This document shows positions 1 to 64,000 of a stretch of DNA of 64,000 bases, piece after piece (position 1 is the stretch's first letter; every line of letters starts with the position of its first letter). The notes under the pieces were generated by a model, which was not told where the DNA came from, made no database searches, and worked only from the letters and a program-made list of their open reading frames with translations. The DNA lies in the NCBI GenBank assembly GCA_002010305.1, contig MTND01000005.1, forward strand, positions 1 through 64,000, in the 5' to 3' direction. A program made the translations under genes and the position numbers. The stretch is from Archaeoglobi archaeon JdFR-42. Lineage in GTDB: Archaea; Halobacteriota; Archaeoglobi; Archaeoglobales; JdFR-42.

Positions 1-102
1 GAAGGCTTTGAGTACATATCAGAGCTCCCAGAAACAGCCACAGGAAAAATCCAACGATATAAGTTGAGATTAAAGGAAAGAGAGAAGACTTTCGGGAAAT
101 AG
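1..102 (+). CDS. C-terminal fragment of an AMP-forming acyl-CoA synthetase (gene starts outside the window)
   Basis: Frame 1 reads EGFEYISELPETATGKIQRYKLRLKEREKTFGK* ; LPxTxxGKIxR is the C-terminal catalytic Lys motif of this family. Confidence 0.8.
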   Translation, partial: EGFEYISELPETATGKIQRYKLRLKEREKTFGK

Positions 103-144
103 GAAGTTCTTACATGTTCTCCAAAGGAAAGTAAAAAATCTATA

Positions 145-1353
145 GTGGTGTATGGTGTGAAATGGAGATACTATCATACGGTTTGGATAATCTTGGTCTT
201 CGGGTGGATAACCAACTATATGGTACGAATTGCTATAAGCCCGGCTCTGATTCCCATGATGAAAGAGTTCAATTTAACTCATGCTCAGGCCGGTATTCTT
301 GCTACTGCCTTTTTCTACGCTTATACCATCATGCAACTACCTGCCGGGCATATTGGAGATAGAGTGGGGAAGAAGAAAATACTGGCTTTGGGTAGCTTTA
401 TCTGGTCATTGATGGCATTCTTGACCTCTCTGGCAACCTCATTCTACCAGGTATTTGTATTGAGGCTCATTACAGGGCTGGGAGAAGGTACATACTTCGG
501 TAATGACAGGCCAGTTATAGCTGCTTTTACACCCAAAGATAAGATGGGTAAAGGACAGGGAATCTCCTTCACAGGCCTTGGGATTGGAATGGGAACAGGG
601 ATTCTTCTGGGGGGATTGATAGCTCAACAATTCGGCTGGAGAAGCGTATTTTTAGCCTTTTCAATTCCATCTTTGCTGGCCTTTCTTTTAATAATGAAGT
701 ATATCAGGGAACCGGAAGTAGGGAGCACTCACGTATCCTTTAAGGCCCCCTTCAAGAGTAAGGATCTTTGGCTTTTGAATATTGGAGGAATCGCAGTAAT
801 TTATGCTTTATGGGTTATAGGTACGTGGGCTCCAAAAATGTTTCTGGAAATTGGAGTTGAAAGCTTGGGCAAATCCTCTGTTTTCGCATCTCTTTTTGGA
901 TTCGCAGCTATTCCAGGCCTCTTCACTTCCGGATATATATCGGATCGATTTATCAAATATGGAAGAAAATTCCTGATTGCGTTGTATTTCTTCCTTCTGG
1001 CGATTGTTATGTTTCTGACTGGAAAAGCTATGGGATCCGGAAATGTGGCTGTTCTTAGCCTTTTAGTTTTTGTAGATGGATTTTTCGTCTGGGGTATATG
1101 GGCCCCTATATATGCTTTAGTGTCTGATGTAACTCCTAAAAAAGTCCTTGGAACCACTTTTGGTTTCGTTAACTTTGTTATGTTTTTCGGTTCCTTGATT
1201 GCACCCTGGTTAACAGGCTGGGTCCGGGATCTGACAGGTTCTTTCACTTGGGGATGCTATCTGGCTGCTATAGTCCTCTTGGTCGGAATGATACTGATAT
1301 TGCTAATTCGACCTGCTTTCCAGTTTAAACCAGAAACTCCCATTGAAGTCTGA
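145..1353 (+). CDS. Major facilitator superfamily transporter
   Basis: 402 aa, about 12 hydrophobic segments, GHIGDRVGKKK loop typical of MFS; GTG start. Confidence 0.85.
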   Translation: MVYGVKWRYYHTVWIILVFGWITNYMVRIAISPALIPMMKEFNLTHAQAGILATAFFYAYTIMQLPAGHIGDRVGKKKILALGSFIWSLMAFLTSLATSFYQVFVLRLITGLGEGTYFGNDRPVIAAFTPKDKMGKGQGISFTGLGIGMGTGILLGGLIAQQFGWRSVFLAFSIPSLLAFLLIMKYIREPEVGSTHVSFKAPFKSKDLWLLNIGGIAVIYALWVIGTWAPKMFLEIGVESLGKSSVFASLFGFAAIPGLFTSGYISDRFIKYGRKFLIALYFFLLAIVMFLTGKAMGSGNVAVLSLLVFVDGFFVWGIWAPIYALVSDVTPKKVLGTTFGFVNFVMFFGSLIAPWLTGWVRDLTGSFTWGCYLAAIVLLVGMILILLIRPAFQFKPETPIEV

Positions 1354-1476
1354 ACCTATGAATAATCATGGAAAATTTTATATATCTATTAGCAAATTGC
1401 ATGGACAGAGGAGGATTGATATGCACCAAGTAGAGTTCTTTTAAAAGAGGGTACCATTTCAGAGAAGGCAGCCCGA

Positions 1477-2607
1477 TTGGGCTTTGATACCCACAGGTGT
1501 ATTGGTTGTGGTTTGTGCGTTTCTGTTTGCCCCAAGAAAGCTATTGATATCAGAAGAGATGGGTCCGAATTTTCAATAATCTTGGATGATGAGAAGTGTA
1601 CGTTATGTGGACTGTGCAGTGATTTCTGTTTTTACGACGCTTTGGAAATAATAACTGACGGAAAAAGAGAAAGCTTTATCGATGAGTTACTGGGTGGAGT
1701 TCTGAATAGACTGGAATTCGTAGAAGACAAGTGCACATTTTGCAGTCTCTGTTCAGAAAACTGTCCAAGAAACGCTTTGGAAGTTGAGCGATGGCTGGAT
1801 TACAAAAATGTCAGAAATGGAACTCTTACATGCCATCTGGAACATTGTTCCAGTTGTGGAGTGTGCGAGGAAGTATGTCCTGTAGATGCAGTAATGATGG
1901 TACTGGAAGGAAAACTTCCCTTTCCCAAATTCGATATGAATAAATGCATATACTGTGGTCTCTGTGCTGGCATGTGTCCAGAACATTGTATAGATGTCCA
2001 GTATGGTGTCATCGAAAAGAGCATTGAGAGGATCTCTGGAAATTTCGTCATAAACAGGAACAGATGCAGCTTATGTGGGATCTGTGAGGATATATGTCCT
2101 AAAGATGCAATCAAAGTCCGCAGGCTTCTGAGAGGATATATTGAGATATCTCATGGGCTATGTATGGATGGATGCACTATTTGCGTGGATAAATGTGAAA
2201 ATCGGGCTCTGGTGTATAAACCAGATCTAAATTCAAAAAAGCGGATTGACTGGATAGAAGATAAGTGTAATCTCTGTGGGGCATGCAGAGCTTTCTGTCC
2301 AACAGGGGCAATTCAGGTAGAGAGACATCTCATTGAAGATCTAGCCTTTGAAAATGTTCCTCAGGAGTTGAGACCACCTTTCAGCTGGAAAGATAGAGAA
2401 AAGAAAATAGCGCTGAATTCAGAGTTATGTACAGGGTGTGGAATCTGCGTTGAGGTATGCCCCATTACAGAGAATCCAAATGGAACTGAAAAAACCTTTG
2501 AAATCATTCACGGTAGAAATACCATGATCAGTGAAAAAGGTTGCAGCCTATGTGGAAAATGCGTAGAAAGTTGTCCAGAGAATATCTTATGGGTGTTGAC
2601 AGGGTAA
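1477..2607 (+). CDS. Polyferredoxin with many [4Fe-4S] motifs
   Basis: Repeated CxxCxxCxxxCP motifs throughout 376 aa; resembles FwdF/MvhB-type polyferredoxins. ORF begins at TTG; N-terminus uncertain. Confidence 0.85.
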   Translation: MGFDTHRCIGCGLCVSVCPKKAIDIRRDGSEFSIILDDEKCTLCGLCSDFCFYDALEIITDGKRESFIDELLGGVLNRLEFVEDKCTFCSLCSENCPRNALEVERWLDYKNVRNGTLTCHLEHCSSCGVCEEVCPVDAVMMVLEGKLPFPKFDMNKCIYCGLCAGMCPEHCIDVQYGVIEKSIERISGNFVINRNRCSLCGICEDICPKDAIKVRRLLRGYIEISHGLCMDGCTICVDKCENRALVYKPDLNSKKRIDWIEDKCNLCGACRAFCPTGAIQVERHLIEDLAFENVPQELRPPFSWKDREKKIALNSELCTGCGICVEVCPITENPNGTEKTFEIIHGRNTMISEKGCSLCGKCVESCPENILWVLTG

Positions 2608-2709
2608 GCTGTCAAATTGAAAATCCGAAATTGCACTAACAGAGAAGTAAAACCTTTTTCAGAGTATCATATCCTTTCGTTTATTCTATTTTATACATCT
2701 TTTAATACG

Positions 2710-3951
2710 ATGAATTCCAAAATAGATCTCATGAAATATGTAGCAGATAAGGAGGATATAGATCCCGAATCCTTCATCATCGCTGATTACGTCTATTCCG
2801 GTAGAGAAAACTGGATAAAACTTGGAGCTAAAATTGCAGCCGAGCAGTCCACGGGTACATGGGTTGAGGTAGCAGGAGAAAGAGACATAGTTGAACGACA
2901 TGGAGCAAGGGTTTTTGATGGAGATTTTAACGGTAGACAGGGGAAATTACGCATCGCTTTTCCAGTTGAGAACCTCAATCCAAGGGATGGGATTCCAATG
3001 CTCTTGTCCACTATAGCAGGAAATCTGTTTGGGATGAAAGTAGTAGAGAAAATACGCCTCGAGGATGTACATATTCCCAACTCATACATGAAAGCTTTTA
3101 ATGGCCCTAAATATGGAATCGAAGGGCTGAGGAAGATCATTGGAAGCGAAGGAAGGCCCCATATAGGAACTATAATAAAACCGGATGTTGGACTCCCTCC
3201 AGATGTCTTTGCGGAATATTGCTATGAAGCCGCCATCGGAGGAGTAGATTTCATCAAGGATGACGAGCTTCTTGGAGATCCAGCTCACTCTCCAAGATTT
3301 GAAAGACTGAATAGAGTGATGGAAGCCCTTGACAGAGTCAGAGAAGAAACAGGAAGAACAGTCCTGTATGCCCTTAACATTACTACGAGAATGAGCAAGA
3401 TCGTAGAAGTGGCAGAAAAAGCCAAGGAAGAGGGCGCCAACTGTGTGATGATCAATGCCGTGACACTGGGCCTGTCTTCTATAAGAGCAGTCTCTGAGAC
3501 TGTAGATATACCAATTCATGTCCACCGAGATATGCATGCAGCATTTACCCGTGATAAGAGTCATGGGATTTCCATGCTGGTTCTGGCCAAACTTATCAGA
3601 TTGGTTGGAGGGGATCAGCTTCATACGGGAGCAGTAGGTAAAATGCAGGGAAATGTTAAAGAGATACAGGAAATAAACCATTTTTTGAGATCGGAGTGGT
3701 ATGGTCTGAAAACCACCATGCCAGTGGCATCTGGAGGGATTCATCCTTCACTTGTACCAGCAAACCTGGACGCTTTTGGGATTGACATAGTTCTCCAGGC
3801 CGGAGGTGGGATCATGGCTCATCCCATGGGAATACGAGCAGGAGCTAGAGCAATGGTTCAGGCTATGGAAGCCAGTCTGAAAGGAATATCACTCAGAGAA
3901 TACGCCAAGAATCATGAAGAGCTGAAAGTTGCCCTCAATACTTTCGGTTAA
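2710..3951 (+). CDS. RuBisCO large-subunit superfamily protein (form III-like or RuBisCO-like protein)
   Basis: Motifs GTIIKPDVGL, GGVDFIKDDE, HVHRDMHAAF, GDQLHTGAVGKMQG, SGGIHP, QAGGGIMAHPMG; likely start at MNSKIDLMKY with a TATA-like element about 20 bp upstream. Confidence 0.85.
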   Translation: MNSKIDLMKYVADKEDIDPESFIIADYVYSGRENWIKLGAKIAAEQSTGTWVEVAGERDIVERHGARVFDGDFNGRQGKLRIAFPVENLNPRDGIPMLLSTIAGNLFGMKVVEKIRLEDVHIPNSYMKAFNGPKYGIEGLRKIIGSEGRPHIGTIIKPDVGLPPDVFAEYCYEAAIGGVDFIKDDELLGDPAHSPRFERLNRVMEALDRVREETGRTVLYALNITTRMSKIVEVAEKAKEEGANCVMINAVTLGLSSIRAVSETVDIPIHVHRDMHAAFTRDKSHGISMLVLAKLIRLVGGDQLHTGAVGKMQGNVKEIQEINHFLRSEWYGLKTTMPVASGGIHPSLVPANLDAFGIDIVLQAGGGIMAHPMGIRAGARAMVQAMEASLKGISLREYAKNHEELKVALNTFG

Positions 3952-3959
3952 ATAAATTT

Positions 3960-3983
3960 ACATCTTTTTATGGAAAAAGATGT
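3960..3983. terminator. Perfect 10-bp inverted repeat with 4-nt loop between convergent genes
   Basis: ACATCTTTTT-ATGG-AAAAAGATGT, T-rich on both strands, between two convergent stop codons. Confidence 0.5.
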
Positions 3984-4777
3984 TAATGAGTTTCCGGTCT
4001 CTCTTTTATCTCGAACTCGCAGAAGGTATAACCAGTTCCCCAGCATTTTACTTCCTTTACTTCGTACTTCTTTCCGGTAATCCTATCCAGCGTGCCTGCA
4101 ATGATACCCTCGTCCAAGGCACAGAAGGTCTTTCCTATGTCGGGCATTTTTGCACATTCATAGCAATTGGTAACTCTCACAATGGATGGATTGCCAAGGG
4201 AGACTATCTCTACATTACCAAGTTTAAATTCCTCCCATACTTTGCTGAGACCTGTTAAAATATCTTTCAGATCCTCTCCTTCAATGGACTTGTAAAAAAC
4301 TTCATAACCTATTTGGTATCCTTCATTATAGAGGAGAGGGTCTGCTTCAATTCCAGCAGAAAAGAAAGCGGTCTTCAGTAACCTCAAAAAGGTAACATTG
4401 ACTTCATTGTTCATATCTCCTCTGACAGGAATATCTTTCAGAGCATCCAGAAATTCTACAAGGAGTTCATCTTTAATCTTAATAGAGTTCTCCTTACCAT
4501 CTACAAGTTGAATTACTTCTTTTTTTAGACGATAGTATTTTTTTGGTATTTTTCCTGTGTCTTCTACTCTCGCCACCTCAATAACACCATTATCTTCGAG
4601 GAGTCTAAGATGGTGGGAAACAGTAGCTTTAGAGACTCCAAGTTCTCTTGATATCTCTGAGTTGGTCATCTCTTTCTCAGCCAGGAGACTTACCATTTTA
4701 AAGCGCGTCTCATCACTCAATAGCCTGAGAGTTCTAAGATCCGGTCTGATAAGATATTCTTTCATTCTACATTCCAA
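3983..4777 (-). CDS. ArsR-type HTH regulator with C-terminal V4R-like domain
   Basis: N-terminal winged HTH (LLSDETRFKMVSLLAEKEMTNSEISRELGVSKATVSHHLRLLEDNGVI); C-terminal Cys-containing domain ending CWGTGYTFCEFEI typical of V4R. Confidence 0.75.
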   Translation of the reverse strand: MECRMKEYLIRPDLRTLRLLSDETRFKMVSLLAEKEMTNSEISRELGVSKATVSHHLRLLEDNGVIEVARVEDTGKIPKKYYRLKKEVIQLVDGKENSIKIKDELLVEFLDALKDIPVRGDMNNEVNVTFLRLLKTAFFSAGIEADPLLYNEGYQIGYEVFYKSIEGEDLKDILTGLSKVWEEFKLGNVEIVSLGNPSIVRVTNCYECAKMPDIGKTFCALDEGIIAGTLDRITGKKYEVKEVKCWGTGYTFCEFEIKERPETH

Positions 4778-4795
4778 AAATAAAAAATAAAGGGT

Positions 4796-5218
4796 TTATT
4801 TAAAGTATCGCTCCAACAAGCCCTTTAGTGCTCTAGCATGTCGGGCTTCATCTCTTGAGGATTCATCGAAAAAGTCATGAGCCTCGTCAATCCCTGATTC
4901 TTTCGCTTTCACTGCAGCTTCTCTTTTTCCTTTATTAGCACCTTGTTCTCCTGCCAACATCTTTTCGATATTTTCTTTAGTACTTTCTGATATCATCCCA
5001 TTCAGTTCAGCAAACCTTGCTGCATGCCACGCTTCATCCCATGCAATTTTCTCAAAGGCAAGGGCAATTTCAGGGTACCCTTCTCTCAATGCCTGTTTTG
5101 CCATGGCTAGGTACAAACCCACTTCAGCAGTCTCTCCCATAAAGTTCTGCTTTACATGTTCTTCCACTACAGTACCTTTTGCCACACCCATCTTACTTTC
5201 ATATGTCAATTCTACCAT
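4796..5218 (-). CDS. Rubrerythrin-type diiron protein without rubredoxin domain
   Basis: Two ExxxxE...EAxHA/DEARHA four-helix motifs; 140 aa; no CxxC rubredoxin module. Confidence 0.85.
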
Positions 5219-5247
5219 TCTATCACCAGTCTAAATATAGTACATAA

Positions 5248-5284
5248 GTTAGATATAAATCTAACGGTTCGATGGTCATCTAAC
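5248..5284. promoter_or_regulatory. Inverted-repeat operator candidate in a divergent promoter
   Basis: GTTAGAT-ATAA-ATCTAAC perfect palindrome plus a third ATCTAAC copy 19 bp downstream, between rubrerythrin and cysteine desulfurase starts. Confidence 0.5.
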
Positions 5285-5314
5285 ATAAATAATTTAAGTT
5301 ATAAATACGGGTGT

Positions 5315-6478
5315 ATGGGTATGTCACGGCAGATTTATCTGGATCATGGGGCCACTACTCCTATTCTCAATGAGGTTCTTGAAGAAATGTTACCCTTTTT
5401 TAAAGAAAGATTTGGAAATGCATCTACCTTTTATAAACTTGGTAGGGAAGCGAGACAGGCTGTAGAAACAGCGAGAGAAAGAGTTGCAACCCTGATACAC
5501 GCTATGCCGGAAGAGATCGTGTTTACCAGTGGAGGAACTGAATCCAACAATATGGCAATAAAGGGTACAGCCTTTGCCATGCAGGATAAAGGAAATCACA
5601 TCATTACTTCTGCCATTGAACATCATGCAGTCCTTGATACATGTGAATATCTGCAAAAATTTGGTTTTAATGTAACTAGATTACCCGTAGATAGTAAAGG
5701 GTTGGTTAATCCTTCTGATCTTGAGGATGCCATACGGGATGATACAATCTTGGTCACAATCATGCATGCTAACAATGAAATTGGGACCATACAGCCTCTG
5801 AAAGAGCTTGCAAAGATTTGCAACGAGCATGAGGTGTTATTTCATACAGATGCTGTTCAGAGTATTGGGAAAATACCGGTGGATGTTAGAGATTTGGGTG
5901 TGGATATGCTTTCCATCTCTGCCCACAAAATTTATGGACCTAAAGGCGTGGGAGCCCTTTACATCAGGGATGGAGTGGCAATAGATCCATTTCTCCACGG
6001 AGGTGGACAGGAAAGAGGGAAGAGGAGTGGAACTGAAAACGTTCCGGGCATTGTCGGTCTCGGTAAAGCTGCCGAACTGGCAAAAAATACCCTTGAGGAT
6101 GAGATGAAACGTCTCACAGAGTTACGTGACATGCTGGTACGTGGAATTCTATCTATTGATGACACTTTTCTTAACGGACATCCTGAAAAACGGTTGCCCA
6201 ATAATGTAAATGTAGGCATCCGTTATGTGGAAGGAGAGGCTCTTGTCTTGGCCCTTGATATGAAAGGGATTTATGTCTCTACAGGATCTGCTTGTTCGTC
6301 AGGATCAGGAATGCCGAGTCATGTTTTAACTGCCTTAGGCCTCTCTCCTGAAGATGCCCGTGGCTCTCTTAGACTAACTCTCGGTAAAAGTAATACAAAA
6401 GAAGATATTGGATATGTTATAAGTACGCTTTCAGAGATAGTGGCAGATCTAAGAGCAATGTCTCCTTTAACGAGATGA
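5315..6478 (+). CDS. Cysteine desulfurase (NifS/IscS family)
   Basis: YLDHGATTP, TSGGTESNN, SAHKIYGPKGVGALY, STGSACSSG; start placed at 5315 or 5321 rather than the ORF-track start. Confidence 0.9.
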   Translation: MGMSRQIYLDHGATTPILNEVLEEMLPFFKERFGNASTFYKLGREARQAVETARERVATLIHAMPEEIVFTSGGTESNNMAIKGTAFAMQDKGNHIITSAIEHHAVLDTCEYLQKFGFNVTRLPVDSKGLVNPSDLEDAIRDDTILVTIMHANNEIGTIQPLKELAKICNEHEVLFHTDAVQSIGKIPVDVRDLGVDMLSISAHKIYGPKGVGALYIRDGVAIDPFLHGGGQERGKRSGTENVPGIVGLGKAAELAKNTLEDEMKRLTELRDMLVRGILSIDDTFLNGHPEKRLPNNVNVGIRYVEGEALVLALDMKGIYVSTGSACSSGSGMPSHVLTALGLSPEDARGSLRLTLGKSNTKEDIGYVISTLSEIVADLRAMSPLTR

Positions 6479-7261
6479 TTGAGGGTCTACCAATGGTTGG
6501 TAAGCTCTAATGTTCCTGTCTTTAAGGGAATAATTTTTCTCTCTGAATCCTCTTACTAAAGCTGGATCTATTTCTCCAATGATCAGTTCAGGACTCGACT
6601 CGTCTCTATATTTAGCAATGATTCCTTCGGGTGAAGAAATGAGGCTTCGTCCTGCAAGTGGATCTCCACATGGAGATCTGCCCGTTCCACCAGCTTTCGC
6701 TACATAGTACGCGTTATCAAAGGATCGTATGAAATACAAACAGTCTTTGTAGGGTTCAGGTGGAAAATCACTGTTCTGAAAAGAAACCACAGGGTTGAGG
6801 ACTAGGTCAACACCTTTTAATCCTGCAACCCGGCAAAGCTCTGGATACAGGATATCTGCACATATGAGAACAGAAATTGTAATACCTTTGAATGTAAATG
6901 TTCCAAGAGCATTGCCTGAATTTATGTTATACTCACGTTCAATCTCGGTGGGATGTAGTTTCTTCTGTTCTCCAATCTTTTTTCCGTTGTAAAATAGATA
7001 TGCTGTATTGTAGAATTCTCCTTTTTCAGTTTTGATAGCATTTCCAGTTACAAGTATTCCCTCTCTGCTCCATTCTTTCAGGGAACTTTTAGTTATCTCA
7101 GCCACATGTTCAGAATATCCCGGGGACTGGTAAGAGAAATATTCAGGGAGAACAAATATCTCCACACCCTGATCGATTCCCTGGCTGATTAACCGCCATG
7201 CGTTCTGGAGGTTCTCTTCCAGAGTGCCTCCAACAATACTCTGGACACACCCCACAAGCAT
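6467..7261 (-). CDS. Carbon-nitrogen hydrolase (nitrilase superfamily)
   Basis: E (PEYF), K (EQKKLHPTE) and C (VLICADILYPE) triad motifs. Confidence 0.85.
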   Translation of the reverse strand: MLVGCVQSIVGGTLEENLQNAWRLISQGIDQGVEIFVLPEYFSYQSPGYSEHVAEITKSSLKEWSREGILVTGNAIKTEKGEFYNTAYLFYNGKKIGEQKKLHPTEIEREYNINSGNALGTFTFKGITISVLICADILYPELCRVAGLKGVDLVLNPVVSFQNSDFPPEPYKDCLYFIRSFDNAYYVAKAGGTGRSPCGDPLAGRSLISSPEGIIAKYRDESSPELIIGEIDPALVRGFREKNYSLKDRNIRAYQPLVDPQSSR

Positions 7262-7341
7262 GATTTATCACATAACGTAATGGAGTTTATACTTTTGCAC
7301 CAATCGAAACTTCTTTATGGTTTCCATCCTTCCATATATCG

Positions 7342-10300
7342 ATGAACACTACCCTCGACCAGTTTCTTAATTTTGAAGTAGAAAATGGCGATATCGCTCT
7401 TGATGATGAAATAGATGTATATCATAGTTCTCTTTTAGAGGAACTTGAACGAGCTTACAAAATAGCTGAAAAAGCCAGGTCAAAAGGCTATGATCCTATC
7501 CCGGAAGTTGAAATCAAATTTGCATCTGACATGGCGGAACGTGTGGAGAGTCTTTTGGGAATAGATGGAATAGCAAGGCGAATTAAGGAGTTAGAAGAAA
7601 AAGGTCTCTCAAGAGAAGAAATGGTCTTTGTTATTTCCAGCGAACTTGCAAGTGGAAAACTTGGATCGTTCTCTTCTAGTCTGGATATACTAGATGCTGC
7701 TGTGAGGGCATCTGTCGCAATACTCACCGAAGGGGTGGTAGCCGCCCCAATAGAAGGTATTGCAAGAGTGGATCTTGGAATAAACTTTGATGGAAGTAAT
7801 TATCTTAAAATCTATTACGCGGGCCCAATACGAAGTGCCGGTGGAACTGCTCAAGTTATTTCTATACTGGTAGGTGATTTTGTCAGAAGGACTCATGGAA
7901 TAGGACGGTATCAACCTACAGAAGAAGAAATAAACAGATATATTGAAGAGATAAATCTTTACAAAAAAGTTGCCAACCTCCAGTACCTGCCTTCAGAAGA
8001 AGAGATCAGACTAATAGTTTCGAACTGTCCGATCTGCATTGAGGGTGAGCCTACAGAAGAGGAAGAAGTTTCAGGCTATAGAAACCTCCCTCGTGTTGAA
8101 ACTAACAGAGTAAGAGGGGGTATGGCTCTTGTTATAGCAGAAGGAATAGCTTTAAAAGCCCCAAAACTTAAAAAATTCGTTGATAAGTTGAAATTGAGTG
8201 GATGGGAATGGTTGGATGGGTTGATAAAGGGATCTTCAAGTGATGGTGATTCTGTAAATTCTGTAGCACCGAAGGAGAAATTTTTGAGAGATCTCATAGC
8301 CGGAAGACCTGTTTTCAGTCACCCATCATCTCCAGGAGGGTTCAGGCTCAGATACGGGAGGGCAAGGAATTCAGGTCTTGCAACTGTTGGACTAAATCCA
8401 GCTTCTATGGTCATTCTAGATGAGTTCATAGCAGTCGGAACACAGCTTAAGATTGAGAGACCAGGAAAAGCTGGAGGAGTTGTTCCTGTTACATCCATCG
8501 AAGGACCAACAGTCCGTCTGAAAAGTGGAGACGTTATTAGGGTGGATACTTTTGAAGAGGCCCTCAGAATAAAAGAAAAAGTGGATATAATACTGGATGT
8601 GGGAGAAATTCTAATCAACATAGGGGATTTTGTAGAAAACAACCATCCACTGTTACCCTCATCATATGTATATGAATGGTGGATTCAGGAAGCTAGGCGA
8701 AAGGGCATAAAGGGAGATTTTTTATCCATCGACGAGGATACAGCCTTGTATCTGAGCGAAAAGTATGGAGTTCCTGTCCATCCTGAATATGATTACCTAT
8801 GGCATGATATTTCTCCCGAGGACATCAGGATATTGAGAGAAACTGTACGGAAAGGAAAGATCCATGAAGATATGCTTTTCGTGGAGAATGCATCTCAAGT
8901 AAAGAATATCCTTGAGACAATTTTGTTGCCCCATGAAGTTAGAGGTAAGGATCTTGTAATAAAACAGTGGAAAATTTTTCTCAGATGTCTGGGTCTTAAC
9001 GAAAAACTTGAAAATATCGCAGAGATTCGAGAGGATTTTTCTAATACTCTTGAGTTGGTACAGCAGTTAAGCGGTCTTATTATCAGACCAAGGGCTCTTA
9101 CGAGAATCGGAGCAAGAATGGGTCGCCCTGAAAAATCAAAGGGTAGAGAGATGAGACCACCACCTCATGTTCTGTTTCCTGTTGGAGAAGCAGGTGGTAA
9201 AACTAGGTCGGTTATAGAAGCTGCCAACTATCTTTCTGGGATGAATGCAAAAACAGGAGTAATAGAGGTGGATCTCCCTATAAGGAAATGCGTTGAGTGT
9301 GGGAGTATCACCTTCAAACCCCTGTGTGAATGTGGAAGCAGGACTGTTTTTGTGTATCAATGTCCAAAATGCAATATAACATCTCAAACGGAAACCTGTC
9401 CCAAATGTTCAGGGAAAGCCAATGGATACAGAAAGCAGAAGATTGATTTCAAATCCTACTACCAAGGAGCCTTAGAAAGACTCAATGTGAGAGAGACCTA
9501 TTCTGTTTTAAAAGGCGTAAAAGGGCTTACCAGTAAAAATAGAGTACCAGAACCTATAGAAAAAGGGATACTGAGAGCGAGAAACGGGGTATACGTATTC
9601 AAAGATGGTACCGTAAGGTATGACATGACAGATCTACCCTTGACTCATTTCAAACCAGGTGAAATAGGCCTCAGTATTGAAAAAGCAAAGTTACTGGGAT
9701 ATGAAAAAGATAAAGATGGAAAAGTGCTGAAAGATCCTAACCAAGTTGTGGAGCTCAAACCCCAAGATGTAATAATATCAAAAAAAGCGGGAGAATACCT
9801 CCTTAAAGTGGCCAACTTTGTGGATGAACTTTTGATGAAGTTTTATGAAGAAGAACCGTATTACAAAGTTAAAGAACTGGATGATCTGATAGGTCAGCTT
9901 GTTATAGGTCTCGCACCTCATACATCAGCCGGTGTCCTTGGAAGAATAATTGGCTTTGCTGATGTGAATGCTTCGTATGCCCATCCCTATTTTCATGCAG
10001 CCAAACGGAGAAATTGTGATGGGGATGAGGATTGCGTTATGCTTTTGATGGATGGTCTACTTAACTTTTCTCGTCAGTTCCTCCCAGAAAAGAGAGGTGG
10101 CAGAATGGATGCCCCCCTTGTTCTCACCACTATTCTGGACCCAAAAGAGGTAGATAAAGAAGTCCATAACATGGATGTTGTTTCTGTGTATCCTCTTGAG
10201 TTCTATGAATCCACTCTGGATTTTGAAAATCCAAAGAATTTTGATAGTGTGATTGAGAGAGTAGAAAACAGGTTAAAAAGCAAGAAAAGGTTTTACGGAC

Positions 10301-10767
10301 TTAGCTACACCCATGAAACTGATGACATATCTTCCGGGCCGGTGGAGAGCAGGTACAAATCTCTGGGACCCATGGTGGAAAAAATGAAATCCCAGCTAAT
10401 ACTAGCTGAAAAAATCCGAGCTGTTAATGAGAAGGATGTTGCAGAAAGAGTCATCAACACTCATTTCCTCCCCGATTTGATCGGTAATTTAAGAGCTTTT
10501 TCCAGACAGAAATTCAGGTGTGTGGACTGCAATGCCAAATACAGGAGGATTCCATTACAAGGGAAATGCCTGAAATGTGGAGGGAACTTGACATTGACTG
10601 TTCATTACGGCACTATAACGAAATATCTGGAAATCTCAAAAGAAGTCAGTGAAAAATATAGTGTTAACGACTATACAAGGCAGAGGATCAATTTAATAGA
10701 TCTGGAAATCCGCTCTCTCTTTGAGAATGAAAAGTCAAAACAGATTCGTATAAGCGACTTTTTTTAA
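7342..10767 (+). CDS. polC: DNA polymerase II (PolD) large subunit DP2
   Basis: 1141 aa, [14 protein letters not shown], zinc-finger blocks, [22 protein letters not shown] core, C-terminal PIP-box QIRISDFF; no intein seen. Confidence 0.97.
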   Translation: [1141 protein letters not shown]

Positions 10768-10891
10768 AATAATTCAGCAAGTAACATCGAACTACATGAG
10801 AGATGAAATTTACGAAAAGGATCAAATCGAATGAGGCTCAGTAGTATATAACTCATCTGTTTTGCCTATATAATCAGATGGGAATATAATT

Positions 10892-10928
10892 TTTGTAAAT
10901 AGGATTTACAAATTGTCAACATAAGTTA
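10892..10928. repeat. Two-hairpin palindromic repeat, copy A
   Basis: TTTGTAAAT-AGG-ATTTACAAA followed by TTGTCAAC-ATAA-GTTAACAT. Confidence 0.6.
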
Positions 10929-10955
10929 ACATAAAATAAGAGAGGATTGAAGATG

Positions 10956-11717
10956 CTATTTCCCTTTCCACACTGGATCTCGCTTTTCTAGGAATGCTGT
11001 TAACCCCTCTACAGAATCCTCCGTCTGTATGAGCCGATTCAGATAGATGGTGTTAACGATCTCCATTACTTCATCAATGGGCATTGAAATACTCTCTTGC
11101 AGGGCTTTTTTGGTGAGTTTAAGAGCTATTGGACTCTTTTTGGTGAGATTTTCAGCAAATTCCTTGACTTTTTCCTCAAACTCATCTTCAGAATACACAT
11201 GATTCACAAGACCTATATTCATGGCTGTCTTGGCATCTATGGCATCTCCTGTAAGTATCAACTCAAAAGCTTTCTTCACTCCTATCATCCGTGGTAGAAG
11301 AGAAATGGCTATAGGTGGATAATGTCCCAGTAAGATCTCTGGCTGACCGAATTTAGCTTTTTCTGAAGCAAGGATCATATCACAGGCAAGAGGGACCTCA
11401 CAGCCTCCACCCAGAGCATAACCTCGTACGGCTGCAATGGTGATCTTATCGCTTTTAACAATGGCCTTTACCAACTCTGAAAATGTAGAGATTAACTCTG
11501 GAGCTTTATCGGGAAAATGCTCTTTTATTTCTGCACCGGCGGAAAAATGCTTTCCTTTTGCTGAAATAACAGTCACTATAACTTGACTCTCTTCAATCTC
11601 TTTTAGAGCATGTATCATCTCTTTCATGGTTTTCAGGTCAAGTATATTCAGGGGTGGTCGATTAATATATATCCATGCCACTTTTTCCTGTAATTCTATC
11701 TCAACATTTTCATACAT
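10956..11717 (-). CDS. Enoyl-CoA hydratase/isomerase family protein
   Basis: Crotonase motifs SAGAEIKE, AAVRGYALGGGCEVPLACDMILASEKAKFGQPE. Confidence 0.9.
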   Translation of the reverse strand: MYENVEIELQEKVAWIYINRPPLNILDLKTMKEMIHALKEIEESQVIVTVISAKGKHFSAGAEIKEHFPDKAPELISTFSELVKAIVKSDKITIAAVRGYALGGGCEVPLACDMILASEKAKFGQPEILLGHYPPIAISLLPRMIGVKKAFELILTGDAIDAKTAMNIGLVNHVYSEDEFEEKVKEFAENLTKKSPIALKLTKKALQESISMPIDEVMEIVNTIYLNRLIQTEDSVEGLTAFLEKRDPVWKGK

Positions 11718-11851
11718 TCAATCACCTCATTGTTCTGCTATTCGGCTACATCTCACATAAACTTATCTTTTTATCAAGTATGATGAAAGCAAGAATGGTT
11801 TCCAGTTTACATAGCTATCAATAGTGACATGGTATTAATCATCTGAGTAAA

Positions 11852-13693
11852 TTATCTGAACTTAGGTCTCTTGGAGAGGTAAACAGGTAGAGGAAGGGGT
11901 CGATAGGGTTTACCCTCTATATCTCTCTTTACCATTTTGAGGAGATCTTCTACAGCCACTGTAATTTTTTTCTGATGCTTGAGAGTACTTTCAGATCTCA
12001 CAGTTACTGTAACTGTGCCATCTCTCTCCTCTTCGTCTCCCACAACCACTACATAAGGGATCCACTCCATACCCGCTTCTCTTATTTTCTTCCCTAAAGT
12101 CTCATTTCTGTCATCAATGTCTGCTCTCACTCCTTTCAGCATTTCAAGAACTTGTTCAGCATAAGGTATGTGTCGTTCAGAAACAGGGATTATCCTTACT
12201 TGAGTTGGAGAGAGCCATACAGGTAGTTGGGGTAAATGCCCCTTTTCCTTGTCCAGGTGTGCTTTTTCGAGCAAAGCATACATGCATCGTTCGATGGCCC
12301 CACTTAAGGAGCAATGGAGGATGACTGGTCTTTTATGTTCTCCACTCTCGTCTACATAAGAGATATCGTACCTCTCTGCGTTTTCCACATCTATCTGGAC
12401 TGTTGAAAGAGCACTTGCTTTATTGAGAGAGTCTATAAAATTGAACTCAAATTTTAAAACGAAATAAAAAAACCGGTCGTCCCACATTTCAATGAGCACA
12501 GGTTTATTAAGGACACTGACAAGAGAATTGATAAAATCTTTATTCTCTTCATAAAATTCTCTGGTCATTCTAATAGCTACTTCATAGGATTCAGAGGGGA
12601 TGCCAATACCTTCCAGAACTTCAACGCTCAACTTGTATTGTTTCGTAAACTCTTCCATGGCGTCTTTCATGTCTTTGCAGATGGTGTGCATATCTGGCAT
12701 CGTAAAAGCTCTCAATCTCCTCAGGCCTACCAGCTCACCCCTCTGCTCTTTCCTGAAGCTATATTTAGTAAGCTCGACCATTTTTAGTGGAAGAGCCCGG
12801 TAAGTAAGAATCATATCGTGGGTCATGAGGAACTGCCCAAAACATGCTGCAAATCGGAGGAACAGTTTTCTCTTACCATCCATCGTATATTGTCTTGCCG
12901 GAAATCTGTCCAGATATCTCTTCAGAGTCTCGTGTTCTTGACTGTACATGATGGGAGTTTCAACTTCCATAGCCCCATGAGAGATACATGCATCTATAAC
13001 ATACTGTTCCAGTAAACTTTTGATAAGCCGGCCCTTGGGATAATATCGCATATTTCCAGGATCAGACGCTTCCTCGTAATCCACTAATTCCAGCTTTTGC
13101 ATTGACTCAACATGAGGAGGAACCCTATCCACTTTTCTTGATTTAGATATTTCATAATCAGTGAATTTTTTCAGATTTTCAAAATCTTTGAAATCAAAAT
13201 CTTCTATTCTGGTGAGAATTCCTTCAGGGGTCAGAATATACCAGTGAGATACAGCCTTTTTTTCTGCCTGAAGAGCTTTAGATTCCATAGAAGTTTTTAT
13301 CGTTTTTGACAGCTCAGATAGGGGATGTCCCTTACATGCAATGTTGAAAGATTTGTACCATCCAAAAGGTGCTCTATGGACCTCAGTTGGAATTTCCTCC
13401 TCCATCTTTTTCAGAAGAGCAACTGCAACGTCAGGATGGGCTAGATTGGAACTTAAATGAGCATACGGATAAAGCAGTATCCGTTCTGCACTCACTTGCC
13501 TCGCCACGTCTATGATCTCTTGGATTGCTTTTTCTATAACTCCTTGATCATCATTCTCTTCAACGGCAATAAACACAACGAGAACCTCTTCAAGGGCTTT
13601 ATGCTTCATAGAGTCATCAATGTTTTCAGCGAATTTTGTCTTCTTTTTTGCTTCATACTCCATTCGGTCAGCATGAATCAGGAGTAAACGCAT
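11852..13693 (-). CDS. thrS: Threonyl-tRNA synthetase, archaeal type with N-terminal editing domain
   Basis: Class II motifs, archaeal N-terminal [23 protein letters not shown] editing domain; start moved to 13693. Confidence 0.95.
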
Positions 13694-13822
13694 GGAATTT
13701 CGGTGTTCGTACCACAAGATAAAGTTTACTATAGAATTCCATAGGGGGTTCCACAATCCGGAGTCTTGACCAGTACAAAAAATTAAAAAATCTCTGGATG
13801 GTGTTTCAGGTTCTATGTGAAT

Positions 13823-15466
13823 CTATCTAAAAACAGCTCCCTTGTCAGCAGAAGTAACGAGCTTCGCATATCGTGCAAGATATCCTTTTACTTCCCTTTG
13901 TGGAGGAGACCACCGCTCTTTCCTCTCTCTCAATTCTACTTCATCTACCTTTACATTGATTGATCTGGCAGGGATGTCTATGGAGATCACGTCACCATCT
14001 TCAATAAGGGCTATAACTCCTCCTTCCATCGCTTCTGGAGATACATGGCCGATACACGGTCCCCTTGTTGCTCCAGAGAATCTTCCGTCTGTAATCAAAG
14101 CTACCTTCTGATATCCCATCCCCACGAGGGCTGAAGTAGGTGACAGCATTTCAGGCATACCAGGTGCACCTTTTGGACCTACATACCTGATGATAACTAT
14201 CTCTCCTTCTTCAATTTCTTGGTTGAATATAGCATTCACAGCCCCCTCTTCGGAATCAAATAACCTTGCAGCTCCTTCGAATCTCAGCATGCCCTTATCA
14301 ACTGCACCACTCTTGACTACAGCTCCTTTTTCAGCCAGATTCCCGAAGAGGATGGCAATACCTCCTTTAGGATGAATAGGGTTAGAAATAGGTCTGATCA
14401 GACTGCCAGTTATAGTGGCATATTTTGCAATATCGTAAAGTTTTTTACCAGAAATTGTCATCTCGTTGGAAAACAGTTTTTTAGCTTGTTTGATTACAGC
14501 AGGAATACCTCCCGCCTCATGAAGGTCTTTCATTGTGAAAGTACTGGCTGGATCAAGAGAGATGAGATGTGGAGTTTTTTCACTTATTTCATCAAATAGT
14601 GTTAGGGGAATCTCGATATCAGCCTCTTTAGCGATCGCAGGTATATGGAGGACGGTATTGGTAGAACCTCCGATCAGCATGTCCATGGTTATGGCATTTC
14701 TGAAAGATTTCTCCGTTATGATTGATGAAGGGTTTATACCCTCTTTGACAAGTTCAACTACTCTCTTCCCACTCTCTTTGGCGATTCTCAATTTCTGGGC
14801 AGAAGCACATGGAGACGTTGCACAGTAAGGCAGAGACAAACCAAGGGTCTCTGTTAAGCATGCCATGGTATTTGCTGTGTAAAGTCCCTGACAGCTACCA
14901 CAGCCAGGAGCACACAGATTTTCATAATCTTTAAGCTCCTTTTCGTCGATTGTCCCTGCCTTATATCTTCCTACGGCCTCGAATCCTGCTGACAGGGTAA
15001 TGGTCTCTCCCATATACTTTTCGGGGATCATAGGACCTCCAGTAACTACCACGGAAGGGATGTCAAGACGTAATGCAGCCATCAACATGCCTGGGACGAT
15101 TTTGTCACATGAGCCAACGAGAACGAGGCCATCAAACTGGTGAGCTTCGACCATAACCTCTATTGAGTCTGCAATTAGCTCCCGGGATGCAAGAGGATAT
15201 CTCATTCCGCCATGTCCCATGGCTATCCCATCGCAAATACCAATCACACCAAATTCAAAAGGGACTCCTCCTCCTATATACACCCCATATTTTACAAATT
15301 CCGTAATTTTTCGCAAAGCCATGTGTCCAGGTATAATGGTGTTGTATGAATTAGCAATTCCAATAAATGGCCTGTCTATTTCGTCATCTGTTACTCCAAG
15401 AGCTTTCAATAGAGCTCTACTGGGTAACCTTTCCAACCCTTTTTTTACAATATCACTTCTCATCAC
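13823..15466 (-). CDS. ilvD: Dihydroxy-acid dehydratase
   Basis: [50 protein letters not shown]. Confidence 0.95.
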
Positions 15467-15546
15467 AAGGTGTTTCTTCAGGCGTATTAAAAAACTTAGC
15501 GATTTCTCAGATGGGTGGTAAAGTTTTTTAGGGAGATTTGTGAGTA

Positions 15547-16566
15547 ATGAAACTGAGAATTATGAAGCTTAAAGAAATATCCAAATTTGCTTCTGTAGTA
15601 AGGCGAGTTGTTCCAAATCTGCCTGAGGAAGCTGAGGTGATAGATCCCACAATTAAAAAACCTGAAATTGGGGATCTGGTGGTTGGCCGGATTAAAGATC
15701 TTGGCTTTCACGTAGAAATGGAGAATCCACAGGGAAGAAACAGGAGGTTGTACTCTGGAGATATTTGTGTGTTTGCTCTCGGCAACAGATATGCCACTGC
15801 TGAATATGAAGGGATGGTTCCAAAAAGGATGCCAGAAGTCCTTCACATTTTGAACTATGGTGGATGCTGTGGTGTTGTGACAGATAAAAATATAACCATT
15901 CCCGAACCCACTACTGTGGAAGTGTTAGGATATCTGGGAGTAGAGGGGGAAATCCTCAATACTAAGAATTTCAGCATGGAATATGGAGAACAGAAAGAAC
16001 CTATGACCATTCTTGTTGTTGGAACTGATATGGACGCGGGAAAAACCACAACAGCTTCGAGCATCATTCGTGCTCTCACTTATATGGGATATCATGTAGA
16101 AGGTGGAAAGATTACTGGAGTTGGGCGAATGCGAGACACTCTGGCTATGAAAGATGCTGGGGCTAAAAAAATTTTTGATTTCGTAGATGCAGGATATCCG
16201 TCAACTTATCTGATTTCAGAAGAGGAGTTGATTCATATTTTTGATCTGATTTATTCCAATTGTGAAAGTGACTTTTTTGTGGTGGAATTCGCAGACAGTA
16301 TTCTTCAAAGAGAGACCAACATGTTATTGAGATCTGAAGTGATGAAAAAGGTCGACATGGTGATTTTGAGCGCTTCGTGTACTTTTTCGGCCATCGGTGC
16401 TTTAAAATACCTGAAGGAGGAGTTGAATATCGAAGTAAATGCCATTTCTGGGCCATTTTCCAATTCTAGTTTGAGTGTCAGAGAGTTTGTAGAATACATG
16501 GGAGATGAAATTGCTGTTTTCAATGCTTTAGAGAGACATGAAGATCTTGCAAGGATTTTGGTATGA
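15547..16566 (+). CDS. P-loop NTPase of unknown function (possibly DUF1611-like)
   Basis: Walker [14 protein letters not shown] about 155 aa into the protein; 4-nt overlap with the next gene. Confidence 0.5.
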
Positions 16567-17762
16567 ATAACAGGAAACTGATCAGGGACCCTGTCCATGG
16601 ATATCTTGAGCTTAACGAGTTCACAGTATCCTTGCTCGATTCCCCCCCAGTTCAGCGACTCAGACGGATAAAACAGCTTGGTTTTTCCAATCTGGTTTAT
16701 CCTGGAGCCAATCATACCAGGTTTGAACATAGCTTGGGGGTTATGTACCTTGCCTCATTGCTTGCAGAGAAACTGGATGATGAGAAAATGGTTGATGAGA
16801 TTAGAGCGGCCTCTCTTCTCCATGATGTGGGACATCCACCTTTCTCTCATGTATCTGAGGGACTTCTAAAGAGATTTCTTGGGAAGAAACATGAAGAGTT
16901 AACTCTGGCCATCAAGAAAACACCGGTTAAGGATGTCCTTCAGGCTCATGGAGTTCGGGCAAATAAGGTTATTAAGCATATAGTGGGAGAGTCGAAAGTA
17001 GGGGTGATACATGGAGATCTTGATGTGGACAGAATGGACTACCTAGTAAGGGACTCTTATTATACCGGAGTTGCCTATGGTCTTTTTGACCATTTAAGGC
17101 TGATTAAAAAAATGAGATTTATGGGCCATGAAATTGTTTTAGAGCATGAAGGAATTAAGGCAGCAGAATCCATGCTTGTTTCGAGATTCTTTATGTATCC
17201 TACGGTGTATTTCCACCACGTCTCAAGGATAGCCAGAAAGATGTATGAGAGGGCTATGAAATTCTGCATAGTTGAAAGAGATTTTGACCCATATCTCCTG
17301 CTGAGCATGGATGATAGTGATGTTATGGTATATCTAAGACATCAGGAAGGTTTTCCAGGAGAAATAGCCAGAATGCTGGATGAGCGAAGATTGTATAAAA
17401 GGGCTCTGTATGTAGGCCCTGAGAGGGTTGATATAAGCTGGTGTCAGAAGCAGGATCCAGAAAAACTCGAGGAAGAGATTGCTGAAATGGCAGGAGTGGA
17501 TGTTGACAAGGTGATAGTTGATATACCACCTGTGGAGCGTGTGAGGGAGCTTGAGGCAAAAGTTATAACGTCTGAAGGAGTGAAAAAACTTGAAAATGTA
17601 TCAGGGATTGTGAATCAGCTTAAAGCTTTCGAGATTGAAAACTGGAAGCTTGGAGTTTACTCTCCTAAGGAAATTGTTGAAGTGGTAGGGAAAGCTTCAA
17701 TAAAATCTTTTAACGTAGAAAAAAGGAAAAAACAGTACAGGCTTGATGAAGTGATTATTTGA
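16563..17762 (+). CDS. HD-domain phosphohydrolase (SAMHD1/dGTPase-like)
   Basis: RDPVHGYLELNEF, HTRFEHSLGVMYLA, LLHDVGHPPFSHVSEG. Confidence 0.9.
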   Translation: MNNRKLIRDPVHGYLELNEFTVSLLDSPPVQRLRRIKQLGFSNLVYPGANHTRFEHSLGVMYLASLLAEKLDDEKMVDEIRAASLLHDVGHPPFSHVSEGLLKRFLGKKHEELTLAIKKTPVKDVLQAHGVRANKVIKHIVGESKVGVIHGDLDVDRMDYLVRDSYYTGVAYGLFDHLRLIKKMRFMGHEIVLEHEGIKAAESMLVSRFFMYPTVYFHHVSRIARKMYERAMKFCIVERDFDPYLLLSMDDSDVMVYLRHQEGFPGEIARMLDERRLYKRALYVGPERVDISWCQKQDPEKLEEEIAEMAGVDVDKVIVDIPPVERVRELEAKVITSEGVKKLENVSGIVNQLKAFEIENWKLGVYSPKEIVEVVGKASIKSFNVEKRKKQYRLDEVII

Positions 17763-17864
17763 GGATTTTCAGCTAAAGGATATAGGAAATAAGCGAAATA
17801 ACATAAAATAACATAAAATAGAAATACAATATACTTTAGTAAATATGCAAAGGATGGTGATAGC

Positions 17865-19106
17865 TTGGATCTGAGAAGAGCAATTCATACTTTGAGAGAT
17901 AGCGTTCAGTATATCGATGATCCTGTATCTGAAACCGATCCAATGATACGAAAAAAGGGTCTTTCCACAACACCAGTAATATTCAACAGTGTAAATGGAA
18001 AAAAGATTGCAGCAAATTTCATTTCAACAAGAGATCTCCTTTGTCATTATCTTGGAATACAAAAAACTTCTCTTGCTAAACATCTTGCTGGAATTACTCC
18101 CGATCCGAAATATAAGATTATTCAGGATCTTCCAGATAAAATGATTTCCTCGAAAGCCAATCTGGATAAGCTCCCAATTCTGAAATATTTTGATGGAGAT
18201 GGAGGACATTACATTACAGGAGGGGTGGTAATAGCGGAAGAGAATGGTATGATTAACATGAGCATCCACAGGATCATGAAGATTTCGAAAGAAGAGGGAG
18301 CTATCAGGTTAGTCCCTCCAAGACATCTGTATACTATGCATCAGAAAGCTCTAGAAAAAGGGGAACCTTTACCAATCACTGTGGCCATTGGGGTTCACCC
18401 TCTTGTGTTATTTGGGGTCTCTGTTCGTACTCCAACAGGAGGTGAGATGGCCTATATCAATGCAATAACGGGTGGGATTACCTATTATAAGAGTAACAAT
18501 GGACTTCCAGTTCCCCCAGCAGAGATAATCCTTGAGGGATACATAACCGGAGAGACAGTGGATGAGGGGCCTTTTGTTGATATCACCGGTACGTACGATA
18601 AAGTCAGAAAAGAACCGGTCATCACTTTTACTGAGATGCATGTGAAAGAGGATTTCATATATTACTCTATATCTCCAGCTTCTCCAGAACATCAGGTGTT
18701 GATGGGTGTACCCTTTGAACCGGTGATCTATGGAGAGGTAGCAAAAGTATGTGAGGTCAGAAATGTTATAATGACTGAGGGTTCCAGGCATTACCTTCAT
18801 GCTGTAGTGCAGATAAAAAAAAGGACTGAGGGGGATGGTAAAAATGCAATTCTTGCTGCATTTACTGGACATCCAAGCCTGAAACACGTCATTGTGGTAG
18901 ATGATGACATCGATATTTTTGATATCAGAGATGTAGAATATGCCCTTGCTACAAGGTTCAGAGGAGATAGAGATCTCCTCCTCATCAATAATGTCCGCGG
19001 GTCTTCTCTAGATCCTACCATCAGTGAAGATGGAACGGTAACAAAACTGGGGCTGGATGCAACAGCTGAGTTATCCAATCTGAAGAAATTTAAAAGGGTT
19101 GTCTGA
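17865..19106 (+). CDS. UbiD-family decarboxylase, candidate anhydromevalonate phosphate decarboxylase
   Basis: UbiD-like fold motifs (GEVAKVCEVRNVIMTEGSRHYLHAVVQIKK, DDDIDIFDIRDVEYALATRFRGDRDLL); TGATG coupling to AcnX; TTG start. Confidence 0.85.
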   Translation: MDLRRAIHTLRDSVQYIDDPVSETDPMIRKKGLSTTPVIFNSVNGKKIAANFISTRDLLCHYLGIQKTSLAKHLAGITPDPKYKIIQDLPDKMISSKANLDKLPILKYFDGDGGHYITGGVVIAEENGMINMSIHRIMKISKEEGAIRLVPPRHLYTMHQKALEKGEPLPITVAIGVHPLVLFGVSVRTPTGGEMAYINAITGGITYYKSNNGLPVPPAEIILEGYITGETVDEGPFVDITGTYDKVRKEPVITFTEMHVKEDFIYYSISPASPEHQVLMGVPFEPVIYGEVAKVCEVRNVIMTEGSRHYLHAVVQIKKRTEGDGKNAILAAFTGHPSLKHVIVVDDDIDIFDIRDVEYALATRFRGDRDLLLINNVRGSSLDPTISEDGTVTKLGLDATAELSNLKKFKRVV

Positions 19107-20254
19107 TGTATCTCACGGCTGAAGAAGAGAAGATTCTGGATGGTGAACAAGGAGAGACCCTCCAGAAATCCATGGAAATTTTAGTAGCAATTGGAAAAAT
19201 TTTCGATGCTGATCGGTTAATTCCAATAAAAAGTGCCCAGGTTTCAGGAGTTTCATATCAGAACATTGGAGATAGTGGGATTGAGTGGTTTGAAAATCTT
19301 AAAGGGAAAGTTAGAGTCCCGTCTTTGATAAATCCTGCTGGGATGGATCTAGATAAATGGAAAGAGATGGGAATAGAATCTGAATTTGCCAGAAAACAGC
19401 TGAAGATAATAAGTGTATTTCGCAGACTGGGTTTCAGAATTGAGTGTACATGCACTCCGTATTATATACTTACACCTGAAAAAGGTGACCATATAGCTTG
19501 GGCTGAGTCTTCTGCAGTGATTTATGCCAATGCTGTTATTGGTGCCATGACCAACAGAGAGGGTGGCCCCTCTGCTCTAGCAGCTGCAATGGTTGGAAAA
19601 ACGCCTCGATTCGGTATGCATATAAAAGAAAAACGGGCCCCTCATATCAGAGTGGAGGTGAACAGAAAACTCAAAGATCATGAATTTCCAAAAGTTGGAT
19701 ACTGGATGGGGAAAGAGATTGAAAACAAAATTCCACTTATAAATTTTAAAGGAAAAGTGACAGACATCAATCTGAGAGATTTTGGGGCCGCTCTGGCCTC
19801 AACTGGTGGACAACCCATATTTCATGTTGAAGGAGTAACCCCTGAGTGGAAAGATTTCCATTTGCCTGAAGAGAGTATCTATGTAGAGGATTTTGATGTA
19901 GAGTCTGGTTGCAGTGAGGCAGATCTTGTTGCCATTGGATGTCCTCATTTATCTGGAAAAGAACTACGAAAAATCGCTCAAATGGTCTCGCAACCTCTAA
20001 AAAAAGATATGTGGATTTTCACTTCCCGGTTCATAAAAAATAAGAATATGGATGCTGTGGCGAAACTTGAGAAGATGGGGGCAAAGGTTTTTACCGACAC
20101 ATGTATGGTAGTCTCTCCAGCTACCAGAAATTATCGATGCATTATGGTTAATTCAGGAAAGGCTTTCTGTTATCTTCCAAAACTGGCCAGCACGGAAGTT
20201 ATCTTTAAACCACTTAAAGAGTGCATACAGGAGGCTCTGGGGAATGAGGATTAG
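19106..20254 (+). CDS. Aconitase X large subunit, candidate phosphomevalonate dehydratase large subunit
   Basis: DUF521/AcnX signature: MYLTAEEEKILDGEQGETLQKSMEILVAIG, ECTCTPYY, AWAESSAVIYANAVIGAMTNREGGPSALAAA. Confidence 0.9.
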   Translation: MYLTAEEEKILDGEQGETLQKSMEILVAIGKIFDADRLIPIKSAQVSGVSYQNIGDSGIEWFENLKGKVRVPSLINPAGMDLDKWKEMGIESEFARKQLKIISVFRRLGFRIECTCTPYYILTPEKGDHIAWAESSAVIYANAVIGAMTNREGGPSALAAAMVGKTPRFGMHIKEKRAPHIRVEVNRKLKDHEFPKVGYWMGKEIENKIPLINFKGKVTDINLRDFGAALASTGGQPIFHVEGVTPEWKDFHLPEESIYVEDFDVESGCSEADLVAIGCPHLSGKELRKIAQMVSQPLKKDMWIFTSRFIKNKNMDAVAKLEKMGAKVFTDTCMVVSPATRNYRCIMVNSGKAFCYLPKLASTEVIFKPLKECIQEALGNED

Positions 20255-20642
20255 AGGAAGAGGAATTGTTCGGGGAATTGCGGAAGGAGAGGTCATTGTA
20301 TCAGAATCCAATATCTCTTTTCTTGGAGACATTGACCCCATAACTGGAAAGATCAAAGATAAGGAAAACCTCCAGTATGGGAAAAGCATTACTGGAAAGA
20401 TTTTTGTATTTCCTGAAGGAAGGGGTTCTACTGTTGGCTCTTATGTAATGTATCAGATGATGAAACTCAATACGGCTCCTGCCGGGATTATCAATATTAA
20501 GACAGAACCTATTATTGCAGTAGGTGCTGTAATATCAGATATTCCTTTGATGGACAGGTTGGAGAAGAATCCTCTCAAAATTTTGTCCGATGGAGATCAT
20601 GTAAGGATGGATTGTTATGAAGGATGGCTGGAAATCTATTAA
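20244..20642 (+). CDS. Aconitase X small subunit (DUF126-type swivel domain), candidate phosphomevalonate dehydratase small subunit
   Basis: 132 aa, IRGRGIVRGIAEGEVIVS, FPEGRGSTVGSYVMYQM; overlaps AcnX large subunit. Confidence 0.9.
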   Translation: MRIRGRGIVRGIAEGEVIVSESNISFLGDIDPITGKIKDKENLQYGKSITGKIFVFPEGRGSTVGSYVMYQMMKLNTAPAGIINIKTEPIIAVGAVISDIPLMDRLEKNPLKILSDGDHVRMDCYEGWLEIY

Positions 20643-21717
20643 CCTTGCAGAACTTGTGAGGGAGCTTGAACCCCTTATAGCAAGATATTTTCGAATTTAC
20701 GATCTAAAAATTCAGCCTAATAACGTAAAATTTTATGTTTATCCTGTATTCGACGATCTGATCCTAAAACGGGGGGTTAATGAGATATGGAAGCTTGTCA
20801 ACAGTAAAGGGGGCAGCCTCTCTATAAAGGAGGAATATGGAGAGCTTGTAATTGAGATATCCTTTGTAGAGCAGCGAGAGAAAGTATGGATAAATATACT
20901 CCTTGCTCTAGCGACTTTCCTTACCACTACTTTTATGGGTGCTTTTATGTTTGGGGTTAATCCAATTGAAAATCCCCTCAGTCTTGTTAAAGGGCTTCCT
21001 TTTTCTTTATCTCTGATGTTAGTACTGGGATCTCATGAACTTGGCCATTATATAGTGGCACGGAAACGAGGTATGAAAACTTCTCTTCCGTATTTCATAC
21101 CTTTTCCGAGTTTTATAGGTACTTTAGGAGCAGTAATCCGGCATAAGGGCCCCATTCCGGATAGAAGAGCACTGTTCGATGTGGGGGCATCAGGACCTTT
21201 CATAGGTCTGGTAGTCTCCATCGTCATAACTGCTGTTGGCCTCTCTCTACCTGTTCCGGCATATCCGTCAGAAGGCGAGAAGCTGATGATCGGCCTTCCT
21301 CCCCTGTTTCTTCTGGTAGCAAAAATTTCTGTAGGGTCTATCCCTGAATACATGCATCCTGTCGCTTTCGCCGGGTGGATTGGGATGTTTGTAACCCTTC
21401 TCAATTTAATTCCTGTGGGACAGCTTGACGGGGGACATATGGTTCGAGCCATGCTTGGAAGAAAGGCTTCTCTGATTTCCCGAACTTTTCCATTTCTGCT
21501 TATCATTCTAGGAGTTGTTTCTGGGATGGTATATGGTGAGTCCTCCTCAATATGGATATTCTGGGGCATATTCACAATGCTTTTTTCACTTGCTGATCAT
21601 CCTCCACCCCTCGATGACGAGATAGAGATTGATACAGGCAGGAAACTCTTCGGGATTGTGGTGTTCATACTTGGAATAATGAGCTTTACACCACTTCCAT
21701 TGATGTATGTTCAGTAA
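20617..21717 (+). CDS. Site-2 protease-family (M50) membrane metallopeptidase
   Basis: HELGHYIVARKRG zinc motif and GQLDGGHMVRAM; multiple TM segments. Confidence 0.9.
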   Translation: MKDGWKSINLAELVRELEPLIARYFRIYDLKIQPNNVKFYVYPVFDDLILKRGVNEIWKLVNSKGGSLSIKEEYGELVIEISFVEQREKVWINILLALATFLTTTFMGAFMFGVNPIENPLSLVKGLPFSLSLMLVLGSHELGHYIVARKRGMKTSLPYFIPFPSFIGTLGAVIRHKGPIPDRRALFDVGASGPFIGLVVSIVITAVGLSLPVPAYPSEGEKLMIGLPPLFLLVAKISVGSIPEYMHPVAFAGWIGMFVTLLNLIPVGQLDGGHMVRAMLGRKASLISRTFPFLLIILGVVSGMVYGESSSIWIFWGIFTMLFSLADHPPPLDDEIEIDTGRKLFGIVVFILGIMSFTPLPLMYVQ

Positions 21718-21736
21718 TGTTGGTAGATGAAGATAA

Positions 21737-22051
21737 ATGAGGCGAAATAAACAACTGGAAAGGAGAATTACCCGAGAACGCATTGAAATCCTGCTCAAAC
21801 AAGCTATGGAAAATATTCAGGATAATCCTGATAGGTCCAGGCGGTATGTATCTCTAGCAAAGAAGCTGGCATTAAAATATCGTATCAAAATTCCCAAACA
21901 ATATAAAAAAAGGATATGTAAAAAATGCAATTCGTTCCTCGGAGCGGATAACTCTCTCACTAGGTTAAAAAACAAATGCGTTACTGTGATATGTCTTACC
22001 TGCGGCAATATTATTAGGATTCCATACTATGGGAGAAAAGATAGAAAATGA
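21737..22051 (+). CDS. rnp4: Ribonuclease P protein component 4
   Basis: 104 aa, RYVSLAKKLALKYRIKIP, KRICKKCNSFL...CLTCGNIIRIPY zinc ribbon. Confidence 0.88.
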   Translation: MRRNKQLERRITRERIEILLKQAMENIQDNPDRSRRYVSLAKKLALKYRIKIPKQYKKRICKKCNSFLGADNSLTRLKNKCVTVICLTCGNIIRIPYYGRKDRK

Positions 22052-22125
22052 ATATAATCAGGGAGATAAAATCTGAAAAATTTTTTCAAAATTTTTAACA
22101 CAATGTTGCTGTTGTAATCGTCCTC

Positions 22126-22326
22126 TTAATAGTGTATATATTCTATGACCCCCTCTTTTCCGAATTTACGTTCAACTACGAGAAGAAATTTTGAAATTGT
22201 GAGAAAATTATGTCTCACGAGCTTATCTCTAAAGCTCACATCATCTCCGTCAAGCCATTCATGAATCTCTCTAACTCTTTGCCAGTTCTTTTTATGCTTA
22301 ATTCAATGTGTTTTTCTAAAAGGCAT
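22126..22326 (-). pseudogene. Small reading frame interrupted by an in-frame TGA at codon 8
   Basis: Minus strand: SD GGAGAGGT then ATG; MPFRKTH[TGA]IKHKKNWQRVREIHEWLDGDDVSFRDKLVRHNFLTISKFLLVVERKFGKEGVIEYIHY[TAA]. Confidence 0.35.
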
Positions 22327-22355
22327 GTTACCTCTCCTCGCTTTTGTTTTAAAGG

Positions 22356-22763
22356 TCAGGTTTTTCTCACTTTAAAATATATGGCACTAGTTAATAAAAA
22401 AATGCTGATAATTCCAAGAATAGGTCTCCATGGTTCGAAATAAGTGATTAAAGCTGTAGTTCCCAGCAACAATACCAGTATTTTGTTGCAGACTGGGCAC
22501 CCAAAAGCTAGAAACCCTGTAATACCTCCAGAATATGTTGCTGTATCACATATTTTTGTCACACTTTTTTTGTAGAAATGAATAGCAATGTAACTGCCCA
22601 GTAGGACAGAGTTCATGATCAGAAAAAAATAGTCAAAAGGAGTTTTCGGAATCATCCTCACAAACCATGGATTTGGAATTAGATCTGTTACAATACCTAA
22701 CAGAACAAATATGCTGGCACCTAAACCTATGCCCGTAATCCAGTAGTGTATTTTCCCATCCAT
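22356..22763 (-). CDS. Small integral membrane protein with FGCPVCN motif
   Basis: 135 aa, 4 hydrophobic segments, CPVC at the start of a TM helix. Confidence 0.6.
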   Translation of the reverse strand: MDGKIHYWITGIGLGASIFVLLGIVTDLIPNPWFVRMIPKTPFDYFFLIMNSVLLGSYIAIHFYKKSVTKICDTATYSGGITGFLAFGCPVCNKILVLLLGTTALITYFEPWRPILGIISIFLLTSAIYFKVRKT

Positions 22764-22895
22764 GGTACCTATCTCTAATTATTTGAGGTTTTTTCAATAT
22801 TTATAAGAGTAATTAGTTATGTCCAACCGTCTCATATCTGAGTTCCTGTAAATATATGACTGAAAGGTGAAATACACAAAAATCAGACCATCCCT

Positions 22896-23201
22896 TTATT
22901 CTTCTATCTCAATAGAAAACAGTTTGTCAGTATTCAATCCATACTCTATTTCGGCCATTTTCAAGATCATCCAGGGTATTACACAGGTAGAGTGCCTGAG
23001 AAACCTAGAAGCTTCTTGATAGACTGGATTCTCGATGAATTTAGCTAAAATGTCTTCCACAGTAAGCCTATCAAGTTCATTTCCAAGCTTTTCCACAGCC
23101 GGGCATTCAGATTGTATGGTAACACTAACAATCTTATCATCTTTCTCAACAGTGATAGTAGTGATATAGCCACAGGGCATATCTCTTACAGTAGATTTCA
23201 T
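22896..23201 (-). CDS. Conserved hypothetical protein
   Basis: 101 aa soluble ORF with conserved-looking Cys (PCGY, ECPA, TCVIP) and good length. Confidence 0.55.
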   Translation of the reverse strand: MKSTVRDMPCGYITTITVEKDDKIVSVTIQSECPAVEKLGNELDRLTVEDILAKFIENPVYQEASRFLRHSTCVIPWMILKMAEIEYGLNTDKLFSIEIEE

Positions 23202-23261
23202 ATTGATGAACTCTCCAGTAAAAAAATAAAAAGATGGTTGGGTATTGAAAGGTTATTCAAT

Positions 23262-23304
23262 ATTGTAAAGCATTGCTTTACAGTTTGTCAACGTATGTCG
23301 ACAA
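23262..23304. repeat. Two-hairpin palindromic repeat, copy B, overlapping the 3' end of fbp
   Basis: TGTAAAGC-ATT-GCTTTACA and TTGTCAAC-GTAT-GTCGACAA. Confidence 0.6.
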
Positions 23305-24415
23305 TATTTTCGAATCTCGATTTCAACCCCTCAAGAACTTTAGGAAGAGTTGTGTATTCCATATCCTCCATAGGCAATCGATGAGGCTCGAAAGGACCAT
23401 GTCTTCGCATGTATTCTGCTATTTCACTGGCCTTAGCTCTGACTTGGTCGAAAGCCGGATCATCGAATAGATCTACAGGTCCTACGAGTTTTCCATAAGC
23501 GATCTGGAATCCAGCTGCAATAACTCTGGGAGGACCATCGAATCTCGTACACTGAGAATATTTGAAGGGAACGGGCATTAAAGGCCCGTTATGGCTACCT
23601 CTCATCCATCCGCTCACCAGGTGTGGGAACGCAAAAGGTTCCAGGACCTCTCCCAAAGCAGGAAGTCCAGATTGGGCTCTGACAAGGGCTACCGGATCAT
23701 CTTTTCCCACATATTCGCCTGCGATCTGATAAAGTTTTTCAGTGCTAACAACTGCTACAGGCTCATCTGGTGGGAGTTTTCCACCATCTTTCGGAAAAAC
23801 GCGTTTTATCACAAATCTACTTTTAGCACCAATCAACGCAAGTAGAGAATATGTCTCTTCAGGAGTTTTCATAAATACTCTTTTGTTCTCTAGAATGTCC
23901 CAGATTTCAAACACAAATCCAGCATGGAGAGATGGATCTATAATAAGGCCTGCAGTGTTGAATGGATCGGCAAACATACGAAAAATGGGAAGGTTAAAAG
24001 CTCCTGGCTCAGTTTTGTCCATCATGAAAGCTACCAGAGGTTCTGCTCCTCTTTCAGTAAACTCCATTTCAGCCACTCCTGGTCCCATACCTCTGATATT
24101 CCCTGAAAAGGCATCTGAAAGAAGATCCTGCCCCGCTCCATAGAGTTTAAGGTCTTTAGCAATTTCAGTTGCTTTTTCAAAGACATTCCATGCGATTTCA
24201 TGAATCTCCTTACTGTCCATCCCTTTATGGTGAGATATAAGAAGCTCAAGATCATCTCCTGCATTAAACACCTTAAAATCGATTATGTCTCCGTTGTTCT
24301 CATATTCCTTGAGCTCACTTCTGGCCTTTTCAAGGAGATCTTCATGTACTCTGACATGGCCGGGATAACTCCCTACATCGGCTTTGATTAGGCTCACAGT
24401 AATCTTCCCACTCAT
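23288..24415 (-). CDS. fbp: Fructose-1,6-bisphosphate aldolase/phosphatase (archaeal bifunctional type)
   Basis: MSGKITVSLIKADVGSYPGH, NIRGMGPGVAEMEFTERGAEP, FRMFADPFNTAGLIIDP; start moved to 24415. Confidence 0.95.
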   Translation of the reverse strand: MSGKITVSLIKADVGSYPGHVRVHEDLLEKARSELKEYENNGDIIDFKVFNAGDDLELLISHHKGMDSKEIHEIAWNVFEKATEIAKDLKLYGAGQDLLSDAFSGNIRGMGPGVAEMEFTERGAEPLVAFMMDKTEPGAFNLPIFRMFADPFNTAGLIIDPSLHAGFVFEIWDILENKRVFMKTPEETYSLLALIGAKSRFVIKRVFPKDGGKLPPDEPVAVVSTEKLYQIAGEYVGKDDPVALVRAQSGLPALGEVLEPFAFPHLVSGWMRGSHNGPLMPVPFKYSQCTRFDGPPRVIAAGFQIAYGKLVGPVDLFDDPAFDQVRAKASEIAEYMRRHGPFEPHRLPMEDMEYTTLPKVLEGLKSRFENIVDIR

Positions 24416-24472
24416 GGAAAGTGATGAGATTTCAAAGCATTTAAGTTCTTCTACTTTGTACTTAAGCAATAG

Positions 24473-24919
24473 ATGTCTGAAACAGGTTCACGATATTATG
24501 GACGTGATATGATATTTGATAGGAAATCCAACACATTAATTGTAAAAAGCCATGCCGTAATCGAATCTGGAATTAAGGTTAATTCAGGGGTAATTCTAGG
24601 TAGAAATGTGAATATATGGGGAGGGATAATAACATCGGGAGATATAATTTCTGGCAGGGGATGCAATTTTAGAGGGGATATTGAAGGAAGGAATGTTATT
24701 ATCGGGGCTCACTCTATCCTGAGAAATATAATTGCCAGTGAAGACGTAAAATTGTTGGATTACTGCAGGGCTGGAAAGCTTAAAGCTGGGAAAGATGTGT
24801 ATCTTCGCCGTGGAGTTTTTGTAGAGGGAGTTGAGGCAGAAGGAAACATAATAGTTGATGGAAATGTGAGAATCGGAGAGTATAGGGCTGGAAAGAAAGT
24901 AATTGCTATTCGGACATAA
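24473..24919 (+). CDS. Bactofilin-like / polymer-forming beta-helix protein
   Basis: 148 aa of short-period G/N/V-rich repeats (left-handed beta-helix type pattern). Confidence 0.6.
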   Translation: MSETGSRYYGRDMIFDRKSNTLIVKSHAVIESGIKVNSGVILGRNVNIWGGIITSGDIISGRGCNFRGDIEGRNVIIGAHSILRNIIASEDVKLLDYCRAGKLKAGKDVYLRRGVFVEGVEAEGNIIVDGNVRIGEYRAGKKVIAIRT

Positions 24920-24945
24920 GCAGAAATTGCAGTTACGTCACATTT

Positions 24946-26850
24946 TCATTTGAAACCTGACAGTCTGAGTGCGTTGAGGATTACAGCAAGGCTCAGACCC
25001 ATATCTCCAATGGCCACAGCCATCCACAGGGTTATCCATCCTCCGATTGCAAGGACTGCAAAGGATCCTTTAATCAATATAGATGCAGAGATGTTGGTTT
25101 TCACGACATCCATAGTCTTATTGCCTAGTTTGACTAGATATGGGATTTTTGAAAGATCATCGTGTAGGAGTGACACATCCGCAGTCTCTATAGCCACATC
25201 ACTCCCCATGGCCCCCATGGCTATCCCCACATCAGCCTCAGCTAGGGCAACTGCATCATTAATTCCGTCACCCGCCATGGCCACTCCTCTGTATTTTTGC
25301 TTGAGCTCCTGTATAATTTTAGATTTATCCTCCGGGAACAGTTCATAATAAATCTCATCGATTTCGATGGCTTCTCCCACCTTTTCTGCCACTTGTTTGT
25401 TATCACCTGTAAGCATGATGGTTTTAATGCCCATTTCTCTCAATGAGGCTATAACATGAGCGGCATCCTCTCTCGTCTTGTCCCGTATGAGTATCGCCCC
25501 CAATACTCTGTCTTTTGTTCCTATTACAATACTGAAACCATTGGAATCTTCATAAAGATCCTCAGGAATGGATTCCATCAGATCTGGCCTACCAATCCTG
25601 TATTCGATTCCTTCTATGACTCCAACCACTCCACTACCTGCTATTGCTCTGAAATCATCTACTTTTTTGAGAGTTATCCCCTCTAATTCCGCTTTTTTGA
25701 CAATGGCTCTTGCAATGGGGTGTTCTGATAGCGCCTCCAGAGAAGCCGCGATAGAGAGAACTTCACTGGCGTCAATTTCATCCAGAGTAACTATTTTTGA
25801 CACTTCAAGTTTCCCTTCTGTAAGAGTTCCAGTTTTATCGAGGGCAAAAGCCTCGATTTTATCCAATCTTTCGATTACATTGCTCCCTTTAATGAGGACT
25901 CCATTTTTTGCGGCTCCAGTAATGGCAGAAACCATGGATACCGGAGTGGAGATTGCAAGGGCACATGGACAGGAAACCACCAGCAGGACCAGAGCCCTAT
26001 AGATCCATACTTCAAGGGGTTCTCCGAAAATGAAAGTCGGGATTATTGCAGTGAGTATAGCTAGAAAGATCACTGCTGGAGTATAGTAATGGGCAAATTT
26101 GTCTATGAATTTCTCTGTTTGAGACTTTCTTTTTTGGGCGTTTTCAACAAGTTTTGTTATTCTTGCAAGTAAACTGTCTTTCGACTCTTTTTCAACCCGT
26201 ATTTCGAAGTATCCGTCAAGATTGATGGTTCCAGCATAGACATAATCGTTTTCTCTTTTTCTAACAGGTACACTCTCTCCTGTTAGGTGAGATTCATCTA
26301 CGTGGCTCTCTCCTTTAATCACAACTCCATCCAGAGGTATTTTCTCTCCCGGTCTGATGACCACGATCTCTCCTACCCTAACATCGTGGACATGCACCCT
26401 TGTCTCTTTGCCTTTTCTCAAAACAGATGCAATCGAAGGAGCTGTTTTAAGCAACTCCCGGATAGAATACTTGGATTTTCGTCCAGCATATTCCTCAAGG
26501 TACTCGGCTATACTGAACAGAAGGATAACAGCAGCCCCCTCTTCTCCATGACCAATAAGAAATGCACCCAGAGCTGCTATAGTTATTAAAAAATTTATGG
26601 AGATCTTTTTTTTGAAAAGATTCCCAACTCCGTTTATTATGAGCTCTTTTCCCGATAGAATGACTACTGAAAGGAAAAATACCTGAAAAAGTAGTGTATA
26701 TTGTGTAAAGGCCTCGAACAGTAATCCTGCCAGTAAAAGAGGGATAGACAGAAGTATTCTTTTCATTTTACTGGTGTTCCAGAATTCCAGATCTATCTCT
26801 TCATCTTCATCTAGGCTCTCATCAAATGCACAGGTTTCACATTCTACCAT
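24946..26850 (-). CDS. P1B-type heavy-metal ATPase (Zn/Cd/Pb type)
   Basis: SCPCALAIST, DKTGTLTEG, SEHPIA, GDGINDAVAL; N-terminal CETC plus acidic stretch, no HMA domain; adjacent to CadC-like regulator. Confidence 0.9.
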   Translation of the reverse strand: MVECETCAFDESLDEDEEIDLEFWNTSKMKRILLSIPLLLAGLLFEAFTQYTLLFQVFFLSVVILSGKELIINGVGNLFKKKISINFLITIAALGAFLIGHGEEGAAVILLFSIAEYLEEYAGRKSKYSIRELLKTAPSIASVLRKGKETRVHVHDVRVGEIVVIRPGEKIPLDGVVIKGESHVDESHLTGESVPVRKRENDYVYAGTINLDGYFEIRVEKESKDSLLARITKLVENAQKRKSQTEKFIDKFAHYYTPAVIFLAILTAIIPTFIFGEPLEVWIYRALVLLVVSCPCALAISTPVSMVSAITGAAKNGVLIKGSNVIERLDKIEAFALDKTGTLTEGKLEVSKIVTLDEIDASEVLSIAASLEALSEHPIARAIVKKAELEGITLKKVDDFRAIAGSGVVGVIEGIEYRIGRPDLMESIPEDLYEDSNGFSIVIGTKDRVLGAILIRDKTREDAAHVIASLREMGIKTIMLTGDNKQVAEKVGEAIEIDEIYYELFPEDKSKIIQELKQKYRGVAMAGDGINDAVALAEADVGIAMGAMGSDVAIETADVSLLHDDLSKIPYLVKLGNKTMDVVKTNISASILIKGSFAVLAIGGWITLWMAVAIGDMGLSLAVILNALRLSGFK

Positions 26851-26855
26851 TTGTG

Positions 26856-27224
26856 TCACCTCTCTTCCTGCACATGTTCGATGCAACTGGAAATTAGATC
26901 AGTGATATGATGGTCATCTAAAGAATACAGAACCATCTTACCCTCTTTTTTATGTTTGACCAATCTCAGATTCCGTAAGATTCTGAGATGATGAGATACA
27001 GCTGAGACACTCATGTTGATCAGTTTGGCGAGATCACATACACATAATTCTTCAATTGACAAAGAATACATGATTTTCATCCTCGTTGGGTCTCCGAGAG
27101 CTTTAAAAATCTCAGAAACATCACTAACGTCCTCCTCTTCTATCATTTTTTCTTCTACTCGTCTCACTCTATCTTCATGAATATATTCGACCTCACATTT
27201 CACATTATTTGAATGATTGTTCAA
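26856..27224 (-). CDS. ArsR/SmtB-family metal sensor, CadC-like
   Basis: ELCVCDLA metal site motif in the HTH helix, SAVSHHLRILRNLRLV, N-terminal Cys as in CadC. Confidence 0.88.
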   Translation of the reverse strand: MNNHSNNVKCEVEYIHEDRVRRVEEKMIEEEDVSDVSEIFKALGDPTRMKIMYSLSIEELCVCDLAKLINMSVSAVSHHLRILRNLRLVKHKKEGKMVLYSLDDHHITDLISSCIEHVQEER

Positions 27225-27226
27225 AT
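27207..27226. promoter_or_regulatory. ArsR-type operator overlapping the regulator start codon
   Basis: ATTTGAA-TGATTG-TTCAAAT perfect 7-bp arms. Confidence 0.6.
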
Positions 27227-27476
27227 ATTTAAATTTTTTGATTTAGACTGCTCTGGAAGTAACCTTTCATAAAACTGAGGAGGTATGGACTTTAATTGTT
27301 CATCTCTCTAATTTAATTCATCCATCCTTATACACTGTTCAAAAAAAATTCTTGGTAAATCCACCTACAAGCAATATGAAAGATAAATGATGACAATAAT
27401 ATATGTTTAAATGGTTTCAAAAAATTTAAATAGTATGTATCTCGAAATGAGATGAAAAGATTTTGTAGTGATGGAT

Positions 27477-28394
27477 ATGTGTGGGATAGCAGCAGTGCTG
27501 TTTAAAGACAAGAGTCGCGTGGGAGAGGTCCTCATCGACATGATGAGGCGTTTCCAGCATAGAGGGACAGACTCTTCTGGAGTTGCGATTTACGGTGGAC
27601 TGGAGCTGTCACCTGATGAATTTCTGATGAAAATAGAAGTCATAGATGAAGATGTGGTCAACCGGAAAAAAACGAGAGAATATGTGGAAAGGGTGATAAT
27701 GGAGCGCTGTGATCTTGATGCTTTTGGGATTGTTAACACAGGGAGTAATTTTACAGTATATGATGCCAAGGTCTCCAAGATGGATTTTCAGAGGTTGAGG
27801 ACTCTTGTAAAGGAGCTAAATTCAATCGAGCGGGTAACTGTTCTAAGCGCAGGGAAGTTTGAGCTGGTTAAGGATATTGGACCTGTAGAAGACCTGGAAA
27901 AGAATTACAATATATCTACTAAAGTCGGTACTCACGCTATAGGCCATACCAGATATTCTACTGAAAGTGCAGTGGACAGATATCGTGCTCATCCTTTTCA
28001 GAGTTTTGTAATTCCAGATATCACCGTAGTTCATAATGGACAAATAACGAATTACTGGAAAATCAGAGCTCTACTGGAGGAAAAAGGACACATATTCACT
28101 ACAGACAATGATACTGAATGTATAGTTCATTATATTGCGGATAAATTGAAGGAGGGATATTCCCTTCAAGAAGCTCTTGAGGAGAGTGTGCGTGATCTTG
28201 ATGGTCCTTTCGCATATGTCATTGCAACTCAGAATGAAATTGGAGTTGCAAAAGATAAGCTTGGTCTGAGGCCTGCCCTTGTAGGTACAGACACCGATAT
28301 GTCTGCCATTGCCTCTGAAGAGGTCTCTCTTGAAATATTTGATCTGAGTATTGAATATCTGTATCCTGGAGAAGTGGTAACTTTTGGAAGGTGA
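27477..28394 (+). CDS. Glutamate synthase glutaminase-domain subunit (split archaeal GltS)
   Basis: MCGIAAVLFKDKS class II amidotransferase with Cys as residue 2; RYSTESAVDRYRAHPF, HNGQITNYW. Confidence 0.9.
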   Translation: MCGIAAVLFKDKSRVGEVLIDMMRRFQHRGTDSSGVAIYGGLELSPDEFLMKIEVIDEDVVNRKKTREYVERVIMERCDLDAFGIVNTGSNFTVYDAKVSKMDFQRLRTLVKELNSIERVTVLSAGKFELVKDIGPVEDLEKNYNISTKVGTHAIGHTRYSTESAVDRYRAHPFQSFVIPDITVVHNGQITNYWKIRALLEEKGHIFTTDNDTECIVHYIADKLKEGYSLQEALEESVRDLDGPFAYVIATQNEIGVAKDKLGLRPALVGTDTDMSAIASEEVSLEIFDLSIEYLYPGEVVTFGR

Positions 28395-29071
28395 GGGATG
28401 TGATTACCATAGATGCCACCAGTAAAACATCCAGAGAGATAAATAAAGAGTTAAGGGGACTTAATGATGGAGGAAAGGTTCTTATTAAAAATCCTGGAGC
28501 AAAACACTTCATAGGGGCCGGAATAACCCGGGAACTTGAGATTTTTATTCATGGGAATGTAGGCTATTTTGTCGCCACTATGAATCACGGTGCTAGCTTT
28601 GTCGTGGAAGGTGATGCAGGGTGGTTTGCTGGAGATAACATGACCAGGGGATATTTGGAGATTAAAGGAGATGTAGGTGATGGATGTGGGCAGGGGATTT
28701 ATGGAGGCACTATAATTGTAAGGGGGGATGCAGGAGCCAGAACTGGAGAGATTATGAAGAATGGGACTATAATTATTGGAGGCGATTCCAATTTCATGAC
28801 TGGTCTTTACATGATGGGTGGAGAAATGATCATCTTGGGTGATATAGCCTCCATGGCGGGGGAATCAATAGTCAGAGGGACTATTTATGTGAAAGGAGAT
28901 GTAGAAAGTCTAGGAAAAAATGCAAGAATCGCTGAGATAACTGAAGGAGATGAAGAATTTCTTAAAGACATACTGAAGAGATATGATTTTCCAGCTTTTA
29001 CAGGCAATTTCAGAAAAATCGTTCCCATAAAAAAGAGATTTTTTTATGGCCACCCCACGGAGGAAGGATAA
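28391..29071 (+). CDS. Glutamate synthase GXGXG-domain subunit
   Basis: 226 aa repeated GDVG/GGxGxG beta-helix; 4-nt overlap with upstream gene. Confidence 0.88.
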   Translation: MRDVITIDATSKTSREINKELRGLNDGGKVLIKNPGAKHFIGAGITRELEIFIHGNVGYFVATMNHGASFVVEGDAGWFAGDNMTRGYLEIKGDVGDGCGQGIYGGTIIVRGDAGARTGEIMKNGTIIIGGDSNFMTGLYMMGGEMIILGDIASMAGESIVRGTIYVKGDVESLGKNARIAEITEGDEEFLKDILKRYDFPAFTGNFRKIVPIKKRFFYGHPTEEG

Positions 29072-29072
29072 A

Positions 29073-30506
29073 ATGTTTGATGTTATCATTGATAGAGGGG
29101 TTTGCACAACCTGTCTGGCATGTGTGAAATACTGCCCAACCGGAACTCTTGACGAAAAAAAGGGCCTTCCAGTGGTTAAAAAACCTCTCGATTGCGTAGG
29201 TTGTATGAACTGTGTTGACGTGTGTCCCGTTAAGTCCATCCAGATAGTATCTATCAACGATACGGGTTCCAGAGGATTATGGAGTAGATTAAAGATTAGT
29301 GAAATACAGCAAAAAGCTCAGACCGGAACATACATCGTTCGGGGTTGTGGTGCAACAAGAAAAGTACCTCATTTTGACGATCTTGTGATTCTCCCTGCTC
29401 AAACTTCGAGACCACCCATAGACAAATATAGAGAGCCATGCAACACCCAAGTTATACTGGGCACAAGATTTGCAGAGGAACCTCTTGTTCTTGATACTCC
29501 CATTATGGCTGGAGCGATGAGTTTTGGAGCCATATCTCTTGAGGCAAAGGTAGCAGTGGCTATCGGGACAGCTATGAATGGTACTGCAACCAATACAGGG
29601 GAAGGAGGTATGCATCCAGAGGAGAGAAGGAATGCTAAATACCTTGTTGCCCAGTATGCTTCCGGCAGGTTTGGAGTGTCAACCTTCTATTTGAATGCTG
29701 CTGATGCTGTAGAAATTAAAATAGGACAGGGAGCAAAAGCTGGTATGGGAGGACATTTGTTAGGAGAAAAGGTGACAGAAGATATAGCCAAGATAAGAGG
29801 AATTCCTGTAGGTACAGATGCTCTTTCACCGGCAAGGCATATGGATATAATCGGACCTGAAGATTTGAGAATGAAAATAGAACAGCTCAGAGAGATTACA
29901 GACTGGAGAGTACCAATTGCAGTAAAATACTCAAGTGGAAGAGTATCTGATGATGTGAAAATCGCAGCCAAGGCAGGAGCAGATATAATTGTGGTAGATG
30001 GTCTCCAGGGTGGGACTGGCGCAACTCCAGATGTAGTAGCTGAACATGCTGGAATTCCCACGCTAGCAGCAATAGTTCAGGCAGATAGGGCTCTTAAAGA
30101 TCTTGGATTGAGGAGTAAAATAAGCCTGGTGGCGGCTGGAGCCATTGCAACCGGGGCTGATGTGGCTAAAGCTCTGGCTCTGGGAGCTGATGCCGTACAG
30201 ATGGCAACTCCTTTACTGGTTGCTATGGGGTGTACCGTGTGCAGGCAGTGTCATAGTGGTAGATGTCCCAAAGGCATTGCAACTCAGGATCCAGATCTTA
30301 GACGAAGACTCAATCCAGAAAAAGCTGGAGTCAAGGTGGGTAATTTCATCAAAGCTCTGACTGAAGAGCTTAAAATTCTGACCCAGCAAGCAGGGAAAAC
30401 TGATGTGACCAATCTGGAGAAAGAGGATTTAAGAGCCTTGAGTCTTGAGGCTTCAGCCATTACCGGAGTTAAGCTAGTAGGTCTGGATAAACCAATTGTA
30501 ATGTAA
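29073..30506 (+). CDS. Glutamate synthase FMN-binding subunit with N-terminal 2[4Fe-4S] domain
   Basis: Two CxxCxxCxxxCP motifs, then GAMSFGAISLEAK, NTGEGGMHPEE, VDGLQGGTGATP, CTVCRQCHSGRCPKGIATQ; start at 29073 after GGAGG. Confidence 0.92.
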   Translation: MFDVIIDRGVCTTCLACVKYCPTGTLDEKKGLPVVKKPLDCVGCMNCVDVCPVKSIQIVSINDTGSRGLWSRLKISEIQQKAQTGTYIVRGCGATRKVPHFDDLVILPAQTSRPPIDKYREPCNTQVILGTRFAEEPLVLDTPIMAGAMSFGAISLEAKVAVAIGTAMNGTATNTGEGGMHPEERRNAKYLVAQYASGRFGVSTFYLNAADAVEIKIGQGAKAGMGGHLLGEKVTEDIAKIRGIPVGTDALSPARHMDIIGPEDLRMKIEQLREITDWRVPIAVKYSSGRVSDDVKIAAKAGADIIVVDGLQGGTGATPDVVAEHAGIPTLAAIVQADRALKDLGLRSKISLVAAGAIATGADVAKALALGADAVQMATPLLVAMGCTVCRQCHSGRCPKGIATQDPDLRRRLNPEKAGVKVGNFIKALTEELKILTQQAGKTDVTNLEKEDLRALSLEASAITGVKLVGLDKPIVM

Positions 30507-30608
30507 CATATGCTCTTTTTTCGTTACGTCTCTCTTTTTCCCTCTCAATTCTCGAGATGTAAGATCAGAATTACAAGAATTTACCACCGTAGATTGGTCG
30601 ATTATAAG

Positions 30609-31658
30609 TTATTCCCACATTATGGTGGCTTTATCTGATCCCCATTTAAAGCTGGGAAAATTTTCCCGATAACCCTTTTTTGCACATCGTTTTTCCAGTC
30701 CATAAGCGATTAGAGGAAGAGCTATTGTGGCATCCACAAACACTTGGACGGATTTACCATGGGGAGTAATTTTACCCCAAGAAATGGCTTCTTCAAAAGT
30801 TGCTCCACTCAACCCTCCATGATGAGGAGAATCAGTGGTAAACTGGATGGCATATGTGTGTCCTTCTGATCCACCCCAATGGGCTGTGATGACTCTGGTC
30901 TGTTGTATATAATTTTTAGGAACTCCACCCCCTAGAAAGATCACTCCAGTTTTATCGCTCTGATGTACGAGAGTTCCCAGTTCATAAGTGTCTTTGATGG
31001 TATCAATTGAAACATGAACTCCATTTTTGAAAGCATGAGTAAGTCCAATCCCAATGGAGCTATCGCTTATAGCAGGGCAATAAATAGGTATCTTCATTTC
31101 CTGTGCTTTGAGAACAAAGGAATCTTTCACCCCTCTGTCGCCAGTACTTTCTCTGATTTTATTAGCCAAAAACCACAAGTACTCTCGTGTTCCCATGGTC
31201 TCTCCTTTAAGGTATTTTGCAGTGTCAGCAATAAACTTATCCACTTCAATGAATTCCTCCTCTTTTGCATAAATGTCATAGATTCTATCGATGCCGTGTT
31301 TGAGGAGGATTGCATCATCAATATATGGAGAACCCAGATAATGGTGTTTTCCAAAAGCTTCGACAATATCGTGGAATATATTTGCTCCAGTGGTGACTAT
31401 ACAGTCTATGAACCTTTTTTCGATGAGGTATACGATTACTTTTCTCATCCCAGCAGGAATCAGTGCTCCTGAAAGACCCATCATTATAAATATCCTGTCT
31501 TCCCTGATCATCTGCTCCCATATCTCAAAAGCTTTTCCAAGACTTCTTCCTTGAAATCCAGTAAATCTGAGATTAAGTAAGAAGTCATCAAAATCGAGAT
31601 CTTTTTTAATCTCAATTGGTCTTGTAGGATGTTTGAAAAACTCCATTGTATCCCTCAT
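30609..31658 (-). CDS. dys: Deoxyhypusine synthase
   Basis: GLSGALIPAGMRK, VTTGANIFHDIVEA, FLGGGVPKN, SGATFEEAISWGK; ATGA overlap with upstream gene. Confidence 0.92.
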   Translation of the reverse strand: MRDTMEFFKHPTRPIEIKKDLDFDDFLLNLRFTGFQGRSLGKAFEIWEQMIREDRIFIMMGLSGALIPAGMRKVIVYLIEKRFIDCIVTTGANIFHDIVEAFGKHHYLGSPYIDDAILLKHGIDRIYDIYAKEEEFIEVDKFIADTAKYLKGETMGTREYLWFLANKIRESTGDRGVKDSFVLKAQEMKIPIYCPAISDSSIGIGLTHAFKNGVHVSIDTIKDTYELGTLVHQSDKTGVIFLGGGVPKNYIQQTRVITAHWGGSEGHTYAIQFTTDSPHHGGLSGATFEEAISWGKITPHGKSVQVFVDATIALPLIAYGLEKRCAKKGYRENFPSFKWGSDKATIMWE

Positions 31659-32242
31659 AGAATGAACACAGCAGCCGCAACAACAGTGGTCCATTTTTTC
31701 GAAGTTACTGTAGCATAAGCAGTTACATTTGATGATTTTACAATCCTGTCATCCATTTTCCAGATCTCTTTCGTCTCATCCCACTCTACATCGTTAGGGA
31801 TACCAAAAGTGGTACCCAGCATATAGGCCGCCATATCTTCAGCATACTCTCCAGCCTCTTCCTTTGAGAGACCAAAACCATGGTATTCAGATAGGTATCC
31901 ATATATATTTGGGTCTTTGGGAAGAGCAAGACCTATTGAAGCGGTGATTTTCCTACCAGGTTCATTGGATGAGTTTTTTGAAAGTACGCAAAAAACTATC
32001 TGGCCAGGCTCAAGATACTGAAGACCCTCATCCCTTTCAATAATTTCACAATTAGGAGGAAGAATAGAGCTAACCGTAACAAGATTGTATTTCTCAATTT
32101 TAGCATTTCTAAGAGCTAGTTCAAATGATGCGAGCTGTTCTTTATGAGTTCCAACTCCTGTGGTGAAAAACACTTTCTTAGGTACGAAGATATTACCGTG
32201 CATCGTTGCAGGTAAGGTCAATCTCGATATAAATTTTTCCAT
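31655..32242 (-). CDS. pdaD: Pyruvoyl-dependent arginine decarboxylase
   Basis: VTVSSILPPNCE self-cleavage site, YGYLSEYHGFG, WTTVVAAAVF. Confidence 0.93.
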   Translation of the reverse strand: MEKFISRLTLPATMHGNIFVPKKVFFTTGVGTHKEQLASFELALRNAKIEKYNLVTVSSILPPNCEIIERDEGLQYLEPGQIVFCVLSKNSSNEPGRKITASIGLALPKDPNIYGYLSEYHGFGLSKEEAGEYAEDMAAYMLGTTFGIPNDVEWDETKEIWKMDDRIVKSSNVTAYATVTSKKWTTVVAAAVFIL

Positions 32243-32522
32243 AGTCTCATTAATTTGTCACTGACTATCTACTCTTTTAACTCTCTGTATGGAGCTTAAA
32301 ATGCAATATTATGTGTAATTTACAGGATGTGTTTAAGAGAATTTAAGACTATCTTTTGGTTTCTTGCGTAAAATTAAACGACTAAAACCTAGGTCTCATG
32401 ACTTGTTATTAGAATACGAAATTGCGGAGATAGTTGTATAGATAGGTCGTCAGGAAGTAGAAAGAAAGGTGAATGAATGTGGAATACCTCAATTGACTAA
32501 AACACCGGTATGTTTATATATA

Positions 32523-32543
32523 ATATATCGTATTATGATATAT
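32523..32543. promoter_or_regulatory. Shared operator candidate, site 1
   Basis: ATATATC-GTATTAT-GATATAT just after a TATA-like TTTATATA and 10 bp before the ATG. Confidence 0.65.
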
Positions 32544-32553
32544 CGAGTTTAAT

Positions 32554-32763
32554 ATGAGGGAACTGATGCGTATGAGATGTAACACATGTGGTATGAAAAT
32601 CAAAGACGAAGAAATTATCGAGGGAATAGATGGTAGACTGTACTATTTCTGCTGTGATGGTTGTCGGGATCTCTCCATATGCAAAAGAGTGAAAATTGGA
32701 GAAAAACTGAAAAAGAGAGTTAGTCTGATATATGGTAGGACACGAGTTAAAATTCAAGACTAA
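32554..32763 (+). CDS. Small TRASH/YHS-type metal-binding protein
   Basis: 69 aa, MRCNTCGMKI...YYFCCDGCRDL. Confidence 0.75.
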   Translation: MRELMRMRCNTCGMKIKDEEIIEGIDGRLYYFCCDGCRDLSICKRVKIGEKLKKRVSLIYGRTRVKIQD

Positions 32764-32779
32764 AGTGGAGGTTAGAGAT

Positions 32780-33160
32780 ATGTATGGCTATGGAAAACAT
32801 GTTGATATGGATTTTAAAAGTGCAGTAAAAAAGACTATAGAAGAGCTTCAAAAAGAAGGCTTTGGGGTTCTGACTGAAATTGATGTAAAAGCCACTTTGA
32901 AAGCAAAACTAGGAGTTGATTATGAGGATTATCTGATCCTTGGAGCATGCAATCCACCCTTTGCTCATAAAGCCCTTAACGCGGAGAAAGAGGTGGGATT
33001 GCTCCTTCCATGTAATGTAATTGTATATAGGGATGGAGATAAAACCCACGTCTCAGCAATTCTGCCAACACAAGCTATGAGTATGGTAGAAAATGAAAGT
33101 TTGAAGAGAGTCGCAGAGGAAGTGGAAGATAAGCTTAAGAAAGTAATCGATTCTATTTGA
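32780..33160 (+). CDS. DUF302-family protein
   Basis: AVKKTIEELQKEGFGVLTEIDVKATLKAKLG, YLILGACNPPFAHKAL, LLPCNVIVY; start after GGAGG. Confidence 0.85.
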   Translation: MYGYGKHVDMDFKSAVKKTIEELQKEGFGVLTEIDVKATLKAKLGVDYEDYLILGACNPPFAHKALNAEKEVGLLLPCNVIVYRDGDKTHVSAILPTQAMSMVENESLKRVAEEVEDKLKKVIDSI

Positions 33161-33213
33161 AATTGAACTTTTCTTATAGGGGTATGAAGCTGGATAAAGA
33201 GGAGAGGTAATTG

Positions 33214-33420
33214 ATGGATAAAGTAAAGTCTGATGTACAGGATGTAGCAGTTGAGGAGCAACAGCATGAGAATATAGATGTGCAGACCAGCCCAGAAGGA
33301 GGGAGGGGGAGCTGCGGTTCTCATTCCAGACATAGTGGCTGTGGAATGCATGGTGGATGGATGAGGTGGGTGTGGATTGGTATCTTGGGATATTTTATCG
33401 TTTCCTATTTCCTGAGATGA
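33214..33420 (+). CDS. Small single-TM protein with His/Cys-rich segment
   Basis: 68 aa, GSCGSHSRHSGCGMHGGW followed by one C-terminal TM helix; SD GGAGAGG. Confidence 0.6.
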   Translation: MDKVKSDVQDVAVEEQQHENIDVQTSPEGGRGSCGSHSRHSGCGMHGGWMRWVWIGILGYFIVSYFLR

Positions 33421-33543
33421 TGGTATACGAAAAATTTCCTGTCATCTGTTTCTTTTAACTTCTTTCTATAGTAATTTGAGTTCAGATTTTAATGGAGTCA
33501 TCTAAACGTGTTGAATAGTTTTTCTAGCTAGGATCTATAGACG

Positions 33544-33564
33544 ATATATTTATATACGATATAT
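33544..33564. promoter_or_regulatory. Shared operator candidate, site 2
   Basis: ATATATT-TATATAC-GATATAT, 33 bp upstream of the CARDB-like gene. Confidence 0.65.
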
Positions 33565-33597
33565 CAAATACAGATATGGTATGAGTAGGAAGGGGGT

Positions 33598-35082
33598 ATG
33601 ATGAACCGTACATTATCGAAGAACAATGTGATGTGGAAGAAGAATCTTAAAAAAGCACCATTTTTGTTAATAATGCTTATATTTGCAGGCTCTTCTCTCG
33701 TCTCAGGTGAAGATGTCATCTCTGCTAAATACTCCATATATCCGGAGATTATAACTCCCGGTAGTGTTGGGTATATTGAACTGACTTTTACCAATTCTGG
33801 AAGTGAGGTGGTAGAGGATCTTTCCATATTCTTTATTAAACTAGAAAAAGGGATCGTAATTCAGGACTCTTCGGAGACTTATAGTCTGGGCAGTCTTTAT
33901 CCTGGAAAAACCAAGTCCATCGTTCTCAAATTCAGTATTCCAGAGACTACTTTACCAGGCTATTATGTAGTGGAGCTTTCAGTAAAAGGCTCATATCTGG
34001 GTTATAGTAGCAGTTACCGGTATGATATCCCCATACAGGTTCAACGAGAAAATTTTTTGAAACTGAAATTGATCCCCGAGGTCGTTGAGGCTGAGAGGAT
34101 CTCTACTGTATCTCTTTTTGTTGAGAATACAGGTAAGGACGATCTTAGAGAGATATATATTGAGTGGGATAGTAAGAATGTAGTACCAATCGGAGAGTCT
34201 GCTAAATTCTATCTATCGTCTTTGAAACCCGGAGAACAGAAGGAACTGAAACTGGATATTAAGGCAGAGAGAAATGTAAAAACTGCTCTTTTAAATTTTT
34301 CTGTGAAATATATGGATTCAACAGGTAACCCAGAAAGCGACTTCTATCAAATTGGATTGGGTGTGAAGAGTGGAAAAGAAGATTATCTAAAAATATCTCA
34401 AACTCCAGCCTTACTGAATATTGGAACAGAAGGATCTATATCTATAGAGATCTTCAATGAAGGAGATGAAGGCTTAGAGGACATTTTACTTGTGTGGAGT
34501 GGGAACGGTATTATTCCTGTTTCCTCGAATATAAAGTATGTAGGATCTCTTGGTCCAGGAGAAAGAAAATCTGTACTTATGGATGTGTTTATTGACGAAA
34601 ACATAGAACCAGGTTATTATCCCATCACAATTAGGGCGGTTTATGAAGACTCGTCAGGCACTGTCCATAGGTCAAACCATACTATTGGTGTAAAAATTCA
34701 GGGAACTGTTGATCTGGTTGTAACTATTTTCAGAGCTGAGGCAGATAAGCTTTTTATTTCTATAGCCAATACTGGTAATGCAGCAGCAAAGAACCTTGTG
34801 GTTTATGCAAGATCTCCATATGGAAACACGGAGACTTTCTTAGGAGATATGAAGCCCGGAGATGAAGAGATAATCGAGTTGGATCAGCAAGGGATGGACA
34901 CATCTAAACCACATACGATAAATCTGAAGATGATATTCAGGGATGTGTTTGGTGAGAAAATAACTGTTGATAAGGAAATAACCGTTTCTGTTCATGAGCA
35001 AAGCTTTTCCGTTGTGTGGGTGGGAGTAGGAACAGCAATACTTCTCTTGCTGACAGCTGTTCTCTTTTGGAGGAAAAGATAA
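33598..35082 (+). CDS. Secreted, C-terminally anchored protein with repeated CARDB/NPCBM-associated (Ig-like) domains
   Basis: N-terminal signal segment, repeated 'I/VENTGKDDL / NEGDEGLED / SLxPGExK' units, C-terminal TM. Confidence 0.7.
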   Translation: MMNRTLSKNNVMWKKNLKKAPFLLIMLIFAGSSLVSGEDVISAKYSIYPEIITPGSVGYIELTFTNSGSEVVEDLSIFFIKLEKGIVIQDSSETYSLGSLYPGKTKSIVLKFSIPETTLPGYYVVELSVKGSYLGYSSSYRYDIPIQVQRENFLKLKLIPEVVEAERISTVSLFVENTGKDDLREIYIEWDSKNVVPIGESAKFYLSSLKPGEQKELKLDIKAERNVKTALLNFSVKYMDSTGNPESDFYQIGLGVKSGKEDYLKISQTPALLNIGTEGSISIEIFNEGDEGLEDILLVWSGNGIIPVSSNIKYVGSLGPGERKSVLMDVFIDENIEPGYYPITIRAVYEDSSGTVHRSNHTIGVKIQGTVDLVVTIFRAEADKLFISIANTGNAAAKNLVVYARSPYGNTETFLGDMKPGDEEIIELDQQGMDTSKPHTINLKMIFRDVFGEKITVDKEITVSVHEQSFSVVWVGVGTAILLLLTAVLFWRKR

Positions 35083-35084
35083 AT

Positions 35085-36215
35085 ATGGTTTCAATAGCCA
35101 GAAAAAATCTCTTTCATGACAGAGGAAGGCTGATAATAAGTGTAGGTGGTGTGGCTTTCGCTACTATGCTCATCTTAACTTTAACTGGAGTGTATTATGG
35201 TGTTATAGAGATGTCCACTGGATATCTGAGAGAGACTAATGCAGATCTGTGGGTGGGGCAAGAAGGTATCCACGATACCTGGCATACATATTCTCTTCTT
35301 CCACGAGGACTTGAAGACGAGATATTGAGTGTAGGGGGTGTTAAAGAGGTTTATGGATTTGTGGGGCGAGCTGTAAGGGCCGAGATCTCTCAGATATCTG
35401 ATGAAGAGAAGACTGTTTTTGTGGTAGGGTTCGATACTAGCAGTGGAGTTGGTGGTCCTTGGAAAATAATTAAGGGTAAAAAGATTCCGAGATCAGGTCA
35501 AGTTATAGTGGATCGGGTGTTCTCTGTCAGGAATGGTATAGAGATCGGAGATAGGCTAACAGTTGGGGGGAAAGAACTTACCGTGGTTGGGATCTCTGAT
35601 GGCACTTTTCTACTCGTGTATTCTTATATTTTTGTTACAGAAGAGGATGCTATGGAGATTTTTGGGGCGAAGGGTTTCCTGAACTATTATATGGTGGAAG
35701 TGGAAGACCCTATTTTTTCAAAAAAAATTGCCAAAAATATCGAAGATAGGCTAGAGAAAACAGGAATAAAAGTGGATGTCCTGACAAGAGAGGAGTTTAT
35801 AGACAACCATAAAGAAGTCATTAACGATAGTTTCAATTCGATACTTCTTCCTCTAGTATTTATTGGATTTTTTATAGGAGTGACTGTCATCGGGTTAACT
35901 CTCTACACGGCAACTTTGGAAAAGATACGTGAATATGCCATCCTCAAGGCCATAGGGGCAAGAGGTACTTTCATGGTGAAAATTGTATTTGAGCAGTCAT
36001 TCATCATAGGACTCCTTGGATTTGGGGTAGGTCTTGGATTATCCATTTTTGCATCAGGATGGATTCCAAACATAGCTCCAGAATTTGCAGTAGTGATCAA
36101 CTTGAATACAATAATGCTGACTTTTCTTTCTTTGCTTGGAATGAGTGCAGTCGCATCGTTAATACCCATAAGAAAACTGGAAAAAGTCGATCCAGCAACA
36201 GTGTTTCAGGCGTAA
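35085..36215 (+). CDS. MacB/FtsX-type ABC transporter permease
   Basis: One N-terminal and three C-terminal TM segments with a large extracellular domain; start at 35085. Confidence 0.85.
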   Translation: MVSIARKNLFHDRGRLIISVGGVAFATMLILTLTGVYYGVIEMSTGYLRETNADLWVGQEGIHDTWHTYSLLPRGLEDEILSVGGVKEVYGFVGRAVRAEISQISDEEKTVFVVGFDTSSGVGGPWKIIKGKKIPRSGQVIVDRVFSVRNGIEIGDRLTVGGKELTVVGISDGTFLLVYSYIFVTEEDAMEIFGAKGFLNYYMVEVEDPIFSKKIAKNIEDRLEKTGIKVDVLTREEFIDNHKEVINDSFNSILLPLVFIGFFIGVTVIGLTLYTATLEKIREYAILKAIGARGTFMVKIVFEQSFIIGLLGFGVGLGLSIFASGWIPNIAPEFAVVINLNTIMLTFLSLLGMSAVASLIPIRKLEKVDPATVFQA

Positions 36216-36225
36216 TGGTGTTGAT

Positions 36226-36903
36226 ATGTTGTTGAGAGTTGAAAACCTTACAAAGATATACGGAACTGGAAGGACTGCGGTAAAAGCGGTTGATAATGTC
36301 TCTTTTAACCTTTCCAGAGGTGAGCTAATTCTCTTAATGGGTCCATCAGGATCGGGAAAAACTACTCTTCTCACACTGGTAAGTGGTTTATTAAGGCCTA
36401 CATCTGGCACTATATATATTGATTCGATAAGTATATCTAACTTAACTCAGAAAGAGCTTGCAAAAATTCGAATGAATAAAATAGGGTTCATATTTCAGCA
36501 TTTTAATCTACTCTCCTCTTTAACAGCCCTAGAGAATGTGATGGTGCCTTTTGTTATACAAGGTATCAAGGTGAGTGATGCCAGAAGAAGAGCTAAGGCC
36601 CTTCTGGTAGAATTTGGTCTTGAAGACAGATTGGATCACAAACCGAAGGATCTTTCGGGGGGTGAACAGCAGAGGGTGGCTGTTGCCAGGGCCATGGTTA
36701 CCAATCCAGATATCATCATAGCAGATGAGCCTACTGCAAACTTGGATTCGAAAAAAGGAAAGGATGTTATGGAGCTTATCTACAAAAAGGTAAAGGAGGG
36801 AAGGGGGGCGCTCATTGCGAGTCATGATCCAAGGATCTTGGATTTTGCAGACGGTATACTCTACATGGAAGATGGAAAATTGAGGGAGGATAATAGAACA
36901 TAG
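36226..36903 (+). CDS. ABC transporter ATP-binding protein (LolD/MacB type)
   Basis: GPSGSGKTTLL, LSGGEQQRVAVARAM, ADEPTANLD. Confidence 0.93.
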   Translation: MLLRVENLTKIYGTGRTAVKAVDNVSFNLSRGELILLMGPSGSGKTTLLTLVSGLLRPTSGTIYIDSISISNLTQKELAKIRMNKIGFIFQHFNLLSSLTALENVMVPFVIQGIKVSDARRRAKALLVEFGLEDRLDHKPKDLSGGEQQRVAVARAMVTNPDIIIADEPTANLDSKKGKDVMELIYKKVKEGRGALIASHDPRILDFADGILYMEDGKLREDNRT

Positions 36904-37104
36904 TAAATAGTAGATCTTAAGCCTTTTTGGGAAATGAGGTTATATCAACTTTTATGTAGAGATTGGTTGCCAGTCTTTTTATGTTTTTCACGTGGTGTTA
37001 GATCTCTCTTGTCTCTCACCATAGAGACATTTATCATAATTGATTCTGTCTTATTCTCCGGTATTTTTTCAATATAGGCTCTTCTTAGGCGTTAAACTTA
37101 TATA

Positions 37105-37125
37105 TTATATCAAAATACGATATAT
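37105..37125. promoter_or_regulatory. Shared operator candidate, site 3
   Basis: TTATATC-AAAATAC-GATATAT, ends 8 bp before the copA ATG. Confidence 0.65.
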
Positions 37126-37133
37126 TGATAGTC

Positions 37134-39617
37134 ATGAGAGAAGTAACACTGAAAATTACTGGAATGAGTTGTGCAACATGTGCACAAACAATAACCAAAG
37201 TATTAATGAAACTCGATGGAGTTGAGAAAGTCGAGGTAAATTTAGCAAGTGAAAAAGCGGTTATTCATTATAATCCTGATAAAATTGACCTTGAGACAAT
37301 CATCCAAGAGATTGAAAAAGTTGGATATGGGGTCATCAGAGACACCAGAGAAGTTGTGTTTAATATTACTGGTATGACCTGTGCCACATGTGTACAGACC
37401 ATTGAAAAAGTCACTAAGAAGATTCCGGGTGTGCTTGAAGCGACAGTAAATCTGAATGCTGAAAGAGGAAGGTTTGTGTATGATCCCACTCTTGTCACTT
37501 CTGAGGAGATTCGACAGGCTATTGAGAACATTGGATATACGGTTACAGGAATAGAAGAGGAAGAAGGAACTGATACAGAAAGAGAAGCACGAGAGAAGCA
37601 TATAGCCGTAATGAAGAAAAGATTGATAGTGGCAGCAGTAATTGGTGCTGTGGTCACTCTTCTCACTTATGGAGAATATATTGGTCTTCCTGTTGATGAT
37701 CCAACTCTGCTTCCGTGGGTATTGTGGGCAGAGTTCTTCTTAGCCACTCCTGTAATGTATTATTCCGGGAAAGGTATGTTTGCAGCTGCTTACAGAGCTT
37801 TGACACACAAAACTCTGAGTATGGATGTAATGTATTCTATGGGTGTTGGGTCTGCCTATGTAGCCAGTGTTTTTGCAACAATAGGCTTACTACCATCGGA
37901 TTTCGTGTTCTATGAAACTGCCGTACTGTTAATGGCGTTCCTTTTACTCGGAAGATTGCTTGAGGCAATTGCGAAAGGAAGGACTTCAGAGGCAATAAAG
38001 AAGCTCATGGGGTTACAGGCCAAGACAGCTGTTGTGATACGAGATGGACAGGAAGTTGAGATACCCATCAAAGATGTTAAAGTTGGGGACATTGTGGTGA
38101 TAAAGCCTGGAGAGAAAGTTCCTGTAGATGGAGTTGTTGTTGATGGGGAGAGTTATGTCGACGAGTCTATGATTACCGGAGAGCCCATACCCAACCTAAA
38201 AAAGAAAGGTGACGAGGTTATAGGAGCTACAATAAACAAGAATAGCGTGCTGAAAATTGAAGCAAAAAAAGTTGGGAAAGACACCCTTTTAGCTCAGATA
38301 ATAAAGCTGGTGGAAGAAGCTCAGAGTTCGAGACCACCAATTCAGAGGCTGGCTGATAGAATAATCACATATTTCATACCTACCGTGTTAGTGATTGCAA
38401 CAGTATCATTTACATATTGGTATTTCATAGCAGATATGCCCTCAGTGTTTGCTTTCGTAACTTTGGTTTCTGTGCTTGTTATTGCATGTCCATGTGCTTT
38501 TGGGCTTGCTACCCCAACAGCTCTTACAGTGGGAATGGGAAAAGGAGCAGAATCCGGGATTCTCATTAAAAATGGAGAAGCACTGGAGCTTGCAAGAAAT
38601 GTGACAATTGTCATCTTTGATAAAACTGGAACTTTGACCATAGGGAAGCCAGAAGTAACGGATGTAGTTACCTTTAGTAAAGATGAGGATGAAGTGCTAA
38701 AAATAGTTGCCTCAGCGGAGAAGGGTTCAGAACATCCGTTGGCGGATGCTGTTGTGAGGAAGGCAAAGGAAAAAGCACTAGATATTGTGGATCCAGAAGA
38801 GTTTGAGGCAATCACAGGAAAAGGAGTAAAAGCAAAGTTAAATGGTTCAACGATTTTGATTGGGAATAGAAAATTAATGGAAGAAAACGGATATAAAATT
38901 GAAGACCATATGGAACAGGAAATACAGAGACTTGAAAAAGGGGCGAAGACTGCCATAATCGTTGCTGTTGATGGAACGATTGTGGGAGTTATAGGAATTG
39001 CGGATATGGTGAAAGATACCGCAATTGAGACCATCAACCATCTTCATAAAATGGGAAGGAAAGTTGCCATGATTACCGGAGATAACAGGAGAACGGCGGA
39101 AGCCATTGCCAGACAGCTTAAGATAGACAGGGTTATGGCTGAAGTTCTGCCACAGGATAAGGCAAATGAGGTGAAAAGACTTCAGGATGAAGGTGAAATA
39201 GTGGCTTTTGTGGGAGATGGGATTAATGATGCTCCAGCCCTTGCTCAGGCAGAAGTCGGCATAGCAATTGGAAGTGGAACAGACATTGCCATTGAATCTG
39301 GAGAAATAGTCCTGATAAAAGATGATCTGAGAGATGTGGTTGCTGGTATTCAGCTAAGTGCTAAAACACTGGGTAAAATAAAGCAGAATTTATTCTGGGC
39401 GATGATTTACAATACAATCCTGATTCCTGTTGCCGCTGGAGTGTTATACCCATTCACTGGAATCACTTTCCAGCCTGAATGGGCCGGAGCCGCTATGGCC
39501 ATCAGCTCAGTCTCAGTGGTTACCAACTCGTTGCTTCTGAAGAGATATCATCCTGAGATAAAGAAGAAAGTTGTTTCTAAAGAGGTTACTCCTGGAGTGG
39601 CTCCTACTCCGACATGA
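37134..39617 (+). CDS. copA: Copper-transporting P1B-type ATPase with two N-terminal HMA domains
   Basis: Two GMxCxxC domains, [33 protein letters not shown]. Confidence 0.93.
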
Positions 39618-39624
39618 GAATGTG

Positions 39625-39659
39625 TTGTAAATCAAAGATTTACAATCTGTCAATGACAA
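39625..39659. repeat. Two-hairpin palindromic repeat, copy C
   Basis: TTGTAAATC-AAA-GATTTACAA followed by TGTCA-A-TGACA. Confidence 0.55.
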
Positions 39660-39672
39660 TAGAGTGGAGAAA

Positions 39673-39861
39673 ATGAAGGTTCGTTTCAGACTCTTGGACG
39701 AAGATCGGGTGATTGAAAAAAATGGCTATGAGGCAGTAATTTTTGCTCGATCAATTCGAGAAAATGGTGGAACTTTGCTGGTGGATGGAAAAGCAATTGA
39801 TCCAGAGCATGTAACACAGTATGAGTTGGTAGAAGTGATAAGAAGTTTCTGTGGAGGGTGA
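39673..39861 (+). CDS. Small hypothetical protein coupled to thioredoxin
   Basis: 62 aa, overlaps downstream thioredoxin ORF. Confidence 0.5.
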   Translation: MKVRFRLLDEDRVIEKNGYEAVIFARSIRENGGTLLVDGKAIDPEHVTQYELVEVIRSFCGG

Positions 39862-40180
39862 GTTTCTGAACATCCAGTTTATTGATAGAGAACGAGTGGA
39901 TAAGGTCATCCAAGACGACAATCTCGTAGTGGTGTGGTTCTCTGTGCCGAACTGTCCACCATGTAAAATGATTGAGCCGTTTATGGAAGAAGCTTCAGAG
40001 ATTTTTGAAAGAGTGCGGTTTTACAGGCTAGATGTGGAAAAATTTCCGGATGCGGCAGATAACTTTGAAGTAACGAACGTCCCAACCCTTGTGTTTTTTA
40101 AGAAAGGCAAGGAAATAAGGAGGTTAGATGCAATAACTGGGAAAAAAGAGGTTTTTGATGCTATTCGGGAGCTTTATTGA
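39851..40180 (+). CDS. Thioredoxin-family protein with CPPC active site
   Basis: VVVWFSVPNCPPCKMIEPFMEE, VTNVPTLVFFKKG; GTG start. Confidence 0.85.
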   Translation: MEGEFLNIQFIDRERVDKVIQDDNLVVVWFSVPNCPPCKMIEPFMEEASEIFERVRFYRLDVEKFPDAADNFEVTNVPTLVFFKKGKEIRRLDAITGKKEVFDAIRELY

Positions 40181-40195
40181 TTAGGAGGTGAAAAT

Positions 40196-40360
40196 ATGGC
40201 AATAGATCCGGTTTGTGGAATGGAAGTGGATGAAAAAACAGCAAAATTCAAAACAGAATATAAGGGGGATACTTATTATTTCTGCGCCCCCGGATGTAAG
40301 TATATGTTCGAGGAGGATCCAGAAAAGTATCTGAGAGAAGGGCCTGTGGGTATGGAATAG
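40196..40360 (+). CDS. YHS-domain small metal-binding protein
   Basis: MAIDPVCGMEVDEKTAKFKTEYKGDTYYFCAPGCKYMFEEDPEKYLREGPVGME* with SD AGGAGGTG; absent from the ORF track because under 60 aa. Confidence 0.88.
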   Translation: MAIDPVCGMEVDEKTAKFKTEYKGDTYYFCAPGCKYMFEEDPEKYLREGPVGME

Positions 40361-40807
40361 ACCTTCTCGATTTTTATATTTTTGTAGATGAATAGTAGCC
40401 ATTTAGATTTTTTAGAATAATGTTTAATGAGAGTGCTTTAGAGTTATGCACACCGGAGATACTATCAGAAAAAGAACAGATAACTAACAAATACAGAATC
40501 TGTAATTAAAGTTGTATGACATAAATTGTGGTTATTATTGCCAGTGAGGGAAAACGAGAAGAAGGTTACATGCCCTGGCATGTAGGAAAAATTGCTGAGA
40601 AAACGAATATGTGGACGGACTTGAGAAAATTGTACGTGTGGGGTATGTGGGCTCAATAATCTCCAAACTCCTAGAGGGGTATATACCTCTAGTGTTTTGA
40701 ATTGTAAGGTATTTGCCGAGCAGAAAAATATTTCATAAATTCGGAAAACTTCTACTCTTCTTGGTATCGCAACATTGATATGGCTAAAGAGACAGGAAAC
40801 AATGGTA

Positions 40808-40943
40808 TTGTCAACATAAGTTGACAAATTGTAAAGCAATACTTTACAATAGTTGTCAACATAAGTTGACAAATTGTAAAGCAATACTTTACAATAGTTG
40901 TCAACATAAGTTGACAAATTGGTAAACCTGCGATTTGCAATAT
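40808..40943. repeat. Tandem array of the two-hairpin repeat (copy D), 45-bp period
   Basis: TTGTCAACATAAGTTGACAAATTGTAAAGCAATACTTTACAATAG twice in full, then TTGTCAACATAAGTTGACAA plus a degenerate ATTGGTAAACCTGCGATTTGCAAT. Confidence 0.9.
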
Positions 40944-40978
40944 CCATATTGAAATGGAAAAAATGAGAAGGGAGAACT

Positions 40979-41869
40979 ATGAAAGATGCTTTGGCTGAAA
41001 GAGGAAAGGTGCTCATAGAAGCTTTACCTTATATTCAGGAGTTTCATGGGAGCATCATGGTGGTTAAGATTGGTGGCCACGCTATGGTGAGTGATCCGAC
41101 CCTCGAAAAGGTAGTGAGAGATATAATCCTCCTCCACTATGTTGGGATTAAAGTGGTGGTAGTCCATGGGGGAGGCCCTGAGATCTCTGAAAAGATGGAA
41201 AAAATGGGCAAAAAGCCTGAATTCATTTCCGGTCTTAGAATTACTGATAAAGAAACCCTGGAAATTGTAGAAATGGTGCTGGATGGGATAGTCAACTCCA
41301 AGATCGTCAGTATGTTCATGCGAAATGGTGGAAAGGCAGTAGGTTTATCAGGGAGAGATGGTACTCTGGTTATAGCACGGAAAAAACCCCCCAAGAAGGT
41401 CAGAATGGGTGATGAAGAAAAAGAAGTGGATCTTGGATTTGTTGGAGAAACAGACTCAGTAAATCCAGAGATCTTGAAATTACTTCTGGATAATGGTTTC
41501 ATTCCCGTTGTATCCCCAATTGCGATCGATAAAGAAGGAAACAGGCTAAACCTTAATGCCGATATAGTTGCTGGAGAACTGGCTTCAGCTCTTCATGCGA
41601 AACGATTGATAATGCTCACTGACGTCCCTGGAATCCTCAGAAAGACATCTGACAGGACGTCTGTTATTTCCAGAATGAAAACAGTTGAACTTGAATCCTT
41701 GGTAACCAGTGGGGTTCTGGATGGTGGCATGATCCCTAAAGCCCAGTCCTGTTTGATAGCTCTGAAAGGTGGTGTTGAAAAGGCTCACATTCTGGATGGT
41801 TCAAAAGAGCACGCTCTCCTTCTGGAACTTTTCACTGATGAAGGAGTTGGTACGATGGTGGAGCCATGA
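40979..41869 (+). CDS. argB: Acetylglutamate kinase
   Basis: VVKIGGHAM, VVVHGGGPEISEKM, LNADIVAGELASALHAKRLIMLTDVPGI, LDGGMIPKAQSCL. Confidence 0.93.
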   Translation: MKDALAERGKVLIEALPYIQEFHGSIMVVKIGGHAMVSDPTLEKVVRDIILLHYVGIKVVVVHGGGPEISEKMEKMGKKPEFISGLRITDKETLEIVEMVLDGIVNSKIVSMFMRNGGKAVGLSGRDGTLVIARKKPPKKVRMGDEEKEVDLGFVGETDSVNPEILKLLLDNGFIPVVSPIAIDKEGNRLNLNADIVAGELASALHAKRLIMLTDVPGILRKTSDRTSVISRMKTVELESLVTSGVLDGGMIPKAQSCLIALKGGVEKAHILDGSKEHALLLELFTDEGVGTMVEP

Positions 41870-42642
41870 AGATAGGGTTTCAGCCTTTTATAGAATTTTC
41901 CGGTTATATTGATGCCTTTGAGTTTGCTGAAAAAGAAGGATTCGATGCTGTGGAATTCCATATGGATCTACCACAATTCAGTTATCAGGAAGTGGAATGG
42001 AAAGACGTGGCAGATGTAATTAGCAGCTATGATATATCAGTACTGTTACATGCCTCTACAGCCAGCACCAATATTCTATCTCCGAATAGGTTTATAAGAG
42101 AAGCATCTTTGAAGGATTTAGAAAAGACGTGTGAGTTTTCACAGAAGATAGGGGGTGATCTGGTAACGTTTCACCTTGGATGGAGTCCAATGTTTTATGT
42201 GGATGGTGCTCTTATTTCCTTAGAAAAACGATTTGAGGCTTTCAATTACAAGATAATAACTGAAGAATTGAAAAAAATGGTTGATCAGGAAAATTCTTTA
42301 TCTATGGAGAATACCATCGATCTTGGTGGTATGGTGCTTAAGGGAGTTAAGGAACTGATAGAAACTACTGATATTAAGGTTACCTTTGACATGGGACATG
42401 CTAATATCAACCCTACTCATAATTTTTTGTATAAGAGGTATCTAAAAAAGATAAGAAATGTACACCTCCATGATAACGATGGAGAAAAGGATGAGCACTT
42501 GCCTCTCGGAAAAGGCACAGTTAAGACATCAAATTTTCCATTTGAAGATTATACCGGATATGTGATTTTTGAAACTCGCCCTGCTGTGAATTGTGTGAAA
42601 TCCAAAAAGATGTTTATATCAGAACTCGGGAGTAGGGTATGA
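41866..42642 (+). CDS. Sugar phosphate isomerase/epimerase (xylose isomerase-like TIM barrel)
   Basis: TFHLGWS, SMENT, VTFDMGHANI, RNVHLHDNDGEKDEHLPLGKG. Confidence 0.85.
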   Translation: MKIGFQPFIEFSGYIDAFEFAEKEGFDAVEFHMDLPQFSYQEVEWKDVADVISSYDISVLLHASTASTNILSPNRFIREASLKDLEKTCEFSQKIGGDLVTFHLGWSPMFYVDGALISLEKRFEAFNYKIITEELKKMVDQENSLSMENTIDLGGMVLKGVKELIETTDIKVTFDMGHANINPTHNFLYKRYLKKIRNVHLHDNDGEKDEHLPLGKGTVKTSNFPFEDYTGYVIFETRPAVNCVKSKKMFISELGSRV

Positions 42643-43862
42643 TGAAGGCTGTAAGAGAAGTCGAGTTTGAAGGCCACCTTATAGACTCTATGATATTCCC
42701 AAAAGTCCTTGATACGATTCTGGATCAAGAAGGAGAGTTTGAAATCTTGGAATTTCGGGTAGGAAAAAAGAAAACTGACACCAGCTATGCAAAGCTTTTA
42801 GTGATGGGGAAAGATGAACAACACCTGAATGAAATTTTGACCGAACTTCACAGGTTTGGCGGCCAGATACCTGATGCAGAAGATGTTGAACTGGAAAAAG
42901 CTCCAATGGATAAAGTAGTTCCTCGTGGATTCTACTCTACAACCAATTTTCCTACTTTCATACAGTATAATGGCAAATGGATTCCGGTGGAAAATATTGG
43001 GATGGATAAGATCATCGTAGTGGAAAATGGAAAAGCTATCTGCAAGTTTCTTGGGCAAATCCGAAAAGGTGACATGGTGGTCGTGGGTGAGAAAGGGATA
43101 AAGATCCTCCCCCCTGAGAGACCAAGAGAGAAAACTTTTTTCAAGTTCATGGGTGGTAAAGTATCTTCTGAGCGTCCATCTCCATATATCATTAGCAGAA
43201 TCGCCAGTGAAATTTCTATGATTAAAAAGAATGGTGGAAAAATTGCAGTGGTGGCTGGACCTGCAGTCGTGCATACAGGTGCAGATGAGGCACTAGCCTC
43301 CATGGTAAGAGATGGTTTTGTTGACCTGCTTTTGGCCGGAAATGCTCTTGCTGTGCATGATATTGAATACAATTTATATGGTACATCTTTGGGCATGGAT
43401 GTAAAAACAGGGGAACTAGTTCCCGGAGGGCATAAACATCATATCTATGCTATAAGTGAAATCATGTCTCATGGCTCCATAGCTAGGGCAGTAGAAAAAG
43501 GCGTCCTGAAAGGGGGAATAATGTATGAATGCATAAAAAATGATATCCCTTTTATTCTTGCAGGTTCTATAAGGGATGATGGACCACTACCTGAAGTAAT
43601 TACAGATGTTATGAGGGCGAAAGAATTGATGGCAGAAGCTCTCAGAAATATAGATATGGTACTGATGCTGTCCACCATGCTTCATTCCATAGCGGTAGGT
43701 AATCTGCTTCCTTTCAATGTGAAAACAGTATGCGTTGACATCAACCCTTCAACAGTTACCAAACTGATGGATAGGGGTACCGCACAGGCCATCGGAGTTG
43801 TTACTGATATCGGAGTGTTTCTGCCCATGCTGGTGGAAAGATTAAGTGGCAAGAGATATTAA
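42639..43862 (+). CDS. LOR/SDH-type protein (TIGR00300 family), candidate archaeal ornithine cyclodeaminase
   Basis: PRGFYSTTNFPTFIQYNGKW, AVVAGPAVVHTGA, LAGNALAVHDIEYNLYGTSLGM. Confidence 0.8.
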   Translation: MMKAVREVEFEGHLIDSMIFPKVLDTILDQEGEFEILEFRVGKKKTDTSYAKLLVMGKDEQHLNEILTELHRFGGQIPDAEDVELEKAPMDKVVPRGFYSTTNFPTFIQYNGKWIPVENIGMDKIIVVENGKAICKFLGQIRKGDMVVVGEKGIKILPPERPREKTFFKFMGGKVSSERPSPYIISRIASEISMIKKNGGKIAVVAGPAVVHTGADEALASMVRDGFVDLLLAGNALAVHDIEYNLYGTSLGMDVKTGELVPGGHKHHIYAISEIMSHGSIARAVEKGVLKGGIMYECIKNDIPFILAGSIRDDGPLPEVITDVMRAKELMAEALRNIDMVLMLSTMLHSIAVGNLLPFNVKTVCVDINPSTVTKLMDRGTAQAIGVVTDIGVFLPMLVERLSGKRY

Positions 43863-45214
43863 AAATCAAACAAACTCAGCTCCTTACGCTTCTTTTTTTC
43901 CAGCTCTTTTTTATGCGTCTCTTCTAGGAAATCTTCCTCATTTTTTGCATCCTCCTCTTTTTCGACACTTTTGAGGAGATCCTTTACTCGTTCCACTTCT
44001 ATGTCAGCAAGAAAGGCAATCTCTTCCTCATTCAGATCAAAGAATTCTTTCAACAAAGCTATTCGTTTTCCATCGGATGCAAGAAGAGAAAGGAGATGTA
44101 AAAATGATGCAGATTTTCTGCCTGAACAGTGAAGTTTGAGGGCAATTTTCTCCATTATTCTCCTATTTTTAGCCATTTTGCTTTTGTATGAAAACAAAAG
44201 GTTCCAGAAAGAAGGACGCTGGTATCTAACAAATCCTTTTTTTACAGAGATTTTACTTTGTTGAACTCCTACAACCATCAGGTATGTGGCGTATCTCCAC
44301 AGCCGATAATACTGACGTACCCGAGTTCTGTTGAGGAATATATCTGCCCTCGAAAGGAAAAGATAGGATGTAAAAAGATCTTCACCTTTGTATTCCATAG
44401 GTAGATTCTCATCAATCCACCAGATAAGGTCTTCCGGACTCTCATCGAGAGTATATGCTTTTTGCATAATCTCTCCATCATAAGATTTGAATATGCTTTT
44501 AAGGATATTGAATATACTCTCTCGAACATCCCGCCGGGCCAGTACATAATCTTCCATCGTCAGAGTGGTTTTTTCACTGGTTGCTGCCTGTAGGTCGTTT
44601 ATTGCAGCTCTTAAATCCCCATTGGAATTTTTTGCTATGTCAAGTAAGACATCTCTGTCACATTCAATACCTTCCTTTTTACAGATTTTAGCCAGAAGAA
44701 CGGCTATTGAACGATAATTTACGGCATTGTATTTCACAAGAGTACATAGATTTCTCAGCTGGTATGATAGGGCATAAGCATCATTGGCTATAAGGATCAT
44801 GGGCTGTCTCGCTTTTTTTATAACTCCGATGAGTGCTCTTTCACCCCCTTTATCATAGGTCCCATGAATGTTATCCACTTCATCCAGAATTAGCAGTTTC
44901 CTTTTACCAGTTTTACTGGATAGGAACTCTCCGGTTTCTGAGAAGGTCTCATTCATACTGGCCTCTCCAACGATCCTTTTGATGACTTCAAAGTTTCTCT
45001 GGTCACTGGCATTCAGTTCAATCGGCTCCCACTCCATAGTTCTGGCCAGTGCAAGTGCAGTAGATGTCTTTCCCGTGCCGGGAGGGCCATGTAACAGAAG
45101 AGGTTTTTGAACCTCTCCTTCTGCCCATTTACTGGCCCACTCTAGGATAACCTTTTTCTTTACCCCTATTACCTCATCAAGAGTTTGAGGTCTGTATTTT
45201 TCAACCCAAAGCAT
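43859..45214 (-). CDS. rfcL: Replication factor C large subunit
   Basis: LLHGPPGTGKTSTALALA, LNASDQRN, LILDEVDNIHG; C-terminal ELSLFDF PIP-like motif. Confidence 0.93.
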   Translation of the reverse strand: MLWVEKYRPQTLDEVIGVKKKVILEWASKWAEGEVQKPLLLHGPPGTGKTSTALALARTMEWEPIELNASDQRNFEVIKRIVGEASMNETFSETGEFLSSKTGKRKLLILDEVDNIHGTYDKGGERALIGVIKKARQPMILIANDAYALSYQLRNLCTLVKYNAVNYRSIAVLLAKICKKEGIECDRDVLLDIAKNSNGDLRAAINDLQAATSEKTTLTMEDYVLARRDVRESIFNILKSIFKSYDGEIMQKAYTLDESPEDLIWWIDENLPMEYKGEDLFTSYLFLSRADIFLNRTRVRQYYRLWRYATYLMVVGVQQSKISVKKGFVRYQRPSFWNLLFSYKSKMAKNRRIMEKIALKLHCSGRKSASFLHLLSLLASDGKRIALLKEFFDLNEEEIAFLADIEVERVKDLLKSVEKEEDAKNEEDFLEETHKKELEKKKRKELSLFDF

Positions 45215-45258
45215 TACAAAATTAATTTAGTCCCAAACTTAATAACTCTTATTGAAAT

Positions 45259-46518
45259 TTATAGTCCCATTCCTTTGAAAATGCCGAATATTACAAGCCC
45301 CCCCGAAAAGGTGGAAATTAGGTTAACTACACTATTGGAAATTATTCCACTTTCTTCAAGGGTTGCTCCTAATAGGCTGTCAATGTGAACACCAAAAAAT
45401 CCTGCCATCCATACCAGAAATGTGGCTTCTAGGGGATATAGGTTCATCGCAAATCCAATTATGGCGATTAACAGTGAACCCATAAGGGCTGCCATTTCTC
45501 CCAGAAAAGTTATGCCTCCACTGGTTCCTGGCTTTACAGGTTTAAAATTGGTGATTAGGCGCGGTAGTCGGGAAGAAGTCTCTCCTATTTCACTAGCCAA
45601 AGTGTCTCCTGTTGCAGTAGCTATAGAAGCACCAAGGGCTAGAACAAAGACGGGCTCTCCTGTGATCCCGTAAAGGAGGGAAAAAACCATCCCAGCCAGG
45701 CTATTTCCAAAAACATTTCCGTATCCTCGGGCACCACCTTCTGGCTCTGCAATGCCTCTCTCCATCTTAAGCTGATATTTGTATTTGGTGAATGCGGAAC
45801 CAGCAATATAAAAGGAAATTAGAAGGAAAAAATGCTTGAATCCTCCGAATATAATCATTATTGTTCCAACAAGGGTTGCACTGAGCAGACCAGTCTCTGT
45901 TGCGACCCTCGATTTGAATGCAACAATTCCGAGCCCAAAAGCAGTAAGAAATCCTGTTATTAATTCTAGTCTGGATGTTTTATAACCGAATAAGTCGAAT
46001 AACCATAACACCATGGAAACTCCAAGGAGAATTACAAACCTTTTATCTGAAGGACTTTCTAAACTATCAATCAGAGAAGCAGTAACGGCCCCTATAATTC
46101 CGAGATACAGTATGTAATCAAGGATAGTAGGAGGAATATGGCGAGTATACAGTAGGGTAAATGCCAGAAGACTCCCAGAAATTAATGCTATGTATACAGG
46201 GATGTTAAAGGACCTGAACTCTTTGCTCAATGCCATTTCTGTCCCAAAAAGAGATATCACAGAGGAAACGAAAATATATACGGGCATAATAGAATAATAC
46301 ACCAGAATGTACAGCAAAATGGCTAAGAGCTGTATGGCTAGGATGGAACTTTCTTGATTGAGGTTGGCGAGATCTAAGAAGATTTTATTTCTGTTAAAAA
46401 GGGTATATGCGATGGTTAATCCAATAAGAACAAATAAAAATGGTTTTACATTTATGAACGGTATCAAAAGTGGGGAAAGATAAAATACAGTCTTCATCAT
46501 CCTGATTTTAAGATTCAT
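45259..46518 (-). CDS. DUF92-family membrane protein
   Basis: ATGDTLASEIGETS, KPVKPGTSGGITFLGEMAAL; polytopic membrane protein. Confidence 0.85.
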   Translation of the reverse strand: MNLKIRMMKTVFYLSPLLIPFINVKPFLFVLIGLTIAYTLFNRNKIFLDLANLNQESSILAIQLLAILLYILVYYSIMPVYIFVSSVISLFGTEMALSKEFRSFNIPVYIALISGSLLAFTLLYTRHIPPTILDYILYLGIIGAVTASLIDSLESPSDKRFVILLGVSMVLWLFDLFGYKTSRLELITGFLTAFGLGIVAFKSRVATETGLLSATLVGTIMIIFGGFKHFFLLISFYIAGSAFTKYKYQLKMERGIAEPEGGARGYGNVFGNSLAGMVFSLLYGITGEPVFVLALGASIATATGDTLASEIGETSSRLPRLITNFKPVKPGTSGGITFLGEMAALMGSLLIAIIGFAMNLYPLEATFLVWMAGFFGVHIDSLLGATLEESGIISNSVVNLISTFSGGLVIFGIFKGMGL

Positions 46519-46560
46519 CGATAACCGTTAAGTAGGGTATGTAAAATAGTTTTCGTTTGC

Positions 46561-47190
46561 ATGAATCCTCTCTCTGCGTTATATGAACGGATGTTAAAGC
46601 GAGACCTTAGAAAATTGAATAAATTTCCTCGACATATAATGCTTGTAGCCAATGAAACAGATCTTTTGAAATCAAAAGGTCTGAGAAAGTTAATGGATTT
46701 CATAGGATGGTGCAAGAAATTCAATGTTGAGGAGTTGACCGTGTGTGTTGGTGTCGTGACAAAAAGTGGTGAGCTAATTGATCATATTGTTAGGGAAATG
46801 GTGGGGATAAGTGCCCATGGAAAGCTTAAGATAATATATCCAGGAAATGAGGTAGAGACAGGAAACAATGGTTTTAAGATAAATGTGGTCATAGGACTTG
46901 GAGGTAAAGAAGAGCTCATTCATGCAGTGAGAAAAATGATGTGTGATATTAGAGTGGGACGATTGGACCCGGAGAAAATAACTGAAGAGACTGTAGGGGA
47001 GTATCTAAAGATACACTCACAACCAGATCTTATAATTAAAGCAGGGAAAAGACTCTCAGATTTTCTGATATGGCAGAGCATATACTCTGAACTGTATTTT
47101 ATCGATGTGAGCTGGGTAGATATGAGATATATAGATTTTTTAAGATGTCTCAGAGATTATCAGAGGAGGGAAAGGAGATATGGACGGTGA
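46561..47190 (+). CDS. Cis-prenyltransferase (UppS/NgBR-like) homologue lacking the catalytic DGN motif
   Basis: PDLIIKAGKRLSDFLIWQSIYSELYFIDVSW...RRERRYG aligns with UppS C-terminus; PRHIMLVANETDLL replaces HxAIIMDGNxRWA. Confidence 0.75.
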   Translation: MNPLSALYERMLKRDLRKLNKFPRHIMLVANETDLLKSKGLRKLMDFIGWCKKFNVEELTVCVGVVTKSGELIDHIVREMVGISAHGKLKIIYPGNEVETGNNGFKINVVIGLGGKEELIHAVRKMMCDIRVGRLDPEKITEETVGEYLKIHSQPDLIIKAGKRLSDFLIWQSIYSELYFIDVSWVDMRYIDFLRCLRDYQRRERRYGR

Positions 47191-47680
47191 GATATCATCA
47201 AAAAGTGGAGATATGAATAGAGAATTTCTTCTGACAGAGTTAAGACTACTAGCAGATTATCAGTTTGGAAAAGGTTGTGGCGAGATACTTTTTCCAGATA
47301 CAGTAAAGTTTGTATTTTCCACTACTGGGCGAGTAAGACAGATAATAGACAATGGAGTCAGAATTGCAACTCTTAAAGCTGGAGAGGGTGTTTATACGGT
47401 CAGTATAGAAGGGGCTAGGAGATTACACTCTTTTCTCAAGTTTCCAGCTTTGCGAGTCGTAGTGATGGATGAGGTTACTCCATTCATAAAAAAAGGTGGC
47501 AATGTTTTTGCTAAACATGTTGTGGATATGGACGATAAGATACGAGCTAATGATGAAGTTCTAGTGGTTGATGAACAGGATGATCTATTAGCTACTGGAA
47601 AAGCGATGATAGGTGCCATTGAAATGAAAGAATTCACCAGAGGAATGGCTGTCAATGTGAGATGGGGTATAGAAAAATAA
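47180..47680 (+). CDS. PUA-domain protein
   Basis: C-terminal LRVVVMDEVTPFIKKGGNVFAKHVVDMDDKIRANDEVLVVDEQDDLLATGKA. Confidence 0.8.
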   Translation: MDGEISSKSGDMNREFLLTELRLLADYQFGKGCGEILFPDTVKFVFSTTGRVRQIIDNGVRIATLKAGEGVYTVSIEGARRLHSFLKFPALRVVVMDEVTPFIKKGGNVFAKHVVDMDDKIRANDEVLVVDEQDDLLATGKAMIGAIEMKEFTRGMAVNVRWGIEK

Positions 47681-47697
47681 ACAAATATTCAAGGTTG

Positions 47698-48168
47698 TTA
47701 TCTAACTCTCACCACTTTTATTGCATTATCGTTTCGGTAGTTATTGAATCCACTGGCTGTTACCTCTATGGATAGATATCCTTCGTTCTGGTTTTCATTC
47801 AGGTGTATATCGGCAGCACTCTCAATTACAGCAATTCCAGTTGAATTCGTCACATTGGATCCAGCACCTCCAAGGCCAGATATCACAACATTGGCTCCGG
47901 AGACCGGATTACCGTCTACGTCTACAACTCTGACAATGGCTTTGAAAGAGGAACTTATTTCTCCTGAACCTCTGAGTGCAATCAAATTACCCCCTGAAAG
48001 ATCATTCGCTCCAGTTTTAACAACAGATGCAGACATAGTCCTGGCTGGCTTAAACTCTCCAATAGCACTTACCATAGCCCCAAGAACCACTACTCCTACG
48101 ATGAGAGCAATTATGAGGCGAATAGGCATCCCTTCTACAGCCTTCTCGTCTGAAACGAATTTCTGCAT
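47698..48168 (-). CDS. Archaeal type IV pilin-like protein
   Basis: MQKFVSDEKAVEGMPIRLIIALIVGVVVLGAM: short charged leader, hydrophobic N-terminal helix, extracellular beta-rich domain. Confidence 0.7.
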   Translation of the reverse strand: MQKFVSDEKAVEGMPIRLIIALIVGVVVLGAMVSAIGEFKPARTMSASVVKTGANDLSGGNLIALRGSGEISSSFKAIVRVVDVDGNPVSGANVVISGLGGAGSNVTNSTGIAVIESAADIHLNENQNEGYLSIEVTASGFNNYRNDNAIKVVRVR

Positions 48169-48321
48169 AAATATCTCCCCGCGTGATTCCAGTGGATCTA
48201 AATTTATGCTTTTCGATTTTTATCTGGGTCAGATAAGAAATAGAGTGTTAAGTCACCGGTAAAAGTTCTGGGAAAATTAACTTGCTGAAAGGATAAAAAA
48301 GAAAACTGGAATATTGAAGAT

Positions 48322-48555
48322 TCACCGAATTTTTTTAATGTAAGCCACCCACTCCCTTTCTGACATCTCTTCAGTGTGCCACTCAAATTGATCCTTTCTT
48401 TCATGCATGAACTGATAATGCAGAGGAGCTGGATTGTGATCGTTTATAAGCTTGATGGTATCTCCAACTTTCAAACTGTCAAATAATTCAAAAATTTTTG
48501 GATGCCTCTCCCATGGTGGCATCTCTCTTACATCAAGTATTATCTCTTTACCCAT
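48322..48555 (-). CDS. DUF2249-like protein
   Basis: LDVREMPPWERHPKIFELFDSLKVGDTIKLINDHNPAPLHYQF. Confidence 0.8.
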   Translation of the reverse strand: MGKEIILDVREMPPWERHPKIFELFDSLKVGDTIKLINDHNPAPLHYQFMHERKDQFEWHTEEMSEREWVAYIKKIR

Positions 48556-48777
48556 ATAAATCACCATAAATGATGTTACCTGGCTTCGGGAATATACCTT
48601 ATCCCTTACATGTACGTCTTGACGTTACAATTCTATTATTTTTAACATTGTCTGTATAATTTAACCTCTTAAAATTGACTCACTTGAAATTCATTCTTCA
48701 AACAAATCTCTAATTAACTCTTTCGATTACCTTAAACTTCTCAAAGTTATTGGAGAGCAAATCTCTTTAAAGTCATT

Positions 48778-49062
48778 TCAAGGTTTTCTCCGCCTCTCCA
48801 GCTCTTCATAGACCTTGTCTAAAGGTATATCATAGTACACAAGCAAAACGGCCATATGGTATATCAAATCAGCGGTCTCATAAATGATCTCTTCTTTTAC
48901 CCCATTTTTACCGGCCAAGATTAATTCGATAGATTCCTCTCCAATTTTCTTGAGGATCTCATTTAATCCCTTTGTATGGATAAGGGAGGTAGTATAAGAT
49001 CCATCAACTGGATTTTGCTTCCGGTCCAATATTACTGAGTACAGGCTCTGAAGTTGATCCAT
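48778..49062 (-). CDS. hisE: Phosphoribosyl-ATP pyrophosphohydrolase
   Basis: 94 aa, SYTTSLIHTKGLNEILKKIGEESIELILAGK, YETADLIYHMAVLL. Confidence 0.92.
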   Translation of the reverse strand: MDQLQSLYSVILDRKQNPVDGSYTTSLIHTKGLNEILKKIGEESIELILAGKNGVKEEIIYETADLIYHMAVLLVYYDIPLDKVYEELERRRKP

Positions 49063-49064
49063 TT

Positions 49065-49853
49065 TTATTCCTCCTTATTTTTCAGGGTTATCTCAACTAG
49101 AGGGTGGTGAGGCTCCTCCATGATTTCTATATCCTTAACGGATCGTATCCCTCGCTTTTCAATCATTTCCTCAAGACCAAGCTTTATGTTCTTGCTTACT
49201 TCCAGAATATATGCGTCCATTTCCTTTATTCCAAGCCTCATAGCTGCAACGACCCTGTGATGTCCATCTACTAGGATGTCTCTACCTCCTTTTCTCACCA
49301 CAACAAGGGGTTCTGCCAATCCTCTAATCAGTTCGTAGATTCTACCTTCCAGTTCATCTGCATATACCTTGGTCTGAGTGGGAATAAGCTCTTCCACTCT
49401 AACCCTGCCCTTGTATACTTTTACAGACCTGGAATGAATGGTTTCAAGAGTTTTTTTCAATCGTTCAACTTTTCTTGGGCTGGCTCTTTCAATCTGACTT
49501 CGAATTATATCTGCATTGCTTATGATCCCGACAAGGTTCCCATCATCATCTATCACCGGAAGTTTAGAGAATCCGACTCTGAACATTACACGAGCTGCAT
49601 CGGTCAGATCCATATAAGGCCTTGCTACTCTCAGTTTTCTGGCCATGATCTCTCCGATTCTATCCTCTTCCTTCCTGTTCAGAAGGTCTCTGGAAGAAAC
49701 ATAGCCCACTAGCTTCCCATTTTTGACTACAGGAAATCCGTCGTGTCCAGTTGACTCAATGAGGTTAATGGCATCTTTTACAGTGCTCTCAGGGGAAAGC
49801 GTGATTACTTCAGCGGTCATATAATCAGCAACTTTTGGCTTTTCAGACATCAT
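49065..49853 (-). CDS. Tandem CBS domains fused to ParB/SerK-like domain
   Basis: MTAEVITLSPESTVKDAINLI / MARKLRVARPYMDLTDAARVM CBS pair; C-terminal RDILVDGHHRVVAAMRLGIKEMDAYIL. Confidence 0.85.
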   Translation of the reverse strand: MMSEKPKVADYMTAEVITLSPESTVKDAINLIESTGHDGFPVVKNGKLVGYVSSRDLLNRKEEDRIGEIMARKLRVARPYMDLTDAARVMFRVGFSKLPVIDDDGNLVGIISNADIIRSQIERASPRKVERLKKTLETIHSRSVKVYKGRVRVEELIPTQTKVYADELEGRIYELIRGLAEPLVVVRKGGRDILVDGHHRVVAAMRLGIKEMDAYILEVSKNIKLGLEEMIEKRGIRSVKDIEIMEEPHHPLVEITLKNKEE

Positions 49854-49949
49854 ACAGATGAATGATGTCCATTAATTAAAAGGTTTCTTTGTTTCTCTAG
49901 ATTTCTTTTCCTGTAAAAAACCAACAAATATGAGACCTCTCATCTTTGT

Positions 49950-51779
49950 TCACCCAAGAAGCATATTAAACAGGTATCCTGATACCACATATACAGCAAT
50001 GAATATGGTCATTATTGTAGGAAAAGTTACAGAAAGTTCGTACATCAGAGATATAGGATTCCCGCCTTTCTCTATTCCGTTGACCAGTAGGAGGAGAAAG
50101 AAACCTAAAAGTAAGAGAAAAACTGCAACCACTGCGAAATACGTAGAGACCGATGGAAGAGAAGTACCGAATGATATATAGGATATTCCAGAAATCTCTG
50201 GAATATTTTGGAACTGCTCGTAAGTTTTTGCAAGCATTGAATGGATTATGCCTGCCAGTGAGACTGTGATACCACCTATGAGAGGTGCAAAAATACTAGC
50301 TGTGGCTTTCATCATGGTAGTTATAGAATGGAGGGATTTTTTCATCTCTTCTTCCACTTTGTCTATGTCTTTCAGGTGATCTGCAGTTCTGATTATAATG
50401 CTACCTGCTGCTTCTCCACTTTTTTCTAGCATGTCTGTAAGTAGTTTCATCACAGCTATGGTTCTGGGAGAACTGATAGAATCCGTAATTTCGAATTTTT
50501 CGGAGAAAAGTGACTGTTTTATGGTGTAATTCAAACACATCATTCGAATGGATGCTTTCTGGAAAATTTCACCGATAATTGATCCTCTCATAAGAGCGGA
50601 CATATAAATGAAGGACTCTTCAGGAGATTTTCCATCCAACATTCGCCTTCCCAGTATAAAGAGGGCATCCGGTAGTTCTTTTTCCATTTTTTGGATTGAA
50701 TCTATTCTCTTTTTTGCATCTTTTGAGTGAGAATATAATATAGCTGAAACCATTCCGACTCCAGCAATGATGGGATAGGATATTGAGGGGAGGAATTTCA
50801 ATATATTCATCCACCATATTACAATAAAAGCTATCACCACCAAAACACTATTCAGTATCACTTTAGAAAGTGGTCTTTTGGTTTTATTATACGGAATGGG
50901 GAAACTTACAGGTCTCTGAGATATGATATAGAATATGATAATGGCTACAAACCCAGGGATCAGGATGTTATATATCAGTATAAGCTGAATAGAATTAATC
51001 TCCAGACCCATGACAGATACTGCAGGAATCATAGCTATAAGAGCGAGGGGAATCATAATCCCCATAGAATACAGGATCAAAGTAGGCATATGGAGTTTCT
51101 TGGAGAATTCCTCCATTATCTCTCTAGTCCCTTCAAGAACAACTTCCAGAGATCGGTTGAGGGTGATTATTCTCTTCACTTCATCTCCTTCATTCAATGC
51201 ACTTCTGATCAGATAAAACCCTCTTTTCAGATGACCTCCCCACTCACCAAGAGGATCAATGAAATCTTCAAGCAAATTCTCTAGATTACGTTTCTCGTAA
51301 AATGAAGACATTATGGATTTTCTCAGTCGTATTGCAAGAGGTCTTGTGGAAGAGAATGCGGCGTAGCTCATTGCCATTTCGAGATTCGGGACGATCTTCA
51401 TGGACATGACGACATAGTTAAACACTTCTGGAATATCCCCCAGAGATTTTGCAATAACGCTCTTTGAGATCAACTTGGGTAGCTCCATCCATACGGTAAA
51501 TCCAGCTATTGCCATACCAAATGGAGTTCCCAATATTATCAGATTGCTCGTGCGAGTATACAAGATAATCGAGATAACTGCTCCGAAGCTGAACATAATC
51601 AGTGTGACGACGTAGGCTGAAAAGACAATTTTCTCGATAGATGTTGCTGGTTCCAGTAAGGAGACGGCACTTGTAAAGTCATGACTAAGTCTGTGCGAGA
51701 GTTTGTCTCTGAAAGCATTTTTATCCCGAATGACAAATCCAAATGTATCATAAATAAAGTTGCATAATTGACTGAACAT
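49950..51779 (-). CDS. Archaeal TadC/FlaJ-like pilus assembly membrane protein
   Basis: 609 aa, two T2SSF-like domains with several TM segments; next to secretion ATPase. Confidence 0.8.
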   Translation of the reverse strand: MFSQLCNFIYDTFGFVIRDKNAFRDKLSHRLSHDFTSAVSLLEPATSIEKIVFSAYVVTLIMFSFGAVISIILYTRTSNLIILGTPFGMAIAGFTVWMELPKLISKSVIAKSLGDIPEVFNYVVMSMKIVPNLEMAMSYAAFSSTRPLAIRLRKSIMSSFYEKRNLENLLEDFIDPLGEWGGHLKRGFYLIRSALNEGDEVKRIITLNRSLEVVLEGTREIMEEFSKKLHMPTLILYSMGIMIPLALIAMIPAVSVMGLEINSIQLILIYNILIPGFVAIIIFYIISQRPVSFPIPYNKTKRPLSKVILNSVLVVIAFIVIWWMNILKFLPSISYPIIAGVGMVSAILYSHSKDAKKRIDSIQKMEKELPDALFILGRRMLDGKSPEESFIYMSALMRGSIIGEIFQKASIRMMCLNYTIKQSLFSEKFEITDSISSPRTIAVMKLLTDMLEKSGEAAGSIIIRTADHLKDIDKVEEEMKKSLHSITTMMKATASIFAPLIGGITVSLAGIIHSMLAKTYEQFQNIPEISGISYISFGTSLPSVSTYFAVVAVFLLLLGFFLLLLVNGIEKGGNPISLMYELSVTFPTIMTIFIAVYVVSGYLFNMLLG

Positions 51780-51783
51780 GTTT

Positions 51784-53556
51784 TCACCTAGACTTGGTGT
51801 ACCATTTTATCCATTCATCGAGGACCTCTCTATAATCTTTTAACAAGTCGATCAGATACCAGAAAAAATTATTAGAAGCAGCTACAAAGTTTATCTCACC
51901 AATAGAAGGGTTTTTATCAATGGATTCTGCAAGTAATCTTTTAATCTCCGCTCTTACGTAGATATTTCCCGATACATCTCTCCTGGAGATTCCCCATTTT
52001 TGAGCAATTTTTTCTATCAGTTTTGAATTCCTGAGATTAAGGACGTGTCCTTTTTTTGGGTGATATGTCAAGAGGGGTATGAATTCTCCCCCTTCTTTAT
52101 CGACTTCTGCAATTTCTGTGACTACTCTTATCCTTTCTATACCTCCTCTTGGTCTCACCGGAGTACAGACAACTACCACATCAGTTGCTTTGAATGAGTG
52201 AAGGGGAACACCGATATCATATACCACCCGCTCCATCACATCCCGGGATGAGGCACCATGTATGGTGCCTAAAACAGAATTTCCTGCTGTTCCAACTCTC
52301 ATGGCTTCATAGAGAACTTTTGCTTCCTCTCCTCTCACTTCACCTATTACCAGAACGGACTCTCCGAGTCGTAATGCGGCTCTGAGAGCATCTTCTGGAG
52401 TTATTTCAGAGCTTGAAGATGAAATAACAGGTCTGGTTATCATTCCTTGGACCTTCCACCCCGTCTCTTGTAGAGCTGTCACAGGTAATTCAGGTGTATC
52501 TTCGATGATCAGTATCCTTCTGTTTTGAGGTATCTCCAAAAGCATGGACGATAGTAGAGATGTTTTCCCTGCCCCTCTACTCCCGGTAATAAGAATAGAG
52601 CTTTCTGCATCCACCAGAAAACTTAGAAAACCTGCCACTTCTGGAGAGAGCATTCCCATATGGATGAGTTGGGGTAGCGTCCATGGAGATCTCTTATGTC
52701 TTCGAAATGCTATGGCTACTCCTTTCTGGCTCAGAGGCCTGCTGATGGCTGCCACTCTTACTCGATATTCCTCTATTTCTGTGTCCAGAATTGGTTCAGC
52801 TTCGGAAAAGGGGCGACCACTTTTCATGCGGAGTTTGGTGATGATGCTAGCAATATCGCTTCTCAGCAAGAGTAGATTGGTAAGCATTTCTTCCCCTCTG
52901 TGTACGATTTGTACAGGCATTGTAGATGGAGGGGGATACAGATATATGTCCTGAACATTGTCATCCTGGAAAAGGTATTCTAGGGTGCCATATCCTGAAG
53001 TATGCCGTCTGAAAATTTCCCATAAATGATCGTCTTTTAGTATTGATCTGGAGTAAAATTCTATTTCCCTCTGTAGTGAGGAAAGGTTTTCGATATGGGA
53101 GACATCATATTCCATTATATCTCTCATTAGGTGGTAGATGGTCTTGATCTCTGTATTAGTGAGGCGGTATTCTGGTGGATCTAACAGATACATTTTCTCT
53201 GCTTTATAGGGCAGTGCGATAATAGAAATTGTACATTTATCAATTTCATATTCTTCAATTATATTGGCATCATCAGGAATGTTATGATTAACAACTCCAA
53301 CCATGAATGATGGGAATTTGAGATATCGGGGTTTGTCGGTGAATATACTCACCACATCCTCAATTAGGTAGGATATATGTGATTTCAAAAGGAGTTTCCC
53401 CTTCTTATCGATTCTTACGTTATTTCTTAACTTGGTGAGACAGTCACTCGAAAGGGGTGAGTTGTGACATTCCTTACAGGAGAATATCTGTTCTAATGTA
53501 TGTTCGTCTTCATGAATGGTGAATTTGCATTTTCCATATGTCATGAGTTTACACAT
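51784..53556 (-). CDS. Type II/IV secretion ATPase (TadA/FlaI-like)
   Basis: ITGSRGAGKTSLLSSML, RILIIEDTPELP, GESVLVIGEVRGEEAKVLYEAMRVGTAGNSVLGTIHGASSRDVMERVVYD. Confidence 0.93.
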   Translation of the reverse strand: MCKLMTYGKCKFTIHEDEHTLEQIFSCKECHNSPLSSDCLTKLRNNVRIDKKGKLLLKSHISYLIEDVVSIFTDKPRYLKFPSFMVGVVNHNIPDDANIIEEYEIDKCTISIIALPYKAEKMYLLDPPEYRLTNTEIKTIYHLMRDIMEYDVSHIENLSSLQREIEFYSRSILKDDHLWEIFRRHTSGYGTLEYLFQDDNVQDIYLYPPPSTMPVQIVHRGEEMLTNLLLLRSDIASIITKLRMKSGRPFSEAEPILDTEIEEYRVRVAAISRPLSQKGVAIAFRRHKRSPWTLPQLIHMGMLSPEVAGFLSFLVDAESSILITGSRGAGKTSLLSSMLLEIPQNRRILIIEDTPELPVTALQETGWKVQGMITRPVISSSSSEITPEDALRAALRLGESVLVIGEVRGEEAKVLYEAMRVGTAGNSVLGTIHGASSRDVMERVVYDIGVPLHSFKATDVVVVCTPVRPRGGIERIRVVTEIAEVDKEGGEFIPLLTYHPKKGHVLNLRNSKLIEKIAQKWGISRRDVSGNIYVRAEIKRLLAESIDKNPSIGEINFVAASNNFFWYLIDLLKDYREVLDEWIKWYTKSR

Positions 53557-53636
53557 GTAAAGGATAAGAATAAATATTTTTATTAATGTTTACTTCTCAA
53601 AACATATATCGGAAAATGTAAACAGGAGGTAATTCC

Positions 53637-54893
53637 ATGGGAATGACAATGGCAGAAAAAATTCTTGCGGTAAAGTCAGGACAGGCAGATGTCACGGCTG
53701 GAGAATTCGTTACGGCTTCAGTGGATAGAGTAATGGTTCACGAAATGCTTGCTTTTATGATCGAGATCTATGAACGGCATAATATACCAAAGAAAGTGTG
53801 GGATGTCGACAAAGTGGTAATGCTAATGGATCATTATGTGCCCGCTCCAACTGTTGATGCAGCAGAAATGCATCGTAAAATGCGAGAGTTCGCAAAGGAA
53901 ACCGGGTTAACCATAAACCTAGATGGAAAAGAAGGAATATGTCATCAGGTCATGCCAGAACTGGGTTTTGTAAAGCCTGGAGACTTAATTCTTGGAACAG
54001 ACTCTCATACCACTACATATGGAGCTTTTGGTGCTGCCAGCACAGGTATAGGTGCGACCGAGATGATTGTAGTATTTGCCACTGGAAAGTTGTGGTTCAG
54101 GGTACCAGAGACAATTCGGTTCGATATTAATGGGAAATTAATGGAGAGAGTCACTTCCAAGGATGTCATACTGGATATAGCTGGTAAATATGGGACTGAT
54201 GTGGCTCAGTATAAAGCCATTGAATTTCATGGAGATACGGTAAAGGATATGAGTATCGCCAGCCGGATGGTTTTAAGTAACATGTCTATTGAAATTGGGG
54301 CCAAATTTGGGATGATCCCTCCCGATGAAAAGACTATTGAATTTGTGAAAAGTGTAACAGATGAACCCTTCACCCCTCAGTATCCGGATAAGGATGCCGA
54401 GTATGAGAATATTTATCAGATTTTTGTAGATGATTTAGAGCCCAAGGTTGCTATTCCTCATTCGGTTGATAACGTGAAGAGTGTGAGAGAAATAGAAGGG
54501 CTTCCAATCCAGCAAGGGTTTATAGGTTCATGCACCAATGGAAGAATTGAAGATCTCGAAATGGCAGCAGAAATTTTGGAAGGAAATGAAGTCCATAATG
54601 ATGTTAGACTAATAATTTCCCCTGCTTCAAGAAAAGTCTACCGAGATGCACTGGAAAAAGGTCTAATAGATATTTTTGTAGATGCAAAGGCCATAGTGTG
54701 CAACCCCACATGTGGTCCGTGCTGGGGAGGTCATCTCGGGATGTTAGGGAAGGGAGAGAGAGCTATAAGTGCATCTAACCGAAATTTCAGGGGTCGAATG
54801 GGTCATGAAGAGTCGGAAATATATCTTGCTTCTCCAGCTACTGTTGCTGCTTCAGCTATAAAAGGAAAGATCACTGATCCGAGGTATGTGTGA
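53637..54893 (+). CDS. leuC: 3-isopropylmalate/homoaconitate dehydratase large subunit
   Basis: GTDSHTTTYGAFGAASTGIGATEM, IGSCTNGRIEDLEMAAEIL, CNPTCGPCWGGHLGML, SNRNFRGRMGH. Confidence 0.92.
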   Translation: MGMTMAEKILAVKSGQADVTAGEFVTASVDRVMVHEMLAFMIEIYERHNIPKKVWDVDKVVMLMDHYVPAPTVDAAEMHRKMREFAKETGLTINLDGKEGICHQVMPELGFVKPGDLILGTDSHTTTYGAFGAASTGIGATEMIVVFATGKLWFRVPETIRFDINGKLMERVTSKDVILDIAGKYGTDVAQYKAIEFHGDTVKDMSIASRMVLSNMSIEIGAKFGMIPPDEKTIEFVKSVTDEPFTPQYPDKDAEYENIYQIFVDDLEPKVAIPHSVDNVKSVREIEGLPIQQGFIGSCTNGRIEDLEMAAEILEGNEVHNDVRLIISPASRKVYRDALEKGLIDIFVDAKAIVCNPTCGPCWGGHLGMLGKGERAISASNRNFRGRMGHEESEIYLASPATVAASAIKGKITDPRYV

Positions 54894-54903
54894 GGTGACT
54901 GAG

Positions 54904-55395
54904 ATGGAGGTTATCAAAGGTAGAATATGGAAATTTGGAGATAATATTGATACAGATCTGATCGCTCCAGGCAAGTATCTTGGTCTTCCGTACGAGCAAC
55001 TCTTGGAACACATACTGGAACCAGCTAATCCAGATTTTCCTAAAAAAGTCCAGAAAGGTGATATCGTCATTGGTGGGAAAAACTTTGGTTGTGGATCGAG
55101 CAGAGAACAAGCTCCGAGAGGGCTGAAAGATCTGGGTGTTGGTGCGATAATTGCAGAAAGCTTCGCAAGAATCTTTTTCAGGAATTGTATTGGTATCGGG
55201 TTGCCAGCATTGACGTCCAGTGATATCTCTAAGCACTTTGAGACAGGACATGAAGCTGAAGTAGATCTAAGAAATGGAACCATAACCAATCTTACCACAG
55301 GAAAAACTCTGGAAACAAGTAAACTCCCGGATATGATGCTTGAAATTCTGGAGACTGGTGGAGTCCTAGAGATGCTCAAACAGGGGAAGCTTTAA
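54904..55395 (+). CDS. leuD: 3-isopropylmalate/homoaconitate dehydratase small subunit
   Basis: FGDNIDTDLIAPGKYL, GGKNFGCGSSREQAP, SFARIFFRNCIGIGLP. Confidence 0.92.
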   Translation: MEVIKGRIWKFGDNIDTDLIAPGKYLGLPYEQLLEHILEPANPDFPKKVQKGDIVIGGKNFGCGSSREQAPRGLKDLGVGAIIAESFARIFFRNCIGIGLPALTSSDISKHFETGHEAEVDLRNGTITNLTTGKTLETSKLPDMMLEILETGGVLEMLKQGKL

Positions 55396-55425
55396 TGGTT
55401 TTGAGTAAACTCCTCGTATTTTATT

Positions 55426-55998
55426 TCATCTTGGGATATATAGGGTCATGTAATACAAAGTTCTGTCTCCATCCAGGATGGTTTCATTGGCTTTAAACCC
55501 GACGGACTTATAAAGATTAATGGCTTTTTTATTGTTAACATCCACATATAGCTGAAATTTTCTCACGCCCATCTTAATTCCATCCTTTATTAATTTCATG
55601 AGGAGTTTTTTCCCGAGACCTTTTCCTTGGAAACTTTCATGAATCACGATTCCCACTTCAGCCATTATAGTAATACCCGGAAAGATAAAAACATATCTGG
55701 CCTCCCCTACAATTTTGCCAGAGATCTCAACGATTAGACTTCTCGTCAGAGGATGGAAAGCACTTTCAGCATAACCAGTTGCATCTTGGAAAGTAAATCC
55801 ACTTCCATTGAGTATGTACTTGGTCTCATCAGAAAGAGATAGAAAAAATTCAATTAACTTCTCCTTATCTCTCTGAGCGATTTCTCGTATCTTAAAAGCC
55901 TCTTTTTCTAAGGATGAAACCTTTTGAAGTATGTTCATTTTACTCTCGGGAAGTAGGATACATACTAGGTATTTATACTTTTTGTTAACATGTGACAA
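55426..55998 (-). CDS. GNAT-family acetyltransferase
   Basis: IVIHESFQGKGLGKKLLMKLIKDG, DVNNKKAINLYKSVGFKA; true start may be 55938. Confidence 0.85.
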   Translation of the reverse strand: MSHVNKKYKYLVCILLPESKMNILQKVSSLEKEAFKIREIAQRDKEKLIEFFLSLSDETKYILNGSGFTFQDATGYAESAFHPLTRSLIVEISGKIVGEARYVFIFPGITIMAEVGIVIHESFQGKGLGKKLLMKLIKDGIKMGVRKFQLYVDVNNKKAINLYKSVGFKANETILDGDRTLYYMTLYIPR

Positions 55999-56042
55999 AG
56001 TAACATAGTAGATTTAAGAAAGCATAGTGTTGAGAGATGTAT

Positions 56043-56741
56043 TCATTTGACTATCCTGTAAAGCCGTAGTGAATATAGCATCTCACAATACAGAAACACC
56101 ACCATTGCCCCGAGTTCGAACAAGTAGTGGCTGAAGTGGTTTTCAATAAAGAAGTTAAGCATGGAAAATCCAAGCATTACGAAAGATATCATTGCTCCGA
56201 GAAATAGAGGTACTACATCAATGGGTATCACTATAACTCCTTTGAACAGTTCTTTGAGGTAACCGATGGTGAAGATCAGTAATGAGATGCCGGATATCAA
56301 GACAAGAGGTTTAAAAATGCTGTTAACAGTCTGTATCATTTCCACATCTACATATCGATTTAGTTCTACTGAAAACAACCAGAAAATGGTCAGGGCTGTG
56401 ATAATCTCTCTGAACTCTCTGTTGAACGTTATATTTTTGAAGTTAATTCCTTTAGAAAGCCATACCAGTCCGTAGATTCCTAGGGATATAATCAGGATCT
56501 GACTGATTACTTGTAACCAGAGGTATGTCTGGGTTCCATGAAAAAACTCGGAAGAGGACCATATGCTTATTATGACAGCGAAAAATACCATCCCATAACC
56601 GGTCATTCTTCTCGAGTATATGAGGGTTTGAATGGTATCATAGTTGGAAGTGGTGATTAAAAGGGCAAATATGGAGATGATAATGGATAGAGAAGGAATA
56701 GATGCGATCAGCAGGTTGGGAGCATCCCATAGTACTGTCAT
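56043..56741 (-). CDS. Multi-pass membrane protein of unknown function
   Basis: 232 aa with about 7 hydrophobic segments. Confidence 0.55.
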   Translation of the reverse strand: MTVLWDAPNLLIASIPSLSIIISIFALLITTSNYDTIQTLIYSRRMTGYGMVFFAVIISIWSSSEFFHGTQTYLWLQVISQILIISLGIYGLVWLSKGINFKNITFNREFREIITALTIFWLFSVELNRYVDVEMIQTVNSIFKPLVLISGISLLIFTIGYLKELFKGVIVIPIDVVPLFLGAMISFVMLGFSMLNFFIENHFSHYLFELGAMVVFLYCEMLYSLRLYRIVK

Positions 56742-56826
56742 AAGAGTATATTAATTTCACCAATATAAAAAAATTTCCAGCTTTTCATTAGATTACTGGA
56801 TATATTAATAAATTAAGAAAATGTTT

Positions 56827-58011
56827 TTATCTCGCTTTAAGGAATACATCTTTAAGATCCCACAAAAGCTTGGGGTTTTTCAGTATCAATCTGGTCATAA
56901 GGCCACGTACACTCATCTCTTCTACCTCGTATTTGGCGATAGAATGGGCGAGTTTGTTCAATTCATTATCAGAGAATTTCACGAACTTCTCTTTAATCAG
57001 TAAATTTCTACCTATGGTCTTGCCTATAGTGGCTTTCCATTTTTCATCATACAAGGCAAGAGTTTTTGACGAATAGTCTTTTCTCTCAATGGCTATGGCT
57101 GCGACCTCACCGGCATATATACCAGCTTTCATTGCGTTAAGGATTCCTCCTCCGGTAATGGGGTCAGTATGTCGTGCAGCATCACCAACAAGCATGACAT
57201 TATCGGAGACAGCTCTCTCTATAGGACCTTTAACCGGAACCCCACCCACTACTATCTCGACTATAGATCCTTGAGGGAATGTTCTCTTTACAAATTCATC
57301 CAGATACTCCTTGGCTGTTCGTCTAGCTCTAGAAGCAAGAACTCCGATACCCACATTGGCTTCTCGTTCTCCCTTTGGGAATATCCAGACATATCCGCCT
57401 GGAGCAACTTTATTACCGAGATAAAAATGACAGTATTCTGGCTCTATATCTATGTCTGCCATCAGATACTGAACACAGCTCTCGATTTCATTCAGTTTAA
57501 GAGATGTGTTGATCCCAGCCCACTGACCGACCTTGGATTCAACTCCATCAGCTCCTATGATTATAGGGGCAGATACTTCAAAAATCTCTCCCTGATGCAT
57601 CAATTTCAGAGTTGCGACTCCATTCGACCTTTCCAGCCCAAAAGCTCTGGTTTTAACTATGACCTCAGCCCCTTCTCTGGCAGCCAGTCTGGCTAGATGA
57701 CGATCGAAAATCTTCCTTTCAAGGACATATCCGACCTCAGAACCAGCTCTCTCTTCACTCATTCTGAGTTCGGTTCCATCGGGGGCATAAATCTTGGCCC
57801 CTACAATATCGGCGGCAATCCACCTTTCATCCAGCTCTATGAGATCTTTAAGCTCGTTTTTGCTCACTCCTTCGGCGCATCTGACAGGGGTTCCAATTTC
57901 CTGTCGTTTTTCGATGAGTAGCGTATCCAGTCCCATCTTGGCAGCGGTTTTTGCGGCCATTGAGCCTCCTGGACCAGCTCCAACTACGATGACATCATAA
58001 TCAGTTTTCAT
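56827..58011 (-). CDS. Geranylgeranyl reductase-family flavoprotein
   Basis: [54 protein letters not shown]. Confidence 0.9.
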
Positions 58012-58177
58012 CCACTACCTCCAGAGCACCTACGGGACATACTTTAACGCAGGCCATACACATGGTGCAGTTATCGTTAATTTCCACCCAAGTTTCAATA
58101 AGCTCGTTTGCATCAAATCGGCATACTCCTATACAAGCCCCACAATACGCACATTTAAATCGGTTAACAGATATCAT
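58001..58177 (-). CDS. Small 2[4Fe-4S] ferredoxin
   Basis: Minus strand: [58 protein letters not shown]; not in the ORF track because under 60 aa. Confidence 0.92.
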
Positions 58178-58198
58178 GTTATCTCCTCGTAAAGAGTT

Positions 58199-58981
58199 CT
58201 ACCCAAAATATCTAAGATCCTCGTCCCTTTTGAATTGAGGGGCCATCATCTGCATCTCTGTTTCCTTCAGCCTAGATATTATTTTCTCCATTTCAGCAGC
58301 ACGTCTTTCTAGCTCTTCCATCCCGATATCGAGATTGAGCACTCCGGCGAGAATTTTTAACACAGCTTGTGCACTTTTTGGATCAACCATGTATCCTGAG
58401 GTAACTCCCATAAGACATACTGCATCAATATTCTCCTGACGAGCAAATCCAAGGAGAAGTCCAGAGGCTCCAATAATTCCACCTCCTGGTTCACTATTCC
58501 TGAATTCAACTCCATAGCTTTTCATCTCTTCTACTAATTTTGGACTGTTAGCAGCTCCCAGTACATAAGGTTCTTCAACAAATCTTCCTATCCCATACCC
58601 TCCTAGAGTATAGATACGTCTTACCGAAAATTGTTTGGCTATGTTCATATATATTGATGTGAGCTCATAATGCCCTTCGTTAGTAACACTTTGGTAATCT
58701 CCAACTAGTATCAAGAGATCGGGAGAATTTGCGTTGGATTTCCAGGCATAAACTTCGTTTTTGACCATAGATATTGTTCCATCCTCTTCTACAATCACCT
58801 GAGGTGGTAAATGTGGAGAATATATTTCAATAATTTTTTCTGCATTCAGCTCCTTTATTAGGTGTTCTGCGACCAGTTTGCCTACATGACCTATCCCGGG
58901 TAGCCCTTCAATTAACACTGGATTTTCAAGCCCCACTTCTTCTGGTCGTCTAATATAATTGATTATTGTTTCTTTCATCAT
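58199..58981 (-). CDS. PAC2-family proteasome assembly chaperone-like protein
   Basis: PVLIEGLPGIGHVGKLVAEHLI, LILVGDYQS, GGYGIGRF, ASGLLLGFARQ. Confidence 0.88.
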   Translation of the reverse strand: MMKETIINYIRRPEEVGLENPVLIEGLPGIGHVGKLVAEHLIKELNAEKIIEIYSPHLPPQVIVEEDGTISMVKNEVYAWKSNANSPDLLILVGDYQSVTNEGHYELTSIYMNIAKQFSVRRIYTLGGYGIGRFVEEPYVLGAANSPKLVEEMKSYGVEFRNSEPGGGIIGASGLLLGFARQENIDAVCLMGVTSGYMVDPKSAQAVLKILAGVLNLDIGMEELERRAAEMEKIISRLKETEMQMMAPQFKRDEDLRYFG

Positions 58982-58984
58982 TCA

Positions 58985-59164
58985 TCACTTCCTGCCCAGA
59001 AAGAAACCGTACTCTTTTCTGAGTTTTATCCTGTATTTACCATAAGGGTCCTCCATGGAAAATCTTGGTGGTAATACAGATCTTGTTTGGTCTCCGCATC
59101 GAGGGCAAGTATTTCTAAGAGTATATGTTCTGCATCCATGACAGAACCGGATAATAGATTTCAT
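58985..59164 (-). CDS. nop10: Ribosome biogenesis protein Nop10
   Basis: Minus strand: MKSIIRFCHGCRTYTLRNTCPRCGDQTRSVLPPRFSMEDPYGKYRIKLRKEYGFFLGRK*; under 60 aa, not in the ORF track. Confidence 0.95.
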   Translation of the reverse strand: MKSIIRFCHGCRTYTLRNTCPRCGDQTRSVLPPRFSMEDPYGKYRIKLRKEYGFFLGRK

Positions 59165-59952
59165 TGGGCAACCTTCCTGAAAAACTCACCGGTTCCTCCC
59201 TTTGCTTTCACCTCACTTATAACCTTATCTGCAATTTTTTTAAGGGCGTTTTCAGCCATTTTATAATCCAGCGCTGTCACGGTTATTCTGTATCTGGGAG
59301 AACCCACGTACCTAATCTCGAATTTTACATCTTCGATTTGTTCTTTTCCGCCTTTCAACAAAGCGTTTTTTATTATTTCAATTCCATCAGGTGCTGTAGA
59401 TGTCAGTTCAAGATAACCATCAATTCTGACAAAAGGAAGTTTTACGTTCTCTTTTGCAATTTTTTCCACTTCTTTGGAAAAGGTCTCATCAAAGCCCTCT
59501 TTAACAAGCGCATCATACCCATCTGCTGCGACATCTTCAAAAGCCGCGTAAAGTGTATCAAATTTTTTCATCATACGTTTTCCAAGTTTCTCCACTTCTT
59601 TGGGGCTAAGGTTTAGATTTTCTGCTACCATTTCAAGCCACTTGTTGGCTTTTTGCTCATTTTTCCATTCCTGGATTTTCAATCGTTTTTGATGTTCGTT
59701 CACGTCTTTTATAGACAGGTCTATGTGCCCTTTTCTGGAATCTACATTTAGAACCTTACAAACGACCTTTTGCCCCTCTTTTACGTGGTCCCTGATGTTT
59801 TTAATCCACCCTGAAGCGATCTCAGATATGTGGATTAACCCTTCTTTATCTTTGTATTCGTCAAGTTTTACAAAGGCTCCAAAGTCAAGAACCCTTTTTA
59901 CAGTCCCTATTACAAAATCCCCCTTTTCGGGAAACCCATCTCTTAACAACAT
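59161..59952 (-). CDS. Translation initiation factor aIF2 alpha
   Basis: S1 domain GDFVIGTVKRVLDFGAFVKLDEYKDKEGLIHISEIASGWIKNIRDHV. Confidence 0.95.
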   Translation of the reverse strand: MLLRDGFPEKGDFVIGTVKRVLDFGAFVKLDEYKDKEGLIHISEIASGWIKNIRDHVKEGQKVVCKVLNVDSRKGHIDLSIKDVNEHQKRLKIQEWKNEQKANKWLEMVAENLNLSPKEVEKLGKRMMKKFDTLYAAFEDVAADGYDALVKEGFDETFSKEVEKIAKENVKLPFVRIDGYLELTSTAPDGIEIIKNALLKGGKEQIEDVKFEIRYVGSPRYRITVTALDYKMAENALKKIADKVISEVKAKGGTGEFFRKVAQ

Positions 59953-59955
59953 ATT

Positions 59956-60138
59956 TTACTCCAGCACCTCAACAACCTGAGTTTTCAGTATTCCACGCCC
60001 TCCTGAGGGAAGTAGGAGGGTACGACCACACACGATACATTTTACCACAGTAGAGGGGTGGTCAAACACAACCTGCTCGTTCTCACAGTCCTGACACTTC
60101 ACTCTGATAAATTTACTCCCTCTATCAGACATTTTCAT
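59956..60138 (-). CDS. rps27e: 30S ribosomal protein S27e
   Basis: [38 protein letters not shown]. Confidence 0.95.
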
Positions 60139-60416
60139 ACCTCCACGAGTTCAAATCTGGAAGCTCGAATCGTAGGCCGTGTATGGGCTTTTTTACATTC
60201 GGTGCATCTAAATCGTATGTTTAATCGCCTGGTTGGTTTCTCTCCTCCGGGTACTTTTGAGAATTTTCCAAGATTACCAATTCCTTGCCTTCTATGCTTC
60301 TGTCTGTTAATCCAGCTAAGAGATGACTGTCTCCCCTTTTTCACTTTCTCGATTTCGTGGAGGGTATGCTTCCCACAGTATTTACAGTATGTTTTTACTT
60401 TCTTTGGCATTTTCAT
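60135..60416 (-). CDS. rpl44e: 50S ribosomal protein L44e
   Basis: [64 protein letters not shown]. Confidence 0.95.
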
Positions 60417-60973
60417 TTCTTTTCACCAACCCTGATTTGCTCTGCAATCCCTCTCTTTATCAATGCTTCAGCATTAATTCTGGGTAGTGTTAATACATCC
60501 TCACGATTTAGTTTATATGTTTTTCCATCGCTAGCAGTGATATCTTCAACAGTCTCAAGCATTCGTATGAGGATATACTCTTCGTCCATCCTGACTTCAA
60601 GTTCCTCTTCTGTAATCTCTTTTCCTTCAAGCATCTCCTTTTTAGCTCTCTCCAGCAGATCGAGGAGAGCATCATAAAACTTCTCTTCTTCAAGAGTTAG
60701 GTTCTTTATCTCTACTTCTGTCCCAAAAGCTTTGGTCGTAGCTATGTTTATTATCTTTATCATTCTACCCTCGAATATTTTTTTAAGCATTTTGCGGGCA
60801 GTACGAATCTGATCCTCAATTTTTTGCAGATTGTAATCCCCCATATGTCGTGATTTTTCTTTTTCGAGTCTGGATATATATTCTCGAACTTCTTTATAAA
60901 ATTCTATCTCTATTTTTTGAAGACCACTCTTTTTCCCTTCTTCATAAATTACAATAAGCTCTTCAATATCCAT
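60413..60973 (-). CDS. GINS complex subunit (Gins51-like)
   Basis: Position between PriS and L44e; MDIEELIVIYEEGKKSGLQKIEIEFYKEVREYISRLE; start moved to 60973. Confidence 0.8.
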   Translation of the reverse strand: MDIEELIVIYEEGKKSGLQKIEIEFYKEVREYISRLEKEKSRHMGDYNLQKIEDQIRTARKMLKKIFEGRMIKIINIATTKAFGTEVEIKNLTLEEEKFYDALLDLLERAKKEMLEGKEITEEELEVRMDEEYILIRMLETVEDITASDGKTYKLNREDVLTLPRINAEALIKRGIAEQIRVGEKK

Positions 60974-62123
60974 ATCTCCCCATCTCCCGTCCAAGCAAAA
61001 ATACAGCAAGGAATTCAGGAACTCTCTCTTTGCCAGCAGCAAGGTTATATTCTTCACCACCCATCATAATGTTGACGGGTTTGTAGATAGTTATATCTAC
61101 TTTTTTGTTGGAAAACGCCACAGCATCCTCAAAAGGCTCAAAATCTCGGATGGAATCCGGGGTTAATGGTGTCACTTTCAAACCTGTTCCTCCATGGAGG
61201 GTAGTCGGCATTCTTATAAGTCTTTTTGTATCTGTGGTTACAGGCTCGTCGATACATACCTTCTTAACAGTGATACATCTTTCCAGGAGGTGTCGTATTA
61301 AATCATCTTTTAATTTCCTTTTTTTCCCAAAGCGAAACAAGTTCATATCCCCTTTTCTAAGATTCTCCAGCGATTCATCTGTGAGTTTGTTCAGAAATTC
61401 TTCAACTTGTCTTCTGTTGAGTTCAAGGGATTTCAGATAGTCTTTAGTCTGTCTCAGATCTTTTCTCCTCATTTTATCAACGCCTTTTACCCATCTGTAC
61501 AGGCATTCAATCAGTATGTCCCTCCATCTGGACTTCATGAGGATATCTCCTCTCAGCTCTATATCTTCTATTATTCTTTCAAGATCCAGATTTCCTGTCA
61601 GATAATCTACGACCTCTCTACGTTCTGGAGAATCTAGCTCTAGTAGAATGGAGTCATGAACATGTACGTGGTATCCTCTCCCTCCGGAAAATACTATGGA
61701 TAGTTTCTCTACCCCGAAATCGTTTATAAGCCATTTAATTAGTTTTATGGTCTCTTTTTTTATCCTTTTCAGCGATGCTTCATAGGATAATCTCTTATTT
61801 CTCTTTGGAAGATGGTCTGCATCAAGATCAAAAATTAAATCCGCTGCCTGCCACCCTTTGTCCTCCATTTTACCGGCTCCAGGATTGTCGTAGTACGCTG
61901 CCGAGTAATATACGTGAGCGGGTATTGTGTCTTTAATGAATCCGATCAGAGATGTAGAGTCAGAGAAAGCTTTATGTCTCCTCATCACAATCTCAGGGTA
62001 ATTTTCATCAAAAAAAATGAATCCAAATTCTCTCTGTGAAGTGCTTATTGGGGGTATAAGATGAGCTGATTCATAGTATTCTTTAAATTTCATCTGCAAA
62101 AAAAGTTTAGTAGCTGTGTCCAT
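60963..62123 (-). CDS. priS: DNA primase small subunit
   Basis: DLIFDLDADHLP, LSIVFSGGRGYHVHVHD, RLIRMPTTLHGGTGLKV. Confidence 0.95.
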   Translation of the reverse strand: MDTATKLFLQMKFKEYYESAHLIPPISTSQREFGFIFFDENYPEIVMRRHKAFSDSTSLIGFIKDTIPAHVYYSAAYYDNPGAGKMEDKGWQAADLIFDLDADHLPKRNKRLSYEASLKRIKKETIKLIKWLINDFGVEKLSIVFSGGRGYHVHVHDSILLELDSPERREVVDYLTGNLDLERIIEDIELRGDILMKSRWRDILIECLYRWVKGVDKMRRKDLRQTKDYLKSLELNRRQVEEFLNKLTDESLENLRKGDMNLFRFGKKRKLKDDLIRHLLERCITVKKVCIDEPVTTDTKRLIRMPTTLHGGTGLKVTPLTPDSIRDFEPFEDAVAFSNKKVDITIYKPVNIMMGGEEYNLAAGKERVPEFLAVFLLGREMGRYGY

Positions 62124-62203
62124 TGTACCTGGATATATGAAAATTCAATTAAAAAATTTGTGGTCATGGCTAGCGCTGGATCTCAGGCACTTGGGTAGGG
62201 GCT

Positions 62204-62839
62204 TCATCTCCCCGAATACTTAAAAACCACAGCTTTCTCATCTGGTAGTTTTTCCGGTAGTTCCCAGACATTGGATTCCAGCTTCAGGGAATCCATTCCC
62301 TCTACAAAGGTTTCTACACCATCCAGTCCTAAGGTAAGACCAGGGATCTGATAATGCATTGGGATTACGATTGATGGTTTGAGCTGATCCGCTACAATTT
62401 TAGCCTCTTTATGGTCTATGGTGTATTTTCCACCTACCGGGATGAAAAGAATATCAACAGGTAGAAGCTCTTTAACCACGTTTTCTGTTAGTACATGACC
62501 CAAATCCCCAAGATGGCAGAAGGTTATGTCAGAGTATTCCATCCTGTGGATTATATTGGGACCTCTCAGGCTACCGTTTTTCGGATCATGGAAAACCTGC
62601 ACACTTTTAACCTGTATTTCACCTATTGTGTGGGTTCCAGGAGAATCTATTAAAGTAGAGTTTTCTTTGGAAACTACCCTCACGGCATCATGGTCGAAAT
62701 GGTGATGACTTACCAGAATAATGTCTCCTTTTACATCAGGGGGATGTAGGCCTATACTCTCTCCATCGTGGGGATCAAATACAACAGTGAGGGAATTCTC
62801 CACTGAGAAACATGCATGACCATGCCATACTATTTTCAT
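62204..62839 (-). CDS. Metallo-beta-lactamase-fold hydrolase (UPF0173-like)
   Basis: WHGHACFSVE, VSHHHFDHDAVR, FCHLGDLGH, VIPMHY. Confidence 0.9.
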   Translation of the reverse strand: MKIVWHGHACFSVENSLTVVFDPHDGESIGLHPPDVKGDIILVSHHHFDHDAVRVVSKENSTLIDSPGTHTIGEIQVKSVQVFHDPKNGSLRGPNIIHRMEYSDITFCHLGDLGHVLTENVVKELLPVDILFIPVGGKYTIDHKEAKIVADQLKPSIVIPMHYQIPGLTLGLDGVETFVEGMDSLKLESNVWELPEKLPDEKAVVFKYSGR

Positions 62840-63339
62840 ATTCTCATCACCTCCTTAATTCCTTTAAAAAAATATGGGAGATCTTCAGGGGATCTTGAAG
62901 TAACAAGATTCCCATCAACAACCACCTCTTTATCAAAATAGTTGCCTCCAGCAGCAATCACGTCATCTTTTATGCCCTTATAGCATGTCAGCATCCTGCC
63001 ACTGATGACGTCTGCTGAAATTAATACTTGAGGGCCATGGCAAATTGCAGCCACTGGGGCATTTGAAGCAAAGACCCTTTTTACGATATCAAGGGCTTTT
63101 TCATCCAATCTAATACGTTCTGGAGCCCTCCCTCCAGGTATGATTATTAGATCAAAAACATCTTCGAGAGCCTCTGTGAAGGTTAGATCAGGGGTTATTT
63201 CGTATCCATGTTTTCCAGAAATGGCCTCTTTCGTCGAGCTAGATACCATAACATCGATGTTTTCTTCAATCAGTCGATAGTAGGGGTAAAACAGCTCTAA
63301 ATCTTCAAAAAAATCAGCCGCCAAGATGAGGGCTCTCAT
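62836..63339 (-). CDS. DJ-1/PfpI-family protein
   Basis: ALILAADFFEDLEL, IIIPGGRAPERIR, VAAICHGPQVL. Confidence 0.92.
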   Translation of the reverse strand: MRALILAADFFEDLELFYPYYRLIEENIDVMVSSSTKEAISGKHGYEITPDLTFTEALEDVFDLIIIPGGRAPERIRLDEKALDIVKRVFASNAPVAAICHGPQVLISADVISGRMLTCYKGIKDDVIAAGGNYFDKEVVVDGNLVTSRSPEDLPYFFKGIKEVMRI

Positions 63340-63379
63340 ATTATACCGTCTGGTTCGAATGCATATAAAGTTTTTTGAG

Positions 63380-64000
63380 TTATTTCTTCATTCTCTTTTT
63401 TAAAATCAAAATCCCAAACAGCAACGCTACAAAAAAAGAAAGGCTTGTTAAGAATGATAAATGTGTTTTTTGAGTTTCCCAGTCTGAAAGGAACCTTTCC
63501 GTAAGATAATCTGCTATCTCAGTGTTATGTATCAGAAGTCCCGCTTCTCTGTTGAATTTCATGCTATTCTCGTTCCAGTTCATGCTCCCAATATAGCTAG
63601 TGTTGTCTACTATTATGAGTTTCCCATGAAGTTTTTCAAAACCTTCAGAATGTATTAATCGGGCCTCAAGGTTCAACCCTTTCTCCTTAGATCGGTTGTT
63701 TAATCGTCTGACGATATCGTCATTATCGAATGTATCCTTCTTGGTGACATACCAAGAGCTGTCTAGCAGGAGTTTCACATCCACTCCTCTCTCTGCTGCT
63801 GATATTAAAGCCTCCACAAAGGGATTCAGCGTGTTTGAGTCCATGTGAGGAGCCATCTGGATATATGGAACCTCTACGTAGATTCGAGAGTTGGCCGATT
63901 TCATAACGGATAGCAGGTAATAACTGGTATCTGGAGAGAAGATTGGTGTTATTATTGCTGTACTGTAGAAGTTCTTTTTAGAGATTGTTGGAAATTCAGA
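63380..64000 (-). CDS. Phospholipase D-like protein, N-terminal part outside the window
   Basis: HGKLIIVDNTSYIGSMNWNENS HKD motif, C-terminal TM; reading frame stays open to base 64000 (SEFPTISKKNFYSTAIITPIFSPDTSYYLLSVMKSAN...). Confidence 0.82.
   Translation of the reverse strand, partial: SEFPTISKKNFYSTAIITPIFSPDTSYYLLSVMKSANSRIYVEVPYIQMAPHMDSNTLNPFVEALISAAERGVDVKLLLDSSWYVTKKDTFDNDDIVRRLNNRSKEKGLNLEARLIHSEGFEKLHGKLIIVDNTSYIGSMNWNENSMKFNREAGLLIHNTEIADYLTERFLSDWETQKTHLSFLTSLSFFVALLFGILILKKRMKK

Follow-up and report, generated by a model that had tools for sequence, protein, structure and literature searches.

Gene organization of the copper island

The locus was analyzed within a 64-kb stretch of DNA, called here the window, which belongs to a genome of 2.15 Mb in 42 contigs, 99.6% complete (G000), from an archaeon in the Archaeoglobus group. 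Three units on the + strand make up a copper island. The first comprises the genes of a TRASH-domain protein of 69 aa devoid of HTH (32554..32763; PF24273, 1.9e-7), of a DUF302 protein (32732..33160; PF03625, 2.5e-25) whose orthologue in a second genus, G001, is 85% identical, and of a small protein with a Cys/His-rich middle and a hydrophobic C-terminal stretch, for which no Pfam match was obtained (33211..33420). The second unit encodes a secreted or membrane-anchored CARDB/NEW3 protein (33598..35082), an FtsX/MacB-type ABC permease (35085..36215; PF02687, PF12704) and an ABC ATPase of the LolD/DevA/MacB type (36226..36903; PF00005 and NCBIfam). The third is copA (37134..39617), whose product, a P1B ATPase of the Cu(I) type, contains two HMA domains and a CPC motif (PF00403, PF00122, PF00702; TIGR01511 above cut-off). 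In agreement with the preliminary description, the island genes include no obvious regulator. A small YHS-domain protein (40196-40360), encoded a short way past copA and a thioredoxin and lacking the box described below, is a possible further metal-handling gene. An acetylglutamate kinase-like gene (40979+) is closely preceded by a 45-bp tandem repeat (40808-40926; 2.6 copies, 98%), which is built of two palindromes, TTGTCAACATAAGTTGACAA and TTGTAAAGCAATACTTTACAA, and could be an operator array. No Rfam family was matched in the 64-kb window.

The connection of the ABC exporter with copper handling, proposed at the outset from the shared promoter motif, was examined through gene order. Among the other genomes searched, three, namely G032, G005 and G022, encode an orthologue of the CARDB protein (39-41% identity), and in all of them copA is immediately followed by the CARDB and FtsX permease genes. 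These are succeeded by the ABC ATPase gene in G032 and G022; for G005, the list of non-overlapping ORFs did not resolve this last gene. The copA-CARDB-FtsX order in three relatives thus sustains the copper link of the exporter independently of the motif. As for DUF302, a P1B ATPase was present nearby at only 22 of 80 loci from many phyla, with the CPC motif seen in the matched stretch of 11; DUF302 alone is therefore weak copper evidence, and its use as a general copper marker was rejected.

A palindromic box pair in the three promoters

The three units had been described as sharing one operator, WTATATY-N7-GATATAT, and exact matches to this pattern were recovered at 32523-32543, 33544-33564 and 37105-37125, the first being readable on both strands. 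The shared pattern is thus retained, with a different repeating unit: an 8-bp palindromic box, GATATATC, which recurs at 15-bp steps. The ATAC end of the spacer, taken before as a common feature, is not fixed, since it is missing from the G001 and Rieske sites presented below. On the + strand of the window, [AG][AT]TATAT[CT] box pairs less than 40 bp apart occur only three times, each with a spacing of exactly 15 bp, and a search based on the 15-bp spacing lists the same three places.

Upstream of the TRASH-DUF302 unit, the TATA box TTTATATA (32513..32520, +), which is kept in G001, is followed by operator 1, AATATATC-N7-GATATATC (32522..32544, +). In the case of the CARDB-ABC unit, the exact match at 33544-33564 overlaps the TATA box TTTATATA (33549..33556, +). 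For this reason, and with the register set from the TATA box, operator 2 was placed about 15 bp further than initially described, as GATATATC-AAATACA-GATATGGT (33558..33580, +); an extra box, GATATATT (33543-33550, +), remains in its vicinity and overlaps the TATA box. The copA promoter contains the TATA box CTTATATA (37097..37104, +), represented in G001 by ATTATATA, and operator 3, ATTATATC-N7-GATATATT (37104..37126, +). Relative to the first base of the TATA box, sites 1 and 2 have box starts at +9 and +24, and site 3 at +7 and +22, so that the box spacing is constant though the TATA spacing differs. The start codons are located 7-20 bases past the last box, and the element would therefore span the region in which RNA polymerase is loaded. 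In archaeal repressors, operators just behind the TATA box fit polymerase exclusion. The position of the sites is, as first suggested, compatible with repression; we infer the sign of regulation itself.

Rarity of the element

The arms of the pattern are AT-rich and overlap TATA-like sequence, and a chance likeness among AT-rich promoters had to be weighed. Markov models of order 1, 3 and 4 predict 0.05, 0.0 and 0.025 distinct perfect matches per 64 kb, respectively. When the 100-nt promoters were dinucleotide-shuffled, a perfect match arose with P values of 0.00025, 0.00075 and 0.0004 for sites 1, 2 and 3. Genome-wide specificity was judged by pattern searches. The initial pattern has five distinct perfect matches in the 2.15 Mb of G000, three of them inside 4.6 kb, a clustering with a probability of about 9e-5; matches of equal quality in numerous unrelated AT-rich promoters, which would have spoken against the element, were thus not encountered. 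The refined pattern RNTATATCN7GAYATRNY, partly tuned on the sites that it later matched, is confined in G000 to the three island promoters, C10:5472-5509 and C32:306, and its reversed control gave 0. When one mismatch was allowed in a looser pattern, 19 matches against 2 for the control were counted in G000 and 9 against 0 in G001. In the phylum, a stricter variant of this looser pattern is present in 17 of 148 genomes and occupies more than one distinct place in G000 only. The other relatives gave no comparable multi-site perfect-match signal, although one-mismatch counts of similar size were obtained in a few AT-rich genomes. A fortuitous origin is opposed by the shuffles, the Markov models, the counts over whole genomes, the reversed controls and the 148 other genomes of the phylum; we regard it as extremely improbable, and it is refuted at the level of counts. 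The promoters of the TRASH-DUF302 unit, the CARDB-ABC unit and copA have one element in common, and this shared cis-element is well supported as real and lineage-specific.

Two further matches in G000 were set aside. A perfect match to the initial pattern at C2:210966 was not taken as a target, the next gene being more than 200 bp away. A site with 1 mismatch near CbtB (C1:213478) is probably due to chance, since the likely orthologous regulator locus in G001 (L256) has no site at up to 2 mismatches.

Conservation of the element in a second genus

G001 (1.8 Mb, 95% complete) is the sole other genome of the G000 family among the relatives returned, and a DUF302 scan of genome contigs revealed no additional members; family-level conservation rests on these two genomes. 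In G001, the DUF302 unit and copA are found together and the CARDB-ABC genes are absent there. In its 1.8 Mb, RNTATATYN7GATATATY is matched perfectly only once, in front of the orthologous DUF302 unit, whose promoter reads TTTATATAT-GATATATC-N7-GATATACG. By direct reading, the TRASH gene of this unit is a shortened remnant, and a readable remnant of the C-terminal part of the small protein lies behind DUF302. The G001 copA promoter has retained the TATA box and GATATATTGATAG; its upstream box, TATATGTC, contains two mismatches and represents a weaker form. In the same genome, a strict match accompanied by a TATA box precedes an exported CxxCH protein (C28:3550-3572; L107).

These data also bear on the idea that the three sites resemble each other as a by-product of the recent duplication of one promoter, with no shared regulation. 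The site-2 promoter is indeed similar to the G001 DUF302 promoter, TATA region included. In the alignments made, however, similarity is limited to the TATA box and the boxes: between site 1 and the G001 DUF302 promoter these align and the upstream flank hardly does. Furthermore, the box spacing was kept where the TATA spacing changed, and the element was kept in a second genus. Duplication is thus a very improbable explanation.

Probable targets outside the island

In G000, three boxes at 15-bp spacing are located directly before a gene coding for a TAT-type Rieske Fe-S protein (C10:5472-5512, gene start 5512; L022). This arrangement is absent from the 24 relatives searched. A Rieske paralogue, 85% identical and placed before cytochrome b genes (C1:164123), is devoid of boxes. 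The C10 gene is likely a target, and the operator, initially described for the three island promoters, which do share it, would therefore serve at least one gene beyond the island. A strict match (C32:306-328; L023) was also noted close to a truncated ORF for a secreted protein, located where a contig ends.

The Rieske gene has no obvious copper role, and the signal might therefore be redox or another metal. The shared operator would then be real and would belong to a redox-, oxygen- or other-metal-responsive regulator over copA, DUF302, the exporter and exported redox proteins. That the best site outside the island, with its three boxes, precedes the TAT-type Rieske gene, and that a 1-mismatch site precedes a CxxCH-containing exported protein in G001, speak for such a regulator. 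Against it, three of the five strict sites of G000 are in the copper island, the only perfect site of G001 is the DUF302 promoter, and the 85%-identical Rieske paralogue beside cytochrome b is boxless, which indicates that the regulon does not consist of electron-transport genes as a class. We consider a signal other than copper rather unlikely.

Comparison with known regulators

CopR (Lrp HTH plus TRASH; PF08394) was detected above the Pfam cut-off in 20 of 60 relatives, often adjoining copA; in the G032 island it is divergent from copA. No CopR was found by PF08394 in G000 or G001. With the G032 CopR as query, the best matches in both genomes are restricted to the HTH part (29-40% identity), and a CopR having lost its TRASH domain was rejected as a candidate, no close HTH match being present. 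In the relatives, 13 of the 19 regions upstream of CopR contain the motif TTNNCANNNTGNNAA at up to 1 mismatch, where chance would give about 8% per region, and none of the 19 contains a GATATATC-type box pair. Conversely, TTNNCANNNTGNNAA was found at up to 1 mismatch in none of the five G000 and G001 promoters. The TTNNCANNNTGNNAA-type motif agrees with the CopR motif published for P. furiosus, TTNNCAWWWTGNNAA, which is directly upstream of the BRE (PMC7830388). The island resembles the archaeal CopR/copA system (P. furiosus copR-copA, PF0740 = CopA) in that a copper P1B-ATPase gene carries a palindromic near-promoter element and a TRASH domain is encoded in the locus. It differs by the lack of a CopR gene in G000 and G001, by a local TRASH protein without HTH, and by GATATATC boxes 15 bp apart in place of TTNNCAWWWTGNNAA.

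The boxes could also be a positive element or a core-promoter variant that aids TBP/TFB, melting or an activator, with no repressor involved. They are TATA-like and lie in the core promoter, and CopR of P. furiosus is able to activate transcription (PMC7830388). The P. furiosus motif is, however, upstream of the BRE, whereas the sites described here are downstream of the TATA box; moreover, a fixed 15-bp phasing, a dyad symmetry and a restriction to few promoters are not core-promoter features. A positive role of the boxes thus appears distinctly unlikely.

In bacteria, CsoR, CopY and CueR ensure copper-responsive control of copA; their operators are not known to resemble the GATATATC element. 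CsoR (PF02583) was found in none of the 8 genomes searched, G000 and G001 included (controls positive, 6 of 14), and was rejected as the regulator, the protein being absent from both.

Of the metalloregulators, the one closest to the sites, at a distance of about 5 kb, is the ArsR of a unit with a Zn/Cd-type P1B ATPase (24946-27224), and its binding to the three sites was considered. In the promoter of this unit, the TATA box is immediately followed by another inverted repeat, ATTTGAACAATCATTCAAAT, and the G001 ArsR unit has the same layout with AATTGAACATTTGTTCAAAT; both promoters contain TTGAACA-type repeats and lack the GATATATC pair. The element shares with ArsR/SmtB operators of metal ATPase genes the location directly behind the TATA box and a P-type ATPase target, but differs from them in sequence and spacing, as illustrated by the TTGAACA-type inverted repeat of the ArsR unit in the window. 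Binding of this ArsR to the three sites is scarcely credible.

MetJ-type operators are arrays of short tandem 8-bp palindromic boxes with an 8-bp period. The element is likewise made of tandem 8-bp palindromes, with a period of 15 bp instead of 8, and the parallel is a lead. A search of the archaeal literature for GATATATC returned no relevant record.

Proposed regulation

We propose, with a probability of roughly 0.64, that the three sites are one operator through which a trans-acting repressor, released by Cu/Ag, controls the three units and stands in for CopR. The operator would consist of two, sometimes three, GATATATC boxes at 15-bp spacing, 7-9 bp after the TATA start. A putative regulator, dimeric or oligomeric and encoded at another place in the genome, would bind these boxes and block the recruitment of RNA polymerase. 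A rise in Cu(I)/Ag(I) would make the regulator release the DNA, and copA, the TRASH-DUF302 unit and the CARDB-FtsX-ABC exporter would then be switched on together. Such a system would replace the archaeal CopR (Lrp+TRASH) circuit in the family of G000 and G001, which falls within Archaeoglobales. We infer protein binding, repression, copper as the signal, and the replacement of CopR rather than its never having been present.

The sole archaeal copper circuit found here among the relatives is CopR with its TTNNCA..TGNNAA operator. CopR is missing from G000 and G001 and the same element stands behind three promoters; the lineage therefore seems to have been rewired to another, putative copper-switch protein. 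Archaeal copper-gene control would be present here in a new version. More tentatively, a putative undescribed copper-responsive repressor might read the 15-bp-phased GATATATC boxes behind the TATA box instead of CopR, the stand-alone TRASH protein being possibly a detached sensing or relay part; we hold this combination to be possible, though doubtful.

With copA kept, CopR absent and a different conserved operator in place, the family offers a naturally occurring example of regulatory rewiring; the element provides a short and specific DNA bait for a putative archaeal metalloregulator. A copper role of the uncharacterised CARDB-FtsX-ABC exporter and of DUF302 gains support from these results.
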